Shown: positions 1-64,000 of the stretch, piece after piece
Layout: every line of letters begins with the position of its first letter
Position numbering within the stretch: the first letter of the stretch is position 1
DNA from: Thermoplasmata archaeon
GTDB lineage: Archaea > Thermoplasmatota > Thermoplasmata > Lutacidiplasmatales > UBA184
Direction of reading: 5' to 3'
Length of the DNA: 64,000 nucleotides
Assembly (NCBI GenBank): GCA_021817605.1
Contig: JAKAUN010000008.1
Span: 105,561-169,560, forward strand
Translations under genes and position numbers: made by a program
Notes under the pieces: model-generated
Databases searched by the model: none
What the model saw: the letters and a program-made list of their open reading frames with translations, nothing else
Told to the model about the DNA's origin: nothing

Positions 1-12
1 CGTCAGGAGCCG

Positions 13-1098
13 TCACGAGAGATACGCCTCCGCCCACGCGGGCATCGGGACGAGCTCGGGAGCGATCTCGGAGGGTACCGCGGAGGGCTGGTCGGTCCAG
101 GCCGGAACGATCGGGTCGAACCCTCCGCCCGCGGCGAGGAGCGCCGAGCCCTGGGAGGAGAGCAGGAGATGGAGGAACGCGACCCCGAGCGACGCGTTGG
201 GCGCGTCGATCGGCACGGTCGCCGCGAACAGGATCGGGGCGGCGCGGACGACGCTCAGTCCCCCGGCGGCATTGACGATGGCCGTGGAGAGGCCCGCGTA
301 GTCGGCGAGGGCGGCCGCGCTCGTCGCCTCGAGCCCGACGATCGGATCGAAGGCGACGTAGGCGAGGTGGTGGGAGACCGCGTAGGATCGATAGGTGAGA
401 AGGGCGCTCACGCTGCCGGTGGCGAGCAGCTCGGCGGCCTGCGACTCGACGGCGACGTAGGTCGTCGAGGGGTTCGGCCTCGCGAAGCCTCCCGGGGCCC
501 CGGAGTAGAACCGCCCGTAGATCGACGTGAGGTTTCCTCCGTAGAGGAGGCCCTGGAGCTCGAGGCTGAAGATCTCGTTGTAGCCGTTCGGGTCGATCGA
601 GGCGTTCCAGACGGCGAGCGGGGCCCCTTGGGACCCGGTCGTCGCGGCGAGGAGCTTCGCGCCCCAGTTCGAGCTGTTGACCCCCTGGAAGGCTCCGAGG
701 CCCGGGTCGTAGGCGAGGACCTCGGGGGTCGAGGCGAAGACGACCTCGTAGCCGGCCGCCCCGGGCTCGAGGACGGAGGGGACGAGGCGGAAGTCGGCGA
801 CCGCGGCGAGGTCCGCCGCACCGCCGAGGAGGGCGATCTGGTCGACCACCGAGAGCGAGCCGGTGTAGAGCTGGGCGGCCGACGGGCTCGAGACCCCGGG
901 GGTCTCCCGCGCGAGCTCGGAGGCCAGCTCGGGGAACTGGGGAGTGAGCGTCCCCGCGGCGAGGAGGCTGAGGGTCCCCGCCGACGCGCCGGCGCCGGGG
1001 CCGATCGTGCTGCCCGCGACGCCGGCGCCGGCGACCGCCACGAGGAAGGCGAGGAGGACGACCACCGACCGGGGCAGCACGATGTGGGGGATTCCCAC
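13..1098 (-). CDS. Extracellular solute-binding protein, molybdate/tungstate (WtpA/ModA)-like
   Basis: N-terminal hydrophobic signal/anchor, then SLLAAGTLTPQFPELASELARE and a C-terminal PAWAEAYLS; overall SBP organisation. Confidence 0.6.
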   Translation of the reverse strand: MGIPHIVLPRSVVVLLAFLVAVAGAGVAGSTIGPGAGASAGTLSLLAAGTLTPQFPELASELARETPGVSSPSAAQLYTGSLSVVDQIALLGGAADLAAVADFRLVPSVLEPGAAGYEVVFASTPEVLAYDPGLGAFQGVNSSNWGAKLLAATTGSQGAPLAVWNASIDPNGYNEIFSLELQGLLYGGNLTSIYGRFYSGAPGGFARPNPSTTYVAVESQAAELLATGSVSALLTYRSYAVSHHLAYVAFDPIVGLEATSAAALADYAGLSTAIVNAAGGLSVVRAAPILFAATVPIDAPNASLGVAFLHLLLSSQGSALLAAGGGFDPIVPAWTDQPSAVPSEIAPELVPMPAWAEAYLS

Positions 1099-1121
1099 AT
1101 CGCTAAAGGCCTGTCGGAGGG

Positions 1122-1514
1122 CTAGAGCTCCGCGCGTCGCTCGGGCGGAGCGTAGCGGAAGTAGACCCGCCCGACGACGTGCGCGAGGTCGACCTCGCCG
1201 AAGGAACGGCTGTCGCGGGTCGGGCCCGGTGCGTCCGAGAGGGTCGTCACCCAGGTCGTGGGAGGCGGAGGATCCGTCGCGGAGCGCACGGCCGCGACGC
1301 GCTTGACCAGCCAGCGGTCCTCCCGCTCGGGATCGACGACAACGACCAGCTCGCCGGCCCGGGGGGCGCGGAGGCGGTAGGCTGCCGTATCGACCCTCAG
1401 CCGGTCGCCGGGCAGGAGCGTGGGGACCATGCTCTGGTCCCGGACGACGACCCGGCGGCTGCGGGCCCAGCGCCGGAGGCGTTCCACCGCCGAGGCCTCC
1501 TTGCCCTGCGGCAC
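1122..1514 (-). CDS. sodX: S24/S26-family signal-peptidase-like protease, probable Ni-SOD maturation protease
   Basis: VVVRDQSMVPTLLPGDRLRVDTAAYRLRAPRAGELVVVVDPE...WLVKRVAAV has the S26 Ser-Met and Lys boxes; divergent neighbour of a Ni-SOD gene; GTG start chosen by inspection. Confidence 0.7.
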   Translation of the reverse strand: MPQGKEASAVERLRRWARSRRVVVRDQSMVPTLLPGDRLRVDTAAYRLRAPRAGELVVVVDPEREDRWLVKRVAAVRSATDPPPPTTWVTTLSDAPGPTRDSRSFGEVDLAHVVGRVYFRYAPPERRAEL

Positions 1515-1544
1515 CTTTATCCCACCTCCCTGGCTCGGCGCGCC

Positions 1545-2078
1545 ATGCTCGCCCGAGCCATCCCTCGCGCCCTCTTCGAACGTTTGGTGGACTCCCTCAG
1601 GCCCCCGCGGGAGGTCTACGCCCACTGCGACATCCCCTGCGGCATCTACGACCCCCACGAAGCGCAGATCTCGGCCCTCACCGTCCTCAGGATGGACCAG
1701 CTCATCGCCGAGCTCGCAGCCCCGGCCGCCGACGCGAAGGCCGAGGAGCGCTCGGCGTACGCCTCCAAGCTCGCGCGCTACACCCTCGTCAAGGAGCAGC
1801 ACGCCGAGCGGGTCAAGCACGAGGTCCGGGTGATCTGGGGGGACTACTTCACCGCCGACCACGCGAAGCAGCATCCCCAGCTGGGGGAGCTCACGAACAA
1901 GATCCTCAAGCAGGCGAGCAAGGCCCGACAGGGCACGAGCGTCTCGGACGCCCAGGCGCTGCTCAAGCTCCTCCACGAGTTCTCCGAGGTGTTCTGGAAG
2001 ACGAAGGGCGCGCAGACCAAGCTCCAGCCCTCGCTCCAGAAGTCCGGCGGGGAGATCGTCGTACCCGTTAGCGCGTGA
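1545..2078 (+). CDS. sodN: Nickel-containing superoxide dismutase (proenzyme)
   Basis: Ni-hook motif HCDIPCGIYDPHEAQ after a ~26-aa leader, helical C-terminal domain; TATA-like ctttat ~27 nt upstream of ATG. Confidence 0.9.
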   Translation: MLARAIPRALFERLVDSLRPPREVYAHCDIPCGIYDPHEAQISALTVLRMDQLIAELAAPAADAKAEERSAYASKLARYTLVKEQHAERVKHEVRVIWGDYFTADHAKQHPQLGELTNKILKQASKARQGTSVSDAQALLKLLHEFSEVFWKTKGAQTKLQPSLQKSGGEIVVPVSA

Positions 2079-2112
2079 GCTGCCGCACGAGGGCGGTGCG
2101 GCCGGGCGGCGG

Positions 2113-3639
2113 ATGACCGAGTCGCTGCCGCTGGACGGCCGCTCGCTCACCCTCGAGCAGTTCCTCGCCGTCACGCGGGGCGGCTGCGCGGTCTCGCTGA
2201 CCCCGGGCTCGATCGCGGCCCTGGCGAGCTCGCGACGGGCCGTCGAGCGTGCCGTCGCCGCCGGGCGGGCCGTCTACGGGGTCACCACCGGCTTTGGCGC
2301 CCTCTCCGAGGTCGTCGTCCCCTCGGCGCGTCTCAAGGAGCTCCAGGTCTCCCTCGTGCGCAGCCATGCGAGCGGCACCGGCCCGGCCCTCGGCAGCGAC
2401 GTCGTCCGCGGCATGCTCCTCCTCCGGCTCAACTCGCTCGCCCGGGGCCTCTCGGGGGTCCGCGTCGAGCTAGCCGAAAGGCTTGCCGAACTTCTCAACC
2501 GTGGCCTCACGCCCTACGTTCCCGAGCAGGGGTCGGTCGGGGCCTCGGGAGACCTCGCCCCTCTCGCCCATCTCGCCCTCGCCGTCCTGGGAGAAGGGGC
2601 GTTCGTGGAGCGGGACGGCACCGCGCGGCCCGCGCGCGAGCTCCTCGAGCGGGAAGGGTTGTCCCCCGTCGAGCTCGTCGAGAAGGAGGGGGTCTCGCTC
2701 CTCAACGGGACCTCGCTCATGGCGAGCTATCTTGCCCTCGGCGTCGCGGACGCCCGCGAGCTGCTGGACGGGGCGACGGTCGCCGCCGCGATGGCGTTCG
2801 ACGCCCTTCAGGGTTCGCCGGGATCGCTCGACGACAGGCTCGGAGAGGCGCGCAACGCCCCGGAGGAGCGAAGCGTCGCACGCAGCCTCCGTGCCCTCCT
2901 CGAGGGGAGCGGACTCGCGGTAGCCCACTCCCGCTGGAGCGGCCAGGACCCCTACACGCTCCGCTGCCTCCCCCAGGTCCTCGGGGCGGTCCGGGTCGCC
3001 CTCGGCTTGGCCGAGAGCGTGGCGTCGCGCGAGCTCAACGCGGTCTCGGACAACCCTCTCGTCTTCGAGGGCGACGACTTCGTGAGCGGCGGCAACTTCC
3101 ACGGGCAGAGCCTGGCCTTCGCCCTCGACGCGCTCGCCCTCGCGGTGCAGTACCTCGCCGGCTTCTCCGAGCGGCGAACGGCCCGCCTCGTGCACCCCGC
3201 GCTCAACCGCGGCCTTCCTGCCTTCCTCGCGCCGGAGCCGGGAGTCTCGAGCGGGTTCATGGTCCCCCAGTACCTCGCCGCGGCGCTGGTGAACGAGAAC
3301 ACGGCCCTCGTCCATCCGGCGAGCGCGACCAGCCTTCCGACCTCCGCGGACCAGGAGGACTACGTCAGCATGGGTGCCTGGGCCGGGGCGAAGCTGCATC
3401 GCGTGCTGGCGAACGCCCGACGCGTGGTCGCCGTCGAGTGGCTGGTCGCCGGCGCGGCGCTCGAGCATCGTCGCCCGAAGGCAGGCGGACGGGGCTCGGA
3501 GGCAGCGCTGCGCGCCCTGCGCAGCCGCGTCGGGCCCTGGGAGCGGGACCGCAGCCCGGCACCGGACATCGCCAAGGTCGCCGACGCTCTCGCGCGGGGG
3601 GAGCTCGTCCGCGAGGTGCGCGCCGCCGTCCCGTTCTAG
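2113..3639 (+). CDS. hutH: Histidine ammonia-lyase
   Basis: YGVTTGFGALS, MIO motif GSVGASGDLAPLAHLAL, SDNPLVF, QEDYVSMG. Confidence 0.95.
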   Translation: MTESLPLDGRSLTLEQFLAVTRGGCAVSLTPGSIAALASSRRAVERAVAAGRAVYGVTTGFGALSEVVVPSARLKELQVSLVRSHASGTGPALGSDVVRGMLLLRLNSLARGLSGVRVELAERLAELLNRGLTPYVPEQGSVGASGDLAPLAHLALAVLGEGAFVERDGTARPARELLEREGLSPVELVEKEGVSLLNGTSLMASYLALGVADARELLDGATVAAAMAFDALQGSPGSLDDRLGEARNAPEERSVARSLRALLEGSGLAVAHSRWSGQDPYTLRCLPQVLGAVRVALGLAESVASRELNAVSDNPLVFEGDDFVSGGNFHGQSLAFALDALALAVQYLAGFSERRTARLVHPALNRGLPAFLAPEPGVSSGFMVPQYLAAALVNENTALVHPASATSLPTSADQEDYVSMGAWAGAKLHRVLANARRVVAVEWLVAGAALEHRRPKAGGRGSEAALRALRSRVGPWERDRSPAPDIAKVADALARGELVREVRAAVPF

Positions 3640-3671
3640 CCGACCCGGAGATCCCCGGGGGCGACGGCGGG

Positions 3672-4415
3672 CTAGAGGGCGGCGGGACTTTTCGCCTCGG
3701 GCTTGTCCGAGATGACGACCTTGTGGGAGGTGAACCGGACGACCTCCCCGCAGCTGGGGCAGCCGTACTCGCTGAGCCCGCGGTGGCGCAGCGTGGTGCG
3801 GCAGCGAGGGCACGGGATCGGTTGCGCGGTCATGTACGCGGCGAGGAGCTCCTGCGAGCGGCGATCGCTCGACGGCGCGGCGTTGCGCCTTACCGTCGGC
3901 GCCGGGGGACTCGGCGTGGGAGGCGGCGCCGGCGGGGGGGCGGCGTGGCTCGCCTGCGGCCTTTCGGCGAGGTTGCGCGGCGTGAACAGTCTCCCGCAGT
4001 GCGGGCAGACCGAAAGGCTCGGAGAGGCCGAGGCGGCGAGCGCCACATGGCAGGACGGGCAGAGCGACTTGAGGCCGCCTCCCTGGACGACAGGCGGAGG
4101 GGCGTGGAGCGGAGGGCCGAGGTCGACCTGCGGTCGTGCCACGGGTCCCGGCGCTGCTGCGCGCGGGTCGACGGGCGGCGGTGGCAGCTTCCAGACGGTC
4201 GCCGTCACGGGGACCCATCGGACCACCCGACGGGCCGGATCGTAGGCCATCGCGGTCCCCGGCCGGGTGAGCTCCTCGACCAGGAGCTTCTCCACCTTGC
4301 GGGGCCTCCAGGAGAGCGCCGCGGCGAGGCCCGGCACGCTCGTCTCCCTGAGGGAGCGCACCGTGCTGCGAAGGGCCTCCGCGTCGTGGGTGCTGGACCG
4401 GAAGAGCGAGACCAT
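3672..4415 (-). CDS. Multi-zinc-ribbon protein of unknown function with Pro-rich linkers
   Basis: CPSCHVAL...CPHCGRLF and CPRCRTTL...CPSCGEVV ribbons; N-terminal wHTH-like RKVEKLLVEELTR. Confidence 0.6.
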   Translation of the reverse strand: MVSLFRSSTHDAEALRSTVRSLRETSVPGLAAALSWRPRKVEKLLVEELTRPGTAMAYDPARRVVRWVPVTATVWKLPPPPVDPRAAAPGPVARPQVDLGPPLHAPPPVVQGGGLKSLCPSCHVALAASASPSLSVCPHCGRLFTPRNLAERPQASHAAPPPAPPPTPSPPAPTVRRNAAPSSDRRSQELLAAYMTAQPIPCPRCRTTLRHRGLSEYGCPSCGEVVRFTSHKVVISDKPEAKSPAAL

Positions 4416-4711
4416 CCCCCAAGCTTCCCGCCGGCCCACAAAAAGAACCTATCGTTCCAGAAGCAGCACGGGGAAGGCACCGGCGGGGCGCCCCCGGTCT
4501 CGTGGACCATGCCACCAAGGCATCGTCCCGTCGGTGCCCGAGGCCATAGCAACTAGGCGGACGGTCGACTATATACCTCACGTCAAAGGTGGAAAACGGG
4601 TGGCGCCGGGGTAGGTTTCCCGAGCGGCCGAGGGTTCATCTACCCGAGCGGAAAGGTCCGTTTGTAGCGGGGCACCGGCCGGGAACCGGTCCGCAGAGAG
4701 GGGTGGGCTCG

Positions 4712-5152
4712 ATGCCGTTCTTCGCCGCGCCGGGAGGACCCTCCGCCGTCGGCGCGGGCGAGGCGGAGAACCCCCCGGTCGTTCTCCTGGTCCGCGACGA
4801 CGATTTGCGGCTGCTCATCCGCGGGGTCCTCACGCTCTACCGCTACCCCGTGGCACTGGAGGGCAGCAGCCCGGAGTCGCTGCGACGGCTCGGCCCTCTC
4901 GAGCAGCCCACCGTGCTCATCCTGGACGCAGGCGACGGGAGCGGAACCTGGCGGGAGGACCTCGCCCAGACGCTCCGCGAGAGCCCGCAACTTCGCGCGG
5001 TCGTGCTTTTCCCCGCAGGTGCGGAGGCATCGCGGGCGGAGGCCGAGGCGCTCGGAGCGCGCGCCACGGTCGTCCGGCCGGTGGTCCTTCGCGAGCTCGT
5101 CGCGGCGATCCGCGCGGCCATCGAAGGCTCCTCGGGCTCGGCCCCGGGCTAG
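4712..5152 (+). CDS. Response-regulator receiver-like protein (stand-alone)
   Basis: VVLLVRDDDLRLLIRGVL...PTVLILDAGD...VVRPVVLRELVAAI; the usual Lys before Pro is Arg. ORF open from GTG 4589, ATG 4712 preferred. Confidence 0.5.
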   Translation: MPFFAAPGGPSAVGAGEAENPPVVLLVRDDDLRLLIRGVLTLYRYPVALEGSSPESLRRLGPLEQPTVLILDAGDGSGTWREDLAQTLRESPQLRAVVLFPAGAEASRAEAEALGARATVVRPVVLRELVAAIRAAIEGSSGSAPG

Positions 5153-5236
5153 GATCGGGCCGTTGCTCCGACCCTGCGAACGCCGGCAGCCGCCCGAACC
5201 ATTCGGGCAGTCCCCCTCCCCGCGGGCCCGACACGA

Positions 5237-6355
5237 CTAGCGCTTCCCGCGGACAGAGCCGTGAGCCGGCCAGCCAAGAGAGGAGAGGATCTTCTCCGTG
5301 GCCCGTGGCAGCGGGAGCCGTTCGAGATCCTTGGGGGTCGCCCACCTTCGGGTCGGCGTTGGCCCGACCGGCCCGGGATTGCCCGCCCGAAAGACGTGGA
5401 GCTCGACCGTGAAGTGGCTGTAGCCGTGGCGCACGATCCCGGCGGACGAAAGAGTCCCCGGTTCGACCCCGAGCTCCTCGCGCAGCTCTCGTCGTGCCGC
5501 CTGTTCCGGCGTTTCCCCGGGCTCGATCTTGCCGCCGGGAAACTCCCAAAGCCCCCCCAGCAGCCCCGACGACGGTCGACGCTGGAGCAGGAGCCGTCCC
5601 TTCCGCTCCAGCACCACGACCGCCGCTCGGACGTGGGGCCGTCGTCTCGCCGCCGGGACACGGGGAAGGGTCGCAGGGTCCTCGAGCTCCCTCCGAGCGC
5701 GACAGTGACGCGCGACCGGACAGATGCCGCAGCGGGGCGCGGCGGCAGTGCAGATCGTCTCGCCGAGCTCCATGACGGCCTCGTTGAAGTCGGCGGCCCG
5801 CTCGTCCGGGAGGACCGACGCGAGCCGGCTCTCGAGCCGGGAGCGGACCGCCGCGGAGCTGACGAGCCCCTCCTCCCGGGTCCACCTCGCCGCCACGCGC
5901 AGCCCGTTCGCCTCGAGGGCGACCACGGGGAGGCCGAAAGCCAGGGACGCCACGGCCCGGGCGGTGTACGGTCCTACGCCAGGCAGCCTCTCGAGCCCCT
6001 CCACGGTGGAGGGCAGACGACCTTCCTGGTCGCGGACGAGCACGCGGGCCGCCTGACGCAGGCGTCGCGCCCTTCCGTAGTAGCCGGCTCCCTGCCAGAA
6101 CTTGAGGACCTCGGCCTCCGAGGCCCGGGCGAGGGCCCGGACGGTAGGGAACCTTCGGACGAACCGCTCGAAGTAGGGTCTCGCCTGCTCGACGCGGGTC
6201 TGCTGGAGCAGCACTTCGGAGACCCAGACACGGTACGGGTCGCGGGCGGAGCGCCAGGGGAGGGGCCGGCGATGAGTGCCGAACCACCGCAGAAGGTCGT
6301 AGGCGAGACGAGGCGAAACTCCCGAAGAGGTGCCGGCGCGCCGGGCCGGGCTCAT
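5237..6355 (-). CDS. mutY: A/G-specific adenine glycosylase with C-terminal Nudix-like domain
   Basis: VWVSEVLLQQTRVEQ, LPGVGPYTARAVASLAF, C-x6-C-x2-C-x5-C FeS loop, GGLWEFPGGKIEPGETPEQAARRELREELG. Confidence 0.9.
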   Translation of the reverse strand: MSPARRAGTSSGVSPRLAYDLLRWFGTHRRPLPWRSARDPYRVWVSEVLLQQTRVEQARPYFERFVRRFPTVRALARASEAEVLKFWQGAGYYGRARRLRQAARVLVRDQEGRLPSTVEGLERLPGVGPYTARAVASLAFGLPVVALEANGLRVAARWTREEGLVSSAAVRSRLESRLASVLPDERAADFNEAVMELGETICTAAAPRCGICPVARHCRARRELEDPATLPRVPAARRRPHVRAAVVVLERKGRLLLQRRPSSGLLGGLWEFPGGKIEPGETPEQAARRELREELGVEPGTLSSAGIVRHGYSHFTVELHVFRAGNPGPVGPTPTRRWATPKDLERLPLPRATEKILSSLGWPAHGSVRGKR

Positions 6356-6425
6356 TTCCCGGTCTCCAGACGAAACACATGCTTAAAACGGGTGAACTCC
6401 TCGAATTTTCGAGGGGGGAAGCAAC

Positions 6426-6800
6426 GTGGGCGAACGTTGGGACCCGATCAGTGTGGACGACTCGACGTTCGAGGCGGAGGTGATCCGCTCTCGCCTGCCG
6501 GTCGTCGTCGACTTCTACGCCGAGTGGTGCGCTCCCTGTCGGATCGTCGAACCGACGCTGCGCGACCTCTCGCATCGCTTGACCGGCCGCGTGAAGTTCG
6601 CCAAGGTCAATGTCGACGAGGTGGAGGTCGTCACCCGCTCCTTCGGGATCCAGGCGATCCCGACCTACCTGTTCGTCGAGGCCGGGGCCGAGAAGGGGCG
6701 CGAGGTCGGACCGATCGACCCGGTGGCGTTCCGTGCGGTGCTGCGGCGCTACTTTGCCGGCACGGCCGGTCCTAGTGGCGGAACACCCGCCAGCCGGTGA
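6426..6800 (+). CDS. Thioredoxin-family protein (CAPC active site)
   Basis: PVVVDFYAEWCAPCRIVEPTL...VKFAKVNVDEVEVVTRSFGIQAIPTYLFV. Confidence 0.9.
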   Translation: MGERWDPISVDDSTFEAEVIRSRLPVVVDFYAEWCAPCRIVEPTLRDLSHRLTGRVKFAKVNVDEVEVVTRSFGIQAIPTYLFVEAGAEKGREVGPIDPVAFRAVLRRYFAGTAGPSGGTPASR

Positions 6801-8331
6801 AGTACATCGAGATCCCGTAGCGCTCCGCGGCCGCGATCACTTCCGGGTCGCGGAGGCTGCCTCCGGGCTGGATGATCGCCGTCACCCCGGCGCGGCCGGC
6901 AGCCTCTACCCCGTCGGAGAACGGGAAGAACGCATCCGACGCGAGGACCGAACCCTTCGCGCGGGGCCCCGCGACCTCGCAGGCGAGCTCGACCGCTTTG
7001 ACCCGCGTGGGCTGTCCGGAGCCGATCCCGACGGTGGTCCTGCCGCGAGCGAGGACGATGGCGTTCGACTTGGCGTGCCGGACGACCTCCCAGGCGAACG
7101 CGAGCGAGGCGAGGGTCCCGGCATCGGCCGGGGGACCCGTCACCAGCCGTAGGCGGTCAAACTCGAGGGGCCGCCGGTCCGGCTCCTGGACGAGAAGACG
7201 ACCGAGGGCGCTCCTTGCCTCCCAGCCGGGGGCCGTCGCCTCGCCCGGGTCGAGCCGGAGGAGCTTCACCTTCTTGCGGCTGGCGAGCCGCTCGAGAGCA
7301 CCCTCCTGGAACTCCGGAGCGGCGAGCAGGTCGACGAAGACCCCCCTGACTGCTTCCACGTCCTCCGCCGTCACGGGGCGGTTGGTCGCGATCGCGCATC
7401 CGTAGCGTGCCACCGGGTCGGTGGCGACAGCTCCCTCGAGCGCGGCTCTCAGGGTCGACGCGCTCGCCGCCCCGCAGGGCGTCGCATGCTTGACCACGGC
7501 CGCGGAGGGGTCGGAGAAGGAGGCCGCGATGCGGGCCGCCGCGTCCAGGTCCAGCAGGTTGGTGAACGACGGAGGATCGCCCTTGACGAGCTCGAAAGGT
7601 TCCGGCATCGTGGCGAACGGTCCGGTACCCCCGGGAAGGTAGCAGGCCGCCTTCTGGTGCGGGTTCTCCCCGTACCGCAGCGAGAGCTCGTCACGGTGCC
7701 AGAGGGCCACCCGTGGAAACGGTTCCCCGCTCTCGCCAAGTCCGCTCGCGATCGCCGCGTCGTACTGGGCGGTCCTCTCAAAGGCCCGGATGGCCAGGTC
7801 CCGTCGGGTGGCCGAGGAAACCCGGCCGCCGCGACTTCGGAGCTCGTCCAACAGCGGCGTGTACTGGGTGGGGTCGCTCAGGATGGTGACGTAGGCATGG
7901 TTCTTCGCCGCCGCGCGGGCGAGGCTGACCCCCCCGATATCGACGAACTCCTCGCGATCAGGAGCGGCCGGGGCCTCCGCGACCCGGCGTTCGAACGGAT
8001 AGAAATTGACCACGACAAGGTCGATCGGGAGGATCATCCGCTGTGCCAACTCCTCGAGGCCGGCGCGTGTCCGCGACGCCAGGATGCCCCCGAAGACAGC
8101 AGGGTGCAGCGTCTTCACCCGCCCGTCGAACCAGGAGCCGACCCCGGTGATCTCCTCGAGCGGCCTTGCGGCAACGGACCGTTTCGAGAGATGTGCTCGG
8201 GTGCCGCCGGTGGCCCAGAGGTCTATGCCCAACGAGGCCAGCTCCTGGGCTAGGTCGGCAATACCGGTCTTGTCGTCTACCGCGAGCAGCGCGCGCTCGA
8301 GCCGGACCTCTCCCGGGCCTTTGGACGACAC
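6772..8331 (-). CDS. purH: Bifunctional IMP cyclohydrolase / AICAR transformylase
   Basis: DKTGIADLAQELASLGIDLWATGGT...GRVKTLHPAVFGGIL...LRYGENPHQKAACY...VKHATPCGAA...SDAFFPFSDGVEAA...IQPGGSLRDPEVI. Confidence 0.95.
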   Translation of the reverse strand: MSSKGPGEVRLERALLAVDDKTGIADLAQELASLGIDLWATGGTRAHLSKRSVAARPLEEITGVGSWFDGRVKTLHPAVFGGILASRTRAGLEELAQRMILPIDLVVVNFYPFERRVAEAPAAPDREEFVDIGGVSLARAAAKNHAYVTILSDPTQYTPLLDELRSRGGRVSSATRRDLAIRAFERTAQYDAAIASGLGESGEPFPRVALWHRDELSLRYGENPHQKAACYLPGGTGPFATMPEPFELVKGDPPSFTNLLDLDAAARIAASFSDPSAAVVKHATPCGAASASTLRAALEGAVATDPVARYGCAIATNRPVTAEDVEAVRGVFVDLLAAPEFQEGALERLASRKKVKLLRLDPGEATAPGWEARSALGRLLVQEPDRRPLEFDRLRLVTGPPADAGTLASLAFAWEVVRHAKSNAIVLARGRTTVGIGSGQPTRVKAVELACEVAGPRAKGSVLASDAFFPFSDGVEAAGRAGVTAIIQPGGSLRDPEVIAAAERYGISMYFTGWRVFRH

Positions 8332-8469
8332 TCGCCCTTACCCCGAGGAGCGAACGGAACCAAACGATAACGTTCGCGGGCCCCTCCGAGAGTCTGCCCT
8401 CCAGCGGAGCTCGGCCACACTTCTATATACGACGAGTTCGGATATTCATCGGCCCGTCGGGGTTGGTCG

Positions 8470-10347
8470 ATGGCCCATCGCGTCCGAATAGTCCAGGCCG
8501 GCCCGTCCCCGGCCCATGCCATCCGGCTCTCCGTCTCTGCCCACGCGGTGCGCCTCACCGGCCGTCCGCCCGTTGGGATGGTAACTCAGCCGCACCCAAG
8601 TGCTCGGAGTGCGGTGCGACCAATCCAGCGCAATTCCCGTCGAGCCCTGAGGCGAGCGACTCATGCGCGTCGCTGGCGCGGTCGAGGCCGCCGCGGCCAG
8701 GTCTCGGCCGTCGTCACGATCTTGGGCCTCCTTCTGGTGGTCTCGTTCATAGCGAACTACCTGGGAACAACACTCCCACACCAGATGACGGTCAACGACG
8801 TCAACCACGAGCTGGAGGTCGAGAATCAGCTCGGACACCTAGACGCTCTGATGGAGAGGGCCACCCAACCGGGCCTACGGGGGGTGCCCCTCATTCAGCC
8901 CATATCGCTTGGATCCGATGGAGTTGCGCCCTTCGCGGCTCCGGACGGGGGGGTTATCACGGGAATCCCGAACCAGCCGCACCCTACCGTCAAGCTTGGC
9001 CTCTTCGGAACAAACTACTTCATTCCGGGTCTTGGCCCGACCCCGCCTATCTCGGGTTGCTCGGTGACCTACACCCAGACCCCGACTGGTGTCTCGGTCC
9101 AGTGCACCCACCAGAAAGTGGTCACTTTCAACTATCTGAACAACTCCACAAAGTACTCTTTCAAGTTCTCCGGTGAGGGCAATGCGTCGGTCACCCTCGG
9201 CTACGAGACGAACGGCTCCCTCATCGTGGTTAACACTCCGGGGCGTGGCGGAGGGTTCGAGGATGTCACGCTCATCGGATCGAACAACCGGATGTGGGTG
9301 ACGGGCACAGGCGGCAGCAATCAGAAGATTGTCATCTACGGCAACAACAATCAGCTGCACTTGAACGCCACATCCCAGCAACTGGTCACCGCGAACGTGA
9401 CGGGGAACCGCAACTCTATCTTCGTCAAGAACACACCTGGGACATCGAGCGTTGTCTATGCCGAAGCGATGGGAGAGTACACCAACTTCACCGCGGGACG
9501 TGGAGGGTACTACAACGTTACTTACACCGGGTTCAACTTCATGACGCATCTCTCGCCCTTCTGCCCCTACGACAACGTTGCAAACCGAAACCACGTCACG
9601 CCCATCCCGACCGAATACGCAAAGTACGTAACGGCGAACGTCACCTACAACGACACCGAACTCTCCGGGTTTACGACTCGTGAGAACACTACGACGCATT
9701 GGCACTACGCCTACCTTTACAAGCCGACCACGTGCTATGGCTTTGCTCATTTCACGGCACGAGTGCTCGCGGGCCTGGAGGCCGCGTCGCTCGTGGTCCA
9801 TCTGGAGAACCGCTACGCGCCAGCCGCAGAGGTCGCCATGGATCAGGGTGCCGTGATCTACGCGCAGCCCGGAGGGATTCCGTTCATGGTGGACCCCCCT
9901 CCGCTGACCTACTCGCCAGGGTACGTCGCGATCTGGCTTCCAGCATTCTACAACGGCTTTGGCCCCGAGAGCGGAACAGGGACCACGGCGCTTTCAATCT
10001 CTCAACTGGTCTCCCAGAGCTACACGTTCCCTGGGGGTGGCTGGGTGGTCAATCCCGGGCAGAAACTTGTCTTGACGTACCATACCCCCTACTATGTGGC
10101 TTGGATGAACTTCCTCTGCGGGGCATCGTCCCCCTTTGGGCAGTTCGCAAAGTTGACTCTTGACAATGTGTCCGGGGCCTGGCCCGGGCCCTGGGGATGC
10201 GACCAGGCTACGACACCCTGGAATTTCACCCAGATTTACGAGCCGAGCGGGCCAATGGGAAGCATAACCATCAGCCTGCCGGTTTCGCAAGACACTGTCG
10301 TTAGCATCCGCCTTGGGGTATTCGCCTTCGCGGATGAGCCTTCGTAG
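8470..10347 (+). CDS. Large secreted/surface protein with pilin/archaellin-like N-terminal hydrophobic segment and predicted beta-helix region
   Basis: RRGQVSAVVTILGLLLVVSFIANYLG N-terminal segment, many N-x-S/T sequons, low Lys, beta-rich repeats; TATA (ctatata) ~45 nt upstream. Confidence 0.6.
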   Translation: MAHRVRIVQAGPSPAHAIRLSVSAHAVRLTGRPPVGMVTQPHPSARSAVRPIQRNSRRALRRATHARRWRGRGRRGQVSAVVTILGLLLVVSFIANYLGTTLPHQMTVNDVNHELEVENQLGHLDALMERATQPGLRGVPLIQPISLGSDGVAPFAAPDGGVITGIPNQPHPTVKLGLFGTNYFIPGLGPTPPISGCSVTYTQTPTGVSVQCTHQKVVTFNYLNNSTKYSFKFSGEGNASVTLGYETNGSLIVVNTPGRGGGFEDVTLIGSNNRMWVTGTGGSNQKIVIYGNNNQLHLNATSQQLVTANVTGNRNSIFVKNTPGTSSVVYAEAMGEYTNFTAGRGGYYNVTYTGFNFMTHLSPFCPYDNVANRNHVTPIPTEYAKYVTANVTYNDTELSGFTTRENTTTHWHYAYLYKPTTCYGFAHFTARVLAGLEAASLVVHLENRYAPAAEVAMDQGAVIYAQPGGIPFMVDPPPLTYSPGYVAIWLPAFYNGFGPESGTGTTALSISQLVSQSYTFPGGGWVVNPGQKLVLTYHTPYYVAWMNFLCGASSPFGQFAKLTLDNVSGAWPGPWGCDQATTPWNFTQIYEPSGPMGSITISLPVSQDTVVSIRLGVFAFADEPS

Positions 10348-10357
10348 GAAAAATCGC

Positions 10358-10756
10358 TCAGTCACCCCGGTCACGCCGCCGCCGAGGGGGTGGTCGACTT
10401 GCCGTGGCGGGCCTTCGAATCCACTCCTTCGCAAGCCGCAAGGTCCCCCACGTTCTTCCGGTTCTGAACTGCCGCGAGGCGAGCGAGGCGATCGGTCCGT
10501 TCCACGCGGCCCGTGAGGGCCTCATCTGGAACTGGTCCACCTTGACGATCGCCCGAGGACCTTCGGCACGGACAATCCGCAGGCTCGGGCGGGCTGCGGG
10601 GAAAGAGAATGCAACCGCTTCGCGAAGGGCCCGCTCCCACCAGGCTTGGGTGAGAGAAGGCGGAAGAGGTTCCCCGACCACCTCGACGCCGAGGTAGCGG
10701 GGGCGGGGCTTGGCGGCCCGCTTACCGGATGAGGTCGATGACTTCCTCGGACTCAC
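10358..10756 (-). CDS. RNase P protein component Pop5/Rpp14-like
   Basis: RPRYLGVEVVGE...ALREAVAFSF...RIVRAEGPRAIVKVDQFQMRPSRAAWNGP...GRTWGTLRLAKEWI resembles the archaeal Pop5 fold; overlaps the ftsZ 3' end; GTG start inferred. Confidence 0.55.
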   Translation of the reverse strand: MSPRKSSTSSGKRAAKPRPRYLGVEVVGEPLPPSLTQAWWERALREAVAFSFPAARPSLRIVRAEGPRAIVKVDQFQMRPSRAAWNGPIASLASRQFRTGRTWGTLRLAKEWIRRPATASRPPPRRRRDRGD

Positions 10757-11855
10757 CGGCCGCGTAGCCTCCCTTCTGGCCGAGGAGGCTGGTCGCACGG
10801 ACCCCCGTGATGATGAGGAGGACCTTGATCGTGTTCTCCATCTCGGGGGAGTTCTCGACCGAGCAGCCCCAGATGATGCGGGCGCGCTTGGAGATCTTGC
10901 CGCCGACCAGCGACGCCGCCTTCTCCGCCTCGCTGACGGTCATGGTCGGGCCGCCGATGACGCGCACGAGGGCGCCGGTCGCGTCCTTGAGCTCGACCGA
11001 GCCCAGGAGCGGCGAGGTGAGCGCTTCGGTGACCGCTTCCGTCACCCGGTCGGTCGCGCTCTCGCTCTCGCCGAGCCCGATGAGGGCGACCCCGCCGTCC
11101 TTCATGACGGTCAGGATGTCGGCGTAGTCGAGGTTGACGAGGCCGGGCCGCGTGACGATCTCCGTGATGCCCTTGATCGCGGTCATCAGGACCGCGTCGG
11201 CGAGCTTGAACGCCGAGTCGAGGGGCATGCGCGGAACGAGCTCGAGGAGCTTGTCGTTCTGGATGACGATGGTCGTGTCGCAGACGCGGCGAAGGCGCTC
11301 GAGGCCGTCGCGGGCCTGCTCCATCCGCGCGACCCCTTCTCCGGCGAACGGGAGCGTGACGACGCCCATGGTGAGGGCGCCGGCTTCCTTCGCAAGGCGG
11401 GCCACGAGGTGGGCGGAACCGGTCCCGGTGCCTCCTCCCATCCCTGCCGTGACGAAGACGATGTGCGCGCCGTTGAGGAACTGGCGGAGCTCCTCCTCGT
11501 TCTCGCGCGCCGCCTCCTCCCCGATCTCCGGACGGGCACCGGCGCCGAGGCCCTTGGTGGCCCGGCGGCCGATGAGGATCTTGCGCGGAGCGTGGATCGT
11601 CAGAAGGTGCTTGGCGTCGGTGTTGATGGCGCACATCTCGGCGCCCTGGATGCCCTCCTCGACGCAGCGGTTGATCGTGTTCGAGCCGCCCCCGCCGCAG
11701 CCGATGATCCGGATGTTGACCTTGAGGGTCTCCGCCAGCTTCGCGAGCTCCGCGTCGTCCGCGTTCGCGTAGGCCGGCGCGTCCGGTCTCTTCTCCTCCA
11801 CCAGGGCCTGGTTGTCCTGATGCTTTGCAATGGCTTCCTGAATGATCGACTTCAT
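10722..11855 (-). CDS. ftsZ: Cell division protein FtsZ
   Basis: IRIIGCGGGGSNTINR, NTDAKHLL, FVTAGMGGGTGTGSAHLVARLAKEAG. Confidence 0.97.
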   Translation of the reverse strand: MKSIIQEAIAKHQDNQALVEEKRPDAPAYANADDAELAKLAETLKVNIRIIGCGGGGSNTINRCVEEGIQGAEMCAINTDAKHLLTIHAPRKILIGRRATKGLGAGARPEIGEEAARENEEELRQFLNGAHIVFVTAGMGGGTGTGSAHLVARLAKEAGALTMGVVTLPFAGEGVARMEQARDGLERLRRVCDTTIVIQNDKLLELVPRMPLDSAFKLADAVLMTAIKGITEIVTRPGLVNLDYADILTVMKDGGVALIGLGESESATDRVTEAVTEALTSPLLGSVELKDATGALVRVIGGPTMTVSEAEKAASLVGGKISKRARIIWGCSVENSPEMENTIKVLLIITGVRATSLLGQKGGYAAGESEEVIDLIR

Positions 11856-12018
11856 CGTCGGTTCACGTCCCGTTTGTCAGACGAGCGTCATACGCTCTGA
11901 GGTGAGATTTCGGGAGACGCTACATAAACGTTTGTGTCAACCGGAACCGCTTGCGGGCGTTCTTCGCCGGTGGGAGGTCGGGCGAAGGCCTCTAAGCGGA
12001 GGAGACCTCCCGCCGGCC

Positions 12019-12702
12019 ATGCCGAACCGCCTCGGGCCCATCGACACCCTGCTCCGAGAACGCCACCTGCTCAAGCACCCGTTCTACGTTGCCTGGTCGA
12101 ACGGCGAGCTTCCCCTCGAGACGCTGCGTGCGTATGCCAGCCAGTACTACCGCTTCGAGTCGAACTTTCCCCGCTTCCTCGGGGCGACGTACGCCCACCT
12201 CGATAGCCCCGCGGACCGGCGCGTGCTGCTCGAGAACATGGTCGACGAGGAGGGCCGCACGCCCACGCACCCGGAGCTCTGGCTCGACTTCGCCCGGGGG
12301 ATCGGCGTCGCCCCGGGGGCGGTGCGCGACGCCCCTCCCCTCGGCGGGACCGAGGGGTTGCTCGACTGCTACGAGCGCCTCACCCGATCGGACGCGACCA
12401 AGGGACTCTCGGCGCTCTACGCCTACGAGTCGCTCTTCCCGGAGATCGCCGCCGAGAAGTCGCGGGGGCTGCGGGCGCACTACGGGATCCGCTCGGCGCG
12501 GACCCACGAGTTCTTCCGGGTCCATACTGAGGCGGACGTCGGCCACTCGCGTGCCGAGGCCTCCATCCTCGGAACGCTCCTCGACCGCTCCCCGGCGGCG
12601 CGCAGGGCGGCGCTTTTCGCCTCGCGTCAGGCGATCGGAGCCTGGTGGTCGTTCCTCGGCCAGTTCCCGCTCCCCGGGGCTGCGGCCGGGGCCCGGCGCT
12701 AG
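12019..12702 (+). CDS. CADD/PqqC-like haem-oxygenase-fold protein (candidate p-aminobenzoate synthase)
   Basis: LLKHPFYVAWSNGELPLETLRAYASQYY...MVDEEGRTPTHPELWLDF...ALYAYESLFPEIAAEKSRGLRAHYG...FFRVHTEADVGHSRAE. Confidence 0.8.
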   Translation: MPNRLGPIDTLLRERHLLKHPFYVAWSNGELPLETLRAYASQYYRFESNFPRFLGATYAHLDSPADRRVLLENMVDEEGRTPTHPELWLDFARGIGVAPGAVRDAPPLGGTEGLLDCYERLTRSDATKGLSALYAYESLFPEIAAEKSRGLRAHYGIRSARTHEFFRVHTEADVGHSRAEASILGTLLDRSPAARRAALFASRQAIGAWWSFLGQFPLPGAAAGARR

Positions 12703-12771
12703 CCCGGAGATAGCGCGACGGCCGCTCGCGGGCGGCTCGCGCTTATCTAACGGGAACCGCTCCGCGGCCTC

Positions 12772-15700
12772 GTGGAATCGTACTTCGGCTCTCTCGAGGC
12801 CGAGGTCGACCGAGCGTACCAGACGGCCGAGCACGCCCGGGCGGTCGGCCTCGACCCCGAGGTCGTCCCTGAGATACCTCGGGCGCACGATATGGCCTCC
12901 CGCGTCGAGAAGCTCCTTCTCCATCTCGGCGTGGAGGGGATCTCCGCGGAGATCCGTGAGCTCGCGGCGAAGCTTCCGCGCGAGGAGGTGGCGGTCACCC
13001 TGGCGCGTCGTCTCGCCCAGGACACTTCGCGCGGCGCCTCGATCAAACGTCGTGTGGACGTCGCGCTGCGGGTAGGCCTCGCCATCCTCACCGAGGGGAT
13101 CCTGGTCGCTCCCCTGGAAGGGCTCGCCGAGGTCCACGTTAGGGAGAGCAGCGGCCAGAGCCCGTACATCGAGCTCTACTACGCCGGCCCGATCCGCGCC
13201 GCCGGCGGGACCGCCCAGGCGCTCAGCGTGCTGCTCGCCGACATCGTCCGACGCGACCTCGGCCTGTCCGCGTACCGTGCCGACCCGCAGGAGGTCGGCC
13301 GCTTCCAGGAGGAGATCCCGCTCTACAAGTTCTACCAGCACCTCCAGTACGTTCCGAGCGCCCAGGAGATCGCGCAGGTCGTCTCCCACCTTCCCGTGGC
13401 GATCTCGGGCGAGCCCACCGAGGGCGACGCCGAGGTGAGCGCCTTCCGTAACCTCCCTCGGGTCCGGACCAACGGGCTCCGTGGCGGGGCGTGCCTCGTC
13501 ATCGCCGAAGGGCTCTGCCAGAAGGCGCCCAAGCTGCGGAAGATCGTCGAGAAGCTCCACCTCGATGGCTGGGAGTTCCTGAGCGAGCTCGGCCGGGCGA
13601 AGACCGCCGAGGAGGACACGCGCGTCCCCAAGTATCTCCAGGACGCGGTCGGAGGGCGCCCGGTGCTGGCCCACCCGAGCCTCCCCGGGGGGTTCCGTCT
13701 CGTCTACGGGCGGGCCCGGAGCACCGGCCTCGCCTCGTGCGGCCTCAACCCGGCGACCATGGTCCTCCTCCAGCACTTCGTGGCGGTGGGCACCCAGGTC
13801 AAGCTCGAGTATCCGGGCAAGGCGGCGGCAATCGGCGTCTGCGACACCATCGAAGGGCCGATCGTCGAGCTCGACGACGGCAGCGTGACCGCCGTCCACG
13901 ACCTCGAGAGGGCCGAGCTCCTCCTCTCCCGGGTCCGGCGGATCATCGACCTCGGCGAGCTGTTGGTCGGCTTCGGCGAGTTCCTCGAGAACAATCGGCC
14001 GCTCGTCCCCGGGGCCTACTCACCGTCCTGGCATCACGAGGAGCTCCGCGCGGTAGGAGTCGACCCGGCGTCGGTCGGGGAGACGCTCGCCGACGCACGG
14101 GAGCTCTCGCGGACGAAAGGGGTCCCGCTCGACCCTCGCTGGCTGCTCTTCTGGCACGACCTCTCCCCGAGCGAGATCCGGGCCCTCGGGGAGTTCATCG
14201 AGCGCTCGGGTCGGTGGGTGGACGGCGCGCTCGAGCTGCCCGACGACCCGGCCTGGAAGGAGGCCCTCGTGCGGCTCGGCTTCCTCTTCCGACGGGTCGG
14301 GACGGACCGCCTCCGCGGGGAAGCGGACGCGAGCGCGGGGCTGGTCCTCGGCGTCGGTCTCGAGCCGGAGGGCGGCGGGTTCCTGCGGCGGGTCGCCCTC
14401 GAGCCGGTCGACCCCGACCCGCTCGTCTACGCGAGCCGGCTCGCCGGGGTCGTCCTGCGGGCCCGGGGTCCCTCGCGCGTCGGCGGGCGCGTCGGGAGGC
14501 CCGAGAAGGCGTACCCTCGGTCGATGCAGCCCAACGTACACGCCCTCTTCCCCGTCGGGGAGGCCGGCGGACCGACACGCTCGGTCCCGGAGGCGGCCCG
14601 ACGCGCCGCCGGCGCCGGCGTCCCAACCGAGCTTGGGGTGCGCCTCTGCTCGAGCTGCCAGCGGCCCACGGTGTGGAACCAGTGCACCTGCGGCGCGCAC
14701 ACGGTGCCCACTGGTGAGGTCGGCCGCCACGCCCTGCCGATCGGCACCCTCTGGCAGGATACCGTGGTCCGCCTCGGCCTCACCGAGGCGCCCGTCGTCA
14801 AGGGGGTGAAGGGGCTCACCTCACCCGGCAAGGTCCCCGAGCCGCTGGCGAAGGGAATCCTTCGGGCATCGCACCGGATCTCGGTCTACCAGGACGGGAC
14901 CGCCCGCTTCGACCTCACGAACCTTCCTCTCACCCACTTCCGTCCGAAGGAGATCGGCGTCGACCTCGCGACGCTCGCCCACCTCGGCTACCGGACCGAC
15001 TGGACGGGTGCCGAGCTCACCGACCCCGAGCAACTGGTCGAGCTGTTCCCCCAGGACGTCGTGGTCTCGCGCAGCTGCGGGGAGTATCTCCTGCGTCTCG
15101 CCCGCTTCGTCGACGACGAGCTCGTCCGGTTCTACGGCCTCGAGCCGTTCTACCGGGCACAGAGCGCCCTCGACCTGGTCGGGACACTGGTCGTCGCGCT
15201 CGCTCCCCACACCTCGGGAGGTGTCGCGGGAAGGATCGTGGGCTACACCCAGGCCGAAGCGTGCCTTGCCCATCCGGTCTTCCACGCCGCCAAGCGGCGC
15301 AACTGCGACGGGGACGAGGACTCGGTCACGCTCCTTTTGGACGCGTTGCTCAACTTCTCGAGGGCCTACCTGCCCGAGAGCCGCGGCGCCCTCATGGACA
15401 AGCCGCTCGTGCTCACCACCCGCCTCGCGGCCACGGAGGTCGACAAGGAGGCGCACAACGTCGACATCGCTTCCCGCTACCCCCTCGCGCTCTACCACGC
15501 CGCCCTCGAGCGCAAGAACCCGAAGGAGGTCGAGCCGCTGGTCGACATGGTCTCTAAGCGCCTCGGCACCCCGCGCTCGCTCTCGGACTACGGTTTCACC
15601 CACGACACCCGGCGGGTCGCCGGCGGGCCGGTGCGCTCGGCGTGCCGCGACGGCTGGCCGATGGCCGACCTGGTCGAGCGCTCCTTCGTCCTCGCGACGC

Positions 15701-16116
15701 AGATCCGGGCGGTCGATGTCGCCCAGGCGGTCACCCTCGTCCTCAACGCGCACTTCCTGCCCGACGTGATGGGCAACCTCAAGGGCTACGCGACGCAGCG
15801 GTTCCGCTGCCCGGCCTGCGGGGCGAACTACCGACGCCCGCCGCTGTGCGGACGGTGCGTCGCAAGCCGCCCGGGAGGGGCGAGCTGCGATCACGAGCTC
15901 CAGTCGACGGTCTACGAGGCGAGCGTGCGCAAGTACCTCCCGCTCTCGCGGCGTCTCGCCGAGATGCCGGGGATCACCCCCTACGTCCGCCAGCGCATCG
16001 AGCTCCTCTCCGACGCCCTCGCCACGCTCTTCCCGGCGGCGGCTGCCCAGACGACGCTCGAGACCTACAGCCGCGACTCCGAGGGCTCCTCCGCCGCCCG
16101 GGGCCCGCCGGGCTAG
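12772..16116 (+). CDS. polC: DNA polymerase D large subunit DP2 (no intein)
   Basis: Full-length 1114 aa; YIELYYAGPIRAAGGTAQALSVLLAD, AKRRNCDGDEDSVTLLLDALLNFS, C-terminal Zn clusters CPACGANYRRPPLCGRC. Confidence 0.97.
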   Translation: MESYFGSLEAEVDRAYQTAEHARAVGLDPEVVPEIPRAHDMASRVEKLLLHLGVEGISAEIRELAAKLPREEVAVTLARRLAQDTSRGASIKRRVDVALRVGLAILTEGILVAPLEGLAEVHVRESSGQSPYIELYYAGPIRAAGGTAQALSVLLADIVRRDLGLSAYRADPQEVGRFQEEIPLYKFYQHLQYVPSAQEIAQVVSHLPVAISGEPTEGDAEVSAFRNLPRVRTNGLRGGACLVIAEGLCQKAPKLRKIVEKLHLDGWEFLSELGRAKTAEEDTRVPKYLQDAVGGRPVLAHPSLPGGFRLVYGRARSTGLASCGLNPATMVLLQHFVAVGTQVKLEYPGKAAAIGVCDTIEGPIVELDDGSVTAVHDLERAELLLSRVRRIIDLGELLVGFGEFLENNRPLVPGAYSPSWHHEELRAVGVDPASVGETLADARELSRTKGVPLDPRWLLFWHDLSPSEIRALGEFIERSGRWVDGALELPDDPAWKEALVRLGFLFRRVGTDRLRGEADASAGLVLGVGLEPEGGGFLRRVALEPVDPDPLVYASRLAGVVLRARGPSRVGGRVGRPEKAYPRSMQPNVHALFPVGEAGGPTRSVPEAARRAAGAGVPTELGVRLCSSCQRPTVWNQCTCGAHTVPTGEVGRHALPIGTLWQDTVVRLGLTEAPVVKGVKGLTSPGKVPEPLAKGILRASHRISVYQDGTARFDLTNLPLTHFRPKEIGVDLATLAHLGYRTDWTGAELTDPEQLVELFPQDVVVSRSCGEYLLRLARFVDDELVRFYGLEPFYRAQSALDLVGTLVVALAPHTSGGVAGRIVGYTQAEACLAHPVFHAAKRRNCDGDEDSVTLLLDALLNFSRAYLPESRGALMDKPLVLTTRLAATEVDKEAHNVDIASRYPLALYHAALERKNPKEVEPLVDMVSKRLGTPRSLSDYGFTHDTRRVAGGPVRSACRDGWPMADLVERSFVLATQIRAVDVAQAVTLVLNAHFLPDVMGNLKGYATQRFRCPACGANYRRPPLCGRCVASRPGGASCDHELQSTVYEASVRKYLPLSRRLAEMPGITPYVRQRIELLSDALATLFPAAAAQTTLETYSRDSEGSSAARGPPG

Positions 16117-16170
16117 TCGGCCCTTGGCCGCGGAACCCCCAAATACGCCCGGACCCCTCGCGTCACGGTC

Positions 16171-16271
16171 GGGCTTGTGGGGTAGTCTGGACTATCCTGT
16201 TGGCCTTCGAAGCCAACGACCTGGGTTCGAAATCGCGGCTCTCGGCCGCCACGGAACTCCCAGCAAGCCCG
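16171..16271 (+). tRNA. tRNA-Arg(UCG) with putative 26-nt intron in the T-loop (16232..16257)
   Basis: Acceptor GGGCTTG/CAAGCCC; anticodon arm TTGGC-CTTCGAA-GCCAA; T-stem CTGGG/CCCAG separated by TTCGAA[intron]T; mature length 75 nt; TATA-like aaatac ~30 nt upstream. Confidence 0.82.
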
Positions 16272-16302
16272 TCCCCCGCCGGCAGCGGCCCGGCGACGAC
16301 GT

Positions 16303-16602
16303 TCAGCGGAAGTAGGCGGGAGACTGCGTCGGCTCGGCCCGGTGCTCGACCTCGGGCTTGGCGGCCTCGACGATGTCGATGGCCAGGAGCGCCGATAGCG
16401 GCACGAGACGGATCCGTCCCTTCGGCTCGTTGCCCGTGCCGTCCAACTCGACGGCAAGGACGTTGTCGCCGCCGATGGAGACCAGCCCGCGGAAGATGCC
16501 GGCCGATACGATCGCCTCCTCTTCCGGGCCGGCGGAGCGGACGCGGACCACCGAGCCCGGCACGAGCGCGATCGCCGGGCGCCTCGCCTCGGCTCCGCTC
16601 AC
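16303..16602 (-). CDS. Small conserved protein of unknown function
   Basis: MSGAEARRPAIALVPGSVVRVRSAGPEEEAIVSAGIFRGLVSIGGDNVLAVELDG...; overlaps the end of the upstream HTH gene (GTGA). Confidence 0.55.
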   Translation of the reverse strand: MSGAEARRPAIALVPGSVVRVRSAGPEEEAIVSAGIFRGLVSIGGDNVLAVELDGTGNEPKGRIRLVPLSALLAIDIVEAAKPEVEHRAEPTQSPAYFR

Positions 16603-17120
16603 CGGGCGCCTCGCTCGCGTGCGCCGACGCGCGGGGCCGGAACGAGCTTGGTCGGCGGCGGGGCGGCTCCCTGCTTGTCGAGCAGCTCCTGCAGATGGTT
16701 CACGGTCTCCCGGTACCTCCGCAGGGCGTTCTGCGCGTTTGCCTCGGTGAAATCCCATGCACGCGCGAGGTTGCCGTAGCGCAGCCGGTAGCCCTTGCGG
16801 CCACGCCCGTCGGAAGCTCCTCCGACCTCTTCGAGGAGGTCGAGGGCTTTGAGCTTGTTGATGTGCCGGTAGATGGTCGGTTTGGAGGTCTTGAGGACCG
16901 CCGAGAGCTCCTCGGCATACCAGGCCCGGCTCGGGTCCCTGAGGAGGCACTCGCGTACGAGACGGAGCGCGAGGCTCTGGGCGACCGGCCCCTCGGAGCC
17001 GCGGCCGTCCGCCCCCTCGGGGAGATAGCCGACCATCCGAAGGAACTCACGTAGCACCTCCTCCACGTCCGCGATCGGCGTGAGCGGCGTGCTGTAGCGC
17101 AACGCGAGCTCGAACGGCAT
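16599..17120 (-). CDS. Winged-helix (ArsR-like) transcriptional regulator
   Basis: WYAEELSAVLKTSKPTIYRHINKLKALDLLEEV. Confidence 0.7.
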   Translation of the reverse strand: MPFELALRYSTPLTPIADVEEVLREFLRMVGYLPEGADGRGSEGPVAQSLALRLVRECLLRDPSRAWYAEELSAVLKTSKPTIYRHINKLKALDLLEEVGGASDGRGRKGYRLRYGNLARAWDFTEANAQNALRRYRETVNHLQELLDKQGAAPPPTKLVPAPRVGARERGAR

Positions 17121-17224
17121 GCAGGAGTCCCCCCAAAGCGTCCTCGGATAAAGAAAGGAGCCCTTTTCCCGGCGGGCCATCGGCGGCGCCGGACGGATAA
17201 ACCTCCGGACGGTCGGCAGGGCGT

Positions 17225-18076
17225 ATGGCCGCCTTCGAGCTCGTCCGTCCCTCCACGGTCGAGGAGGCTCTCGCTCACGTGAAGGCCGAGGAGGGAGCGG
17301 GCGTGGTGGTTCTCGCCGGCGGTACCGACCTCCTCCTCGACCTGGACTCCGGACGGTCCACGCCGAAGAAGGTCGTCTCTCTCCGACGGCTGCCGTGGCG
17401 CTCTCTCGCCTGGGAGGGCGCAGGGCTGAGGGTCGGCAGCACCCTTCCCCTGCGCACCCTCGAGCTCGACCCCGGGGTGAGCGCGCGCTTTCCGGCCCTC
17501 GGCGAGGCGATCCGGGCCGTCGGGGGCCCGAGCCTCCGTCGCCAGGCGACCCTCGGCGGTAATGTCGGGCGGGCCGCCCCCGCCTCCGACCTGTTGCCGG
17601 TCCTCCTCGCTCTGGACGCGGAGGTCGAGCTCGTCGGCGAGGGAGGAGCGCGTTCGGTGCCGATCGACGGCTTTCTGCGCGCTTCGCGCCGTACCGCGAT
17701 CGCGCCGGGCGAGCTCATCCGCTCGGTCCTGTTCCCCGAGCCGCGGCCGTCGGCCTACCTCTGGCAGCGCGTGCGGCCCGCCAACGACATCTCGCAGGTC
17801 GCCGTCGCCGCCGCCTATTCCCCGTCACGGGGCGCCTGGCACGTTGCGCTCGGCGGCGTTCCCCCCCGTCCGTCCCTCGTACCCGCCTCCGCCCAGGCGC
17901 TGGTTACCGAACGGCCGGCTCCGGAGTCGATCGAGCACGCGGCTCGCGCTCTCGCCGCCTGGCCCGGCCTGGTGAGCGACCGTCGGGCGACCGAGGAGTA
18001 CCGACGCGAGCTGGTCGGGGTTCTGCTCCGCCGCGCGGTCCTCCGGGCGTCCGAGGCTACCCGGGGTGCGCCATGA
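17225..18076 (+). CDS. Molybdenum hydroxylase FAD-binding (medium) subunit, CoxM-like
   Basis: FELVRPSTVEEALAHV...VVLAGGTDLLLDL...TLGGNVGRAAPASDLLPVLLAL. Confidence 0.93.
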   Translation: MAAFELVRPSTVEEALAHVKAEEGAGVVVLAGGTDLLLDLDSGRSTPKKVVSLRRLPWRSLAWEGAGLRVGSTLPLRTLELDPGVSARFPALGEAIRAVGGPSLRRQATLGGNVGRAAPASDLLPVLLALDAEVELVGEGGARSVPIDGFLRASRRTAIAPGELIRSVLFPEPRPSAYLWQRVRPANDISQVAVAAAYSPSRGAWHVALGGVPPRPSLVPASAQALVTERPAPESIEHAARALAAWPGLVSDRRATEEYRRELVGVLLRRAVLRASEATRGAP

Positions 18077-18549
18077 GCCCGGGCCGCCCCGAGCTGCGGG
18101 TCAACGGCCGCGCGGTGGATCTCGAGGAGGTGCCCGTCGAGGAGCGGCTCCTCGACACCCTCCGCTGGCGTCTCGGCCTCAAGGGGACGAAGGACGGATG
18201 CCGCTCGGGAGCGTGCGGGGCCTGCACGGTCCTCCTTGACGGGAGGACGGCACTCAGCTGCCTTGCGCTCACCCACGAGCTCGAAGGCTCCGAGGTGCTG
18301 ACGGTCGAGAGCCTCTCCTCGACGCCGGTCGGTCGGCGGGTCGAGCGCGCCTTCGTGGAGGAGGGGGCCCTCCAGTGCGGCTACTGCACACCGGGATTCG
18401 TCGTCGCGCTTACCGGCCTCCTCGAGGAGCACGGAAGCTCCGTGCCGACCACGACCCTCCTCGAGGAGCTCGGCACGAATCTCTGCCGCTGCACCGGCTA
18501 CCGCTCTATTGTCCGGGCGGTGGAGCGCGCCCGCAGGGAGCTCCCGTGA
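18073..18549 (+). CDS. Molybdenum hydroxylase 2Fe-2S (small) subunit, CoxS-like
   Basis: CRSGACGACTVLLDG and CGYCTPGF...LCRCTGYRSI; ATGA overlap with the upstream gene. Confidence 0.95.
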   Translation: MSPGRPELRVNGRAVDLEEVPVEERLLDTLRWRLGLKGTKDGCRSGACGACTVLLDGRTALSCLALTHELEGSEVLTVESLSSTPVGRRVERAFVEEGALQCGYCTPGFVVALTGLLEEHGSSVPTTTLLEELGTNLCRCTGYRSIVRAVERARRELP

Positions 18550-20786
18550 GCCTCTCGCCGCGGCCGGACGCCGAGCTCAAGGTCCGCGGGCAGGCCGGCT
18601 TCGGCATGGACCTAGAGGCCCCCGGGATGCTCTGGGGAGCCCTCGTCCTCTCCCCCGTCGCGCACGGGCGCATCCGCTCGGTCGACCTCTCGGCCGCCCG
18701 GGCGCTCCCGGGGGTGACGGCGGTCGGAGCCTCGGATGTCGGTGTCCTCATGGGAGGGCTGCGCGGCGACGCGGAGCGTCCTCCGTTCCCCACCGAGGAG
18801 GTCGTCCATGCCTACCAGCCCCTGGCGGCGGTCGCCGCCCCCTCGCTCGCCCGCGCGCGCGAGGCGGCCCGTGCGGTACGCCTCACGATCGACACCCTGA
18901 CTTCCGTCACCGAGATCGAGTCGGTCTTTCCCGACTGGCCCGGCGCCGAGGGGGCGCGCTCGTCGCACGTCCTCGCCCACGTGCTCGCGAGGCGGGGAGA
19001 GGTCGAGGAGGCGTTCGCGGACGCGGAGCTGGTCGTCCGGGAGACCTACCGCACTCCCGGGGTCCACCAGGTGGCCCTCGAGCCCCACGCCTGCCTCGCC
19101 GAGGTCGCGGACGGCCGTTGGTCCGTGCGCACGACGACCCAGACCCCGTTCGGGATCCGCGAGGATGCCGCCTCGATCCTCGGCCTCGCGGAGAAGGAGC
19201 TCCTCGTCGAGGGCATGTGGGTCGGCGGCGGCTTCGGCGGGAAGAACTCCGCGCTCATCGAGCCGTATGCCCTACTCCTCGCGAAGGCCTCGGGGCGCCC
19301 GGTCCGCCTCGCGCTGACCTACCGCGAGGAGTTCCTGCTCGGCCGCACGACGCTCCCCATGGTCGTTCGGCTCGACACCGGGGTGCGCAACGGACGCATC
19401 GTCGCGCGCCGGGTCCGCCTCCTCCTGGACGGCGGCGCCTCGCTCCCCGGCCGCGACTTTGCCGCCGGTTACTCGATCGGCTTCCTCCTGGGGCCGTACG
19501 CGACCGAATCGTTCGAGGTCGAGGGCTACGCCGTCCGTACGAACCGTCCCCCGTTCGGGGCCCATCGCGCCCCTCTCGCCCCCCAGTGCGCCTTCGCCCT
19601 CGAGTCCCACATGGAAGAGGTCGCGCGGCGGATCGGGGCCGACCCCGTGGAGTTCCGTCTCGCGCATCTCTGGTCGGAGGGCTCGACGACCTCCTTCGGC
19701 CAGAAGGTCGGCCCCTTCGGGCTCCCGGCCGCGCTCCGGGCGGCGCAGCGGCGCGCGGCTGCCTGGCGCGCCGAGCGGGTTCCGGGCCATGGGATCGGTA
19801 TCGGCGTGGGGTTCTGGTCGACCTCGGTGGGCGCCGGCGGGGAGGCCCGGGTCCGCCTCACTCCCACCGAGCTCGTCCTCCAGCAGGGGGAGCGGGAGAT
19901 CGGCAGCGGGAGCGTCCTCGTCGGGCTCTCGGCGGTCGTCGAGCGGCGCACCGGCCTTCCCCGGGAGCGCATCCGGGTGGATTACCAGGACACCTCGACC
20001 GCGCCGTTCGACTCGGGGGTCTTCGGCAGCCGGACGGTCGGAGCCCTCGGGACGGCAGTGCTCCGGGCGATCGAAGCGCTGCTCTCCGAGGTCGCCCGCC
20101 GGCTCGGCACCGAAGGGGAGGTCCGCCTGGTCGTGGAGGCGGGGGAGATACACGTCCGCTCGGAGACGGGCTCGAAGCCGGTCCGCGAGCTTCTTCGACC
20201 CTCGGACCGCAGCGCCGGAGGACTCGTCGCCGAGGGCCGCCACTACCCTCCGTCCGGGAAGATCGACGCGTCGCTGGTCGTCGACGGAAGCTTCTACGCC
20301 TACCACGACTTCGCCGGGGCGGCGCACGTGGCGGAGGTATCGGTCGATCCCGAGACCGGCACCGTGCGTCTCGAGCGCTACGCCGCCTTCCACGACGTCG
20401 GACGGGTCGTCGATTGGCCGAGCGCCCGTGCGCAGGTCGAAGGCGGGGTCGTGATGGGGATCGGCAGCGCCCTCACCGAGGAGGCGATCTGGTCGGGCGA
20501 CGGCCGCCTCGTCAACGCCAGCCTCCTCGACTACCGCATCCCGACCCTCGGCGAGGTCCCTCCGATCGACGTCGAGTTCCTCGAGGGGTTCGAAGGCGCC
20601 GGGCCGTTCGGGGCCAAGGGGCTCGGCGAGCCGCCGATCATCCCCGTGCCCGCGGCGGTCGCCTCCGCGGTGCGCGAGGCGACCGGGGCACATCTCACGG
20701 AGCTGCCTCTCTCGGCCGAGCGCGTGGCCCGAGCTCTTAAGCGCGGGCGAACGTCCCCGTCGCCCGATGGCTCTCGGGACCGCTGA
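18546..20786 (+). CDS. Molybdenum hydroxylase large (Mo-cofactor) subunit, xanthine dehydrogenase/aldehyde oxidase family
   Basis: VGGGFGGKNSALIEPYALLLA, C-terminal GPFGAKGLGEPPIIPVPAAVASAV; GTGA overlap with the small subunit. Confidence 0.9.
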   Translation: MSLSPRPDAELKVRGQAGFGMDLEAPGMLWGALVLSPVAHGRIRSVDLSAARALPGVTAVGASDVGVLMGGLRGDAERPPFPTEEVVHAYQPLAAVAAPSLARAREAARAVRLTIDTLTSVTEIESVFPDWPGAEGARSSHVLAHVLARRGEVEEAFADAELVVRETYRTPGVHQVALEPHACLAEVADGRWSVRTTTQTPFGIREDAASILGLAEKELLVEGMWVGGGFGGKNSALIEPYALLLAKASGRPVRLALTYREEFLLGRTTLPMVVRLDTGVRNGRIVARRVRLLLDGGASLPGRDFAAGYSIGFLLGPYATESFEVEGYAVRTNRPPFGAHRAPLAPQCAFALESHMEEVARRIGADPVEFRLAHLWSEGSTTSFGQKVGPFGLPAALRAAQRRAAAWRAERVPGHGIGIGVGFWSTSVGAGGEARVRLTPTELVLQQGEREIGSGSVLVGLSAVVERRTGLPRERIRVDYQDTSTAPFDSGVFGSRTVGALGTAVLRAIEALLSEVARRLGTEGEVRLVVEAGEIHVRSETGSKPVRELLRPSDRSAGGLVAEGRHYPPSGKIDASLVVDGSFYAYHDFAGAAHVAEVSVDPETGTVRLERYAAFHDVGRVVDWPSARAQVEGGVVMGIGSALTEEAIWSGDGRLVNASLLDYRIPTLGEVPPIDVEFLEGFEGAGPFGAKGLGEPPIIPVPAAVASAVREATGAHLTELPLSAERVARALKRGRTSPSPDGSRDR

Positions 20787-21924
20787 GATCCGCGGCCTGC
20801 TCGACAGCTACCCGTCGCGCCCGACGGTCGCGGCGGTGGGGTCCCACTCCGCGATCGACATCGCCGACGGGGCGGTGAGCGAGGGGTTCCCGAGCCTCGT
20901 CCTTGCCCAGGCCGGGCGCGAGACGACCTACGCGCGCTACTTCCGCACCCTGAGAGCGGCTGACGGCACGCGACGCCGCGGCTGCGTCGACGAGGTCTGG
21001 ACCTATCCCAAGTTCGCCGATCTCGCCCTTCCCCCCGAGCAGGAGCGGCTGCGCAGCCGCGGTGCCCTCCTCGTCCCGAACCGGGCGCTCAGCTCCTATC
21101 TCCCGCTCACGGTCCTCGAGGACGAGCTTCGGGTGCCGCTCGTCGGGAGCCGCGCCCTCCTAAGGATCGAGGAGCGCTCGGAGCGGGAGAACTACTACAC
21201 GCTGCTCGAGCGCGCCGGGGTCCGAGCGCCTCGGCGCGTGAAGGACCCTTCGGCGATCGACGGCCTCGTCATGGTGAAGTTGCCTCACGCCCAGCGCCGC
21301 CTGGAGAGGGGCTTCTTCACCGCCGCGAGCGAGGCGGAGTATCGCGCCAAGAGCGAGGCACTCATCGCGCGAGGAACGGTTGACCCGTTGGACCTCAAGG
21401 CGGCGCGGATCGAGGAGTACGTGCTCGGCCCGGTCTTCAACTTCAACTTCTTCTTCTCCCCTCTCGCCGAGCGCTCGGAAGGGCTCGAGCTGCTCGGCGT
21501 GGACGAGCGTCGGGAGAGCGATCTCGATGGTCTCGTGCGCCTGCCGGCCCCGCAGCAGCTTTCGCTGCCGGAGGCCTCGCGCATCCCGCAGTACACCGTG
21601 GTCGGCCACGGGACGCTCACCGTCCGCGAATCGACGCTCGAGGAGGTCTTCGCCCTCGGGGAGAAGTTCGTCGACGAGAGCCGTCGTACCGCCCCTCCCG
21701 GCATCGTCGGTCCGTTCTGCCTGCAGACCTGTCTCGACCGCGACGGACGGCCGAGCGTCTTTGACGTCGCTGCCCGCATCGGCGGGGGGACGAACGTCCA
21801 CCTCTCCCTCGGGCATCCCTACGGCAACGCGCTCTGGCGCACGCCGATGAGCTCGGGACGCCGGGTCGCCCTCGAGATCCGTCGGGCGCTGGAGGAAGGC
21901 CGCCTCTCGGAGATCGTCACGTGA
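20767..21924 (+). CDS. purP: Formate-dependent AICAR ligase (FAICAR synthetase)
   Basis: VGSHSAIDIADGAVSEGFPSLVLAQAGRE...GSRALLRIEERSERENYYTLLERAG...FDVAARIGGGTNVHLSLGHPY. Confidence 0.93.
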   Translation: MALGTAEIRGLLDSYPSRPTVAAVGSHSAIDIADGAVSEGFPSLVLAQAGRETTYARYFRTLRAADGTRRRGCVDEVWTYPKFADLALPPEQERLRSRGALLVPNRALSSYLPLTVLEDELRVPLVGSRALLRIEERSERENYYTLLERAGVRAPRRVKDPSAIDGLVMVKLPHAQRRLERGFFTAASEAEYRAKSEALIARGTVDPLDLKAARIEEYVLGPVFNFNFFFSPLAERSEGLELLGVDERRESDLDGLVRLPAPQQLSLPEASRIPQYTVVGHGTLTVRESTLEEVFALGEKFVDESRRTAPPGIVGPFCLQTCLDRDGRPSVFDVAARIGGGTNVHLSLGHPYGNALWRTPMSSGRRVALEIRRALEEGRLSEIVT

Positions 21925-23102
21925 GCGATCCTCCCGCCGCGTCGCCGACGCTCGCTCGGACGGCGCTCCATGCCTTCCACCTCCGCCACGCCGCTCACCT
22001 GGTCCCGTTCGCGGGCTGGGAGATGCCGCTCTACTACACGAGCATCCTCGCCGAACACCGGGCCGTCCGCTCGACGGTCGGCCTCTTCGACGTCTCGCAC
22101 ATGGGCATCCTCACGGTCGATGGCGCCCAGGCTTCCGACCTGCTCGGCCGACGGACGACGGCGAACGTGGAGCGGCTTGCCCCCGGCCAGGTCCGCTACA
22201 CGTTCCTCCTCGAGGCGAGCGGCCACATCGTCGACGACCTCCTGGTGAGCCGCATCGACACCGGCGAGGAGCTTGCCCGCCGCTTCGTGGTCGTCCCGAA
22301 CGCCGCGCGGACCGCGGAGGTCGAGGAGATCCTCCGCCAGCACCGGGGTCCCGCGGTCGAGATCGCCCGATGGAACCCGAAGGTCGCGCTCCTCGCGGTC
22401 CAGGGCCCGGGATCTCGTCGGCTGCTCGAGCAGCGGTTCGGCTGGGAGCTCTCCCACCTCGGCTTCTACCGCACGGCGTTCTTCCCGAAGGGCCGATCGA
22501 CCCCTCCGTCCGCGGGGGAGCTCGGGCCGCGCCTTCCCTCGGGCCTCGCCACCTCCTACCTCGTGAGCCGCACCGGCTACACCGGCGAGCTCGGCTACGA
22601 GCTCTTCCTCCCCTCCGAGGAGGCCGACGCCGTCGCCGAGTCGCTGGTCGCAGAGGGAGCCGTTCCGACCGGCCTCGGGGCACGCGACACGCTCCGTCTG
22701 GAGAAGGGCTACCTCCTGAGCGGCCAGGAGTTCCATCGCGACCGCTCCCCGCTCGAGGCCGGGCAGGAGCGGTTCGTCGAGTTCGACCATCCGTTCGTCG
22801 GCCGCGCCGCTCTTGAGAAGGAGCGGACCGAGGGGCCTCCGAGCCGCCTGGTCGGCCTCTTGGTCGAGGAGGCCGGGGCCATACCGCGCCACGGCTCGGC
22901 GGTCTACTCCGAGGGAAAGCGCCTCACGGAGGCGACCAGCGGAGGGCTCTCCCCCGGGCTCGGGAAGGGCGTGGCGCTCGCCTACCTGCCCCGGGAGCTC
23001 GCCCGAGCCGGCACCGAGCTCGGTGTCGAGCTACGCGGTCGGCAGGTCCCGGCCCGGGTCGTCGATCTGCCGTTCGTCCGCGCCGCTCCGACCCGAGGCT
23101 AA
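21921..23102 (+). CDS. gcvT: Aminomethyltransferase (glycine cleavage T-protein)
   Basis: VPFAGWEMPLYYTSILAEHRAVRSTVGLFDVSHMG...GHIVDDLLVSR...YLVSRTGYTGELGYELF...GLGARDTLRLEKGYLLSGQEF. Confidence 0.95.
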   Translation: MSDPPAASPTLARTALHAFHLRHAAHLVPFAGWEMPLYYTSILAEHRAVRSTVGLFDVSHMGILTVDGAQASDLLGRRTTANVERLAPGQVRYTFLLEASGHIVDDLLVSRIDTGEELARRFVVVPNAARTAEVEEILRQHRGPAVEIARWNPKVALLAVQGPGSRRLLEQRFGWELSHLGFYRTAFFPKGRSTPPSAGELGPRLPSGLATSYLVSRTGYTGELGYELFLPSEEADAVAESLVAEGAVPTGLGARDTLRLEKGYLLSGQEFHRDRSPLEAGQERFVEFDHPFVGRAALEKERTEGPPSRLVGLLVEEAGAIPRHGSAVYSEGKRLTEATSGGLSPGLGKGVALAYLPRELARAGTELGVELRGRQVPARVVDLPFVRAAPTRG

Positions 23103-23134
23103 GTAGATAGACCGGCCCTGCGCATCGCAGAGGT

Positions 23135-25552
23135 ATGGCCGCCGCCACGCGCACCCTGTCGTTCGTGGGTCGGCCCGAGACGGTCGAGGAGCTCCGCCGG
23201 CGCTTCGAGGACCTACGGGCAGGCAGCGGCGGCGTCACCCTCCTTCTCGGCGACACCGGGGTCGGCAAGTCGACGCTCGTCGCCGAGCTCGTGGAGGAGA
23301 TCCGGGCGGGAGGCGTCCGGCTCCTCGAGGGGCGGGCTCCGCCGTCGGACGCTCCGCCGCCGTTCTCGCTCCTTCGGGGCGCGCTTGAGGCCGCCTCGCG
23401 CCGGGCGGAGGATGGCCCCGGCGCTCCCCTCGGCGAGCTCCTGGGCGGCGGGGTCATCCTCGGCTTTGCTCCCCGCCTCGGCGACGACCTCCCCCATGCC
23501 CCGGTCCGGGTCGAGGAGCGGATCCTCAGTGCCCTCGGAGAGGAGGCGGAGCTGCCGGGGGGCCGGCGGGAGGCCCTCTGGGCCGCCCTGGTCGACCAGT
23601 TCCGGCAGTTCACCGAGCGCGGGCCGACCGTGCTCATCCTCGAGGACCTCCACCGCGCCGACGATCCGAGCCTGGATGCCGTCGAGCACCTGGCGCGGCA
23701 GCTGCGCGACCAGCCACTCTGGGTGCTCGCCACCGTCCGCTCCTACGGCTCGCTGCCCCCCGCCCGACGGGCGCGCCTCAAGGCCTTCGAGACCCAGACC
23801 GGCGCCCGCCGCATCCACCTTTCTCCGCTCTCCTCGGGGGAGGTCGCCGAGTTCCTCCACCGTCGCGAGCCCGAGCGCCAGTTCACCGAGGAGGAGATCG
23901 CCCGCCGTTACTCCGAGACCGGCGGCAATCCCCTGCTCCTCGAGCAGTTCGACCGACGGCTTCCCCCGCTCGGCGGGTGGGCCGCTGCCGGGGCTGGGGG
24001 GGGAGGCGAGGCTCCCGTGGCCCCCCCCGCCCCGGTCTCCGAGGAGGAGGAACGGGTGCTCGCGGTGGCGGCCGTCGTCGGGCCCGAGGTGCCTTTCCAG
24101 CTCCTCCTGCGCGCGAGCGGCGAGGAGGAAGAGCAGCTCACCGAGACGCTCGACCGACTCGTCGCCCGCGGCCTGCTCCTCGAGCGGCCCGGCGAGGTCC
24201 TCACGTTCGCCAGCGACGCCGTCCGCTCCGAGCTCTACGGGCAGCTCACCGAGAGCCGCCGGCGCCTGCTCCACCGCCGCGTCGGCGAGGCACTCGAGGC
24301 GGCCGGCTCGGCCGACCCGAGCACGATCTACGCGCTCGCCCACCACTTCTTCCTCGGCAAGCTGGACGGGCGCTCGGTGCGCTACAACCGCATGGCCGCC
24401 GAGATCGCCGGTCACGCCCACGCGAGCGAGATCGCCCGCCATCACCTCGAGCGGGCGCTCGAGAGCCTGCGTCGCGGGGCCCCCGAGGATTGGACGCAGG
24501 AGACCGAGCTCGTTCTCGAGCTCGCCGAGGAGACCGAGCAGGCGGGGGCGTTCGCCAAGGCCGAGGCGCTGCTGCGCCATCACCTCTCGCGGCCCCAGCT
24601 CGCCGAGAAGATCCCCGCCTCGCTGCGCGTCCTTGCCGAGACCTACCTCGTCCGGATCGGGGCCGACCGGGGCAACTGGACCGCCGCCGAGGAGGTCACG
24701 GCCCGCCTGCTCGCGACGCCCGACCTGGGCGGCGATCTGCTCGTGGTCGTGGCGTTGCGCCACCTTCGGGCGGAGTCGCTCTTCTACCAGGGACGCTACA
24801 CGGACGCGCTGGCCGAGCACGACGAGGAGCTTCGGCTGGCGCGGGCGGCAGGCAACGAGCGCGCCGCCGCGCTCGCGCGCTCTCGTCGGGCGAGCGTCCT
24901 GTCGATGATGGGCCGCAACGAGGAGGCGCTCGAGGAGGGCCGCGCCGCCGCCCTCGAGCTCGAGAGGCTCGGGGACCTACGCAACGCCTCCCACGCTCAC
25001 CTCTTCGTGGGGGTGCTCCTCGCCGGGTTCAAGGGCTCGCCGGTGCGCCTGGACGCGTCGATCGGCGAGTTCGTCGAGGCGATCCGCCTCGCCGAGAAGG
25101 TGGGAGACCCCCGCCGCGTCGGCTGGGCCCTGTTCAACTGGGCGGACGTGCTGCGCCAGGCCGGCCGCCTCGAAGAGGCCTGGGAGCGGGATCTGCGCTC
25201 GCGCGAGACCCTCGAGCGCATCGGCGACCGCTTCGGCCTCGTCCAGTCGCTCATCGTTGCCGGCAAGATCGCGACCCAGAAGCGCGCGTTCGACCGGGCC
25301 GAGGCCGAACTCCTCGAGGCCTATCGCATCGTTCGGGAGATCAAAGCCCCGCCCGACGAGGTCGACGTGATGTTGCGGCTCGCGCAGCTCTCCCTCGCGA
25401 GGGGAGACCTTCCCGGCGCCCGACGACGGGCCGAGGAGCTCGAGAGGCTCAACGTCCGCGCCCTGCGCCCGGATCTCGTCACCGAGGTCGAACAGCTCGG
25501 GGGTGCCCTCGCCGAGGGGGCGGCCCCTCCGTCCGATGCCCCGCCGACCTGA
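23135..25552 (+). CDS. STAND/AAA-type ATPase with C-terminal TPR array
   Basis: Walker A LLLGDTGVGKSTLV, Walker B TVLILEDLHRADDPSLD, long alpha-helical repeat region. Confidence 0.75.
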   Translation: MAAATRTLSFVGRPETVEELRRRFEDLRAGSGGVTLLLGDTGVGKSTLVAELVEEIRAGGVRLLEGRAPPSDAPPPFSLLRGALEAASRRAEDGPGAPLGELLGGGVILGFAPRLGDDLPHAPVRVEERILSALGEEAELPGGRREALWAALVDQFRQFTERGPTVLILEDLHRADDPSLDAVEHLARQLRDQPLWVLATVRSYGSLPPARRARLKAFETQTGARRIHLSPLSSGEVAEFLHRREPERQFTEEEIARRYSETGGNPLLLEQFDRRLPPLGGWAAAGAGGGGEAPVAPPAPVSEEEERVLAVAAVVGPEVPFQLLLRASGEEEEQLTETLDRLVARGLLLERPGEVLTFASDAVRSELYGQLTESRRRLLHRRVGEALEAAGSADPSTIYALAHHFFLGKLDGRSVRYNRMAAEIAGHAHASEIARHHLERALESLRRGAPEDWTQETELVLELAEETEQAGAFAKAEALLRHHLSRPQLAEKIPASLRVLAETYLVRIGADRGNWTAAEEVTARLLATPDLGGDLLVVVALRHLRAESLFYQGRYTDALAEHDEELRLARAAGNERAAALARSRRASVLSMMGRNEEALEEGRAAALELERLGDLRNASHAHLFVGVLLAGFKGSPVRLDASIGEFVEAIRLAEKVGDPRRVGWALFNWADVLRQAGRLEEAWERDLRSRETLERIGDRFGLVQSLIVAGKIATQKRAFDRAEAELLEAYRIVREIKAPPDEVDVMLRLAQLSLARGDLPGARRRAEELERLNVRALRPDLVTEVEQLGGALAEGAAPPSDAPPT

Positions 25553-26435
25553 TCGGCCCGTGGAGGGGCTCGTGTCCCTCGTCCTGGGCGCGCTGGAAGA
25601 GGACCGCTACCGTCAGGACCGCACGACGCGGGCCGTGCTGCCGAGGCCCCTCCGCGCGGTCGGGATCGTTACCGCCGAGCGCGTGGGCGTGGTCTCGGGG
25701 CTCGCGGCGGTCGCCGAGGCCTCCCGCAGGGTGGGGCTTCGGGCCACGACCCGCTCCAAGGACGGGGCCCGCGTCGGCCCCGGCCAAGAGGTCCTCCGTC
25801 TCGAGGGCGACGCCCGCCGGATCCTCGCCGTGGAGCGCAGCCTGCTCAACGTGCTGATGCACGCGAGCGGGGTGGCGAGCGCGACGGCCCGGGCCGTCCG
25901 GGCGGCACGAGGCTCGCGTCCCCGTCTCGAGGTCTGGGCGACGCGCAAGACGCTCCCCGGCCTCCGCGACCTCGAGAAGGCGGCGGTCGTGCACGGAGGG
26001 GGCCGACCCCACCGACGCGACCTCTCCGACGGGGTCCTCGTCAAGAACAATCACCTCGCCCTCGTTCCGCTCGAGGAGGCGCTCCGCCGGCTCGCCCGAC
26101 GGGAAGCCCGACGGGAGGGCGGCGGCCGGCCGATCCAGGTCGAGGTCCGCACCGCCGACGAGGCCGTGCGCGCGGCCCGAGCCGGCGCGACCGCGCTGCT
26201 CGTCGACAACGCCCCCCCCGCCCGGGCCCGGGCGATCCTCTCGGTCCTGCGGGCCGCCCGGCTGCGTCGCGGCCTCTGGGTCGAGCTCTCGGGGGGGATC
26301 ACCCCGGAGAACGTGGGATGCTACCGAAAGGTCGGGGCGGATGCGGTGAGCCTGGGGTGCCTCACCCACTCGGCCGAGGCGCTTCCTTTCCACCTCAAGC
26401 TTCGGCCCCCGAGGTTAAGTCGGCGGGCGAACTAG
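25536..26435 (+). CDS. nadC: Nicotinate-nucleotide pyrophosphorylase
   Basis: VERSLLNVLMHASGVASATA...ATRKTLPGLRDLEKAAVVHGGGRPHRRDLSDGVLVKNNHLAL...VELSGGITPENV. Confidence 0.95.
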   Translation: MPRRPDRPVEGLVSLVLGALEEDRYRQDRTTRAVLPRPLRAVGIVTAERVGVVSGLAAVAEASRRVGLRATTRSKDGARVGPGQEVLRLEGDARRILAVERSLLNVLMHASGVASATARAVRAARGSRPRLEVWATRKTLPGLRDLEKAAVVHGGGRPHRRDLSDGVLVKNNHLALVPLEEALRRLARREARREGGGRPIQVEVRTADEAVRAARAGATALLVDNAPPARARAILSVLRAARLRRGLWVELSGGITPENVGCYRKVGADAVSLGCLTHSAEALPFHLKLRPPRLSRRAN

Positions 26436-26452
26436 TTCGTCCGGTACCGACC

Positions 26453-27358
26453 GTGACGCTCGCCGAGGAGATCCGCACGCTCAAGGAGGAACGGGACGCC
26501 GTCCTCCTTGCCCACAACTACCAGCGCCCGGAGGTCCAGGACATAGCCGATTTCGTCGGCGACTCGCTCTATCTCTCGCGCAAGGCGATGGAATCCGACC
26601 GCTCGGTGATCGTCTTCGCCGGCGTGAGGTTCATGGCCGAGACCGCCAAGATCCTCAACCCGCGGCGGACCGTGCTGCTTCCCGACCTCAAGGCCGGCTG
26701 CGGGCTCGCCGACGCGATCACGGCCGAGCAGCTGCGGGCCTGGAAGGCCGAACACCCCGGGGCCTTTGTCGTCGCCTACATCAACACCTCGGCGGAGGTC
26801 AAGGCCGAGGCCGACGTCTGCTGCACGAGCTCGAACGCCCTCAAGGTCGTCCAGCAGGTCGAGCCCGGACGGGAGATCCTGTTCCTGCCGGACATGTTCC
26901 TCGGCGACTACGTCCGCCGCAAGACCGGCCGTGCGATGCACCTGTGGGTCGGCGACTGTCCGGTCCATGCCAAGCTCCGTCCCGAGACCCTCGCCCGGGC
27001 CCGTGCGGAGCATCCCGGCGCCCCCGTGGTCGCCCACCCGGAGTGCGGCTGCGCGAGCCAGGTCCTCCCCGAGGTCGATCGCGTCCTCTCCACCGACGGG
27101 ATGGTCCGGTTCGCGGAGGAGACCCGCGACCGCGAGGTCCTGGTCGCCACCGAGGTCGGGATCCTGCATCGGATGCGTCGGCTCAACCCGACGACCCGCT
27201 TCTCCGCCCTGGACGCCGAGGCGGTCTGCCCGTACATGAAGGAGATCGACCTCGAAGACGTCCGCGACGCGCTGGCACGACTCCAGTACCGCATCGAGGT
27301 CGACCCCGAGGTCGCCGGGAAGGCACGACGCGCCCTCGAGCGGATGGTCGCTGCCTGA
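26453..27358 (+). CDS. nadA: Quinolinate synthase
   Basis: LLAHNYQRPEVQDIADFVGDSLYLSRKA...VRFMAETAKILNP...LPDLKAGCGLAD...HPECGC...CPYMKEI. Confidence 0.96.
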   Translation: MTLAEEIRTLKEERDAVLLAHNYQRPEVQDIADFVGDSLYLSRKAMESDRSVIVFAGVRFMAETAKILNPRRTVLLPDLKAGCGLADAITAEQLRAWKAEHPGAFVVAYINTSAEVKAEADVCCTSSNALKVVQQVEPGREILFLPDMFLGDYVRRKTGRAMHLWVGDCPVHAKLRPETLARARAEHPGAPVVAHPECGCASQVLPEVDRVLSTDGMVRFAEETRDREVLVATEVGILHRMRRLNPTTRFSALDAEAVCPYMKEIDLEDVRDALARLQYRIEVDPEVAGKARRALERMVAA

Positions 27359-27382
27359 GCGGCGCCCGCCGGCCTACGGCCC

Positions 27383-27751
27383 CTACAGGTGGGGGAGGAT
27401 CGTCCCGAGATGGGACTTCCACAGGTAGTAGGTGTAGCCGAAGAGGACGAGCGCGCCCAGGAAGACGACCCCGATGGCGCTCCACGCCGGCTTCTTCGTC
27501 AGGTAGAAGTGCGGGCTCAGCGGGTTGATCCGGGTTCCCAGGAGCGAGAAGCCCGAGAGGAACAGGGTGACCCCGAGGCTCGCCGGGAGCAAGAGCGAGT
27601 AGCGGCCGAGGAAGACACCGAGCACGACGAAGAACACCGCGACGGGGATCGCGGCATGCGACCGACGCGACTCCTTCGACGCGCGCGAGGCTGGGAGCGG
27701 GGGCGCGTCGCGGGGCCTCGGGCGGCTCCCTTGCTGCGCGTCGGGTCCCAA
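27383..27751 (-). CDS. Small multi-TM membrane protein, unknown function
   Basis: Three to four hydrophobic segments (IPVAVFFVVLGVFLGRYSLLLPASLGVTLFLSGFSLL...WSAIGVVFLGALVLFGYTYYLW); TTG start uncertain. Confidence 0.45.
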   Translation of the reverse strand: MGPDAQQGSRPRPRDAPPLPASRASKESRRSHAAIPVAVFFVVLGVFLGRYSLLLPASLGVTLFLSGFSLLGTRINPLSPHFYLTKKPAWSAIGVVFLGALVLFGYTYYLWKSHLGTILPHL

Positions 27752-27808
27752 CGGCCCTCCGTTCCCCCCTTCCTGTGCGAGCGATGGGTAAAAGGGTAGG
27801 GGGCGCCT

Positions 27809-28177
27809 ATGCCCTCCGTGCTCGACCCTCCCGACTGGTCCCGCGGCGTCCGCCGGGTCACGGACGCCCTCTCCAAGGGACCCCCGTCGCTCCGGCCGAA
27901 GCTGCCGGAACCTCCGGAGTTCCGGGCCCATCCGTTCGTGCCCGCCGGCACGTGCGTCGATTGCGGACGGAAGGTCGGCTCCACCTACGCCGTTCCCCGC
28001 TGCTGGGAGTGTGCCCGTCCTCTGTGCGAGGACTGCTTCTGGCACCACCGGCTCGCCCCTGCCGACCACCGCTGCACGGCCTGCTCGGCCCGAAGCGGCG
28101 CGTCGCCCCCGTCGACCTCCGGGGCGATGTCGCGCTCGGGAGCGTTCAGCGGCGGGAAGGGCCCCTCTTCGCCGTAA
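27809..28177 (+). CDS. Small B-box/zinc-finger-like protein
   Basis: CVDCGRKVGSTYAVPRCWECARPLCEDCFWHHRLAPADHRCTAC. Confidence 0.6.
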   Translation: MPSVLDPPDWSRGVRRVTDALSKGPPSLRPKLPEPPEFRAHPFVPAGTCVDCGRKVGSTYAVPRCWECARPLCEDCFWHHRLAPADHRCTACSARSGASPPSTSGAMSRSGAFSGGKGPSSP

Positions 28178-29789
28178 GCAGCTCGGCGGGTCGTCTCGCG
28201 TTGCGCACGTCCTTCGGCTCGGCGCCCGCCCTGCGGGCGAATCCCACGGCGACCGCCCGGGTCGGGCTCTCCAAAGGCTCGGTAAGTCCGGTGGGAACGC
28301 TCAACAAAAGTCCGCTCTCGCGGGCGACCCGCGCCAGGGTCGAATCGGCACGGCCTTCCCCGGGACCGACCTCGACCGCGGCGCCGACCGAACGGGCTAG
28401 GTCGAGCGACGCCTGCGCCTCCCGACCCTCCGGGCCGGGAAGGTGGGCGACCACGAGGCAGGGCGGAGCGGGCCCCTTGGCCGCCCGCGAGGCGGAGCCG
28501 GACGGGCGCGCGACCAGATAGTCGACCGCGACGGAAGCGAGCTCGGGCGGGAGCGACGGGCCGTCGACCTCGGCGACGGCAAAGAGACGAACCTCCCGTG
28601 AAGCGCCCGAGGCCAGGCGCTCGAGGAGGGGCGCGGGGGCCAGACGCACCTCGCCCTTCCCGATCGCCTGTGCGACGACGACCCCCACGTAGGCGAGCGA
28701 GCGGTCCTTGGCCGCGGCGAGCAGCGCCTCGAGCTGAGGGAGACCACCGGGCGGAGGGAGATGGACATGCAGGTCCCCGAGGAGGTCGTCGCTCTCGATC
28801 AGCTTCGGAAGACGGCCCGCCTTCGCGAGGTCGATTTCGCCGCGGTCCTCCCGGAGCTCGGGAGCTATCCACGGCAGGTCGAGGAGGGCGTAGAGCTCCT
28901 CCTCCGTGCGCCCTCCGATCCTCTGCTCGCCGCGGAACGCGCCGTACTCGTTGAGCTTCAACCCCCGATCGCGGGCGAGCGAGCGCAGCCTCACGTTGTG
29001 GTCCTTCGACCCCGTGAAGTACTGGAGGGCGGCGCCGAAGGCCTCGGGCTCGACCACCCTCAGGTCGACCTGGAGCCCCTGGTCGAGGACCGCCGTCTCC
29101 TTCGTGGGTCCGCGAAGGAGCACCCGACGGACCTGCGGGAGGGCGGAGAAGAGATCGAAGACCTTCTCCGCCTGGTCCGAAGTTGCCAGGATGTCGAGGT
29201 CGCCGACGCTCTCGCGTCCCCGACGGAAGCTGCCGGCGACCGCCACGTCATGCACGGGAGCGCCGGCCTTGAGCGCCGAGACGATCGCCGCGGCCAGAGG
29301 GTAGGCGTCCTCGATCGGGAGGCGGCCGGCGGCCGGAGTAGTCGCTGCGGCCTCGAGGGCAGCGCGCACCTGGGCGATCTTCTTCTCGCCGAAGCCCCGG
29401 GCACCCGCCAGCTTTCCCGCGGCGATGGCGTCGCCGAGCTCGGCGGGACCTTCGATGCCGAACTCGGTCCAGAACCGGCGGACGGTCTTCGGTCCGAGCC
29501 CGGGGAGCCGCATGAGCTCCCGAAGGCCGGGAGGGACCTCCCGTCGGAGCTGGTCGAGGTAGGGAAGCGCGCCGGTGCGGAGCAGCTCCTGGATCTTGGC
29601 GTCGATCGCCTCCCCGACCCCGGGGACCTCGGTGAGGGCCCCGCGGGCGACCACCTCCTCCACGCCCTCCGCGAGCGACTCGATCGACCGCGCGGCCCGA
29701 CGGTAGGCCTCCGGCTTGAACTTCTCGCCGAGCACGTCCAAGAGGTCGGCGATCTCGAGCAGGCGTTCTACGACCTCAGCGTTCTTCAC
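28146..29789 (-). CDS. polX: Family X DNA polymerase with C-terminal (degenerate) PHP domain
   Basis: HhH motifs LTEVPGVGEAIDAKI and MRLPGLGPKTVRRF; VAGSFRRGRESVGDLDILA; GDLHVHLPPP at the start of the PHP region. Confidence 0.9.
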   Translation of the reverse strand: MKNAEVVERLLEIADLLDVLGEKFKPEAYRRAARSIESLAEGVEEVVARGALTEVPGVGEAIDAKIQELLRTGALPYLDQLRREVPPGLRELMRLPGLGPKTVRRFWTEFGIEGPAELGDAIAAGKLAGARGFGEKKIAQVRAALEAAATTPAAGRLPIEDAYPLAAAIVSALKAGAPVHDVAVAGSFRRGRESVGDLDILATSDQAEKVFDLFSALPQVRRVLLRGPTKETAVLDQGLQVDLRVVEPEAFGAALQYFTGSKDHNVRLRSLARDRGLKLNEYGAFRGEQRIGGRTEEELYALLDLPWIAPELREDRGEIDLAKAGRLPKLIESDDLLGDLHVHLPPPGGLPQLEALLAAAKDRSLAYVGVVVAQAIGKGEVRLAPAPLLERLASGASREVRLFAVAEVDGPSLPPELASVAVDYLVARPSGSASRAAKGPAPPCLVVAHLPGPEGREAQASLDLARSVGAAVEVGPGEGRADSTLARVARESGLLLSVPTGLTEPLESPTRAVAVGFARRAGAEPKDVRNARRPAELLTAKRGPSRR

Positions 29790-29806
29790 GCCGTGCCTCT
29801 CCCTTC

Positions 29807-30625
29807 CTAGGCGGTCGGAGGCCGCGCGGCGGGCGGAACCTCGATCCATAACCGTCGTCCGACGGTGCGGAACCCGAGGCCGGAGTAGACGTGGCGGGCT
29901 GCCTCCGCGTCCTCGCGCACGAAAAGCCCTGTCGGCGCCTGGGCGCGCTCCGCCTCGTCGATGAGAGCTCCCACCAGCCGACGGCTGAGGCCATGGCCGC
30001 GCACCTCGCGGTCGACGTAGACCCCGGCCACGATCCAGACCCGCGGAAGCCGGACGGCGGCCCGTGTCACTCCGACCAGGATGCCGTTCTCGTAAGCCCC
30101 CCATATCGGCTCCTCGGCCGGGTCGATCAACGCGTAGTCGGGTCTCTCGTGCTCGTCGCCACGGAGGCTCCAGGCACGCAGCTCCGCGCGGTCGGGACGG
30201 CCCAGGCGGCGTACGATCCCCTCGGGGTCGGTCGGTCCGAGGCTCCCCCGTTCCCGCCAGAGGAGCAACAGGGGGCTCGCGCGCGCGTGGGGGTAAAGGG
30301 CGCGAAGCGCCTCCGCCCCTTCGCGCGGCACGACCGCGACGAACGGCGGGGCCGGGAACCGGTGGACCAGGGCGGCGCTGCGGCGCGCGTCGCCGACCCA
30401 GTGGACGACCGGCCGCTCCGGGCGCCCCAGCCAGAGGAGCAAATAGCCCACGGTGCGACCGCCCTCGACCGCCGAGACGAACCGCACGCTGCCGGGAAGC
30501 CGAAGCAGGTCCCAGAGAGCGTAGGCGTGCGGTAGCGGGTCGTCGCGGGCAGCCTCCTCGAGCCAGAGACGGTCGATCGTGGGCCGCAGCTCCACGGGCC
30601 CGGGGCTCCCCGCGGACACGCCCAC
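29807..30625 (-). CDS. GNAT-family N-acetyltransferase
   Basis: VWIVAGVYVDREVRGHGLSRRLVGALIDEA...VREDAEAARHVYSGLGFRTVGR. Confidence 0.75.
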   Translation of the reverse strand: MGVSAGSPGPVELRPTIDRLWLEEAARDDPLPHAYALWDLLRLPGSVRFVSAVEGGRTVGYLLLWLGRPERPVVHWVGDARRSAALVHRFPAPPFVAVVPREGAEALRALYPHARASPLLLLWRERGSLGPTDPEGIVRRLGRPDRAELRAWSLRGDEHERPDYALIDPAEEPIWGAYENGILVGVTRAAVRLPRVWIVAGVYVDREVRGHGLSRRLVGALIDEAERAQAPTGLFVREDAEAARHVYSGLGFRTVGRRLWIEVPPAARPPTA

Positions 30626-30702
30626 GCCATCCCGCCCGGTTAGTTAGCCACGCGGGGTCGGCCACGGACAAGGGCTAAGCGGGGCGCAGGGTCCTTGCCG
30701 GT

Positions 30703-31575
30703 GTGCGGGCGCACCGACCGTCCGTGGCGTTCCCGGTCCATCTCGAGGAGCTCTACGGCCGCTTCCCGTTCGAGCGCTCGTTCGCCGACGACCCGATCTC
30801 CTCCGTGCGGCCCCTCGCCCGGGACCGCCGTAGGGCGGAGGTCGCGGGGATCTTCGCCGCGACGCTGGCTGTCGGCGGCACCGCCGCCATCCGCACGGCG
30901 ATCGGGCGCTTGGCCGCGATGGTCGACGGGGATGTCTCCCGTCTGGTCGACCCCTCCTGGGCTTCGGAGCGCGCCCGACGGCTTCGGCCGTTCCGCCATC
31001 GCTGGATCCGAGGCGAGCAGCTCGATCACCTCGCCGCGAACCTGGCCGACTATTACGAGGGGTCCGAGAGCCTGGAGGCAGAGTTCCTCCAAGGCTTCGA
31101 GCTCGGGGGGTTCGACCACGGGCTCGATGCCCTCGCCCGGGTCCTCCGCGGCGGCTCCCGCACGGCCCCTCGCGGCTACGCGGCGCTGTTCCCCACTCCG
31201 CTCGGCTCGCTCAAGAGCCCCGCCAAGCGTCTCACCCTGTTCGTGCGGTGGATGGTCCGCGAGCGGTATCCGGACCTCGGGGTCTGGCGCCGGGTGCCCA
31301 CCGGCGAGCTGCGGGTCCCCCTCGACCAGCACGTCCACTGGATCGCCTACCACCTCGGCCTCACCACCCGCCGCAGCCGCTCGTGGAACACGGTCGAAGA
31401 GGTGACCGAAGCGCTGCGCCGGATCGACCCGATCGATCCGGTCCGCTACGACTTCGTGCTCTGCCACACGGGGATCTCGGGCGATTGCCCGAAGGAACGG
31501 GACCTTACCGTCTGCGGCCCGTGCTCGATGCGGCCCGACTGCCTCCTCTGGCGGGACCGCAGGGCGGCGACATGA
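30703..31575 (+). CDS. TIGR02757/DUF2400 family (HhH-GPD-like, FeS) protein
   Basis: SPAKRLTLFVRWMVRERYPDLGVWRRVPTGELRVPLDQHVHWIAYHLGLTTRR...DPVRYDFVLCHTGISGDC and terminal Cys cluster. Confidence 0.75.
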   Translation: MRAHRPSVAFPVHLEELYGRFPFERSFADDPISSVRPLARDRRRAEVAGIFAATLAVGGTAAIRTAIGRLAAMVDGDVSRLVDPSWASERARRLRPFRHRWIRGEQLDHLAANLADYYEGSESLEAEFLQGFELGGFDHGLDALARVLRGGSRTAPRGYAALFPTPLGSLKSPAKRLTLFVRWMVRERYPDLGVWRRVPTGELRVPLDQHVHWIAYHLGLTTRRSRSWNTVEEVTEALRRIDPIDPVRYDFVLCHTGISGDCPKERDLTVCGPCSMRPDCLLWRDRRAAT

Positions 31576-31970
31576 GCCCGGCGCTGCCGGTCGATGACGG
31601 GTTGCTCGCGCGGCTGCGGGAAGGCTACCGCGCCATCGTCTGGACGACCGTCCCCTCCCGCCGCCGGGGCGGGGGGGGCCGCACGGTGCGCGAAGCCCAC
31701 CTCCACGACGAGACGGCCCGTGTCGAGACCTGGGGAGCCGGCGACGCCGGCGGGATCGCGGTCACCTCCGGACCGGTCGGCGCCCTCGTCCTCCTCCTGG
31801 AGATCGACCGACGCGGACCTCCGACCGCCCTCGGCGCGCGAAACGCCGGCAGCGACGCCTCGTTCCCGGAGGGGGCGATCGTGGCGACCTGGACCGCCGA
31901 CGGGCTCGCGGCCGACTCCCGCCCGAGCCTCAAGGACCTCGTGGAGCTCGCTCGCTATGCCCTGCCGTGA
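31572..31970 (+). CDS. Hypothetical protein
   Basis: 132-aa ORF in ATGA overlap with the upstream gene. Confidence 0.4.
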   Translation: MSPALPVDDGLLARLREGYRAIVWTTVPSRRRGGGGRTVREAHLHDETARVETWGAGDAGGIAVTSGPVGALVLLLEIDRRGPPTALGARNAGSDASFPEGAIVATWTADGLAADSRPSLKDLVELARYALP

Positions 31971-31981
31971 TCCGGCGGATA

Positions 31982-32006
31982 TTGTTATATCCTAATCATT
32001 TTGCAA
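31982..32006. promoter_or_regulatory. Putative MarR operator (25-bp imperfect palindrome) overlapping the core promoter
   Basis: TTGTTATATCCTAATCATTTTGCAA with TTG...CAA ends and several dyad-symmetric positions, overlapping the TATA-like ttatat. Confidence 0.35.
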
Positions 32007-32024
32007 CCTAGCGGTATAGCGGCC

Positions 32025-32522
32025 ATGCCGTCTTCTCCGCGACCTTCGGTCCCGACGCCGCGGGCAGCCTCGCCCGAGGCGCTCGCCGGCTCGGTCCGCG
32101 ACGTGATGCGGACGCTCCTGCGCCGGCTCCACCCGGTGCTCGAGGAGGAGGGGATCTCCATGGGCCAGTTCTGGGGGCTGCATGTCGTCAGCCGGTTCGG
32201 CCCCACGTCGGTCCGCTCGGTCGCCGACCACCTGCTGGTGTCGGCCCCGACCGCATGCACGAACCTCGATGCGCTGGTCCGCGCCGGCCTTCTCGAGCGT
32301 CGGCGCTCGGAGGCCGACCGCCGCGTGGTCGAGGTCGCCCTCACCCCGAGGGGGCGACGGGCCGAGGCCCGTGTCGGACGGGCGATCGCGCGGATGATGG
32401 ACGAGGGAACGCGCCGCATCCCCCGCCACGATCTCGAGGTCGCCGGAAGGGTCTTCCGCTCCCTGGTAGACCGGCTGGAGGCGACCGACTCCCCGTCCCG
32501 GAACCGGCCGAGGGCCTCATGA
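32025..32522 (+). CDS. MarR-family transcriptional regulator
   Basis: FWGLHVVSRFGPTSVRSVADHLLVSAPTACTNLDALVRAGLLERRRSEADRRVVEVALTPRGR. Confidence 0.9.
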   Translation: MPSSPRPSVPTPRAASPEALAGSVRDVMRTLLRRLHPVLEEEGISMGQFWGLHVVSRFGPTSVRSVADHLLVSAPTACTNLDALVRAGLLERRRSEADRRVVEVALTPRGRRAEARVGRAIARMMDEGTRRIPRHDLEVAGRVFRSLVDRLEATDSPSRNRPRAS

Positions 32523-34129
32523 CCGACCGCTCGGGCGAGCTCACCGCGGCAGGGACGCCGTACGTCCCGCGCGCCGCCCTCGCCGTCCTGCTCGTCCTCG
32601 CCGGGATGGCCGTCACGGTCACTTACGTGGAGACGATGGTCCTTCCGGCGTTCAAGCAGTTCATCACGTTCTTCGGCGGCGCGGCGCCGACCACGGTCGC
32701 CTGGATCCTCTCGGCCTACCTCTTGGTCGGGACGGTGGCGACCCCGATCTTCGGCAAGCTCGGGGACAAGTACGGGAAAAAGCGCGTGCTCCTCTTCGTA
32801 ATGGGCGTCTACGCGGTCGCCGTGGCGCTGGCCGGGTTCACGCCGAACCTCGGCGCGTACTTCGGCGTCTCCCGGCCCGGCCAGATCTACCTCCTGATCG
32901 CGGTGCGCGCGGTCCAGGGGGTCGGCATGGCGATGTTCCCGCTCGCCTTCGCGATGATCCCCGAGGTGTTCCCGGCCGCGCGTGTCGGACCGGCCCAGGG
33001 CGCCGTCTCCGCCATGTTCGCGACGGGAGCGGCCATAGGCCTCTCCGTCGGCGGCTGGGTCGCGCAGGACTTCGGCTGGCAGTTCACCTACCACACGGTC
33101 GTCCCGGTGGCGATCGCCCTGTTCGTTTTCGCCGCCTGGCTCCTCCACGAGTCCCCGCACCGCCACCCCCACCCCATCGACCTCCCCGGCATCGCGAGCC
33201 TCGGCGTCGCGCTCACGATGTTCCTCCTCGGGATCACCGAGGGGACCGCCTGGGGATGGACGAACCTGGCCGCCGTCCGCCTCGGAGGAGGGCTCGCCTG
33301 GGGGGTCCCGGAGTTCTTCCTTCTCGCCGCCGTGGGACTCGCCTTCTTCCTCTACTGGGAGCCCCGGGCGACGTTCCCGGTCGTCTCGTTCCGGGCGCTC
33401 AAGGAGCGCAACATCCTCATCTCCAACGTCACCGGGATGGTCACCGGTCTTGCGATGTTCCTCATCTTCGTGACCGACGCCTACCTTGCGGAGCTGGCCG
33501 TTCCGCCGGGCTTTGCTCTCAGCGAGTCGCACTTCGGCCTGATCGCGCTCCCCGCGGCGCTCGGCATGCTCGTGGTAGGACCGTTCTTCGGCCTCGCCTC
33601 CTCCCGTTACGGGCCCAAGCCGACGATGCTCGTCGGCTTCGCCCTGGTCGCCGGCGGGGCGGTCGGGCTCACCCTGTACCACCACACGGTCCTCGAGATC
33701 ACGCTCTGGCCGATCCCGATCCTGGTGGGACTGGTCGGCACCATGATCGCGATGACGAACGTCATCGTCCTCACCGCCGACCGTCGCGAGCTCGGCATCC
33801 AGACCGGGATGAACCAGACGTTCCGCAACCTCGGCTCGGCGATCGGACCGGTCCTCGCGACGAGCGTCATCGCGAGCTTCACGACCCGCTACGTTCTCCC
33901 GCTCCCGGCCCCGTCGATTCCCGTGCCGACCGACACCGGGTTTGCCCTCGTCTTCGGGATGGTCGCGCTGCTTGCCGTGGTCGGCCTCGCGCTCTCCCTC
34001 GGGCTCAGGAACTTCCGTTTCGCCTCGGACGGCACGCGTCGGGAGCCTTCCGCCGCGAGCGCCTCGCCCGCGGCGGAGGCCACCGTGCCGGAGGAGGCGC
34101 GGATCGGGGCCGCGTCCCGGTCGCGCTGA
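32519..34129 (+). CDS. MFS drug efflux transporter (DHA2-like)
   Basis: ~14 TM; WILSAYLLVGTVATPIFGKLGDKYGKKRVLL; ATGA overlap with marR. Confidence 0.9.
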   Translation: MTDRSGELTAAGTPYVPRAALAVLLVLAGMAVTVTYVETMVLPAFKQFITFFGGAAPTTVAWILSAYLLVGTVATPIFGKLGDKYGKKRVLLFVMGVYAVAVALAGFTPNLGAYFGVSRPGQIYLLIAVRAVQGVGMAMFPLAFAMIPEVFPAARVGPAQGAVSAMFATGAAIGLSVGGWVAQDFGWQFTYHTVVPVAIALFVFAAWLLHESPHRHPHPIDLPGIASLGVALTMFLLGITEGTAWGWTNLAAVRLGGGLAWGVPEFFLLAAVGLAFFLYWEPRATFPVVSFRALKERNILISNVTGMVTGLAMFLIFVTDAYLAELAVPPGFALSESHFGLIALPAALGMLVVGPFFGLASSRYGPKPTMLVGFALVAGGAVGLTLYHHTVLEITLWPIPILVGLVGTMIAMTNVIVLTADRRELGIQTGMNQTFRNLGSAIGPVLATSVIASFTTRYVLPLPAPSIPVPTDTGFALVFGMVALLAVVGLALSLGLRNFRFASDGTRREPSAASASPAAEATVPEEARIGAASRSR

Positions 34130-34159
34130 ACCGCGGGGACCGGGCCTACGGGCCCCTCC

Positions 34160-36949
34160 TCAGGAGCAGCCGCTCGTGGAGCCGCAGACGGTACACGCGT
34201 AGCAGGTCCCCGAGCGGACCATGATCCCGCCGCAGACCGCGCAGGAAGGGGCATCCTCGCTCGTCACGAGGCCCTCGGTGAGGGGCTGGGGCGGCTGGGC
34301 GAAGGCGTCCAGGGCCTTCGTTCCGAAGCGGATCGTCTGGGGAGGAGAGGCGGACTTGGTTGCCGGAGCGCCGCCCCCGTTCCCTTCCGCCGGGCCCTCG
34401 AGGCCTATCGCCCGTCGGTCGTCCTCGGTGAGGAACTCGAGGGCGAGCCATCGGGCGACATAGTCCGGGATCGATTTGGCGAAGTGGATCTTCGGGTTGT
34501 TGGTGGCCCCGGCCGGCTCGAACCGAAGGTGCGCGAGCTTGCGGACGAGGTCCTTGAGCGGCACCCCGTGCTGGAGCGCCATCGACATCGAGATCCCGAG
34601 CGAGTCCATGAGGCCGTTGACGGTCGACCCTTCCTTCGTCACCCGGAAGAAGATCTCGCCGGGGCGTCCGTCCGGGTAGAGCCCGACCGTGACGTAGCCG
34701 TCGTGGCCGCCGACCTGGAAGTGGTGCGTGATGGCCTTGCGCTCGTCCGGCAGCCGCTCGCGCGCGACCAGGCGGCCGACCGCGGCGCGGCCGGTGCCCG
34801 CGGTGTCGAACGGCTGCGAGGCCTTGCAGCCGTCACGGTAGAGGGCGACCGACTTGATGCCGAGCCGCCAGGCCTCCTGGTAGATCTTCTCGATGTCCTC
34901 GACGGTCGCGTCGTTGGGGAGGTTGATCGTCTTGGAGGCGCCGCCGGAGAGGAACGGCTGGACGGCGCCGAGCATCTTGAGGTGGCCCATCGGGGAGATC
35001 GTGCGGACCCCGGTGGCGGCGGCGAGCGCGCAGTCGAAGACCGCGAGATCGGCCGGGTCGAGCCCGGGCGCCCCCTCGATCGTCCCGGTCTTCTCGAGGT
35101 GCCCGTTGATCGCCGTGATCTCCCCGGCGGCGTAGCCGAGCGACCTGAGCCCGTCAGGGACCGTGCCGTTGACCATCCTGAGGATGCCGCCGCCGACCAG
35201 GTTCTTGGTCTTGACGAGGGAGAGCTCCGGCTCGAGGCCGAGGGTGTCGCATCCCATCAACAGGCCGATGGTGCCCGTCGGCGCGATGACCGAGATCTGG
35301 GCGTTGCGGTAGCCCCAGAGCTCGCCGGCCTTCACCGTGTCCTGCCATCGGTCGACGGCCAGGCGCGCCAGCGGGGCGAGGCGGGAGTCGGCCGTGGCGA
35401 CCTGCTCGGCGGCCCGGCGGTGCTTGCCCATCACGCGCAGCATCGGCGCGCGGTTCTTCTCGAACCCGGGGAACGGCCCCATCCGCCGCGCGATCTCGCT
35501 CGACATGTGGTAACCCTCGGCAGAGAGGAGCGCCGAGACCGACGTGGCGAGCGTGCGTCCCTCCTCCGAGTCGTAGGCCATCCCCGAATGCATGAGCAGC
35601 GCGCCGAGGTTGGCGTAGCCGAGCCCGAGGGGGCGGAAGTCGTGCGAGTTCTGGGCGATCGTCGCGGTGGGGTAGCTTGACGCGTCGACGACGATCTCCA
35701 TGGCGAGGATCATCGTGCGCACGGCCCCGAGGAAGGAGTTCGCGTCGAACTTCCCCTCCGCGTCCAGGAACTTCATCAGGTTGAGCGAGGCGAGGTTGCA
35801 CGCCGAGTCGTCCAGGAACAGGTACTCGCTGCACGGGTTGGAGGCGTTGATCCTCCCGGAGTTCGGGCAGGTGTGCCAGTCGTTGGTGGTGTCGTCGAAC
35901 TGGACGCCCGGGTCGCCGCACCGCCAGGCAGCGTAGGCGAGCTTGCGCCAGAGCTCGCGGGCCGGGTAGGTCGCGGCGACCGTCTGGTCGGTCCGGTTGA
36001 CCGTCTTCCAGCTGCCGTCGCGGGCGACCGCATCCATGAACGCGTCGGGGATGCGGACGGAGTGGTTCGCGTTCTGGTAGGCGATCGACGCGTAGGCCGA
36101 GTTGCCGTCGGTCCCGTCGAAGTTAGACGAGTAGCCCTCGCGGATGAGCGCCTGGGCCTTCTCCTCCTCCTTGACCTTGCACTCGATGAACTCGAGGATG
36201 TCCGGGTGGTCCATGTTGAGGATGACCATCTTGGCCGCGCGGCGTGTCGTTCCGCCGGACTTGATGACCCCGGCGAGCGCGTCGAACGCCCGCATGAACG
36301 ACACCGGCCCCGAGGCGATCCCGCCTCCGCTCAGCCGCTCGTGGCTTCCGCGAAGGCCCGAAAGGTTCGAGCCCGTGCCGCTTCCGCCCTTGAAAAGGCG
36401 GCCCTCGCTCGTCGCGAGCGCGAGGATCGAGTCCATGTCGTCGGCCACCGACTGGATGAAGCAGGCCGAGCACTGCGGGGGGTCCCGGACGCCGACGTTG
36501 AACCAGACCGGGCTGTTGAACGCCGCCATCTGCTGGACCATGAGGTAGGAGAGGCTCTCCTCGAGCGTCGTCGCCTCCTCGGGGGTGTCAAGGTAGCCGA
36601 GGTCGATCCCCTGGCTCGCGATCCAGTGGCAGACCCTGCGGATCATCCCGTCGACCGACGCTTCCCGTCGGCCCTGGATGACCCGGAAGTACTTCGACGC
36701 CGCGATGTTGACGCTGGTCTCCGACCAGTTCACCGGCGCGCGGATGCCCTTCTGCTCGAAGATCGTCTTCCCTTCGGCGTTCTTGATCAGGGCGTCGTGG
36801 GTCTTCCACTCGACCGTGTCGAACGCCGCCTTGCCTCGCGGGACGAGGCGCGGAACGGGGATGGGGTCACGGCCGACGCGTGCAGAAGAGGCACGTCCGC
36901 CGGCCTCCTCATTCGGTACAGGACGCTTCTTGGATGCTGCCATGAGCAC
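34160..36949 (-). CDS. nrdJ: Adenosylcobalamin-dependent (class II) ribonucleotide reductase
   Basis: FNSPVWFNVGVRDPPQCSACFIQSV...FKGGSGTGSNLSGLRGS...NPCSEYLFLDDSACNLASLNL...APTGTIGLLMGCDTLGLEP; C-terminal Cys4 ribbon. Confidence 0.96.
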   Translation of the reverse strand: MLMAASKKRPVPNEEAGGRASSARVGRDPIPVPRLVPRGKAAFDTVEWKTHDALIKNAEGKTIFEQKGIRAPVNWSETSVNIAASKYFRVIQGRREASVDGMIRRVCHWIASQGIDLGYLDTPEEATTLEESLSYLMVQQMAAFNSPVWFNVGVRDPPQCSACFIQSVADDMDSILALATSEGRLFKGGSGTGSNLSGLRGSHERLSGGGIASGPVSFMRAFDALAGVIKSGGTTRRAAKMVILNMDHPDILEFIECKVKEEEKAQALIREGYSSNFDGTDGNSAYASIAYQNANHSVRIPDAFMDAVARDGSWKTVNRTDQTVAATYPARELWRKLAYAAWRCGDPGVQFDDTTNDWHTCPNSGRINASNPCSEYLFLDDSACNLASLNLMKFLDAEGKFDANSFLGAVRTMILAMEIVVDASSYPTATIAQNSHDFRPLGLGYANLGALLMHSGMAYDSEEGRTLATSVSALLSAEGYHMSSEIARRMGPFPGFEKNRAPMLRVMGKHRRAAEQVATADSRLAPLARLAVDRWQDTVKAGELWGYRNAQISVIAPTGTIGLLMGCDTLGLEPELSLVKTKNLVGGGILRMVNGTVPDGLRSLGYAAGEITAINGHLEKTGTIEGAPGLDPADLAVFDCALAAATGVRTISPMGHLKMLGAVQPFLSGGASKTINLPNDATVEDIEKIYQEAWRLGIKSVALYRDGCKASQPFDTAGTGRAAVGRLVARERLPDERKAITHHFQVGGHDGYVTVGLYPDGRPGEIFFRVTKEGSTVNGLMDSLGISMSMALQHGVPLKDLVRKLAHLRFEPAGATNNPKIHFAKSIPDYVARWLALEFLTEDDRRAIGLEGPAEGNGGGAPATKSASPPQTIRFGTKALDAFAQPPQPLTEGLVTSEDAPSCAVCGGIMVRSGTCYACTVCGSTSGCS

Positions 36950-37005
36950 TACTCCACGAGAGCCCTCGATGCCGGAGCCCTTCCGAAGAACTAGCCGCCG
37001 CGGGC

Positions 37006-37236
37006 CTAAGTCGCCATCGACCGGGGGCTGAAACGCCCTCGGAAGAGGAGCGTTTCCCCTCGGGAATGGCGGGAAACGGCCGCGGGAAGCACGTCACGGA
37101 ACACTTCGAGAACCCTCCGGGCGGCGGCTACGCGGGTCCGGTATATCTCTGCTAGCTCCGAAATGCGCCCTTCGACGAGCGCGAGGGCTCGGCGACGCGG
37201 CGAATCCGTTCCTTGGACAACCTGCCACGGGAACAT
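37006..37236 (-). CDS. Possible small (76 aa) basic helical protein
   Basis: MFPWQVVQGTDSPRRRALALVEGRISELAEIYRTRVAAARRVLEVFRDVLPAAV...; composition only. Confidence 0.3.
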   Translation of the reverse strand: MFPWQVVQGTDSPRRRALALVEGRISELAEIYRTRVAAARRVLEVFRDVLPAAVSRHSRGETLLFRGRFSPRSMAT

Positions 37237-37345
37237 GCCCGATCGACGCCGCGGGAGCCCCATCGCCCATAGCGCGAGAGGCCGTGAGGGCCCGACGCGG
37301 ACGACGGTCCGCACGCAGGGAGCTCTCGTGGGACGAGCTCTCCCT

Positions 37346-37505
37346 CCCGCTAGGTGGAGAGGGGCGGTGGCAGGGGCAGCACGCGCATCGTGCACGGCAG
37401 GAGCGCGTCGCAATCCCCACAGAAGAGGCCTTCCTCGGCGACCCAGAGGAAGGCGTCGCGGCGCTCGCATCGGCGAGGGTCCTACGGATCGTTGCGGCAG
37501 ACCAT
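37346..37505 (-). pseudogene. Small Cys-rich (zinc-finger-like) reading frame interrupted by an in-frame TAG
   Basis: MVCRNDP[TAG]DPRRCERRDAFLWVAEEGLFCGDCDALLPCTMRVLPLPPPLST*; TATA element ggatatacc ~27-30 nt upstream of the ATG on the minus strand; 5' boundary is the ATG at 37505, 3' boundary approximate. Confidence 0.45.
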
Positions 37506-37631
37506 CGTCTCGAGGGAGCGAGCGAGGGCGCGGTATATCCGACCTCGTCCGGAACGGAGCGAGGGGTCCCGCCGAAAAGTGGGTGGGGGAACCTCTCGCG
37601 AGGTCCCCCGGAAGTCGCGTTCGCACCCTGC

Positions 37632-37871
37632 CTAGGCGTTCTTCATCCGGGCCCGGGAGACGAAGCCCTTCTTGTCCAGGAAGTACATGTAGCCGTCCTG
37701 GCGGGTGATCTTCTCGGTTCCGACGCGGCCCTTGCGCCCCGACTTGTTCAGCTTGGTCGGGGTCTTCCAGAGGTACCCGTCCTTGCCGAGATAGTAGAGG
37801 TAACCTTTCTCTCTCTTGACCTGCTCCTTGCCGACTCGCTCCGCCATATGGAGGACCTCGGCCGGCGTCAA
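37632..37871 (-). CDS. Small conserved protein with two internal aromatic repeats, unknown function
   Basis: KREKGYLYYLGKDGYLWKTP / TRQDGYMYFLDKKGFVSRAR. Confidence 0.75.
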   Translation of the reverse strand: MTPAEVLHMAERVGKEQVKREKGYLYYLGKDGYLWKTPTKLNKSGRKGRVGTEKITRQDGYMYFLDKKGFVSRARMKNA

Positions 37872-37904
37872 GGAGACCCCCTCTATTTGAATTTGCTGAC
37901 GGAG

Positions 37905-39158
37905 TTACGGCGGAGAAACCGGTTTTCCCTGACGGAGAACGAGCTCCGGACGCGCGTCGAAACGGTAGCCGAGCAGCTCGACCTTCGGGAACGGGAAGAC
38001 CGAGAGGTCGGCGGGGCGGCCCACCTCGATGGTCCCGGCGGCGTCGAGCCCGCTCGCCCACGCGCCGTTGACGGTTGAGGCGGTCAGCGCCTCGGCGGGC
38101 GTGAGCCGCCCCGCGTGGACCGCCGCCGCGAGGACGGTCGGCATCGCTTCGACCCAGCTCGCCGGCGAGCAGTCGCTCCCGAGGGCGACCGCCACCCCGG
38201 CGTCGACCGCCTCGCGCGCGGGGCTGCGACGCGTGGCTCCGGAGGAAAAGGCGGTGAGCGGGAGGAGGACGGCGGCCACCCCGGCCTTCGCGAGCCGCCC
38301 GAGATCCTCCGTGGGGGTGCTGAGGAGGTGGTCGGCGCTCCGGGCGCCGAGGCGGGCGGCGAGGCGCGCCCCGCGGGAAAGGACGAACTCGTCGGCGTGG
38401 ACCTTCACGCCGAGTCCGAGGGAGCTCGCCGCGCGCAGCAGCCTCTCGGAATCGCGGACCGAGAAGAAGCCGGGCTCGCAGAACACGTCGCAAAAGCGGG
38501 CGAGCCCGCGTCGGGCCACCTCCGGAAGCGTCCGACGGAGGATCTGGTCGATGTAGGCGGACGGTCGGCCCCGGAACTCGGGAGGGACGGCATGCGCCCC
38601 CAGGAAAGTGGGGACGAGCCGCGTGCCGGTCGCATGCTCGAGCCGCGGGATCAGGCGAAGGAGCCGCAGTTCCCCGGTGTGGTCGAGCGCGTAGCCGCTC
38701 TTCACCTCGGCCGAGGTGGTCCCGTAGGACGCCATCCCAAAGAGCCGCGAGGCGGTGGCGTGCAGCAGCTCGGCCTCGGACGCGGCACGGGTGGCTCGCA
38801 CCGTGGAGAGGAGCCCGCCGCCGCGCCGTGCGATCGTACGATAGCTCATCCCCCGGGCCTTGAGGGCCATCTCCTTCGAGCGGTCGCCGGCGAAGAGCAC
38901 GTGGGTGTGGGCGTCGACAAAGCCCGGGACGGCGACCTTGCCCGTGCCGTCGAAGCTCCGAGCTCCCGGCCGCAGCCTCACGTTGCGGGAGAGCTCCCGG
39001 TCGTTCCCCACCCAGGCGACGCGACCTCCGTCCAAGGCGATGGCGGCGTCCTCGCGGAGCGAGAGCTCCTCCATCGCCGCCCCCGTGCGGGGGATCGCAC
39101 CGCGGGAGAGCGTCGCGACCTCGGCGAGGCCGCGGAGCACCGTCTCGGCGCGGATCAT
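37905..39158 (-). CDS. hutI: Imidazolonepropionase
   Basis: VPGFVDAHTHVLFAGDRSKEMALKARGMSYRTI...TTSAEVKSGYALDHTGELRLLRLI...FCDVFCEPGFFSV...VALGSDCSPASW. Confidence 0.95.
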   Translation of the reverse strand: MIRAETVLRGLAEVATLSRGAIPRTGAAMEELSLREDAAIALDGGRVAWVGNDRELSRNVRLRPGARSFDGTGKVAVPGFVDAHTHVLFAGDRSKEMALKARGMSYRTIARRGGGLLSTVRATRAASEAELLHATASRLFGMASYGTTSAEVKSGYALDHTGELRLLRLIPRLEHATGTRLVPTFLGAHAVPPEFRGRPSAYIDQILRRTLPEVARRGLARFCDVFCEPGFFSVRDSERLLRAASSLGLGVKVHADEFVLSRGARLAARLGARSADHLLSTPTEDLGRLAKAGVAAVLLPLTAFSSGATRRSPAREAVDAGVAVALGSDCSPASWVEAMPTVLAAAVHAGRLTPAEALTASTVNGAWASGLDAAGTIEVGRPADLSVFPFPKVELLGYRFDARPELVLRQGKPVSPP

Positions 39159-40057
39159 GGCTGGCGGATGAGGTGGTCGAGGAGGTCGCGGGCGACGCTC
39201 GACCCTGCGAAGACGACACGGGCCTCGCCCTCGAGCGGCTCGAGCTGCTTGTATCTCGCCGAGAAGTGGGTGAGGAACAGCGCGCCGACGCCCGCGACCC
39301 GGGCGCATTCGGCCGCCTGGCGCGCGGAGGAGTGCCCCCAGCTGTTCGCTTCCTTCTCGAGCTCCTGCGCGACGGTCGCCTCGTGGACCAGGATCGTCGC
39401 CTTCTCGGAAAGGCGTCGGACCGGATCGCTCGGGGCCGTATCGCCCGAGTAGACGACCGAGCGGCCGGCCCTCGGCGGCCCCATGACCTCCTCGGGCGCG
39501 ACGAGCCGGTCTCCGACCCGGACGGACTCCCCCGCCTCCAGGTGCGAGAAGTCCCGGCCGTGGATGCCGAGCGCGCGCGCCTTGGGCCCGTCGAACCTTC
39601 CCCGATGCGCCTCCTCCTCCACGCGGTAGGCGAGCGCGGGGACCGGATGATCGGCCGCCGCCGTCTTCACAGTATAACCCTCCAGCTCGACCGTGCTCCC
39701 GGGGGAGAGCGGGTGGACGTCGACCGGGAACCGCAGGGTGAAATAGCCCATCCCGAGCGCGCGCTCGACCATCTCCCGTGCGTCCGGCGGTCCGTAGATG
39801 TCGAGGGGCTCCTCGCGATGGTTGAGGGACATGCTCTGGATGAGGCCGGGGAGGCCGAGGAAGTGGTCGCCATGGAAGTGGGAGATGAAGATCCGCCGCA
39901 CCCGCATGAACGAGACGCTTGACTGGAAGAACTGGCGCTGGGTCCCCTCCCCGCAGTCGAGCAGGACGAGCTCCCGCTCAAGGTCGAGCGCCAGGGCGCT
40001 CGCCGAGCGCTCCTTGGTCGGCCAGGAGCCCGCGGTCCCGAGGAAGGTAAGGCGCAT
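39155..40057 (-). CDS. rnz: Ribonuclease Z
   Basis: MRLTFLGTAGSWPTKERSASALAL...LLDCGEGTQRQ...IFISHFHGDHFLGLPGLIQSM...VYSGDTAP...FLTHFSARY. Confidence 0.95.
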   Translation of the reverse strand: MRLTFLGTAGSWPTKERSASALALDLERELVLLDCGEGTQRQFFQSSVSFMRVRRIFISHFHGDHFLGLPGLIQSMSLNHREEPLDIYGPPDAREMVERALGMGYFTLRFPVDVHPLSPGSTVELEGYTVKTAAADHPVPALAYRVEEEAHRGRFDGPKARALGIHGRDFSHLEAGESVRVGDRLVAPEEVMGPPRAGRSVVYSGDTAPSDPVRRLSEKATILVHEATVAQELEKEANSWGHSSARQAAECARVAGVGALFLTHFSARYKQLEPLEGEARVVFAGSSVARDLLDHLIRQP

Positions 40058-40227
40058 CGGCGGGGCGCACTCCCGGGGACGTATTAGGACGAAGGAAGGC
40101 GCGAGCGGCTCCGCCGGCCCGAGCGCGGTCTCGGGAGGCGCCGAGGTCGTCCGCAGCGGTCGCGCCGGTCGCGAGCCGCCGCGCGGACCCGACGTCGTGC
40201 ACGCAAAAGGGGAAAAGCCCCTCCAGC

Positions 40228-41448
40228 GTGCTCCGGTGGATGGTGGATTGGGACCGGGTCCAAGAGCTCCGGTCGAAAGGCTGGGACTGGGGAAAGATCG
40301 CCGCCGATCCGAAGGTCGGCTTCCGTGCGGATGCCTCGGCGGGAGACCCGGGCCGCGCCCTGCGGGCGCTCTACCATCGCAGCCGCGCCCGGGAGCGGAC
40401 AAAGGGGTCGACCAGCGAGGGGTCCGGTACCGGCGCGGAGAAGAAGGGCGAGGGTACCGGCTGGGGGATCCTGCGGATCTTCTACCTTGTCGTCCCGCTG
40501 GTGGGCGTCTGGTTCGCGCTCGCCTACCTTGTCCCCTCGCCGATCGGTCTGGTCGTGCCTGCGCTCCCGTACCTCGGCCTGGTCCTCGCGGGGGTCGCCC
40601 TCGTCCTGATCTGGAGCCTCTGGCGCTCCACCGGGGGCCGGCGGTGGTCGGCGGTCTACCGCACCACGGTCATCGGCGGGGTGATCCTGGGGCTGGTCGT
40701 CGCCGGGCTCATCGGGCTCACCGGTGCCATCGCCTTCGGCTGCCCGCTGCTCCCCCCGGCCGCGAGCCTCAAGACGGTCTCCTCCTCCCCCTTCGAGAAG
40801 GTCCCCACGGGCGCCTGGCAGACGAACGGCGTGCCGGTCTTCTACTCCTTCGGGGCGACGTGGTGCCCGTACTGCTCGGCGACCAGCTGGGCCGAGTGGA
40901 AGGCGCTCACCGAGTTCGGAAGCGTTTCGGGTGTGGCGTTCGGATATTCGAGCTCCTCGGATGTCTACGCCCAGACCCCGGAGGTGGTCCTCGCCAGCAT
41001 CCAGCTCGGTCCCAAGTCCGTCAACGGGGTCTCGAGTCCTGCCGCGGTCGACTTCCAGGTCAGCGAGGACACCTCGGGAGTCCAGGGCACGGTGCCCGGC
41101 ACCGCCAGCTGCTACCAGCAGGCGTATCTCACCGCCTACGCGAGTGGCATCCCCTTCATCGTCCTCAACGGGCAGTACGAGCACGACGGCGAGCTCGTCA
41201 ACCCTGCGGACCTCAGCAACTGGTCGCACGGCCAGAACGGCGGCTACACGTCGGTCGAGCAGTCCGTCCTCAACGAGGTCCCGGTCCAGGGAGGGAACGC
41301 CTGGGCGGCCGTGCGCACCAACGCCTGGTGGATCATGGCGATCATCACGGTCACCATCGGAGTGCCCGTGACGACGCTGGCGAACGAGTACGGCTGGAGC
41401 TCGGCGACCAAGCAGGCCGTCGGGACGGATGTCTCCCTGCTCGGCTAG
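40228..41448 (+). CDS. DUF929-like membrane protein with thioredoxin-like CPYC site
   Basis: Two to three TM then GVPVFYSFGATWCPYCSATSWAEWKAL...YASGIPFIVLNGQYEHDGELVNP. Confidence 0.75.
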   Translation: MLRWMVDWDRVQELRSKGWDWGKIAADPKVGFRADASAGDPGRALRALYHRSRARERTKGSTSEGSGTGAEKKGEGTGWGILRIFYLVVPLVGVWFALAYLVPSPIGLVVPALPYLGLVLAGVALVLIWSLWRSTGGRRWSAVYRTTVIGGVILGLVVAGLIGLTGAIAFGCPLLPPAASLKTVSSSPFEKVPTGAWQTNGVPVFYSFGATWCPYCSATSWAEWKALTEFGSVSGVAFGYSSSSDVYAQTPEVVLASIQLGPKSVNGVSSPAAVDFQVSEDTSGVQGTVPGTASCYQQAYLTAYASGIPFIVLNGQYEHDGELVNPADLSNWSHGQNGGYTSVEQSVLNEVPVQGGNAWAAVRTNAWWIMAIITVTIGVPVTTLANEYGWSSATKQAVGTDVSLLG

Positions 41449-41473
41449 GTCCGGATGAAGACCTCTAGCGTAC
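41441..41473 (+). repeat. 33-bp direct repeat, copy 1
   Basis: tcggctaggtccggatgaagacctctagcgtac; identical to 41513..41545, offset 72 bp. Confidence 0.97.
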
Positions 41474-41512
41474 CTTTATACAGTCGGACGGGAAATGCGA
41501 GAAAGGGGCTTT

Positions 41513-41545
41513 TCGGCTAGGTCCGGATGAAGACCTCTAGCGTAC
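41513..41545 (+). repeat. 33-bp direct repeat, copy 2 (contains the VKOR start codon)
   Basis: Identical to 41441..41473. Confidence 0.97.
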
Positions 41546-42006
41546 GCTCCGCGATCCTCCTCGCAGGCCTCATCGGCCTGCTGGTCTCCCTCTTCGCCAC
41601 CGCGGAGTTCCTCCAGACCTCGCTGCGCTCGTTCTGCTCGATCAGCTCGTTCTTCTCCTGCTCGCTCGTCGACCAGAGCGGCAAGACCACTACCCTCGGC
41701 ATCCCCGACTACCTGTGGGGGATCGGCGGTTTCGTCCTCATCCTCGTGGTAGCCGGTGTCGCCGAGAGGCGCCCGGAGGACACCCGCCCGGCCTACCTCC
41801 TCCTCGCGATCACGACGGCGGGGGTCGCCGTCTCGCTCTACTTCCTCTACGTCGAGCTCGTGGAGATCGACGCGATGTGCGTTGTCTGCCTTGCCGCCTA
41901 CATCTTCGGCTTCCTCGCCTGGGGCGGGGCGATCTCGCTGGTCGGGAAGCTTCGGACGCCCCAGCCTCCCTCCGACGAGGGGGCTAGCGAGACGACCGAA
42001 AGCTGA
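41527..42006 (+). CDS. Vitamin K epoxide reductase (VKOR)-family membrane protein
   Basis: 4 TM; SFCSISSFFSCSLVDQSG...LGIPDYLWGIGGF...VEIDAMCVVCLAAY CxxC. Confidence 0.88.
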   Translation: MKTSSVRSAILLAGLIGLLVSLFATAEFLQTSLRSFCSISSFFSCSLVDQSGKTTTLGIPDYLWGIGGFVLILVVAGVAERRPEDTRPAYLLLAITTAGVAVSLYFLYVELVEIDAMCVVCLAAYIFGFLAWGGAISLVGKLRTPQPPSDEGASETTES

Positions 42007-42147
42007 CCGGTCGCTTCCTCCGCGGTCCCGTACGGGCCGCGGGCGGCCGCAGCGGGCTGACGGACCGGCGAACTTCCGTCTTCTCCCGCCGGCCACCGAG
42101 GGACGGTTATATACCCGACCTTTCTCGGCCGCCCGGGTTCGAAGTCC

Positions 42148-42381
42148 ATGGTGTCGGACATCGTCGCCTCGTATCGGGCACTCGCTGCGGGCATCGCGAT
42201 CGCGGGAGGCCTCATCGGGACGGGCATGGCCCAGTCGGGGATCGGGGCGGCCGGTATGGGGATCATCGCCGAGAAGCCCGAGAAGTTCGGCCAGGTGCTG
42301 TTCTTCTTCGTCATTCCCGAGACGCTCTGGATCATCGGGTTCGTCCTCGGGATCATCCTGCTGCTCGGGATCCTGGGCTAG
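42148..42381 (+). CDS. atpK: A-type ATP synthase c-ring subunit K
   Basis: ALAAGIAIAGGLIGTGMAQSGIGAAGMGIIAEKPEKFGQVLFFFVIPETLWIIGFVLGIILL; TATA ttatatac upstream. Confidence 0.93.
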   Translation: MVSDIVASYRALAAGIAIAGGLIGTGMAQSGIGAAGMGIIAEKPEKFGQVLFFFVIPETLWIIGFVLGIILLLGILG

Positions 42382-42402
42382 ACCGGTCCCTCTCGCACGA
42401 GG

Positions 42403-42954
42403 ATGTCGCTCGAGAGCCTCGTCGACGAGATCCGCTCCCGCGGGGAGGCCGAGCTCCGCGCCGTCGCGGAGAGCCGCGCCCGGGAGGAGGCGGCGGTCGC
42501 TTCCAAAAGGGATCGTCGGGTCGAGGAGCTCCGCAAGGAGGCCGACCGCGCCTTGGAGATCGAGATCGCTCGGCTCACGGCGCAGCGGCTCGCGGCTGCC
42601 AAGCTCTCCGCCCGCAAGCTGCTCTACGCGGCCCGGGAGGAGCGGCTCACGCGTGCGCTGGAGGAGACCCGCGGGCTGCTCTCGGAATTCACCTCGGAGC
42701 CCAACTATGCGGACGTGTTGCGCAGGATGTACTCCGCTGCGACCGACGCTCTGGGCCCTTCCGTGCGCGTCTTCGGGCGCGCCGACGACGCGGCTCTCCT
42801 GCGCCGGCTGGCGGGCAAGTCCTTCGACCCGGCCCCTCGCCCGATCCTCGGAGGGCTGGTCGCCGAGACCCCGGACGGCCGTCGCCGCCTGGACTTCTCC
42901 TTCGACGAGCTGCTTAGGCTCCGAGGCGACAGGGTCCGCGAGCTCCTCGCCTGA
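42403..42954 (+). CDS. atpE: A-type ATP synthase subunit E
   Basis: LVDEIRSRGEAELRAVAESRAREEAAVASKRDRRVEEL...; position in operon. Confidence 0.85.
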   Translation: MSLESLVDEIRSRGEAELRAVAESRAREEAAVASKRDRRVEELRKEADRALEIEIARLTAQRLAAAKLSARKLLYAAREERLTRALEETRGLLSEFTSEPNYADVLRRMYSAATDALGPSVRVFGRADDAALLRRLAGKSFDPAPRPILGGLVAETPDGRRRLDFSFDELLRLRGDRVRELLA

Positions 42955-42969
42955 AAGGAGCGGTCGAGC

Positions 42970-44046
42970 ATGGCCGGCTCCCCCTACGCGATCTCCCTCG
43001 GTCGGCTCAAGCCCGAGTTCCCCTCGTTCCTTCCGCGGGAGACGTTCGCCAGCCTGCTCGCGGCGCGGGACACGAACGATCTCGCGAAGCTCCTCGAGGC
43101 GACCGCCTACGCCTCCGACATCGTCCGGGCCCGCGCGACGCACTCGGGAGGGGCGATGCTCGAGGTGGCGATCAATCGCACCTTCGTGCGGCGCAACCGG
43201 CATGCCTACGACTCGAGCCCGTTCGCCGGAAGACAGGTGGTCGCCGCCTACCTTGCCCGGTGGGACATCGAGAACATCGAGCTCATCCTGGGGGCGAAGG
43301 CGACCGGGCGGCCGGTGACGGAGACCGAGGACCATCTGGTCTCGAGCCGTGAGATCCCCGCGGGCCTCTACGCGGGGGTGATGACGCTGGACGACTTCCG
43401 CCAGCTGCTCGCGCAGCCGACCCTCGAGGCGACGGCGACCGCGCTGGTCCCCTTCGGCTACGGAGCCACCGTCCTGCCCCTCGTCGAAGCGTTCGAGAGG
43501 ACCCACGACATCTTCCCGATCCTCAACGCCCTCGACCGGGCCCACTACCGCGACGTCCTTTCCGCCACGCGCTTCTTCCAGGGCGACGAGTGGGTGGTGC
43601 GGGGATACCTTTCCGGCGAGATCGACGCCCGCAACGCCCTCCTTCTCCTCAAGGGGAAGGCCATCGAGCTGCCGGTCGACCAGGTCGTCGCCGGCTGGCT
43701 GGACGGGGGTTCGTTCCCGGCGACACAGGCCTCCGACCTCTACTCGGCGCGGGGGGTCCCCGAGCTGGCCGAGCGGCTCGCCGAGAAGTTCCCCTCGATC
43801 GTCCAGGGAACCGAGGAGTACCTCAGCGGCAAGAGCCTGGTCGGCTTCGAGGTCGCCCTCCAGCGCGACCGGGCCCAGCGCGAGTTCAAGCGCCTCGCGA
43901 CCTATCCGCTCGGCCTGTCGGTGATCTTCGCCTACCTCCTGCGCAACGAGCTCGAGCGAGGCGATCTGCGCCGCCTCGCGTTCGGGAAGGTCTACGGTCT
44001 CTCCCAGGAGCGTCTCGGCTCCCTGCTCGTGAGCGCCGCGCTGTAG
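42970..44046 (+). CDS. atpC: A-type ATP synthase subunit C (V0D/AC39)
   Basis: RDTNDLAKLLEATAYA...KGKAIELPVDQVV...YLLRNELERGDLRRLAFGKVYGL. Confidence 0.88.
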   Translation: MAGSPYAISLGRLKPEFPSFLPRETFASLLAARDTNDLAKLLEATAYASDIVRARATHSGGAMLEVAINRTFVRRNRHAYDSSPFAGRQVVAAYLARWDIENIELILGAKATGRPVTETEDHLVSSREIPAGLYAGVMTLDDFRQLLAQPTLEATATALVPFGYGATVLPLVEAFERTHDIFPILNALDRAHYRDVLSATRFFQGDEWVVRGYLSGEIDARNALLLLKGKAIELPVDQVVAGWLDGGSFPATQASDLYSARGVPELAERLAEKFPSIVQGTEEYLSGKSLVGFEVALQRDRAQREFKRLATYPLGLSVIFAYLLRNELERGDLRRLAFGKVYGLSQERLGSLLVSAAL

Positions 44047-44076
44047 CGGGAGCGCCTTCGCTCCCCCTCGGGCCGG

Positions 44077-46074
44077 TCAGCTCTCGGGGGCCTGGACGAT
44101 CGGCCCGAGCTTGCCGTCCGCGTCGACCGACGGGACGGTGTGACTGCGCGGGGTGCCGAACGGGCGGAAGGGGCGGCCGTTGCCCGAGTAGAACTTCGAG
44201 AAGTACTCGACGAAGATCAGCCGCGCTCCCTGGATCCCCGGCTCGAAGACCCCCAGGATCACGTTGAACGACTGCCCGACCACGAGGATGAGCAGCCCGA
44301 AGACGATGCCCGCGATCGTCCCTCCGCCGACGAGCCCCCCGCCGATGGTGTTGATCACGAGCGCCAGGATGACGCTCGCGAGGAGGATCCCGACCAGACG
44401 CGTGTAGGAGAGGATGTGGCTGATCACCTCGAGAAGTCCCAGCCCCGCCGTCTGCACTCCCTCCCCCACCAGCATGAGGGCGAAGCCCGCGCCCATGCAG
44501 GCGAACCAGGCGAAGACGATCGGGTGGGCCGAGGGGCTGATCGCGTGGTGGATCATGGCGAGGCCGAAGAAGGCGACCCCGAAGGCGAAGAGGATCCCTC
44601 CGCTCTTCGCGAGGACCCCGCGGAGGTGGTGGTGGAAGTACTCCTTGAGCGCCCCGAAGAGGAAGCCGAGAACGACCATCCCCAGCCCGATGTAGCCCGC
44701 GAGGAGGAGGAGCTTGGGGAGGTCCTGGCGGCTCGCGGGAGCGATGGGGGCGTGGTAGCCCACGAGGGTGTGGAGGAGACTGAAGCCGAAGAACTCGTCC
44801 CAGAACAGGCCGAGGCCGATAGCGATGGCGCAGCCCGGCAGCAGCGCCCAGGCCAGTTGCTGCATCCCTTTCGGGCCCATGATCATCTTGACGAAGTTCC
44901 GTCCGAACTTCGGGAGATGGCGGGCGCCGGGGAAGCCGACGATCATCCAGAGCGAGATCAGCAGGATGACCAGGCCGTAGCCCCAGTCGCCGAGCATGAA
45001 CCCGAAGAAGATCGGGAAGACGATCGAGAAGACGAGGGTCGGGTCCCACTCGGAGGCCTGCGGCAGCGAGTAGAACCTCACGAAGAACTCGAAGCGCCGC
45101 ACGCCGGGCGGGTTCGCCATCATCGTCGGCGCCTCCTCGGTGGTCGGGACCTCGTAGAAGTGGACCCGGCCGCCGCACGCCTCGGTGAGGACCGCCCTCA
45201 GCCGATCGGTATCGCGTCGCGGGACCCACGCCTCGAGGGCGAAGGCGGAACGGCTCGCGCCGAGCTTGCTGAGGACCTCGGCCTTGCGGTTCTCGATCTC
45301 GAGCGCCTCGGCGACCGCGGCGATCGTGGGGTACCACTCCGCCGAGATCGCCTCGAGCTCGCCGCGGATCTCCGTGCGGCGTGCCGCGAGCGTCTCCTGG
45401 TTGCGGAGGAGCTCCTCCCGCGCCTGGGCCACCGTCCCTTCGAGCGGAGGAAGGCTCGCGAGGCGTATCCCCGCCCCCTGGGCGGCGGAGGTGACGGCCT
45501 CGGCGGAGGAGGAACGGGCGACCAGGAGGAAGCGGCTCACCTCGCCCGGGGGCCCCGCGAAGAACGTCGCGTCCGCCTCGGCAGGGATCGCGGCGCGGAA
45601 CTTCGCCGCGGCCTCCGGCTCGCCTTCCCCGAAGAGGGTGAGGAGGCTCTTCGCCCGCAAGAGCTCGAGCCGGTCGGTGTAGAAGGAGATCTTCTCGAGG
45701 AGGCCCAGCGAATCGGCGACCGTCTTCGCCTCGGTCTGGAGCTTGTCGTCCTCTCGGGCGAGCTCCCCGACCTTCGCGTCGACGTTCACCGTGGCCGCGG
45801 CCGCGAAGAGCGCCTCCGAAGAATCGATCCTCTTCGGAGCGAACGGACCGACGGGGGGAAGGGCCGAGAGCAGCGCGCGGAAGCGGAGCGTCTCGTCCCC
45901 CACGCGGCGGAGCGTATCGCTCCCGCGTTCCGGGCCGAGCTCGGCGAGCGTCGCGGCCGAGAGGGGCTCGACCTGCGCGATCCGTAGATCGTGGAGGACC
46001 GTGAGGACGTTCGTCTCGTCCGAGCGCAGGCCAAGGAGGCCTACCTTCACCATCGGGACGGGCCGCAGCGCCAT
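44077..46074 (-). CDS. atpI: A-type ATP synthase subunit I (a)
   Basis: 665 aa; EFFVRFYSLPQASEWDPTLVFSIVFPIFFGFMLGDWGYGL; ISHILSYTRLVGILLASVILALVIN. Confidence 0.93.
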   Translation of the reverse strand: MALRPVPMVKVGLLGLRSDETNVLTVLHDLRIAQVEPLSAATLAELGPERGSDTLRRVGDETLRFRALLSALPPVGPFAPKRIDSSEALFAAAATVNVDAKVGELAREDDKLQTEAKTVADSLGLLEKISFYTDRLELLRAKSLLTLFGEGEPEAAAKFRAAIPAEADATFFAGPPGEVSRFLLVARSSSAEAVTSAAQGAGIRLASLPPLEGTVAQAREELLRNQETLAARRTEIRGELEAISAEWYPTIAAVAEALEIENRKAEVLSKLGASRSAFALEAWVPRRDTDRLRAVLTEACGGRVHFYEVPTTEEAPTMMANPPGVRRFEFFVRFYSLPQASEWDPTLVFSIVFPIFFGFMLGDWGYGLVILLISLWMIVGFPGARHLPKFGRNFVKMIMGPKGMQQLAWALLPGCAIAIGLGLFWDEFFGFSLLHTLVGYHAPIAPASRQDLPKLLLLAGYIGLGMVVLGFLFGALKEYFHHHLRGVLAKSGGILFAFGVAFFGLAMIHHAISPSAHPIVFAWFACMGAGFALMLVGEGVQTAGLGLLEVISHILSYTRLVGILLASVILALVINTIGGGLVGGGTIAGIVFGLLILVVGQSFNVILGVFEPGIQGARLIFVEYFSKFYSGNGRPFRPFGTPRSHTVPSVDADGKLGPIVQAPES

Positions 46075-46083
46075 GGGACCCCC

Positions 46084-46443
46084 TTACGGAGAAGCGAACT
46101 CGCCGAGCACCGCGCGGACGATCTCGTCCTTGCGGCCGGTGACCTTCTTCCCGGCTCCCGACCGGGCCTTGGCGGCGGCGCTTTCGCCTGTCTTCACGAT
46201 CTCGTGGGCCTCGGAATCCGCGGCGGCGACGGCGGCCTCGAGGTCGTGCGAGCGCCTCGCCTCGAGCTCGGAGAGGACCGCCTTGATAGAAGCCTCCGCG
46301 CCGGCGTGCGCCTCGGCAAGGGCCTGCTCGCTCGTGGCGCGGGCCGCCGTGAGCTTGCTCTCCCATTCCGCCTCGGTGGTCTTGACCCTGCGCAGGACCT
46401 CGACGGTCCCCGCGTCCGGCCCGGTCGGCTCCGCCCCGCTCAC
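46084..46443 (-). CDS. atpH: A-type ATP synthase subunit H
   Basis: Ala/Glu/Lys-rich coiled coil VEVLRRVKTTEAEWESKLTAARATSEQALAEAHAGAEASI; operon position. Confidence 0.75.
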   Translation of the reverse strand: MSGAEPTGPDAGTVEVLRRVKTTEAEWESKLTAARATSEQALAEAHAGAEASIKAVLSELEARRSHDLEAAVAAADSEAHEIVKTGESAAAKARSGAGKKVTGRKDEIVRAVLGEFASP

Positions 46444-46568
46444 AGCCTAAACCCTCCGGGCCAGGCGAGGAGGATCGCGAAAAAGACGGCGAGCGCGGCG
46501 ATCTTCACCATCGTGCTAAGGGTCCAGATCGCCGCGAAGCGGCGGACCTCCCGGTTACGCGGCGGCAC
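46440..46568 (-). CDS. 42-aa single-TM microprotein inside the ATP synthase operon
   Basis: MPPRNREVRRFAAIWTLSTMVKIAALAVFFAILLAWPGGFRL*; GTG start overlaps atpD end, stop overlaps atpH start (GTGA). Confidence 0.55.
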   Translation of the reverse strand: MPPRNREVRRFAAIWTLSTMVKIAALAVFFAILLAWPGGFRL

Positions 46569-47196
46569 TTTCGGCCTCCTGCTCCATCTTGCGCTTCACC
46601 GTCTTGAGCATGCTGAACGAATCGCGCTCCATCTCGTCGAAACGGAACTTGATGTAGCGCACGATCGCCTCGAGCCGCGGGACGAGCACGTTCTCGATGG
46701 CGCTCGCGCGTCGCTTGGTCTTCTCGATCTCCTTGAGGAGGCGTCGGAGCGCGTTCTCCTTCTCGGCGATCTCGAGGACGACCTCGAAGATCCCCTGGAA
46801 GTGCTGGACCGCTTCCTGGATCGAGGTCGGAAGCTGGAGGAGCGAGGTGGCGGGCACCGGCGCGTAGCTGCCCGCGTCGACCTTCGGGGTGCGAACCCCC
46901 ATGACGTTCTTGGTCGCCACCGAGACGACCGGAAGCGCGGGCAGGAGCATGGAGATGTTCTCGAGGCGTGTCGGGCCCTCGATCGTCTCGGCCATGCGGA
47001 TCGCCTCGTAGCCGCGGGCGATCCGCGCCTTGAGGTCCCCGCGCAGGCGCATCGCCTCGCGGGAGATCGAGAAGAACTCCGCGATGAGCGCCGAGCGCTT
47101 GAGCTTGAGGAGGTTGAGCCCGCGCTTGGCCACGACGATCCTACGACGCGTGCGCAGCAGCTCGAGGCGCGTGGGGCGGACGTTCTCGACAGCCAT
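46555..47196 (-). CDS. atpD: A-type ATP synthase subunit D
   Basis: VRPTRLELLRTRRRIVVAKRGLNLLKLKRSALIAEFF. Confidence 0.95.
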   Translation of the reverse strand: MAVENVRPTRLELLRTRRRIVVAKRGLNLLKLKRSALIAEFFSISREAMRLRGDLKARIARGYEAIRMAETIEGPTRLENISMLLPALPVVSVATKNVMGVRTPKVDAGSYAPVPATSLLQLPTSIQEAVQHFQGIFEVVLEIAEKENALRRLLKEIEKTKRRASAIENVLVPRLEAIVRYIKFRFDEMERDSFSMLKTVKRKMEQEAESAAA

Positions 47197-47220
47197 CGGT
47201 TCGGGACGCTCCTTGGGTTC

Positions 47221-48654
47221 CTACACGCCAGCGACCGGCGGATGCGCGCGGTACTTCGCGACGAACTCCGGCCGGATCCGCTTGAGCTCGGAGTCGGGGA
47301 AATCGCTGAGGATCTCCCAGGCGAGCCGTAGGCTCTCGTCGATCGTGCGGTCCTCGTCAGCCCCCTGGTTGACGAACTCCTTCTCGAAGCGGTCGGCGGC
47401 CTTGAGGTAGAGGCGGTCCATCGCGCTGAGCGCCTCCTCCCCGACGATCGCCGAGAGGGCGCGCTGGTCCTTCCCCGTCGCGTAAGCCGCGAAGAGCTGG
47501 TCGGAGACCCCGCGGTGGTCCTCGCGGGTGCGCTCCTTGCCGATCCCCTGGTTCATGAGACGCGAGAGGCTCGGCAGGATGTCGATCGGGGGGTAGATCC
47601 CCTTCCTCTGGAGGTCCCGGCTGAGGTACATCTGCCCCTCGGTGATGTAGCCGGTGAGGTCGGGGATCGGGTGCGTCACGTCGTCCGCCGGCATCGTGAG
47701 GATGGGCAGCTGGGTGATCGACCCCTTGCGCCCGTGGATTTTCCCCGCCCGCTCGTAGATCGTCGCGAGGTCGGTGTAGAGATACCCCGGATAGCCCCGT
47801 CGGCCGGGAACCTCCTCCCGCGCGGCCGAGACCTCGCGGAGCGCCTCGCAGTAGCTCGTCATGTCGGTGAGGACGACCAGGACGTGGAGATCCTTCTCGT
47901 AGGCGAGGTACTCGGCGGCGGTGAGCGCCATCCGCGGCGTGACGACGCGCTCCATCGACGGATCGGAGGAGAGGTTGAGGAACGCGACCGTGCGCTCGAG
48001 CGCCCCGGTCGTCTCGAACTCCTTGAGGAAGAAGTTCGCCTCCTCGCTCGTGATCCCCATCGCGCCGAAGACGACGGCGAAGCCCTCGGTGGAGTTCCTC
48101 AGCTTGGCCTGCCGCACGATCTGGGCGGCGACCTGGTTGTGCGGGAGCCCGGCCCCGGAGAAGAGCGGGAGCTTCTGGCCCCGGACGAGCGTGTTGTTGA
48201 CGTCGATCGTGGAGATCCCCGTCTGGATGAACTCGCTCGGCTCCTCGCGCGAGTAGGGGTTCATCGCGTTGCCGACGACCTCCGAGCGGGTCTCGCTCAC
48301 GATCTTCGGGCCGCCGTCCCTGGGCTCGCCCAGGCCGTTGAAGACACGGCCCAAAAGCTCGTCCGAGACGGCGAGGGTCGCGACCTCGCCGAGGAACTTG
48401 ACGCTGGTCTTCTCCACGCTGATCCCCATCGTGGGCCCAAAGACCTGGACGATGGCGAGCCCCTTGCGCGAGTCGAGCACTTGGCCCTGGCGTCGGTCGC
48501 CGCTCGGAAGCGCGATCTCGACGATCTCGCCGTAGGCGGAGTTCTCCACGTCGCGGACGAACAGGAGCGGGCCGGAGACCCGATCGATCGTGCGATAGTC
48601 GACGGGGACCTGCGGCACCTTGGCGGACGGGGTGTTCGCCGCCTTGCTCGCCAT
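47221..48654 (-). CDS. atpB: A-type ATP synthase subunit B
   Basis: [28 protein letters not shown]...[24 protein letters not shown]. Confidence 0.97.
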
Positions 48655-50418
48655 CTAGCTACCTCCCGTGGCGGTCGCCGCAGCCACGGCCTCTGCGACC
48701 TCGGTCTCGAGGGCATCGAACTGGCTCTGGAGCTCGGCCTCGGGGATCCACTTCATCCGGGAGAGCTTGGTGCGCACGGGAAGCTTCTGCATCGCCTGCA
48801 CGGTCACGCCCCGCTCGACGGCCTCCTGCTCCCGGTCGCCGAAGGCGAGGATCGCCCGGAGCATCCTGAGCTGCTTCTGGATGGAGGTGTAGGTGTCGAC
48901 CTCGTCGTAGGCGCTCTGCTGGAGGTAGTCCTCGCGGAGCATCCGCGCGACGTCCAATGTCGCCTTCTCCCGCTCGGGGAGCGCGTCGACGCCGACGAGC
49001 TGGACGATCTCCTGGAGCTCGGACTCCTTCTGGAGAAGCTCGAGCGCCTTCTGCCTGAGGGTGACGAACTCTCCGGAGAGCCGCTCCCGGTACCAGGGAG
49101 CGAGGTCGCCGACGTAGAGCGAGTAGCTCTGCAGCCAGTTGATCGAGGGGAAGTGGCGACGGGCGGCGAGGGAGGCGTCGAGCGCCCAGAAGACGCGGGC
49201 GACACGGAGCGTGTTCTGGCTCACGGGTTCGGAGGTGTCCCCGCCGGGAGGAGAGACGGCGCCCACGACCGTAACGGAGCCTTTGCGGCCTTCGGGGGAG
49301 AGCGTGACCACGCGGCCGGCGCGCTCGTAGAACTCGGCGACCCTCCGGCCGAGGTAGGCAGGATATCCTTCCTCGCCGGGCATCTCTTCGAGGCGTCCGG
49401 AGATCTCGCGCATCGCCTCGGCCCACCGGCTGGTCGAGTCGGCCATGAGGGCGACGTCGTAGCCCATGTCCCGGTAGTACTCGGCGATCGTGATCCCCGT
49501 GTAGACGCTCGCCTCGCGGGCGGCGACGGGCATGTTGGAGGTGTTGGCGATGAGGACCGTCCGCTCCATGAGCGGGCGCTTCGACTTCGGGTCGACCAGG
49601 TGCGGGAACGTCGCGAGCACCTCGGTCATCTCGTTGCCGCGCTCCCCGCAACCGACGTAGACGACCACGTCGGCATCCGACCACTTGGCCAGCTGCTGCT
49701 GGGAGACGGTCTTGCCGGACCCGAAAGGTCCCGGGATGCAGGCGGTACCTCCCTTCGCGACGGGGAAGAACGAATCGATGACGCGCTGGCCCGTGATCAG
49801 AGGGAGGTCCGGCGGGAGCTTCTGGGAGACCGGGCGCGGGATGCGCACGACCCACTTGTGCGAGAGGTAGAGCGGGATCGTCCCGGCCGCGGTCTGGAGC
49901 TGTCCGATCGGGTCGCGGACCGTGTAACTTCCGCTCGCGATCTCCTTGATCGTACCGCTGACCCCGGGCGGAACGAGGATCTTGTGGAGGATGAGCGACG
50001 TCTCAGGGACCGTCCCGAGAACGGTGCCGGGGGAGACGGGCGCGCCCGCCTTCACCGTGGCCGTGAACGGCCACTTCTTCTTCTCGTCGAGCGGTGCGGC
50101 GACGAACCCGCGGGTGATGAAGTCGCCCACGCTCTTCTGGATGACGTCGAGGGGACGCTGCACGCCGTCGTAGATCGAGGTGAGCAGACCCGGTCCGAGC
50201 TCGACGCTCAGGGCTTGCCCGGTGTTCTCGACCGGATCCCCCGGGCGGATTCCCGTCGTGTCCTCGTAGACCTGGACGGTCGCCATCCCTCCGACCAGGC
50301 GGATGATCTCGCCCACCAGGCCGAGCGAACCGACTCTGACGACATCGTACATCTTGGCGTCCACGAGGCCTTCGGCGATGACCACCGGCCCCGAGACGCG
50401 CGCTACCTCTCCGCCCAT
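48655..50418 (-). CDS. atpA: A-type ATP synthase catalytic subunit A (no intein)
   Basis: VARVSGPVVIAEGLVDAKMYDVVRVG...ACIPGPFGSGKTVSQQQLAKWSDADVVVYVGCGERGNEMTEVL. Confidence 0.98.
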   Translation of the reverse strand: MGGEVARVSGPVVIAEGLVDAKMYDVVRVGSLGLVGEIIRLVGGMATVQVYEDTTGIRPGDPVENTGQALSVELGPGLLTSIYDGVQRPLDVIQKSVGDFITRGFVAAPLDEKKKWPFTATVKAGAPVSPGTVLGTVPETSLILHKILVPPGVSGTIKEIASGSYTVRDPIGQLQTAAGTIPLYLSHKWVVRIPRPVSQKLPPDLPLITGQRVIDSFFPVAKGGTACIPGPFGSGKTVSQQQLAKWSDADVVVYVGCGERGNEMTEVLATFPHLVDPKSKRPLMERTVLIANTSNMPVAAREASVYTGITIAEYYRDMGYDVALMADSTSRWAEAMREISGRLEEMPGEEGYPAYLGRRVAEFYERAGRVVTLSPEGRKGSVTVVGAVSPPGGDTSEPVSQNTLRVARVFWALDASLAARRHFPSINWLQSYSLYVGDLAPWYRERLSGEFVTLRQKALELLQKESELQEIVQLVGVDALPEREKATLDVARMLREDYLQQSAYDEVDTYTSIQKQLRMLRAILAFGDREQEAVERGVTVQAMQKLPVRTKLSRMKWIPEAELQSQFDALETEVAEAVAAATATGGS

Positions 50419-50433
50419 CGTTCCTCCGGTCAG

Positions 50434-50772
50434 CTACCCTGCTACGCTGAGCGTGATGCCAAGCACTCGCTTGGCCAGCGAGTTGATGCTCTCGACCTCG
50501 AACTCGCCGGTGGGAGTAGGAACGAAGACGACCAAGGGACGCAGCGAGGCGTCGGCGTGCAACCGCTGGGCCTCGGTCAAGTGACCACGGAGCGACTGGC
50601 TCGCCACGAGGAGGCTGTAGCGCTCGTCCGAGACGGCTTTCTGGAACTCCGCCTGCGCGCTCTCGGAGGTCACTTCGACCACGTCGTGGAGCCCGATCAG
50701 GCGGAACCCGATCGCGAGCTCGCGCTCGCCCAACACGATGGTCCGACCGGCGAGTTGGGAGGTCTCGGGCAC
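50434..50772 (-). CDS. atpF: A-type ATP synthase subunit F
   Basis: TIVLGERELAIGFRLIGLHDVVEVTSESAQAEFQKAVSDERYSLLVAS. Confidence 0.9.
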   Translation of the reverse strand: MPETSQLAGRTIVLGERELAIGFRLIGLHDVVEVTSESAQAEFQKAVSDERYSLLVASQSLRGHLTEAQRLHADASLRPLVVFVPTPTGEFEVESINSLAKRVLGITLSVAG

Positions 50773-50857
50773 GCCGGGCGGGCCGGGGTTCCTAGCTATT
50801 TAACGCCTGCCTCGCGAACCCGTTCCTTCGGCGGAGAAAAGGGGTCACGGGAGGCTC

Positions 50858-51322
50858 TCAGCCGAGGTCGGCTCGGAGCGCCTTGGCGAGGCGGATCCAC
50901 GTCGCGCGGTCCTCCCGCGCGACCTCGCGCGCGCGGCGCGCAAGCTCTCGGGGACCAAGCGCCCGCGGCGCGCGCTCGATCTGGAGGCCCGTGAACTCGA
51001 GGCGGCAAGCTCTCGGGCCGAGCGGGACGATCTCGTAGAGGAACTGGGAGTGGCGCCGTGGCCCGGAGAGGTGGGTGTTCGTCCACATCCGGCGCTTCGG
51101 GAGGAGGCGGACGAGCCGCGTCTTGCGCACGGTCCTCCCGGCGTCGCGCACGGTGTCGGTCAGAACGAGGGTGTCGCGGGTCACCCGGGTGATCGAGCGT
51201 CGTCCCTTCTCCCCCATCAGGGAGAGGTCCTCGGGCGTGTAGTCGGTCGCCCAGCGGAACGCGCGGTCGGCCGAGGCAGGGAGGGGCACGCGGAAGGAAT
51301 AGACGAACGAGACGATCGGCAT
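50858..51322 (-). CDS. SRPBCC/START-like domain protein
   Basis: SFRVPLPASADRAFRWATDYTPEDLSLMGEKG...; 154 aa. Confidence 0.55.
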   Translation of the reverse strand: MPIVSFVYSFRVPLPASADRAFRWATDYTPEDLSLMGEKGRRSITRVTRDTLVLTDTVRDAGRTVRKTRLVRLLPKRRMWTNTHLSGPRRHSQFLYEIVPLGPRACRLEFTGLQIERAPRALGPRELARRAREVAREDRATWIRLAKALRADLG

Positions 51323-51329
51323 CGCACGC

Positions 51330-51608
51330 TCACTTGTAGGTCGAGTGATGGACGTGGTCCTCGTCGTCGGTGATCAGGATGCACTCGCCCTCGCACTCGA
51401 ACAGGCACGCCTCGCAGACGATGCATTCCGGGCCGTTGATCGCGAGGGACTTTTCCCCGCGGAACTGGAACTTCGCGGCGACCGAGGGGTCGTCGACGAC
51501 CTCGGGGACCTCCTCGCGGGGACGCAGGTCGAAGACGTTGGTCGGACAGACGTCCTTGCAGTGCGAGCAGCCCGTGCACTTCGCGATGTCGATGTCGACC
51601 TGGACCAT
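51330..51608 (-). CDS. 2[4Fe-4S] ferredoxin-like protein
   Basis: CTGCSHCKDVCP and CIVCEACLFECEGEC. Confidence 0.9.
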   Translation of the reverse strand: MVQVDIDIAKCTGCSHCKDVCPTNVFDLRPREEVPEVVDDPSVAAKFQFRGEKSLAINGPECIVCEACLFECEGECILITDDEDHVHHSTYK

Positions 51609-51775
51609 CGCCGCCGCCCGGGGAAGTTGAGGCCGCAGGGGTCTTAGCCTGTATCCTCCCCCGCCCGAACCGGTCAGGTTCGGTGCAAGGGGAGGGGGAG
51701 AGCGGCGGCAGCGCCCGTTGCAGCGCCTCTCCCTCGGGCTTTAGGGGAGAGGGGCCGTCCCGCACCGAGGGGAAC

Positions 51776-52552
51776 GTGGGCGAGCTCCTCCTTGGGACCT
51801 GCGGCTGGGATTATCCCGAGTGGGTCGGCCGGGTCTATCCTCCGCGAGGGGTCGCCGACAAGCTCCGGTTCTACACGAGGCTCTTCCCCATAGTCGAGGT
51901 CGATTCGACGTTCTACCGCCTCCCGCCTCCCTCGGTCGCCGCCTCCTGGGCCCGACGCACCCCCTCCTCGTTCCGGTTCGCGGCGAAGTTCCCGCGGACG
52001 ATCACCCACGATCTGCGGCTGGTGGACACCGATCCCGAGCTCGCGAAGTTCCTCGAGGTGCTCCGCCCGCTGCGTGACGCAGGGAAGTTCGTCGCGGCGC
52101 TCCTCCAGCTGCCTCCTTCGCTGTCGTTCGAGCCCGCGATCGTCCGACGGTTCTACGCGTCGCTTCCCCGCGACCTGCCGGTCGCCGTCGAGTTCCGGGA
52201 GGGCTCCTGGCTCGTCCCCGAGTCCTACGCCCTCCTGCGGGAGTTCGGGCTCGCCCACGTCGTCGTGGACGGGCCGCACCTTCCCATCGTGCTCGAGGTC
52301 ACCGCGCCGTTCGCCTACGTGCGCTGGCACGGGCACGGCCGGAGGATCTGGTACGACTACACCTACTCGGCCGAGGAGCTCTCCGCCTGGGTTCCCCGCC
52401 TGCACGAGCTCGAGCGGAAGGCCACGACGGTCTACGGCTTCTTCAACAACCACTTCCGCGGCGACGCGGCGGTGAACTGCCGGACCCTCGCGGAAGAGCT
52501 CGGCCTACCGGCGCCGTCCGGGAGCCCCCGGCTCACCTCCCTGGACGCGTAG
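51776..52552 (+). CDS. DUF72 (YecE-like) TIM-barrel protein
   Basis: LLGTCGWDYPEWVGRVYPP...KLRFYTRLFPIVEVDSTFYRLP...FRFAAKFPRTITHD...VAVEFREGSW...YVRWHG. Confidence 0.92.
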   Translation: MGELLLGTCGWDYPEWVGRVYPPRGVADKLRFYTRLFPIVEVDSTFYRLPPPSVAASWARRTPSSFRFAAKFPRTITHDLRLVDTDPELAKFLEVLRPLRDAGKFVAALLQLPPSLSFEPAIVRRFYASLPRDLPVAVEFREGSWLVPESYALLREFGLAHVVVDGPHLPIVLEVTAPFAYVRWHGHGRRIWYDYTYSAEELSAWVPRLHELERKATTVYGFFNNHFRGDAAVNCRTLAEELGLPAPSGSPRLTSLDA

Positions 52553-52668
52553 GGGCTCTCCCTCCGCCCCGGCCGACGGCTCGGAACGCCCTGTTACCGG
52601 ACCGTTTCATCGTCCCCTCGGCGGCCGCTTTAGAGCGGTCCGGCCGCTTCTCGCCCCGGAGCATTCTC

Positions 52669-53598
52669 GTGCCCGAGGTCCTTGCCGTCCCGCCATCATC
52701 CGAGCCCCGCGAGCTCGAGCTCGATCTCGAGTCCCAGCCCGAGACCGAGCCCGAGCCCGTCTGGGAGGCCGGGGTCGAGGAGCTCTCCCCGTTCCGTCCC
52801 CAGGAGCGGGCCCCTCGGCCGCGGCTTCCCGGGGTCGAGCCGCCCCTCTCGCGTCGCTCCCCCCGGGGACGCCTCACGCGCCTCTTGCCGACGGAGCCGG
52901 CGCTGTTTCCCTGGATCGCCCGACGCCTCGCCCCGGGCGAGGCGACGGTCTGGGCCGGCCCGCCCCGGGCCGTCCAGGCGCTCCTCGAGCTCCTCTACGC
53001 GGGGAGCGCAGCGTCGGGAGGACGGATCTCCCTCCTCGAAGGGGCCAACCGTTTCGACCCGTACCGTATCGGCGAGCTCGGCCGCTCCCTCGGGGTCGAC
53101 GCGACCGAGACGGTGCGCCGCATCCGCCTCGCCCGCGCCTTCACCGCCTACCAGATGGTCGCCCTGGTCGATCGCTGGGGCGCCGAGGCACGCAGGGGCC
53201 GCCCGACCCTCCTGGTCGGACACGACCTCGCCACGCTCTTCCACGACGAGGAGATCCCCGAGGAGGAGCAGGTCGGCCTCCTCGGTCACGTCGCCCGCTC
53301 CCTCGGCGCCCTCGCCGGGAGGCTCGACGTGCCTCTGCTCCTCACGCTCGGAGCGGACGGGCTCGACGGCTTCCCCTCCTTGGCCGAGGAGGGGCCCCGC
53401 TGGTACGACTACGTCCGCCTTCGACGCGGAGCGTCCACGCTCACGCTGGAGGCGCTGCGCGACGGCGGGCGCTTCACGATCGTTCCGCGGCCGGCCGGCC
53501 AGACCGGTCTCGAGGAGTTCGGCGTCGGTTCCGCCGGGGAGGTGATGGCGTGGGACGCACCGCTCCGACGTACCGCCAAGCGCTCGAGGAGCGTCTGA
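52669..53598 (+). CDS. RadA/RecA-like paralogue lacking a recognisable Walker A Lys
   Basis: LAPGEATVWAGPPRAVQALLELLYAG...GGRISLLEGANRFDPYRIGELGRSLGVDATETVRRIRLARAFTAYQMVALVD matches the RadA core order; the GxxGxGKT position reads GPPRAVQ. Confidence 0.7.
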   Translation: MPEVLAVPPSSEPRELELDLESQPETEPEPVWEAGVEELSPFRPQERAPRPRLPGVEPPLSRRSPRGRLTRLLPTEPALFPWIARRLAPGEATVWAGPPRAVQALLELLYAGSAASGGRISLLEGANRFDPYRIGELGRSLGVDATETVRRIRLARAFTAYQMVALVDRWGAEARRGRPTLLVGHDLATLFHDEEIPEEEQVGLLGHVARSLGALAGRLDVPLLLTLGADGLDGFPSLAEEGPRWYDYVRLRRGASTLTLEALRDGGRFTIVPRPAGQTGLEEFGVGSAGEVMAWDAPLRRTAKRSRSV

Positions 53599-53804
53599 AG
53601 CGCTGGGACGAGTTCGCCCGCCTCCTCACCACGCCGGAGGACCGGGCCGCCTTCGATCTCGTCCGCACCGCGGCCCGTCGCTACGTCGCCCAGGCGACGT
53701 ATGTCGGGAGCCCCGACCTCCTCGAGTCGATCCTCCTCTCGGTCCTCACCGATCTTGCCGGCAAGCTCGCCTCCTCGCCGGCAGCCCGCGGCTCTTCCCG
53801 CTGA
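53550..53804 (+). CDS. Small helical protein encoded between the RadA-like and PolB2 genes
   Basis: 84 aa; overlaps the upstream ORF by 49 nt, 2 nt from polB2. Confidence 0.7.
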   Translation: MGRTAPTYRQALEERLKRWDEFARLLTTPEDRAAFDLVRTAARRYVAQATYVGSPDLLESILLSVLTDLAGKLASSPAARGSSR

Positions 53805-53806
53805 CC

Positions 53807-56134
53807 GTGGGCGGCCCGTCGCCGCCGCACGACGGCTGGCTGCTCGACATCACCGAGAGCTCCGACGGCCGCTCGGTCGTCCTGTGGGTGAAGGAGCGGC
53901 AGAGCGGCCGCGTCCGTCGCACGGCGGTCGAGTTCCGTCCCCCGTTCTTCGTCACGGGGCCTCGGGCGGAGCTCTCCGCGCTCGCCGGCCGCCTCCGCGG
54001 GCTGCCCGTCGTCGCCTCCGTGGAGCTCGGGAGCGGGCGCCTGTCGCTCTTCGACGCCCGGCCGCGGCCCCAGCTTTCGGTCGTGCCGGCCGAGAACCCC
54101 GGACGCCGCGCGCTCGCCCGGACGATCGACGCCCTGGGCCGCTACGAGGCGTTCACCCTCTACGACGTCGACCTCTCGCCCCCGCAGCTCTACCACCTCG
54201 CCCACGACCTCTACCCGTTCGCCCCCGTCACGGGGAAAGGCGCCGAGCTCCGTGCGACCGAGCCGGCCGAGACGATCGACTACGCGATGCCTCCGCTCTC
54301 CGTGGCGCGGTTCGAGATCGCCTTGAAGGGCGAGCGTCGGGGCCGGCTGCCTCCGCCGGACGGACGGATCGGCTCGGTTCGTGTGGGAGATCTCACCGTC
54401 GAGGGCGAGGACGAGGCCTCGGTCCTCCGCGCGCTGGTCGACGAGCTCGCCCGCAGCGAGCCCGATGTCCTGCTGAGCCGGGGCGGGGACGCCTTCGACC
54501 TCCCCTGGCTCTACCGACGGGCTCTGGCCTGCGGTCTCACGCCGAAAGAGTTCGTCCTCGGCCGGGAGCCGGCGCCGTTCAGGGCGGCGCGGCCGGCCCG
54601 CTCGTTCGAGTCGTACGGGCGCGTCCTTTACCGCTCGGCGCTCTACCCCCTGCCGGGACGGTTCCACATCGACCGGCAGAACTCCTTCCTCTTCGACGAC
54701 TCCGAGCTCGCCGGCCTCGTGGACGCCGCCCGCCTCTCCCGCCTCTCGCTCCAGACGGTCGTCCGCCAGTCGCCGGGGACCTGCTTTACCGCGATGGAGA
54801 TGGCCGAGGCGCTGCGCCTCGGCGTCCGCGTCCCCTGGAAGAAGAACCGTCCCGAGGAGTTCCGCACGGGCGAGGAGCTGGTCGCCGCCGACCGCGGCGG
54901 GGTGATCTTCCTCCCGCCGGTCGGCGTCCACGACCGCATCGACGAGTTCGATTTCGCGAGCCTCTACCCGCACATCATGGTCCGCAAGAACCTCTCGGCG
55001 GAGACCCTGGAGTGCCGCTGCTGCCCGAAGAGCCCGATCCGGGCCCCCGGGCTCGGCTACCGCTCCTGCACGCGGCGGCGCGGCCTCATCCCCCGCACCC
55101 TCGCTCCCCTCCTCGAGCGGCGTCTCGCCTACAAGGCGGCGCTCAAGCAGCCCGGGCTCCCTCCCGCGAGGGCCGAGGAGCTAAGCCGACGGGTCAAGAT
55201 GCTCAAGTGGATCCTGGTGACCGCCTTCGGCTACCAGGGCTACCGCAACGCCCGCTTCGGACGGATCGAGTGCCACGAGGCGATCAACGCCTACGCCCGC
55301 GAGCTCCTGGCCGCCCTCCTCGCCGAGGCGGAGCGGGCCGGCTACCGGGTCGTCCACGGGATCGTCGACTCGCTCTGGCTGCGTCCGATCGACCCCGATC
55401 GGCCGCCCGAGCCGGAGGAGTTCGCCCGCAACGCGAGCGAGCGGTTCGACCTTCCTCTCAGCTACGAGGGCCGCTACCGCTGGATCGTCTTCTTGCCGGC
55501 GGTCACGCACGGCCTCGGCGTCCCGAACCGCTACTACGGCCTCTACGAGCACGGGGAGTACAAGCTCCGCGGGATCGGCGGCCGTCGCCACGACACCCCC
55601 GGCCTTCTCCGGCGCTTCGAGCTCGAGGTTCTCGATCTGTTCCGCCGGGCCCCCGACGCCGAGGGGGTCCGCGCCCTCCTTCCCCGCGCGCTCGCCCGCG
55701 CCGACCTGTTCGCCGCGAAGGTGCGGGAGCTCTCCTGGCCGGTGGACGAGCTCGTGATCTCCCACCGGCTCGGCCAGCCTCCCTCCGCCTTCGTCACGTT
55801 CACCGACTCGGTCGCCGCGCTCCGCCAGCTCCACGACGCCGGGGCCGTCCGCTCCGCCGGCGAGATCGTCCGCTTCGTCCTGCTCGACCGCAAGAGCCGC
55901 TCGTTCCGCGACCGGGTCCGGGCCGCCGAGCTCCTGGACGGGAGCGAGCGCTACGACGCGGACGCCTACCTCGAGCTGCTCGCGCGCGAGGCGGAAACGC
56001 TCCTCGCGCCCCTCGGGGTCCGACGCGCCGAGCTCCTCGAGCGCTGGGGCGTGGCCGAGCCGCTGCCGCGGGCGCCGTACCGCTCCCCGGAGCGTCGGGC
56101 GCAGCGCTCTCTCCCCGGCGTCCCCTCGGGATAG
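53807..56134 (+). CDS. Divergent family B DNA polymerase (PolB2-type)
   Basis: Motif A DFASLYPHIMVRKNLSAETLEC, Cys cluster CRCC...SC, motif B KMLKWILVTAFGYQGYRNARFG, motif C VVHGIVDSLWL. Confidence 0.85.
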   Translation: MGGPSPPHDGWLLDITESSDGRSVVLWVKERQSGRVRRTAVEFRPPFFVTGPRAELSALAGRLRGLPVVASVELGSGRLSLFDARPRPQLSVVPAENPGRRALARTIDALGRYEAFTLYDVDLSPPQLYHLAHDLYPFAPVTGKGAELRATEPAETIDYAMPPLSVARFEIALKGERRGRLPPPDGRIGSVRVGDLTVEGEDEASVLRALVDELARSEPDVLLSRGGDAFDLPWLYRRALACGLTPKEFVLGREPAPFRAARPARSFESYGRVLYRSALYPLPGRFHIDRQNSFLFDDSELAGLVDAARLSRLSLQTVVRQSPGTCFTAMEMAEALRLGVRVPWKKNRPEEFRTGEELVAADRGGVIFLPPVGVHDRIDEFDFASLYPHIMVRKNLSAETLECRCCPKSPIRAPGLGYRSCTRRRGLIPRTLAPLLERRLAYKAALKQPGLPPARAEELSRRVKMLKWILVTAFGYQGYRNARFGRIECHEAINAYARELLAALLAEAERAGYRVVHGIVDSLWLRPIDPDRPPEPEEFARNASERFDLPLSYEGRYRWIVFLPAVTHGLGVPNRYYGLYEHGEYKLRGIGGRRHDTPGLLRRFELEVLDLFRRAPDAEGVRALLPRALARADLFAAKVRELSWPVDELVISHRLGQPPSAFVTFTDSVAALRQLHDAGAVRSAGEIVRFVLLDRKSRSFRDRVRAAELLDGSERYDADAYLELLAREAETLLAPLGVRRAELLERWGVAEPLPRAPYRSPERRAQRSLPGVPSG

Positions 56135-56198
56135 GCGGACAGGACGCCGCGGCCGGGCCCAACCGGCATGCTTTCTGCCTCCCGAGGTCCCGAGGTCC

Positions 56199-57320
56199 GT
56201 GAGCGTGCGAGGAGCGCATCTCCCGTCGCGCGCACGGGAGCGTCCGACGGCACAATCCGCGAAGGAGCGCAAGGTCGCCGCGGTGCTCGCCGCCCGCACG
56301 GGCGACCCGTCCCCCGAGGTTCGTCGGGCGATCGCGGGGCTCCTGGGGGAGCTCGGAGGACCCGAGGCCCGCCGGGGGGTCGACCGCCTTCTCCGCGACC
56401 GCTCCGACCGCGTGCGTCGGGAGGCGGTCCTCGCCCTCGGGCGACGCACGGGGGCACGCGAGCTCGCCCGTCTGCGCGGCTTCCTCGACGACCCGTCCGC
56501 CCGCGTACGGGCGGGAGCAGCCGTGGCGCTCGGCCGTCGGCGCGACCGCGCGGCGGTCGACCCGCTGCTCCGTCGGCTCGCCGCCCCGGGGACGTGGGAG
56601 AAGCCGTCGGTCCTGGTCGCCCTCGGGCGGATCGGCGACCGACGGTCGATACCCGCTCTGGTCGCCCACGCGGGGTCGTCGGTCCGCTGGCTGAGGGTCT
56701 GCGCGGTCCATGCGCTCGCCGAGATCGGCGGGCGCGAGGCCCGTCGGGTCGCCCGAGCCCATCTCGCGGACGCGGCCTGGTCGGTCCGTGGTGCCGCCGC
56801 CGCGGCCCTCGGACGGGTCGGGACTCGGGCGGACCTCGCCTCGCTCCTCCGTCTCCTCGCCGATCCGCATCCCTGGCCGCGACGGGGGGCGGCCCGGGCC
56901 CTCGGGGAGCTGCGCTACCGCGCGGCGGCTCGGCCGCTCCGCAGGGCGCTCGGCGACCCGTCGCCGGACGTCCGCCTCGCGGCGGTCTGGGCCCTCGCCG
57001 AGCTACGGGACCTGCGGGCCCGTGCCCCGATCGCCCGCCTGCTCGCGAGCTGCCGGCTGCCCGGCGAGGCGCCGACCCTTCCTCGATCCGCCGAGGCCCC
57101 GCTCGTCACCGACGCCGAGGACCGCCTCTTCGATGCGAGCGTCCTTGCGCTGTGCCGGCTGACGGCGGGAAAGCCGGACCGGCGGGTGGCCCGCGCCCTC
57201 GCCCGGGCCCGGGAGCGTCTCGGCCCCGCGGGGCTCGATCGAAAGGTCCGGGCTGCGTTCCCTGCCACCGCGTCCGAGGCGTCGTTCCCGACCTTCCGCT
57301 CCCTGCTCGGGTCGAGCTAA
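56199..57320 (+). CDS. HEAT/PBS-lyase repeat protein
   Basis: Repeated DPSPEVRRAIAGLLGELGGPEA / SDRVRREAVLALGRR / DPSARVRAGAAVALGRR units. Confidence 0.85.
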   Translation: MSVRGAHLPSRARERPTAQSAKERKVAAVLAARTGDPSPEVRRAIAGLLGELGGPEARRGVDRLLRDRSDRVRREAVLALGRRTGARELARLRGFLDDPSARVRAGAAVALGRRRDRAAVDPLLRRLAAPGTWEKPSVLVALGRIGDRRSIPALVAHAGSSVRWLRVCAVHALAEIGGREARRVARAHLADAAWSVRGAAAAALGRVGTRADLASLLRLLADPHPWPRRGAARALGELRYRAAARPLRRALGDPSPDVRLAAVWALAELRDLRARAPIARLLASCRLPGEAPTLPRSAEAPLVTDAEDRLFDASVLALCRLTAGKPDRRVARALARARERLGPAGLDRKVRAAFPATASEASFPTFRSLLGSS

Positions 57321-57346
57321 AGGCGCGAGGAGCCTGGCCCGGGCAG

Positions 57347-58288
57347 ATGATCCAGCGGGAGTTTCGTCGCTCGGACGTCTCGCGGCTGGTCGCGTTGCTG
57401 GGGGAAGGGTTCCCCCAGGAGGAGGCGCTGCTGGGGATACGGCCGGAGCAGGTCGTCGCGGTCACGAAGCGGATCTACCGCTGGGACGCCCGTCTCTTCC
57501 TCGGCGTCCTGCGTGCGGTCGGCCATCCGGTCTTCCGCTTCCTCGTGACCGAGGAGGACCGACGGCTCGCCGCGACGACCCTGCTGAGCTTCGCCCCGAG
57601 GACCGGCTGGGTGAGCATGGTCGTGGTCGACCCGGCGTACCGACGACGGGGGTTCGCCCGCCTCCTCCTCGAGAGGGCGAGAGAGCTCGCACGGCGGGCG
57701 GGCAAGGGGTTTGTCGCCCTCGACGTGCTCCAGGACAACGGCCCCGCGCTCGCCTGCTACCGCTCGCTCGGCTACGTACCGCTCCGCTCGAACACCATGG
57801 TTGCGCGGGAGTCTCCCTTCGACCCTCCGCCGCCCGGCGCCGCGGCCGCGTCGGTGCGGCCGTTCGAGCGGGCGGACGCCCGCGGCCTGGTGGAGATCGT
57901 GGCGCGGACGATCCCTCCGAAGATCGGCGAGGTCCTCCCGATGCGGGCGGGCTCGCTCACCTCCTCGGGCCTCACCAACCGGCTCCTGCTCTCCGAGTCG
58001 GCGGCCTGGGTCGTCGACCGAGGCGAAGGGGCCGAGGCGCACCTCGCCGCGGTCGCCGGCGCCTCGACGCAGGCTGCCCACCTCTCCTCCCCGATCCTCG
58101 GGCCGGGGGTCGGACACGAGGAGGCGCGCGCCCTCGTCGGCCGGGCGCTCGAGTGGATCGGCCAACGCGACGCGCCGCGGGCGGTCGCGATGGTCCCCGA
58201 GGAGAACGCCGCGGGCCGCGCGGCGCTCCTTGACGCCGGGTTCCGAGATGCCCTCGCGCTCCTCACGCTCTACCGATCGACCTCGTAG
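57347..58288 (+). CDS. Double-GNAT acetyltransferase
   Basis: WVSMVVVDPAYRRRGFARLLLERARELARRAG...VLQDNGPALACYRSLGYVPL; second degenerate GNAT half. Confidence 0.8.
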   Translation: MIQREFRRSDVSRLVALLGEGFPQEEALLGIRPEQVVAVTKRIYRWDARLFLGVLRAVGHPVFRFLVTEEDRRLAATTLLSFAPRTGWVSMVVVDPAYRRRGFARLLLERARELARRAGKGFVALDVLQDNGPALACYRSLGYVPLRSNTMVARESPFDPPPPGAAAASVRPFERADARGLVEIVARTIPPKIGEVLPMRAGSLTSSGLTNRLLLSESAAWVVDRGEGAEAHLAAVAGASTQAAHLSSPILGPGVGHEEARALVGRALEWIGQRDAPRAVAMVPEENAAGRAALLDAGFRDALALLTLYRSTS

Positions 58289-59564
58289 ACCGGTCGGCCC
58301 TCCCGCGGGGGTCGACGTCTACCTCTTCCCCGCGATCGTCGGAGGAGGCCTCGGGGACATCGACGAGGTCCTCTGCGCGGGGCGTCACCTCGCGCGGGCC
58401 GGTTTTCCGATCGTTCTCTACCGCGAGGCCGGCCGAGCGATGCCTCCCGGGGTCGACGGACCGTGGGACTGGCCTCAGCTCCGACGGAGCGAGCGGCCGA
58501 TCCGCGAGCACCGTTCGGCGCTCACCGTCGCCCCGGCCTGGGGCGTGAGCGCGGCGCCCCGGACGAGCGGTCCCCTCGGCCGACCGGGACCGTGGGCCGA
58601 GGAGGCCGCCGCCGTCGAACGGGCCTACGGGTCGGAGGAGACCCTGCACGCGAGCCTGGAGGAGTTCGCCCGGACCCTCACGACGCATGAGGAGGCGCGC
58701 GAGCGGCTGCGCGAGGGTGGGGTCCGCTCCCGTCTCCTCGACGGCCGGCTCGGCACGCATCGGGCGCGGGCCGAGCGCGAGGAGTTCCTCCGATCGTTCC
58801 GCCGGTTCCGGGCGTTCGACCGCCCGAACGTGGCGCACCTGTTCGCCGGCTTCTCGCCGAGCCGTCGGTTCGCCCGCGAGTTCCCCGAGGCGGTAGAGAC
58901 CGGCCCACTCTGGCCAGCCCGCTTCCGGCGCCGGAGAGGCCCCGGTAGAGGGCCGACCCTCTGGCTCTGGTATGCGAGCCCGGCGAGCTCCGAGGCGATC
59001 GTCGCGGACGTAGCCGAGGGCCTTCGCCGCTCCGGCCGCGAGGTCCGACTGACCGTCCGCAGCCCGAGGCCGTGGCGCTCCTCCCCCCCGCACGGGGTCG
59101 AGCTCCGAACGGAGCCGGTCCCCGCCGCGCGCTGGCGGCGGGAGTTCTCCAAGGCGTCCCTTCGGATCGTGACGGGGAGCCGCTCGCTGCTCGACGCGCT
59201 CGAACTCGGCGGCCCGTTCCTCTACTTCAACGGGGTCCTCGGCACGGGCCCGTCGCGACGACGGCACCGCCCGGAGAAGCTCGTCGCCTTCCTCGCGGCT
59301 GCCCGCGGCTCCGGCTGGCCTGCGCCGCTCTGCCGAGACCTTGCGGATTTCGCCCGAGGACGGCGGGTGCGGGAGATCGTCGGCCGCGCCGCCCGCCGCG
59401 AGGGGCCGTGGGGCCGATGGCCCCCCCTCCCCGGGCTCGGGCCGTATCCGACGGGCCGCTCCGACCTCGGGGAGCTCCTCGTCAGGATCGCCGGCGAGCT
59501 GGCCTCGGCCCCCGGCACGGCTCCGGCGATCGTGGCGCGGTTGCGAGAGCGCTCGTGGCCTTAA
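58248..59564 (+). CDS. Uncharacterised protein, possibly glycosyltransferase-like
   Basis: VDVYLFPAIVGGGLGDIDEVLCAGRHLARAGFPIVLYREAGR; start uncertain. Confidence 0.5.
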   Translation: MPSRSSRSTDRPRRPVGPPAGVDVYLFPAIVGGGLGDIDEVLCAGRHLARAGFPIVLYREAGRAMPPGVDGPWDWPQLRRSERPIREHRSALTVAPAWGVSAAPRTSGPLGRPGPWAEEAAAVERAYGSEETLHASLEEFARTLTTHEEARERLREGGVRSRLLDGRLGTHRARAEREEFLRSFRRFRAFDRPNVAHLFAGFSPSRRFAREFPEAVETGPLWPARFRRRRGPGRGPTLWLWYASPASSEAIVADVAEGLRRSGREVRLTVRSPRPWRSSPPHGVELRTEPVPAARWRREFSKASLRIVTGSRSLLDALELGGPFLYFNGVLGTGPSRRRHRPEKLVAFLAAARGSGWPAPLCRDLADFARGRRVREIVGRAARREGPWGRWPPLPGLGPYPTGRSDLGELLVRIAGELASAPGTAPAIVARLRERSWP

Positions 59565-59592
59565 GCCGCCCGACCGTTGCTCTACGGACCGG

Positions 59593-60702
59593 ATGCCCCG
59601 CGAGCTCGCCAGCCCTCCTGCGGTCGCGCACGCGCTCCTCGGCCCGGCGCTTGGCCTGCGCCGGGGCGAGCAGCTTGTGGTCGTGTCGTGGAACCACACC
59701 CTCCCTTGGGCGTCGGCCGCGGTCGCCGAGGCCCGGCGCCTCGGAGCCCGCCCGGTCCTCCTCCTCGAGGACGAGAGCGCCTTCTGGCGGGGGATCGACC
59801 TGGCCCGCTCCACCGCCTCCTGGGCGACGCTTCCGCGGACGGTTCGCGCGAGCCTCCGCGAGGCCGACGCCCTCCTCTACTTCCCCGGTCCTGCGGACCG
59901 GCCGCGGCTGAGGGGGCTTCCCTCCGACCTCCTTACCCCCCTGCTCGGCCAGGAGGAGCTCTGGAGCGCTCCCCTCGCCGCCGGCGCGACGCGGGGGGTC
60001 TCCTGCCTGCTCGGCTACGCCTCGGACGCCGAGGCGGAGTTCTGGGACGTTCCGGGAGCGACGTGGCGCAGCCAGCTCATCCGGGCGATCTCGGAGGCGG
60101 ACTACGCCACGATCGCCGCGGCGGCCCGACGCGCCTCCCGCCTCCTCACGAACGGCCACGAGGTCACTATCCGAAGCGACGAGGGGACCGACCTGCGGCT
60201 TCGTCTCAAGGGGCGTCGTCCGTGGATCGACGACGGGCGCGCCGGCCCGGCGCCGCGTCCGAAGATCCACGCCCTGGCCACCGCCCCCGCCGGGTCGGTC
60301 CTGGTGGCGATCGACGAGCGCTCCGCCGCCGGCATGACGGTGGCGAACCGCCCGAGCTACCTGGCCGGTGGCCGCGTGGAGGGCGGCCAGTGGGAGCTCG
60401 AGGACGGCAAGCTGCGCAGCTACTGGTATGCCCGAGGCGCGGAGACCTTCGAGGAGGAGTTCTCCCTCGCGCCGAAGGGCCGGGAGACGGTCGGGCTCCT
60501 TAGCCTAGGGCTCAACGGCGCCCTCCCGCCCGGGGTGCCGAGGGCCGAGGACGAGGAGGAAGGGGCGGTGACCCTCGCCGTGGGGGGCAACAGCTCCTAC
60601 GGAGGGTCGAACCGGTGCTCCTACCTCTCCTGGATCACGGTCGGAGGCGCCAGCGTCGCGGTCGACGGGGTTCCGCTCTGTGATCGAGGAAAGCTCCTCT
60701 GA
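59593..60702 (+). CDS. M29-like (aminopeptidase T-type) protein
   Basis: GLRRGEQLVVVSWNHTLPWASAAVAEARRLGARPVLLLEDE...GHEVTIRSDEGTDLRLRLKGR. Confidence 0.55.
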   Translation: MPRELASPPAVAHALLGPALGLRRGEQLVVVSWNHTLPWASAAVAEARRLGARPVLLLEDESAFWRGIDLARSTASWATLPRTVRASLREADALLYFPGPADRPRLRGLPSDLLTPLLGQEELWSAPLAAGATRGVSCLLGYASDAEAEFWDVPGATWRSQLIRAISEADYATIAAAARRASRLLTNGHEVTIRSDEGTDLRLRLKGRRPWIDDGRAGPAPRPKIHALATAPAGSVLVAIDERSAAGMTVANRPSYLAGGRVEGGQWELEDGKLRSYWYARGAETFEEEFSLAPKGRETVGLLSLGLNGALPPGVPRAEDEEEGAVTLAVGGNSSYGGSNRCSYLSWITVGGASVAVDGVPLCDRGKLL

Positions 60703-61261
60703 GCCGTCGCCGCCCCGGCGGCTCGGGAGGGAGTTCTTCGACCGGCCGACCGCACGGGTGGCGCGGGACCTCTTGGGAAGCCGTCTCACCGTCCGCCGTC
60801 GCGGCCGCTCGGCGACGGTCCGGCTCGTCGAGACCGAGGCCTACGTCCGCAACGACCCGGCGAACCACGCCTACCGCGGCCCGACCCGGCGCAACCGGTC
60901 GATGTTCGGTCCGCCGGGGACGCTCTACGTCTTCCGCATCCACCAGGTCGTCTGCGCCAACCTCGTGACCCGCCCGGGAGAGGCGGTGCTCCTTCGCGCG
61001 GGAGAACCCCTGGGCGCGGGGCTCCCGAGCGCCTCGGGACCGGGCCGGCTGTGCCGCTGCCTTGGTCTTACGATCTCGGACGACGGCCGGGACACGACCC
61101 GGGGAACGGCCGTGGTGCTGGAGAAAGGCCCCGAGCGCGCCGTACGACCCCTGATCGGGCCCCGGGTCGGCATCCGCAAGGCCGTCGAGCGGCCCCTTAG
61201 GTTCGCGCTACGGGGAAGCCTAGGCGTCAGCCGGCCGAGGCTCCGCGAGCCGGGGCGGTAG
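60680..61261 (+). CDS. DNA-3-methyladenine glycosylase (AAG/MPG family)
   Basis: REFFDRPTARVARDLLGSRLTVRR...RLVETEAYVRNDPANHAYRGPTRRNRSMFGPPGTLYVFRIH. Confidence 0.95.
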   Translation: MIEESSSEPSPPRRLGREFFDRPTARVARDLLGSRLTVRRRGRSATVRLVETEAYVRNDPANHAYRGPTRRNRSMFGPPGTLYVFRIHQVVCANLVTRPGEAVLLRAGEPLGAGLPSASGPGRLCRCLGLTISDDGRDTTRGTAVVLEKGPERAVRPLIGPRVGIRKAVERPLRFALRGSLGVSRPRLREPGR

Positions 61262-61264
61262 GCG

Positions 61265-61426
61265 CTAGCGAAGCTTCGCCCAGTCGTAGCCGCGGCGTCG
61301 GGCGGTGTTGCCGAACCCGCAGGAGGCGCAGACGGCCTTCTGCCGGTGGTAGGAGTGACGGCCACAGCGTCGGCAGATCACGTGGACGATCTTGCCGCCG
61401 CGACGCGACGGTGTTCCCTTTCCCAT
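61265..61426 (-). CDS. rpl37e: Ribosomal protein L37e
   Basis: MGKGTPSRRGGKIVHVICRRCGRHSYHRQKAVCASCGFGNTARRRGYDWAKLR (below the ORF-track length cutoff). Confidence 0.96.
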   Translation of the reverse strand: MGKGTPSRRGGKIVHVICRRCGRHSYHRQKAVCASCGFGNTARRRGYDWAKLR

Positions 61427-61438
61427 GGTTGCTTCCCT

Positions 61439-61651
61439 CTACGGCGAGACGTAGATGACCGAATCGCCCCGCAGGACCGTAAGGCCGCTCTTGGGGGTGC
61501 TGACGTCCTTGACGACCTCCTCGGCGGAGGAGAGGACCAGGTTGAGGTGCTGGTCGAAGGCGTCCAGGACGCCCCGGTACGAGCGTCCGCCCTTCATCTC
61601 CACCAGGACGCGCTTGTGGAGGCTCTGCTGCAAGAGGTCGAGAGGCTTCAT
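61439..61651 (-). CDS. LSm/Sm-like archaeal protein
   Basis: KPLDLLQQSLHKRVLVEMKGGRSYRGVLDAFDQHLNLVL...VLRGDSVIYVSP, upstream of L37e. Confidence 0.97.
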   Translation of the reverse strand: MKPLDLLQQSLHKRVLVEMKGGRSYRGVLDAFDQHLNLVLSSAEEVVKDVSTPKSGLTVLRGDSVIYVSP

Positions 61652-62436
61652 GCCGAGGGGGGCCGGGCAGATGGCGTCCCGTTCTTAACGGTTGCACCGG
61701 TCCGACGGAGGGGGGGTGGGGCCCCCCCCTCCGACCCGGGGCGGGTCGGAAGGCCGGCTCGGGCGAGAGCGACCAGCGCACGGTCAAGGAGCGCGGCCGG
61801 CGCCCGGGCGCGGGAGCCACGCCGGAGGAGCCGGTCGAGGCGGCCGGCGACCTGCTCGGGGGGGCCGACCGACCGGACGACGGCGACGCGACGGGGGAGG
61901 CGGGAGGCGAGCCACGGCCAGAAGACCTCGGCCTCGTAGAGGCCGGCCTCGCGGTGGCGTGCCCGGAACTCGGCCGGGTGACGGCGCGGATCGCGCGCCT
62001 CCCGCTCGGCTCGGAGCTCCTCGGGGGCCACGAGGCAGACCGTGAGGTCCGGCAGGCCTAGGAGCGAGCGTCTCGCGAGCGCCTCGGCGCGTCCGAGCAG
62101 CCGTCGCCAGGTCGCCGGGCGGCACTGCCCCGTCGCCGCCAGGGCCGCGGTGTAGCTCACCGTCCCGACAAAGCCGGTGTCGGCGAGGACCGTGGCCCCC
62201 TCCGCCACGAGATGCTCGGCGTCCCGGAACCGCCGCGCGTCCTCCTCGAGGAGGACCGTCTCGAGGGAGAGGAGCGCTTCGTCGTCCGCGAAGCGCAGCG
62301 AGGGGGTGCGGTCGAGGCGGTCGTAGGCTTCGGCGAGAACGGCCCAGCCGAACCGTCGGGTGGCGGCCGCGGCGACGCGGCTCTTGCCCACCCCGCTGGG
62401 TCCCTCGAGGGCGACCAGACGGCCCCGCTGCGGCAC
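61648..62436 (-). CDS. P-loop kinase-like protein (thymidylate-kinase-like)
   Basis: RLVALEGPSGVGKSRVAAAATRRFGW...ADTGFVGTVSYTAAL; GTG start inferred; C-terminus Pro/Gly-rich and runs into LSm. Confidence 0.6.
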   Translation of the reverse strand: MPQRGRLVALEGPSGVGKSRVAAAATRRFGWAVLAEAYDRLDRTPSLRFADDEALLSLETVLLEEDARRFRDAEHLVAEGATVLADTGFVGTVSYTAALAATGQCRPATWRRLLGRAEALARRSLLGLPDLTVCLVAPEELRAEREARDPRRHPAEFRARHREAGLYEAEVFWPWLASRLPRRVAVVRSVGPPEQVAGRLDRLLRRGSRARAPAALLDRALVALARAGLPTRPGSEGGAPPPLRRTGATVKNGTPSARPPSA

Positions 62437-62581
62437 GGCTCCTCGCCTCGGGGCGAAGCCTTCGGCGGGAAAACGCTCGTGCCGTCGCGCGGGCCGCCGG
62501 CCCGGCGGAGCCGTGGCTCCCCGCACCCCCCGGCGGCCCCCGAGCGTCCGGCTTTAAGGCGGGAGAGAGCTCGTCGAGCCC

Positions 62582-63877
62582 GTGCCCGTGACGCCGACGT
62601 CCCACCACCGGTTCTCGGCCCGCATCCTCGACTGGGGGAGCCTCGCCGAGATCGCTCGGGAGCTCGAGGCGACCGACAGCGACCCCGAGGGGGTCGGCAT
62701 CATGGCACGCAAGGGACGGGTCTACCCCGTCCGCCTGGACGGGGTTCCGCTCAAGGCAGCTCCGCTCCTCAAGCAGGAGCTCCTCGCCGTCGGAGGGGAC
62801 GCTGCCCATGCCCGGGGGATCGCCGACCACTCGGCGAGCTCCACCCGGGAGATCCTCCTCGCGACGTGGGGCCAGTACCAGCACCTCTTGCCGAAGCTGC
62901 GTCGCCAGCCGTTCGGGCTCGCCGAGCTCGCCGACGAGGTCGAGCGGGCCCTGCGTGCCTACGTCCGCCGTGCCCCCCGGACGGTGCGGGGCGCGCACCG
63001 CTCCGTTACCCTCGGTGAGCGGCCGCGGGTCATGGGCGTGCTCAACGTCACCCCCGACTCGTTCTCGGACGGGGGCCGCTACCTCGACAGGGCGGCGGCG
63101 GTCGCGCGCGCCGAGAAGCTCGTCGCCGACGGCGCGGACCTCCTCGACATCGGCGGGGAGTCGACGCGGCCGGGGGCGGAGGGGGTGAGCCCCGAGGCCG
63201 AGTGGGCCCGGGTGGGGCCGGTGCTCGGCGCGCTCGCCGGCCGTCTCGGCGTGCCGATCTCGATCGACACCCGCCACCCCGAGGTCGCCCGACGGGCGAT
63301 CGAGGCGGGTGCCGACCTCGTCAACGACGTCGAGGGGCTACGCTCGGAGGCGATGCGCTCGGTCGTCGCGCGGACGGGGGCGGCGGCGCTGGTGATGCAC
63401 ATGCGGGGCACCCCGACCACGATGCAGTCGGAGCTCGGCTACGAGGACCTCCGCTCGGAGGTCTACCGCTTCCTCGCCGACGCCACCGACCTCGCCCGCG
63501 CCGACGGCATCGCCGAGGAGAGCCTCCTGGTCGACCCCGGGCTCGGCTTCGGAAAGTCCCCCGAGCAGAGCTTAGAGCTCCTCCTGCACGTGGGGGAGCT
63601 CCGGGCTCTCGGCTACCCGGTGGCGGTCGGCGCTTCGAGGAAGTCGTTCCTCGGCTGGGCGACCGGCGCGGACGACCCTCTCGACCGACTCGAGGCCGGC
63701 CTGGCCGCGGCGGTCCTCGCGGGCGAGCGCGGCGTGGCGCTCGTGCGGACCCACGACGTCCGGCCGACCGTCCGCGTGCTCCGCCTGCTCGAGCGCGTCG
63801 AGCGGATCCGGCGGAAGGCGCCGTCCACGGACGAGGGTCTCGCCTCCGTCCTTCCGGAAGGCCCCTACGGGCGCTAG
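62582..63877 (+). CDS. folP: Dihydropteroate synthase with ~130-aa N-terminal extension
   Basis: RVMGVLNVTPDSFSDGGRYLDR...LLDIGGESTRPGAEGVSPEAEWARV...PISIDTRHPEVARRAIEAGADLVNDVEGL...LVDPGLGFGKSPEQSLELL...VGASRKSFLG. Confidence 0.95.
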   Translation: MPVTPTSHHRFSARILDWGSLAEIARELEATDSDPEGVGIMARKGRVYPVRLDGVPLKAAPLLKQELLAVGGDAAHARGIADHSASSTREILLATWGQYQHLLPKLRRQPFGLAELADEVERALRAYVRRAPRTVRGAHRSVTLGERPRVMGVLNVTPDSFSDGGRYLDRAAAVARAEKLVADGADLLDIGGESTRPGAEGVSPEAEWARVGPVLGALAGRLGVPISIDTRHPEVARRAIEAGADLVNDVEGLRSEAMRSVVARTGAAALVMHMRGTPTTMQSELGYEDLRSEVYRFLADATDLARADGIAEESLLVDPGLGFGKSPEQSLELLLHVGELRALGYPVAVGASRKSFLGWATGADDPLDRLEAGLAAAVLAGERGVALVRTHDVRPTVRVLRLLERVERIRRKAPSTDEGLASVLPEGPYGR

Positions 63878-63957
63878 TGCCGCGACCGGAAACCGAGTCT
63901 AGGGTCTGAATCCCTCCGACACAAGTACTTTCCCGGGGGAGGGCATCCCCCCTTCCC

Positions 63958-64000
63958 ATGCACCGAGTCCGCGAGGATCTGATCCAGAACGAGGGTGGGG
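63958..64000 (+). CDS. Possible start of a truncated CDS at the window edge
   Basis: MHRVREDLIQNEGG...; runs off the window. Confidence 0.3.
   Translation, partial: MHRVREDLIQNEGG

Follow-up and report, generated by a model that had tools for sequence, protein, structure and literature searches.

A probable self-sacrificing p-aminobenzoate synthase of the CADD kind in soil archaea

The synthesis of p-aminobenzoate (pABA) is poorly known in most archaea, many of which lack pabABC. Can an archaeon make the compound with a single protein that gives up parts of itself? The question is raised by a gene in the 64,000-nucleotide stretch of DNA analysed here (the window), which belongs to an uncultured soil archaeon of the Lutacidiplasmatales/UBA184 (Thermoplasmatota). 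Its closest relatives with a name are MAGs of Thermoplasmata that include UBA184. Lutacidiplasmatales have been described as archaea of acid soils, the gene sets of which are mostly aerobic; folate is absent from this description (PMC9287336). We consider it highly likely that the gene encodes an archaeal pABA synthase of the kind known as CADD in Chlamydia trachomatis and as NePabS in Nitrosomonas europaea, the product of which would be used by dihydropteroate synthase (DHPS). What was established directly is the family to which the protein belongs, the identity of its key residues, its fold, the gene content of the genomes and the mutual replacement with PabAB; chemistry, single turnover and metal are those that homology would predict.

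The gene and its family

The gene extends from an ATG at 12019 to a TAG at 12702 on the forward strand (12019..12702) and encodes 227 amino acids. A second in-frame ATG is found upstream at 11842; homology begins at residue 3 of the product that starts at 12019. An initial annotation had placed a CADD-like protein here, and its reading frame and coordinates were right. The product reaches 205.5 bits over residues 8-215 with the NCBIfam model TIGR04305 (“CADD family putative folate metabolism protein”), i.e., it passes the curated cutoff of 200 by a small margin, and some orthologs stay slightly below it. Pfam assigns Haem_oxygenas_2 and TENA_THI-4. The best matches in the PDB, as seen by phmmer, are 1rcw (CT610/CADD; E 3.8e-42), 8va9 (8e-41) and 9pj4 (4e-38). 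The latter is a Nitrosomonas-type 4-aminobenzoate synthase, the numbering of which matches the NePabS (NE1434) residues of PMC11965152; one residue near Tyr25 differs from the peptide printed there.

An AlphaFold2 model (pLDDT 95.2) displays the helical fold of the haem-oxygenase-like proteins. It superimposes on 1rcw with TM scores of 0.90/0.96 and an rmsd of 1.2 Å, and on 8va9/8vag with 1.4-1.5 Å. PqqC and BesC, other haem-oxygenase-like oxidases, share the fold of the superfamily and some of the metal ligands with the archaeal protein, but deviate by 2.1 Å or more and score much lower. The PqqC model yields 41.4 bits (equivalog cutoff 240), the BesC model 43.6 bits (equivalog cutoff 500), and in the PDB search the structures of both rank far below CADD and 9pj4.

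The superfamily is diverse, and its PqqC and BesC models do match, if weakly. The protein might be an oxygenase that acts on another small molecule, as PqqC, BesC and UndA do, with a merely structural tyrosine and lysine. That the fold does other work is evident from a paralog in the same genome, which has the ligands without this tyrosine and lysine. Yet the CADD model and structures are ahead by a wide margin, Tyr27 and Lys152 (CADD numbering) are missing from the paralogs, the lysine is lost in the one copy that coexists with PabAB (see below), and the replacement of PabAB points to pABA. We therefore regard another substrate as very unlikely.

The neighbouring genes provide context only. 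An FtsZ-like gene diverges on the reverse strand (10722..11855), and a probable large subunit of DNA polymerase D (DP2) follows downstream (12772..16116, forward strand); both were assigned from their reading frames and synteny. The order ftsZ-CADD-polC is kept in the closest relatives. A folate gene cluster around the CADD gene was looked for and not seen: no DHPS occurs in the flanks (up to ~6 kb) of 80 relatives either.

Published CADD-type enzymes are bacterial, and PMC11965152 names bacteria only. Our literature search yielded no paper on an archaeal one. The present sequences are the first archaeal group known to us of a bacterial kind of enzyme. In a tree restricted, on the bacterial side, to the sequences nearest the query, they form one group beside the bacterial sequences (SH-aLRT 88). 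Low-score matches in Thermoplasmatales and in Sulfolobus, the control, were discarded, those read being different oxygenase-like proteins that lack the tyrosine and the lysine.

Active site and proposed mechanism

CADD and its archaeal counterpart are 35% identical. The sacrificed tyrosine, the lysine, the second pair of tyrosines, the tryptophan and the six ligands that were examined in NePabS/CADD are all kept. Tyr23 (12085..12087; this and all following codons on the forward strand) aligns without gaps with the sacrificed tyrosine, Tyr27 in CADD and Tyr25 in NePabS; Lys147 (12457..12459) aligns with the amine donor, Lys152 and Lys159, respectively. Both columns are invariant. The conservation of this pair had been proposed from the sequence, with a misaligned tyrosine or lysine as the obvious pitfall; the alignment with CADD bears the proposal out. 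The metal-ligand pattern, which had likewise been noticed, is complete: Glu77 (12247..12249), His84 (12268..12270), Glu137 (12424..12429, together with Tyr136) and His169, Asp173 and His176 of the motif HTEADVGH (12523..12546) fall on Glu81, His88, Glu142, His174, Asp178 and His181 of CADD (numbering of 1rcw). A dimetal site of three histidines and three carboxylates is thereby preserved.

Further residues with a known role recur. In NePabS, Tyr41 is essential, and Tyr45 and Trp99 are needed for full activity (PMC11965152). Their equivalents are the invariant Tyr39 (12133..12135; CADD Tyr43), Tyr43 (CADD Tyr47) and Trp88 (CADD Trp92). Across 52 archaeal and bacterial members 24 columns are invariant, all catalytic ones among them, so that the residue match is not due to chance. 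Of 51 distinct archaeal sequences of full length, 50 have the complete catalytic set. This is not what one expects of a relic, and it speaks against the view that pABA is scavenged and the protein a leftover. Family genomes without any known route do exist, but the single relic-like copy looks clearly different from all others. We consider this explanation extremely improbable.

Beyond what the initial annotation had noted, the position of CADD Tyr170, which lies near the metals and is linked to metal selectivity, is taken by Phe165 (12511..12513), the counterpart of Phe177 of NePabS. Tyr136 equals Tyr141 of CADD, whereas NePabS has Phe148, and a loop of ~10 residues in NePabS is absent here. 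The resulting pair Tyr136/Phe165, found in 52 of 52 distinct archaeal orthologs read, is the arrangement of the NePabS variant F148Y, which is cambialistic, i.e., uses Fe/Fe and Mn/Fe about equally (PMC11965152). Activity with either metal pair is therefore predicted, the second-shell Tyr/Phe pair implying a relaxed preference, and the natural pair offers a test of the published rule for the choice between Fe/Fe and Mn/Fe. Apart from Phe165, the archaeal protein differs from CADD in its archaeal host and its location outside a folate gene cluster; a role in connection with death domains is not expected.

By analogy, the reaction may be envisaged as follows. The dimetal site would activate O2, and an oxidising equivalent would reach Tyr23 via aromatic residues, candidates being Tyr136, Trp88, Tyr43 and Tyr39. 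The side chain of Tyr23 would be cleaved between Cα and Cβ, which leaves a glycine behind, and the freed carbon would be oxidised to a carboxylate with oxygens from O2. Lys147 would donate the amine. Each protein molecule could thus yield at most one pABA, which would then be used by DHPS for tetrahydrofolate.

Replacement of PabAB within the family

The distribution of both routes was inspected in 103 genomes of the family, all of them metagenome-assembled, which makes gene absence less certain in the incomplete ones. A CADD-type gene occurs in 70 of them and is intact in 69. A PabA-PabB fusion, which together with PabC would fill the same pathway step by an unrelated, chorismate-based route, is found in eight (G041, G197, G202, G032 and G152-G155); only these have two whole Chorismate_bind genes. 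PabC adjoins the fusion in G041, G032 and G152; in G197 and G202 a simple gene caller located no PabC beside the fusion. Intact CADD and PabAB occur together in none of the 103 genomes. The CADD gene and the usual pABA genes replace each other in this archaeal family. Fisher's test gives p 7.6e-5 for all 103 genomes and 0.04 for the 36 best ones, neither value being corrected for kinship. The PabAB genomes belong to three genera (g1, g2, g64), which implies several, but few, independent cases.

The single overlap, G041, has PabAB and PabC, and its CADD copy (L013 / L153:8955-9605, G041:C124) has an intact frame but carries Y43F, H88C, K152M and D178G (CADD numbering): the lysine, two ligands and Tyr43 are lost. 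Tajima tests (p 0.0003-0.02) show that its branch evolved faster than that of L059, its sister. The latter keeps CADD without PabAB; matches to the fusion in its genome do not exceed the TrpE/TrpG level. Such a natural broken copy, some 70 archaeal orthologs and the replacement pattern make the function accessible to a simple rescue test in E. coli.

As to oxygen, COX1, the haem-copper oxidase gene, is present in all 12 CADD-bearing genomes searched (11 with intact CADD, plus G041) and absent from the PabAB genomes G032 and G202. We think it reasonably probable that one-shot, self-sacrificing proteins supply the folate pathway throughout an order of aerobic soil archaea; that lineages without anthranilate synthase, hence without any chorismate amination, depend wholly on them; that PabAB lineages, some apparently devoid of haem-copper oxidase, lose or degrade CADD; and that the archaeal enzyme is naturally metal-promiscuous.

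Folate and chorismate genes

The host genome, covered by searches and selected stretches, contains the consumer of pABA: DHPS is encoded at 62588..63877 on the forward strand (TIGR01496, 298.6 bits; cutoff 162.6), and FolD is present. A methanopterin-type use of pABA was rejected, as a search of the genome did not reveal a β-RFAP synthase. The haem-copper oxidase (COX1) of the host implies that O2 is used. A search of the genome for pabABC, an obvious check on the initial annotation, revealed neither pabB nor a PabC ortholog; the only Chorismate_bind gene is trpE, within a trpA-B-F-C-D-G-E/aspK/asd/aro supercluster. There are two class IV aminotransferases, each only ~30% identical to PabC of the sister genomes. 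It is conceivable that TrpE/TrpG and an IlvE-like lyase provide pABA and that CADD is dispensable or moonlights, the more so as TrpE and DHPS occur in genomes that lack both CADD and PabAB. But CADD genomes without any chorismate-binding gene still have DHPS, and if TrpE were enough, there would be no reason for PabAB and CADD to replace each other. This possibility appears very unlikely to us.

Genomes of that sort are G065, G101, G021 and G121, with CADD and DHPS but no Chorismate_bind gene. Contiguous sequence of G065 and G101 runs from trpF to aspK or asd without the trpC-D-G-E block. CADD is present in nine of the ten best-quality genomes that have no Chorismate_bind gene, all nine being near-complete. 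About 25 of the 103 genomes have neither CADD nor PabAB, among them G094, G147 and several that are >90% complete (e.g., G009, G115, G050 and members of genus g65), and DHPS is kept in all five tested. Another source of pABA must therefore exist in the family, candidates being uptake, an amphibolic TrpE/TrpG or an unknown enzyme, and a genome without pabABC is in itself no proof of the route. A stronger argument for the pathway is the mutual replacement with PabAB.

The initial annotation had inferred a one-protein, chorismate-independent and O2-dependent route to pABA. The presence of DHPS and COX1, the lack of PabB and the replacement of PabAB support this pathway well, and the archaeal protein is very probably functional. 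“Chorismate-independent” applies only to the action of PabB on chorismate, since tyrosine itself is derived from chorismate.

A few side observations may be added. The second haem-oxygenase-like protein mentioned above (Paralog B; G000:C3:117138-117866, reverse strand; L149:17138-17866) keeps all metal ligands and occurs in most genomes of the family; its gene adjoins that of ADTH synthase where the trp/aro supercluster ends. It has Phe at the position of CADD Tyr27 and Leu at that of Lys152 (four sequences read by profile alignment). As a second pABA synthase by this mechanism it was rejected; a wider alignment did not reveal a CADD-like tyrosine or lysine either. In L155:35-2195 and L220:7005-8686, trpC-D-G-E has gone from an otherwise conserved cluster and trpF is kept, which hints at an auxotrophy for tryptophan or at another function of TrpF. 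Finally, the DHPS at 62588-63877 carries ~140 amino acids without a Pfam match ahead of its DHPS domain; long open frames at DHPS in 21 of 21 relatives searched suggest that this N-terminal extension may be shared.

Follow-up and report, generated by a model that had tools for sequence, protein, structure and literature searches.

The tRNA-Arg(UCG) gene and its insert

The window, the whole 64,000-nucleotide stretch of Thermoplasmata DNA analyzed here, harbors a tRNA-Arg(UCG) gene whose T-loop is interrupted by 26 nucleotides. The insert (16232-16257), atcgcggctctcggccgccacggaac, sits between TTCGAA and T, and the acceptor stem and T-stem are fully paired only when it is left out. The anticodon is TCG and its loop is uninterrupted. 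Position of the gene, extent and sequence of the insert, and continuity of the anticodon loop had all been given exactly in the original prediction. The locus comprises the following elements.

16141..16145, + strand: TATA-like element AAATA at −30 to −26, A-rich in relatives
16171..16271, + strand: tRNA-Arg(UCG) gene, pre-tRNA of 101 nt, 75 nt without the insert
16171-16177, + strand: 5′ strand of the acceptor stem, GGGCTTG
16221..16225, + strand: 5′ strand of the T-stem, CTGGG, the outer helix of the splice motif
16226-16231, + strand: T-loop sequence TTCGAA, 5′ of the insert
16226..16229, + strand: T54-T55-C56-G57, 5′ strand of the 4-bp central helix, from the offset scan and RNA fold
16230..16232, + strand: 5′ bulge AAA, three nucleotides being the best fit in the offset scan
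Between 16231 (A59) and 16232, + strand: predicted 5′ cut, placed by the intronless orthologues
16232..16257, + strand: 26-nt intron at tRNA positions 59/60, delimited by the relatives' loci
16233..16239, + strand: 5′ arm of the inner helix, TCGCGGC, with one C.C mismatch (to 16250), backed by covariation
16245..16251, + strand: 3′ arm of the inner helix, GCCGCCA
16252..16255, + strand: CGGA, 3′ strand of the central helix, pairing with TTCG through one T.G wobble
16256..16258, + strand: 3′ bulge ACT, with the predicted 3′ cut between 16257 and 16258 (T60)
16259..16263, + strand: 3′ strand of the T-stem, CCCAG
16264..16271, + strand: 3′ strand of the acceptor stem, CAAGCCC, and discriminator G (16271)

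Upstream of the gene, A residues occupy positions −29 and −28 in 75% of 83 loci. The neighborhood contains, by eye, a 1114-aa open reading frame similar to the archaeal DNA polymerase D large subunit just upstream (12772-16116) and, downstream (17225-20786), three consecutive frames resembling the FAD, iron-sulfur, and molybdenum subunits of CO-dehydrogenase/xanthine-oxidase type enzymes.

Standard gene finders handle the unspliced gene poorly. ARAGORN places its 3′ end wrongly at 16247, and the Rfam tRNA model, applied to the window at its gathering threshold, leaves it undetected. When the insert is removed in silico, the 75-nt copy is called correctly as Arg(tcg) by ARAGORN.

Conservation of the insert in relatives

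A DNA search of 150 relatives, with the fetched loci parsed by script, yielded 75 genomes carrying an insert at the identical phosphate of tRNA-Arg(UCG). These genomes represent the genus of the window and most other genera of its family. The insert measures 23-38 nt among them and its middle differs almost everywhere, as befits a fast-evolving segment, whereas the exon next to it hardly varies. Recurrence at one and the same site in 75 genomes is, on this comparison, not a matter of chance, and it bears out the earlier proposal of a T-loop intron at 59/60 in a Thermoplasmata-like genome. Eight orthologues have no insert: two belong to the same family (L108 and L110) and six to other families of the class. 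The sequence in L108 and L110, TTCGAAT-CCCGG, equals the product expected from splicing, and the comparison of these two with the insert carriers fixes the insertion site at 59/60.

That ARAGORN and Rfam miss or misplace the gene might suggest a degenerate or pseudo-tRNA, or an artefact of assembly. The stems are perfect, though, the gene is conserved in 75 genomes, and no second tRNA-Arg(UCG), which the original prediction had named as a possible counter-argument, was found in the 100% complete genome. We regard the likelihood of a defective or artefactual gene as negligible.

Geometry of the splice motif

The original prediction had drawn a relaxed bulge-helix-bulge with a central helix of only three base pairs. 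An offset scan over all sequences, with the tRNAs bearing G57 considered for a clear answer, rejected this reading. With a 3′ bulge of three nucleotides, T54-G57 pair fully with CGRA in 95% of the 75 tRNA-Arg(UCG) sequences, and the central helix is fully paired in 96% of the other G57 tRNAs; the remaining 3′ bulge offsets produced a full central helix in none of the G57 tRNAs. Setting the 5′ bulge likewise to three nucleotides, the next six intron positions of the tRNA-Arg(UCG) set pair at 88, 96, 87, 91, 96, and 85%. Only this combination fits the G57 tRNAs. The two 3-nt bulges lie on opposite strands and hold the predicted cut sites, and the T-stem serves as outer helix with 5/5 pairs. An alternative central helix, G53TTC:GAAC, can form four pairs in the window copy, but only at the expense of the fifth T-stem pair, and it is not available to the many copies that end in GAAACT.

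Covariation supports the inner helix as well. Its positions are paired at a fraction of 0.91 as compared to 0.66 when partners are shuffled (0/2000 shuffles reach the observed value), and three to six pair types occur per position. In other tRNAs of the family, the corresponding values are 0.85 and 0.46. The base opposite position 57 follows the identity of that position, being C in 117/120 G57 sequences and in 1/42 A57 sequences (Fisher p ~1e-33, a nominal value as the sequences are related). A57 tRNAs usually form an A.G pair at the fourth central position (29/42) and are thus mildly off canonical, and the tRNA-Asn of the same genome has a C.C mismatch inside its central helix. In the minimum-energy fold of the window pre-tRNA, the T-stem and central helix both form and the 3′ bulge has three nucleotides; a fold with at least three of four central pairs plus the T-stem is the minimum-energy structure in only 82/140 sequences. 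Taken as predicted structure, the splice motif of the window tRNA-Arg(UCG) is a canonical 3-4-3 bulge-helix-bulge.

The stability of this extended T-arm in the precursor could also be taken to mean that the insert is retained, leaving the mature tRNA with a T-loop enlarged by a hairpin. The D-loop/T-loop contact of tRNAs requires T54-A58 in a normal loop, which speaks against retention, as do the plain TTCGAAT loops of the closely related L108 and L110 and the constant geometry of the splice motif in spite of inserts ranging from 18 to 44 nt. Retention is therefore a very improbable outcome.

Other introns in the same genome

Weak tRNA matches of the genome were read by eye and by script, and a covariance model was then built from them. 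The original prediction had considered a T-loop intron unusual for such a genome; this view does not hold, since at least twelve further tRNA genes there have one (loci L028-L030, L124-L129, L131, L141, and L142 of G000) and many other Thermoplasmatota do too. The introns found in the genome are distributed as follows.

T-loop, thirteen tRNAs: Arg(UCG), Arg(UCU), Asn(GUU), Glu(CUC), Gln(CUG), Ala(GGC), Ser(GCU), Ser(GGA), Ser(CGA), Gly(UCC), Asp(GUC), His(GUG), and Lys(UUU)
D-loop, four tRNAs: iMet (L021), Arg(GCG) (L123), Pro(UGG) (L145), and Lys(UUU) (L142)
Position 37/38: eMet, Tyr, Leu(UAA), and Trp

tRNA-Lys(UUU) thus carries two introns, one in the D-loop and one in the T-loop. All 13 T-loop genes reach 7/7 acceptor and 5/5 T-stem pairs once the intron is removed, and all 13 are assigned the right anticodon by ARAGORN after splicing in silico; applied to the unspliced genes, the program returns nothing for ten, wrong ends for three, and a correct call for none. 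No search of the genome, including a pattern search for tRNA-Ile(GAU), recovered tRNA-Ile(GAU) or tRNA-Leu(UAG), both of which may carry larger or multiple introns. ARAGORN also reports a tRNA-Leu(cag) in the window at 54551-54626, which the Rfam tRNA search of the genome does not support; another tRNA-Leu(CAG) lies at G000:C14:68406-68490, and the window call is probably a false positive.

Splicing enzymes of the genome

The genome has only one EndA gene. It encodes a single 353-aa protein with two PF01974 units that is co-linear with Archaeoglobus fulgidus EndA (1r0v) and retains the catalytic Tyr/His/Lys in its C-terminal half. In the alignment with the Aeropyrum pernix enzyme, the loop residues of the latter fall opposite gaps, that is, the crenarchaea-specific insertion is absent. 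These features assign the protein, as judged from its sequence, to the homodimeric α′ type without crenarchaeal loop. Of the ε2 type known from ARMAN-2, which has a three-unit protomer and an ARMAN-specific loop, chain 4fz2 matches only residues 221-348. The original prediction had held that T-loop introns need an endonuclease tolerant of relaxed motifs. Given a canonical motif, no special or tolerant endonuclease is required, and we infer that this is why a narrow EndA suffices. An RtcB protein is encoded in the genome as well (559 bits).

Distribution across Thermoplasmatota and the form of EndA

In eight further members of the family, the T-loop intron recurs in most of the 13 tRNAs. T-loop introns are not confined to the family: further orders and families of the class have them in Arg(UCU), Arg(CCG), Lys(UUU), Lys(CUU), Ala(CGC), and Met-type tRNAs, and they extend to other families of the phylum Thermoplasmatota. 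The complete f8 genomes have such an intron in tRNA-Arg(UCU). Six genomes of families f15, f19, and f35, complete or nearly so, gave listed tRNA matches of 71-75 nt throughout, down to the weak scores at which the listing ends, and no T-loop intron was seen among them. The f19 group is the family of Thermoplasma acidophilum; the EndA of its member G209 matches PDB 2ohc with one difference. Position 59/60 is in use across Thermoplasmatota, T-loop introns not having been found in the Thermoplasma family and two further lineages. The absence of T-loop introns from the cultivated Thermoplasma family may explain why earlier surveys omitted them.

The form of EndA may track this distribution. T-loop intron carriers with a scored EndA have proteins of ~320-400 aa with two PF01974 matches (one, G119, below the family cut-off), while the genomes with no detected T-loop introns have a shortened EndA with one full PF01974 match: the f15 and f19 proteins comprise 289-311 aa and are truncated in the N-terminal part of their catalytic domain, most of which is missing, and that of f35 is a reduced form unlike either. 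This comparison (loci L379-L427) covers about three clades, with long-form genomes checked for introns only in part. Contig C75 of G199 bears two EndA copies (204-974 and 5305-6075) with identical scores in opposite orientation, possibly an assembly palindrome. A plausible if somewhat doubtful reading is that Thermoplasmatota possess a large, old set of introns at essentially 59/60 that co-evolved with the form of EndA, full-length two-domain α′ enzymes accompanying the carriers and lineages with shortened enzymes (the Thermoplasma family f19, f15, and f35) having lost the introns or never had them.

The same correlation, together with the A.G pair in A57-type motifs, could be taken to indicate that the long α′ form has widened specificity and that it is this property which allows T-loop substrates to be spliced. 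The main motif is canonical, however, and α′ enzymes are described as narrow and as cutting canonical motifs (PMC6379350, PMC4033280); the A. fulgidus enzyme, which is itself counted among the narrow ones, has a comparable architecture, and the small number of clades behind the correlation also counsels caution. Widened specificity thus seems unlikely.

Relation to known tRNA introns

Position 59/60 is among the published archaeal insertion points, for which Crenarchaeota and Nanoarchaeota are rich sources, whereas Euryarchaeota have been described as having single introns at the canonical site (PMC4090602). In the same vein, Euryarchaeota with α2 or α4 EndA are credited with few introns, one per tRNA and at the anticodon site, non-canonical introns being thought to accompany loosened endonucleases (PMC4090602, PMC4033280, PMC6379350). 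Euryarchaeal non-canonical introns were credited to three thermophilic methanogens in 2011 (PMC3218864), Korarchaeum was presented in 2014 as the only archaeon combining an α2 EndA with non-canonical introns (PMC4033280), and a 2024 paper described numerous non-canonical introns in Asgard genomes (PMC11291895). In the part of the literature covered, no report on tRNA introns in Thermoplasmatota was found.

The closest parallel is provided by Thermoproteales, whose non-canonical introns (59/60 being listed, PMC4090602) likewise lie outside 37/38, are recognized by EndA as bulge-helix-bulge, and affect many tRNAs per genome. Despite these similarities, Thermoproteales introns occur at scattered positions, often with relaxed motifs, and are served by a heterotetrameric EndA with the crenarchaea-specific loop. 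The window genome uses about one position (59/60) plus some D-loop sites, a canonical motif, and a homodimeric EndA without the loop; the window copy has no relaxed hBH/HBh′ motif, A57 tRNAs deviating by one A.G pair, and the genome has no heterotetrameric, looped EndA. Canonical 37/38 introns share with the window intron the 3-4-3 bulge-helix-bulge and the same predicted enzymes, but the latter draws on the T-loop, and not on the anticodon loop, with T54-G57 forming its central helix. Korarchaeum cryptofilum also combines a two-subunit-type EndA with non-canonical introns; in contrast to the enzyme of the window genome, its α2 EndA has a crenarchaeal-type specific loop (PMC4033280). The Asgard Atabeyarchaeia and Freyarchaeia resemble the present case in a recently found, heavy load of non-canonical introns outside Thermoproteales, yet they belong to another phylum, and introns affect >90% of their tRNAs, more than half with multiple introns (PMC11291895). 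The window intron is of a known kind, the archaeal bulge-helix-bulge intron.

Proposed splicing pathway and implications

It is very probable that tRNA-Arg(UCG) is transcribed with a 26-nt T-loop intron that forms a canonical bulge-helix-bulge, is cut by homodimeric EndA, and is joined by RtcB, and that it is one of 13 such genes belonging to a Thermoplasmatota-wide set. Transcription, cutting, and ligation of the precursor are here deduced from the genomes. In the T-arm of the precursor, the T-stem would act as outer helix, T54-G57 would pair with CGGA of the intron, and the 3-nt bulges would expose the cut sites. Homodimeric EndA would then cut after A59 and before T60, RtcB would join the exons to a normal TTCGAAT loop, and the T-loop could fold normally after ligation. 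As the precursor is probably devoid of D-loop/T-loop contact until it is spliced, the T-loop is probably modified, and the tRNA folded into its final form, only afterwards. Two reasons for the use of a single intron site are possible: T54-G57 supplies half of the motif free in every tRNA, and an interrupted 3′ half makes a poor integrase target.

For genome annotation, the loss or misreading of ~13 of ~45 tRNA genes by ARAGORN may affect the completeness counts of metagenome-assembled genomes, and claims of missing tRNAs in Thermoplasmatota may be affected in the same way. The finding of a euryarchaeal phylum with canonical motifs at a non-canonical place is the opposite of what reviews describe, and a canonical motif at a new place argues that motif geometry, rather than position, limits splicing. 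T-loop introns would also allow the driver of intron position to be tested, be it a trade-off with T-loop modification, integrase target sites, or the form of EndA.

Follow-up and report, generated by a model that had tools for sequence, protein, structure and literature searches.

Organization of the locus

Three genes are adjacent on the plus strand of the window (the whole stretch of 64,000 nucleotides that was analyzed): iRadA (gene 1, 52669-53598), PPB2 (gene 2, 53550-53804) and PolB2 (gene 3, 53807-56134), which encode proteins of 309, 84 and 775 aa, respectively. iRadA overlaps PPB2 by 49 nt and a gap of 2 nt separates PPB2 from PolB2, so that the tight packing reported in the first-pass annotation was recovered to the base. 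Their adjacency on one strand corresponds to the gene order of the PolB2 mutasome. The genome comprises 1.75 Mb in 16 contigs, of which contig 14 carries the window; MAGs under the names Thermoplasmata archaeon, UBA184 and Candidatus Lutacidiplasma are its nearest named relatives (for the description of the Lutacidiplasma order, see PMC9287336).

The upstream neighbour of the operon encodes a DUF72 family protein (51683..52552, plus strand; Pfam PF01904, E=1.7e-63), which is found at the same place in nearly all congeners. According to PMC11791011, DUF72 is enriched near polB2. On the other side, 64 nt downstream of PolB2 and on the same strand, lies a gene for a HEAT-repeat protein (56199-57320). 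A relative of it follows PolB2 in most congeners with sequence at that place, and it does not figure among the neighbours named in the available part of PMC11791011.

iRadA is a RadA paralogue without ATPase residues

Gene 1 had been described as a RadA paralogue without Walker A. The Pfam Rad51 match to iRadA is sub-threshold (E 0.0047). Using phmmer against the PDB, the single sequence matched P. furiosus RadA (E=4.7e-7), and a profile built from 21 relatives matched RadA/Rad51 with E=8e-15. AlphaFold, run on the family alignment, gave pLDDT>90 over about residues 70-270, and the top Foldseek matches of this model were all RAD51, RadA or RAD51 paralogues (E about 1e-11 to 1e-12). The protein thus has the RadA/RAD51 fold, and its description as a RadA paralogue holds.

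Where RadA has GxxGxGKT/S, the P-loop of iRadA reads GPPRAVQ, as previously noted, and GK[TS] is restored at this position in no congener. In the alignment with RadA, a His occupies the place of the Walker B Asp and an Ala that of the catalytic Glu (TEN/TEG motif). Since the first ~65 residues are of low confidence in the AlphaFold model, the RadA N-terminal domain is missing. A RadA fold devoid of both the ATPase residues and this domain is what characterizes iRadA in the mutasome. Judged from its sequence, iRadA is a catalytically inactive, non-ATPase RadA/Rad51 paralogue.

Near the C-terminus, residues 278-284 (53500..53520, plus strand) form a clamp (PCNA)-binding-like motif, QTGLEEF. In all 22 iRadA sequences reaching the C-terminal region it takes the form Qxx[LIM]xx[FY], with Q278 invariant. 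A clamp-binding motif at a matching position of the iRadA C-terminus is described in PMC11791011. In PolB2 mutasomes this motif is optional and may lie at the C-terminus of iRadA or of PolB2; here it is iRadA that carries it.

PPB2 has the MGRT N-terminus

As had been proposed, gene 2 encodes a helical protein of exactly 84 aa, for which AlphaFold predicts three helices (8-25, 29-48 and 57-75). It is an arCOG07300-like small helical protein that starts with MGRTAPTYR, and G2, R3, P6, T7, R9 and W19 are invariant across 22 relatives. The published signature of PPB2, as given in PMC11791011, is MGRT with conserved Arg3 and Arg9. Both the MGRT N-terminus and the three helices are thus found here. 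The same source states that PPB2 resembles sigma factors. With our model of PPB2 (75 pLDDT), the search for a PDB fold match returned nothing significant, the SigE N-terminal domain being listed at E 6.3 only. A PHROGs search gave weak matches alone for both iRadA and PPB2.

PolB2 keeps residues of the polymerase motifs and has lost those of proofreading

The product of gene 3 scored 398 bits against NCBIfam PRK05761.1-4, under the model cut-off of 692. It had been called a family B polymerase with PolB2-like changes, and our alignments bear this out in the polymerase motifs, in the D(K/R) motif and in the exonuclease. Motif A retains its Asp (D382) and motif B its Lys (K467), both of them conserved. 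Motif C is H517-G-I-V-D521 (HGIVDS) in place of YxDTD; its second Asp is kept, and the H and D are invariant in 16 relatives. HxxxD is the PolB2 form of motif C (PMC8764526). Ahead of the palm domain, D289-R290 forms the D(K/R) motif, with D289 invariant and the second residue varying in a few relatives. Exo I FDIE is aligned with FEIA, which is variable among relatives, and no conserved Asp is found at Exo II. As read from this alignment, the exonuclease motifs are decayed and their active-site residues lost.

The first Asp of motif C is an Ile in this PolB2, as would fit an alternative in which the protein is essentially structural, without DNA synthesis, and the trio serves the regulation of replication or stalled forks; inactivation and a role in replication were proposed by Makarova 2014 (PMC4104785), when the active site looked dead. 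However, conservation extends to the Asp of motif A, the Lys of motif B and the second Asp of motif C, and robust polymerase and extender activity is known from Sulfolobus Dpo2, whose motif C is likewise HxxxD (PMC8764526). We therefore consider a non-synthesizing PolB2 very unlikely.

Two further features of PolB2 were observed. C403, C405 and C421 are invariant and C406 is nearly so (residues 403-421, 55013-55069), a possible metal or disulfide site. At the C-terminus (56038-56131), congeners keep Q-x-x-[L/M] without the aromatic residue of the clamp motif, so that the motif in iRadA is the fuller one.

The trio is conserved in related genomes

PolB2 was found in at least 20/25 sampled genomes of the genus and is patchy in the class. 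Within the genus, the order DUF72-iRadA-PPB2-PolB2 is syntenic, and the trio with its overlap is kept in about 20 congeners. A genome-wide scan of other MAGs gave 80 PolB2 loci, most of them with adjacent iRadA and PPB2 matches, including in Methanomassiliicoccales MAGs. At three of these loci (L198, L218 and L224), all of this clade, neither iRadA nor PPB2 lies within 3.5 kb of PolB2, or within the shorter stretch left before a contig end, and the PolB2 genes there are perhaps orphan or rearranged copies; locus L214 is interrupted by a contig end. All three frames are under coding constraint, given that about 20 congeners and most of the 80 other loci keep the trio, and its association is not due to chance. 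The conservation in relatives on which the initial proposal depended is thus present.

The trio corresponds to the known PolB2 mutasome

Taken together, we assign the three genes, with a probability of about 0.9, to a translesion operon, the PolB2 mutasome, in a Thermoplasmata archaeon of Lutacidiplasmatales/UBA184 type. The first-pass annotation had presented the cassette as a new candidate archaeal mutasome. This novelty does not stand: the iRadA-PPB2-PolB2 operon was first reported by Makarova 2014 (PMC4104785), and the PolB2 mutasome was developed and modelled in Timinskas 2025 (PMC11791011). The trio is an already known, textbook PolB2 mutasome and no new system. What it adds is a well-behaved Thermoplasmata example.

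Compared with the mutasome as described in PMC11791011 and PMC4104785, the window has the same gene order, MGRT arm, HxxxD, D(K/R) and decayed exonuclease, as well as a RadA fold without ATPase residues, a clamp motif at the iRadA C-terminus and a DUF72 neighbour. It differs from this published description by the low-confidence N-terminal extension of ~65 residues in iRadA and by the 49-nt overlap of iRadA and PPB2. With Sulfolobus Dpo2 (PMC8764526, PMC7390963) it shares the HxxxD of motif C and the loss of the proofreading residues. The Sulfolobus PolB2s are the smallest PolB2s (PMC8764526), while the PolB2 analyzed here has 775 aa.

By analogy with published work on homologues, from which damage induction, extender activity and the predicted heteropentameric complex are all taken, the cassette would act as follows. 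DNA damage would lead to transcription of the mutasome operon, as in Sulfolobus, where this operon is damage-induced (PMC11791011, PMC7390963). PolB2, with its decayed proofreading domain, would extend mispaired primer ends past lesions, and a PPB2 trimer would place the MGRT arm beside the PolB2 active site. The non-ATPase iRadA would dock on PolB2, its C-terminal QxxLxxF tethering the complex to the PCNA clamp. The earlier suggestion of a translesion module with a non-ATPase RadA-like adaptor agrees, on this analogy, with the PolB2-PPB2-iRadA model in PMC11791011 and with the Sulfolobus Dpo2 experiments (PMC7390963, PMC8764526). The genome also encodes PolB3, a Y-family polymerase and two other Rad51-family genes, one a strong RadA match and one of 237 aa. 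The presence of the Y-family polymerase argues against a sole bypass role of PolB2, which is thus not the only bypass enzyme.

In ImuA'-ImuB-DnaE2, a RecA-like accessory protein is encoded with an error-prone polymerase; the polymerase is of the C family, ImuB is an inactive Y-family adaptor and control is exerted by LexA. The parallel with this system, drawn in the first-pass annotation, stands for the pairing of a RecA-like accessory protein with an error-prone polymerase and fails for the polymerase itself, since gene 3 belongs to family B and not to family C. In the literature, the nearest bacterial analogue is argued to be the E. coli Pol V mutasome (UmuD'2C-RecA), with which PMC11791011 draws the parallel of a polymerase, a small oligomeric partner and a RecA-family protein. 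It differs in that its polymerase is Y-family, its RecA is active and its small subunit is unrelated.

A palindromic promoter element is common to iRadA and nrdJ

Upstream of iRadA, we found an inverted repeat, GGAACG-N14-CGTTTCA (52583..52609, plus strand), conserved in the intergenic regions of congeners and a putative operator of the mutasome operon. A TATA-like box, CTTTAGAG (52628..52635, plus strand), lies 18 nt beyond the repeat, leaves 33 nt to the iRadA start, and is aligned across congeners. In the alignment of DUF72-iRadA intergenic regions, this element reads GRAACG-N12-16-YGTTTCA, followed after 17-19 nt by the TATA-like CTTTAGAG. A second copy of the repeat, GAAACGCTCCTCTTCCGAGGGCGTTTCA on the minus strand (37029..37056), is located 15.5 kb from the mutasome, upstream of nrdJ (34160..36949, minus strand), which encodes a vitamin B12-dependent ribonucleotide reductase (NF005122, 1245.8 bits, cut-off 859). 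Here too a TATA-like sequence, CTTAG (37006..37010, minus strand), lies 18 nt after the repeat, the same spacing as in the mutasome promoter.

A first strict operator scan of the genome itself gave 12 sites, mostly within ORFs; signal was parted from noise by genus-wide comparison only. In the genus-wide search (41 genomes), sites recur at two genes, iRadA and nrdJ, and the reversed-pattern control gave 0 sites in the same 41 genomes. Because this set had been picked by the dyad pattern itself, we collected unbiased promoter sets without it, using PolB2 homology for iRadA and NrdJ homology for nrdJ. The dyad was present at >=12/13 positions in 47/58 iRadA promoters (0.2 expected from dinucleotide shuffles) and in 21/29 nrdJ promoters (0 expected), and at >=11/13 in all 29/29 nrdJ promoters (1.25 expected), counts that include related genomes and are not independent events. 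DUF72 promoters had it in 0/36 cases. Its distance to the TATA-like box is 17-18 nt in 41/51 iRadA promoters and 17-19 nt in 21/29 nrdJ promoters. In three nrdJ promoters the two half-sites have changed in step (GCAAC...GTTGC), a pattern in keeping with recognition by a symmetric dimer. Among the genomes tested, the nrdJ element is confined to this genus and one sister genus; it is absent in the other families of the class that were searched (L284-L292).

Such dyads could be terminators of transcription, or palindromes that arose by chance in a GC-rich genome. Some nrdJ copies are indeed part of more extended hairpins, and in several congeners (L089, L091, L108, L119 and L122) a third group of sites, possibly a terminator hairpin, follows directly on the 3' end of a gene for an HxlR-like regulator. 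Against this explanation stand the fixed spacing of 17-19 nt between dyad and TATA-like box at two unrelated promoters, the near-zero shuffle expectations, the DUF72 promoters and the reversed-pattern control, and we regard it as highly improbable.

The shared element points to a possible small damage regulon

The dyad common to the two promoters suggests a small damage regulon of dNTP supply and lesion bypass. At the mutasome operon and at nrdJ alike, a putative dimeric regulator would recognize the dyad GAAACG...CGTTTC, which precedes the TATA box, and the shared dyad would couple dNTP supply to lesion bypass. Resting on homology, the mutasome assignment is secure; for the regulon there is a strong statistical pattern and, behind it, a putative regulator. 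The conserved palindromic element common to the mutasome and nrdJ looks to be the new part of the locus: no palindromic operator shared with nrdJ is mentioned in the available parts of PMC11791011 and PMC4104785, and our search of papers open without subscription returned no earlier account of such a regulon. What the literature searched tells about damage responses in archaea comes chiefly from Sulfolobales, via Orc1-2 and ANTTTC. A conserved dyad that links an error-prone polymerase with dNTP supply in an archaeal lineage unrelated to these gives work on a damage regulon a concrete cis-element that can be tested and a means to fish for its regulator, and in this respect matters more than the cassette itself.

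As for candidate regulators, LexA is not known from archaea. No ATP-cone protein (PF03477) was matched in the genome, while 12/14 control genomes were positive; we conclude that the genome encodes no NrdR, the regulator of the NrdR regulon. The genome has two full-length Orc1/Cdc6 genes, one of them, at C12:28130-29173, being divergent, and the dyad, which upstream of these genes would have indicated autoregulation as in Sulfolobus, is absent from both.

In Saccharolobus, Orc1-2 binds ANTTTC as the DNA damage response element (PMC9738581). The window shares with the Saccharolobus islandicus system the TTTC core, and ANTTTC itself is present at mutasome promoters of distant Thermoplasmatota: ANTTTC-N2-8-CYCYCC was found in 11/29 upstream regions, mostly of distant relatives (0.15 expected), at a position corresponding to the dyad of the mutasome promoter. 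The half-site in the window is CGTTTC and not ANTTTC, and it is arranged as a dyad, so that the link to the Orc1-2 system is a lead and not membership. Our tentative proposal, which we place slightly short of an even chance, is that in Lutacidiplasmatales-type archaea one regulator, binding the dyad 17-19 nt before the TATA box, would switch on nrdJ and the PolB2 mutasome without NrdR or LexA, the dyad being akin to the crenarchaeal ANTTTC and part of a common archaeal damage response that would predate the lineage split.

The presence of the dyad in every nrdJ promoter at >=11/13 would also fit a nucleotide-starvation or redox/B12 switch for the ribonucleotide reductase that also controls the mutasome, and not a damage response. 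This alternative is unlikely in our view, if clearly less so than terminators or chance: the genome is without an ATP-cone protein and hence without NrdR, the Sulfolobus mutasome operon is damage-induced (PMC7390963, PMC11791011), and the mutasome promoters of distant relatives carry the damage-response hexamer ANTTTC.
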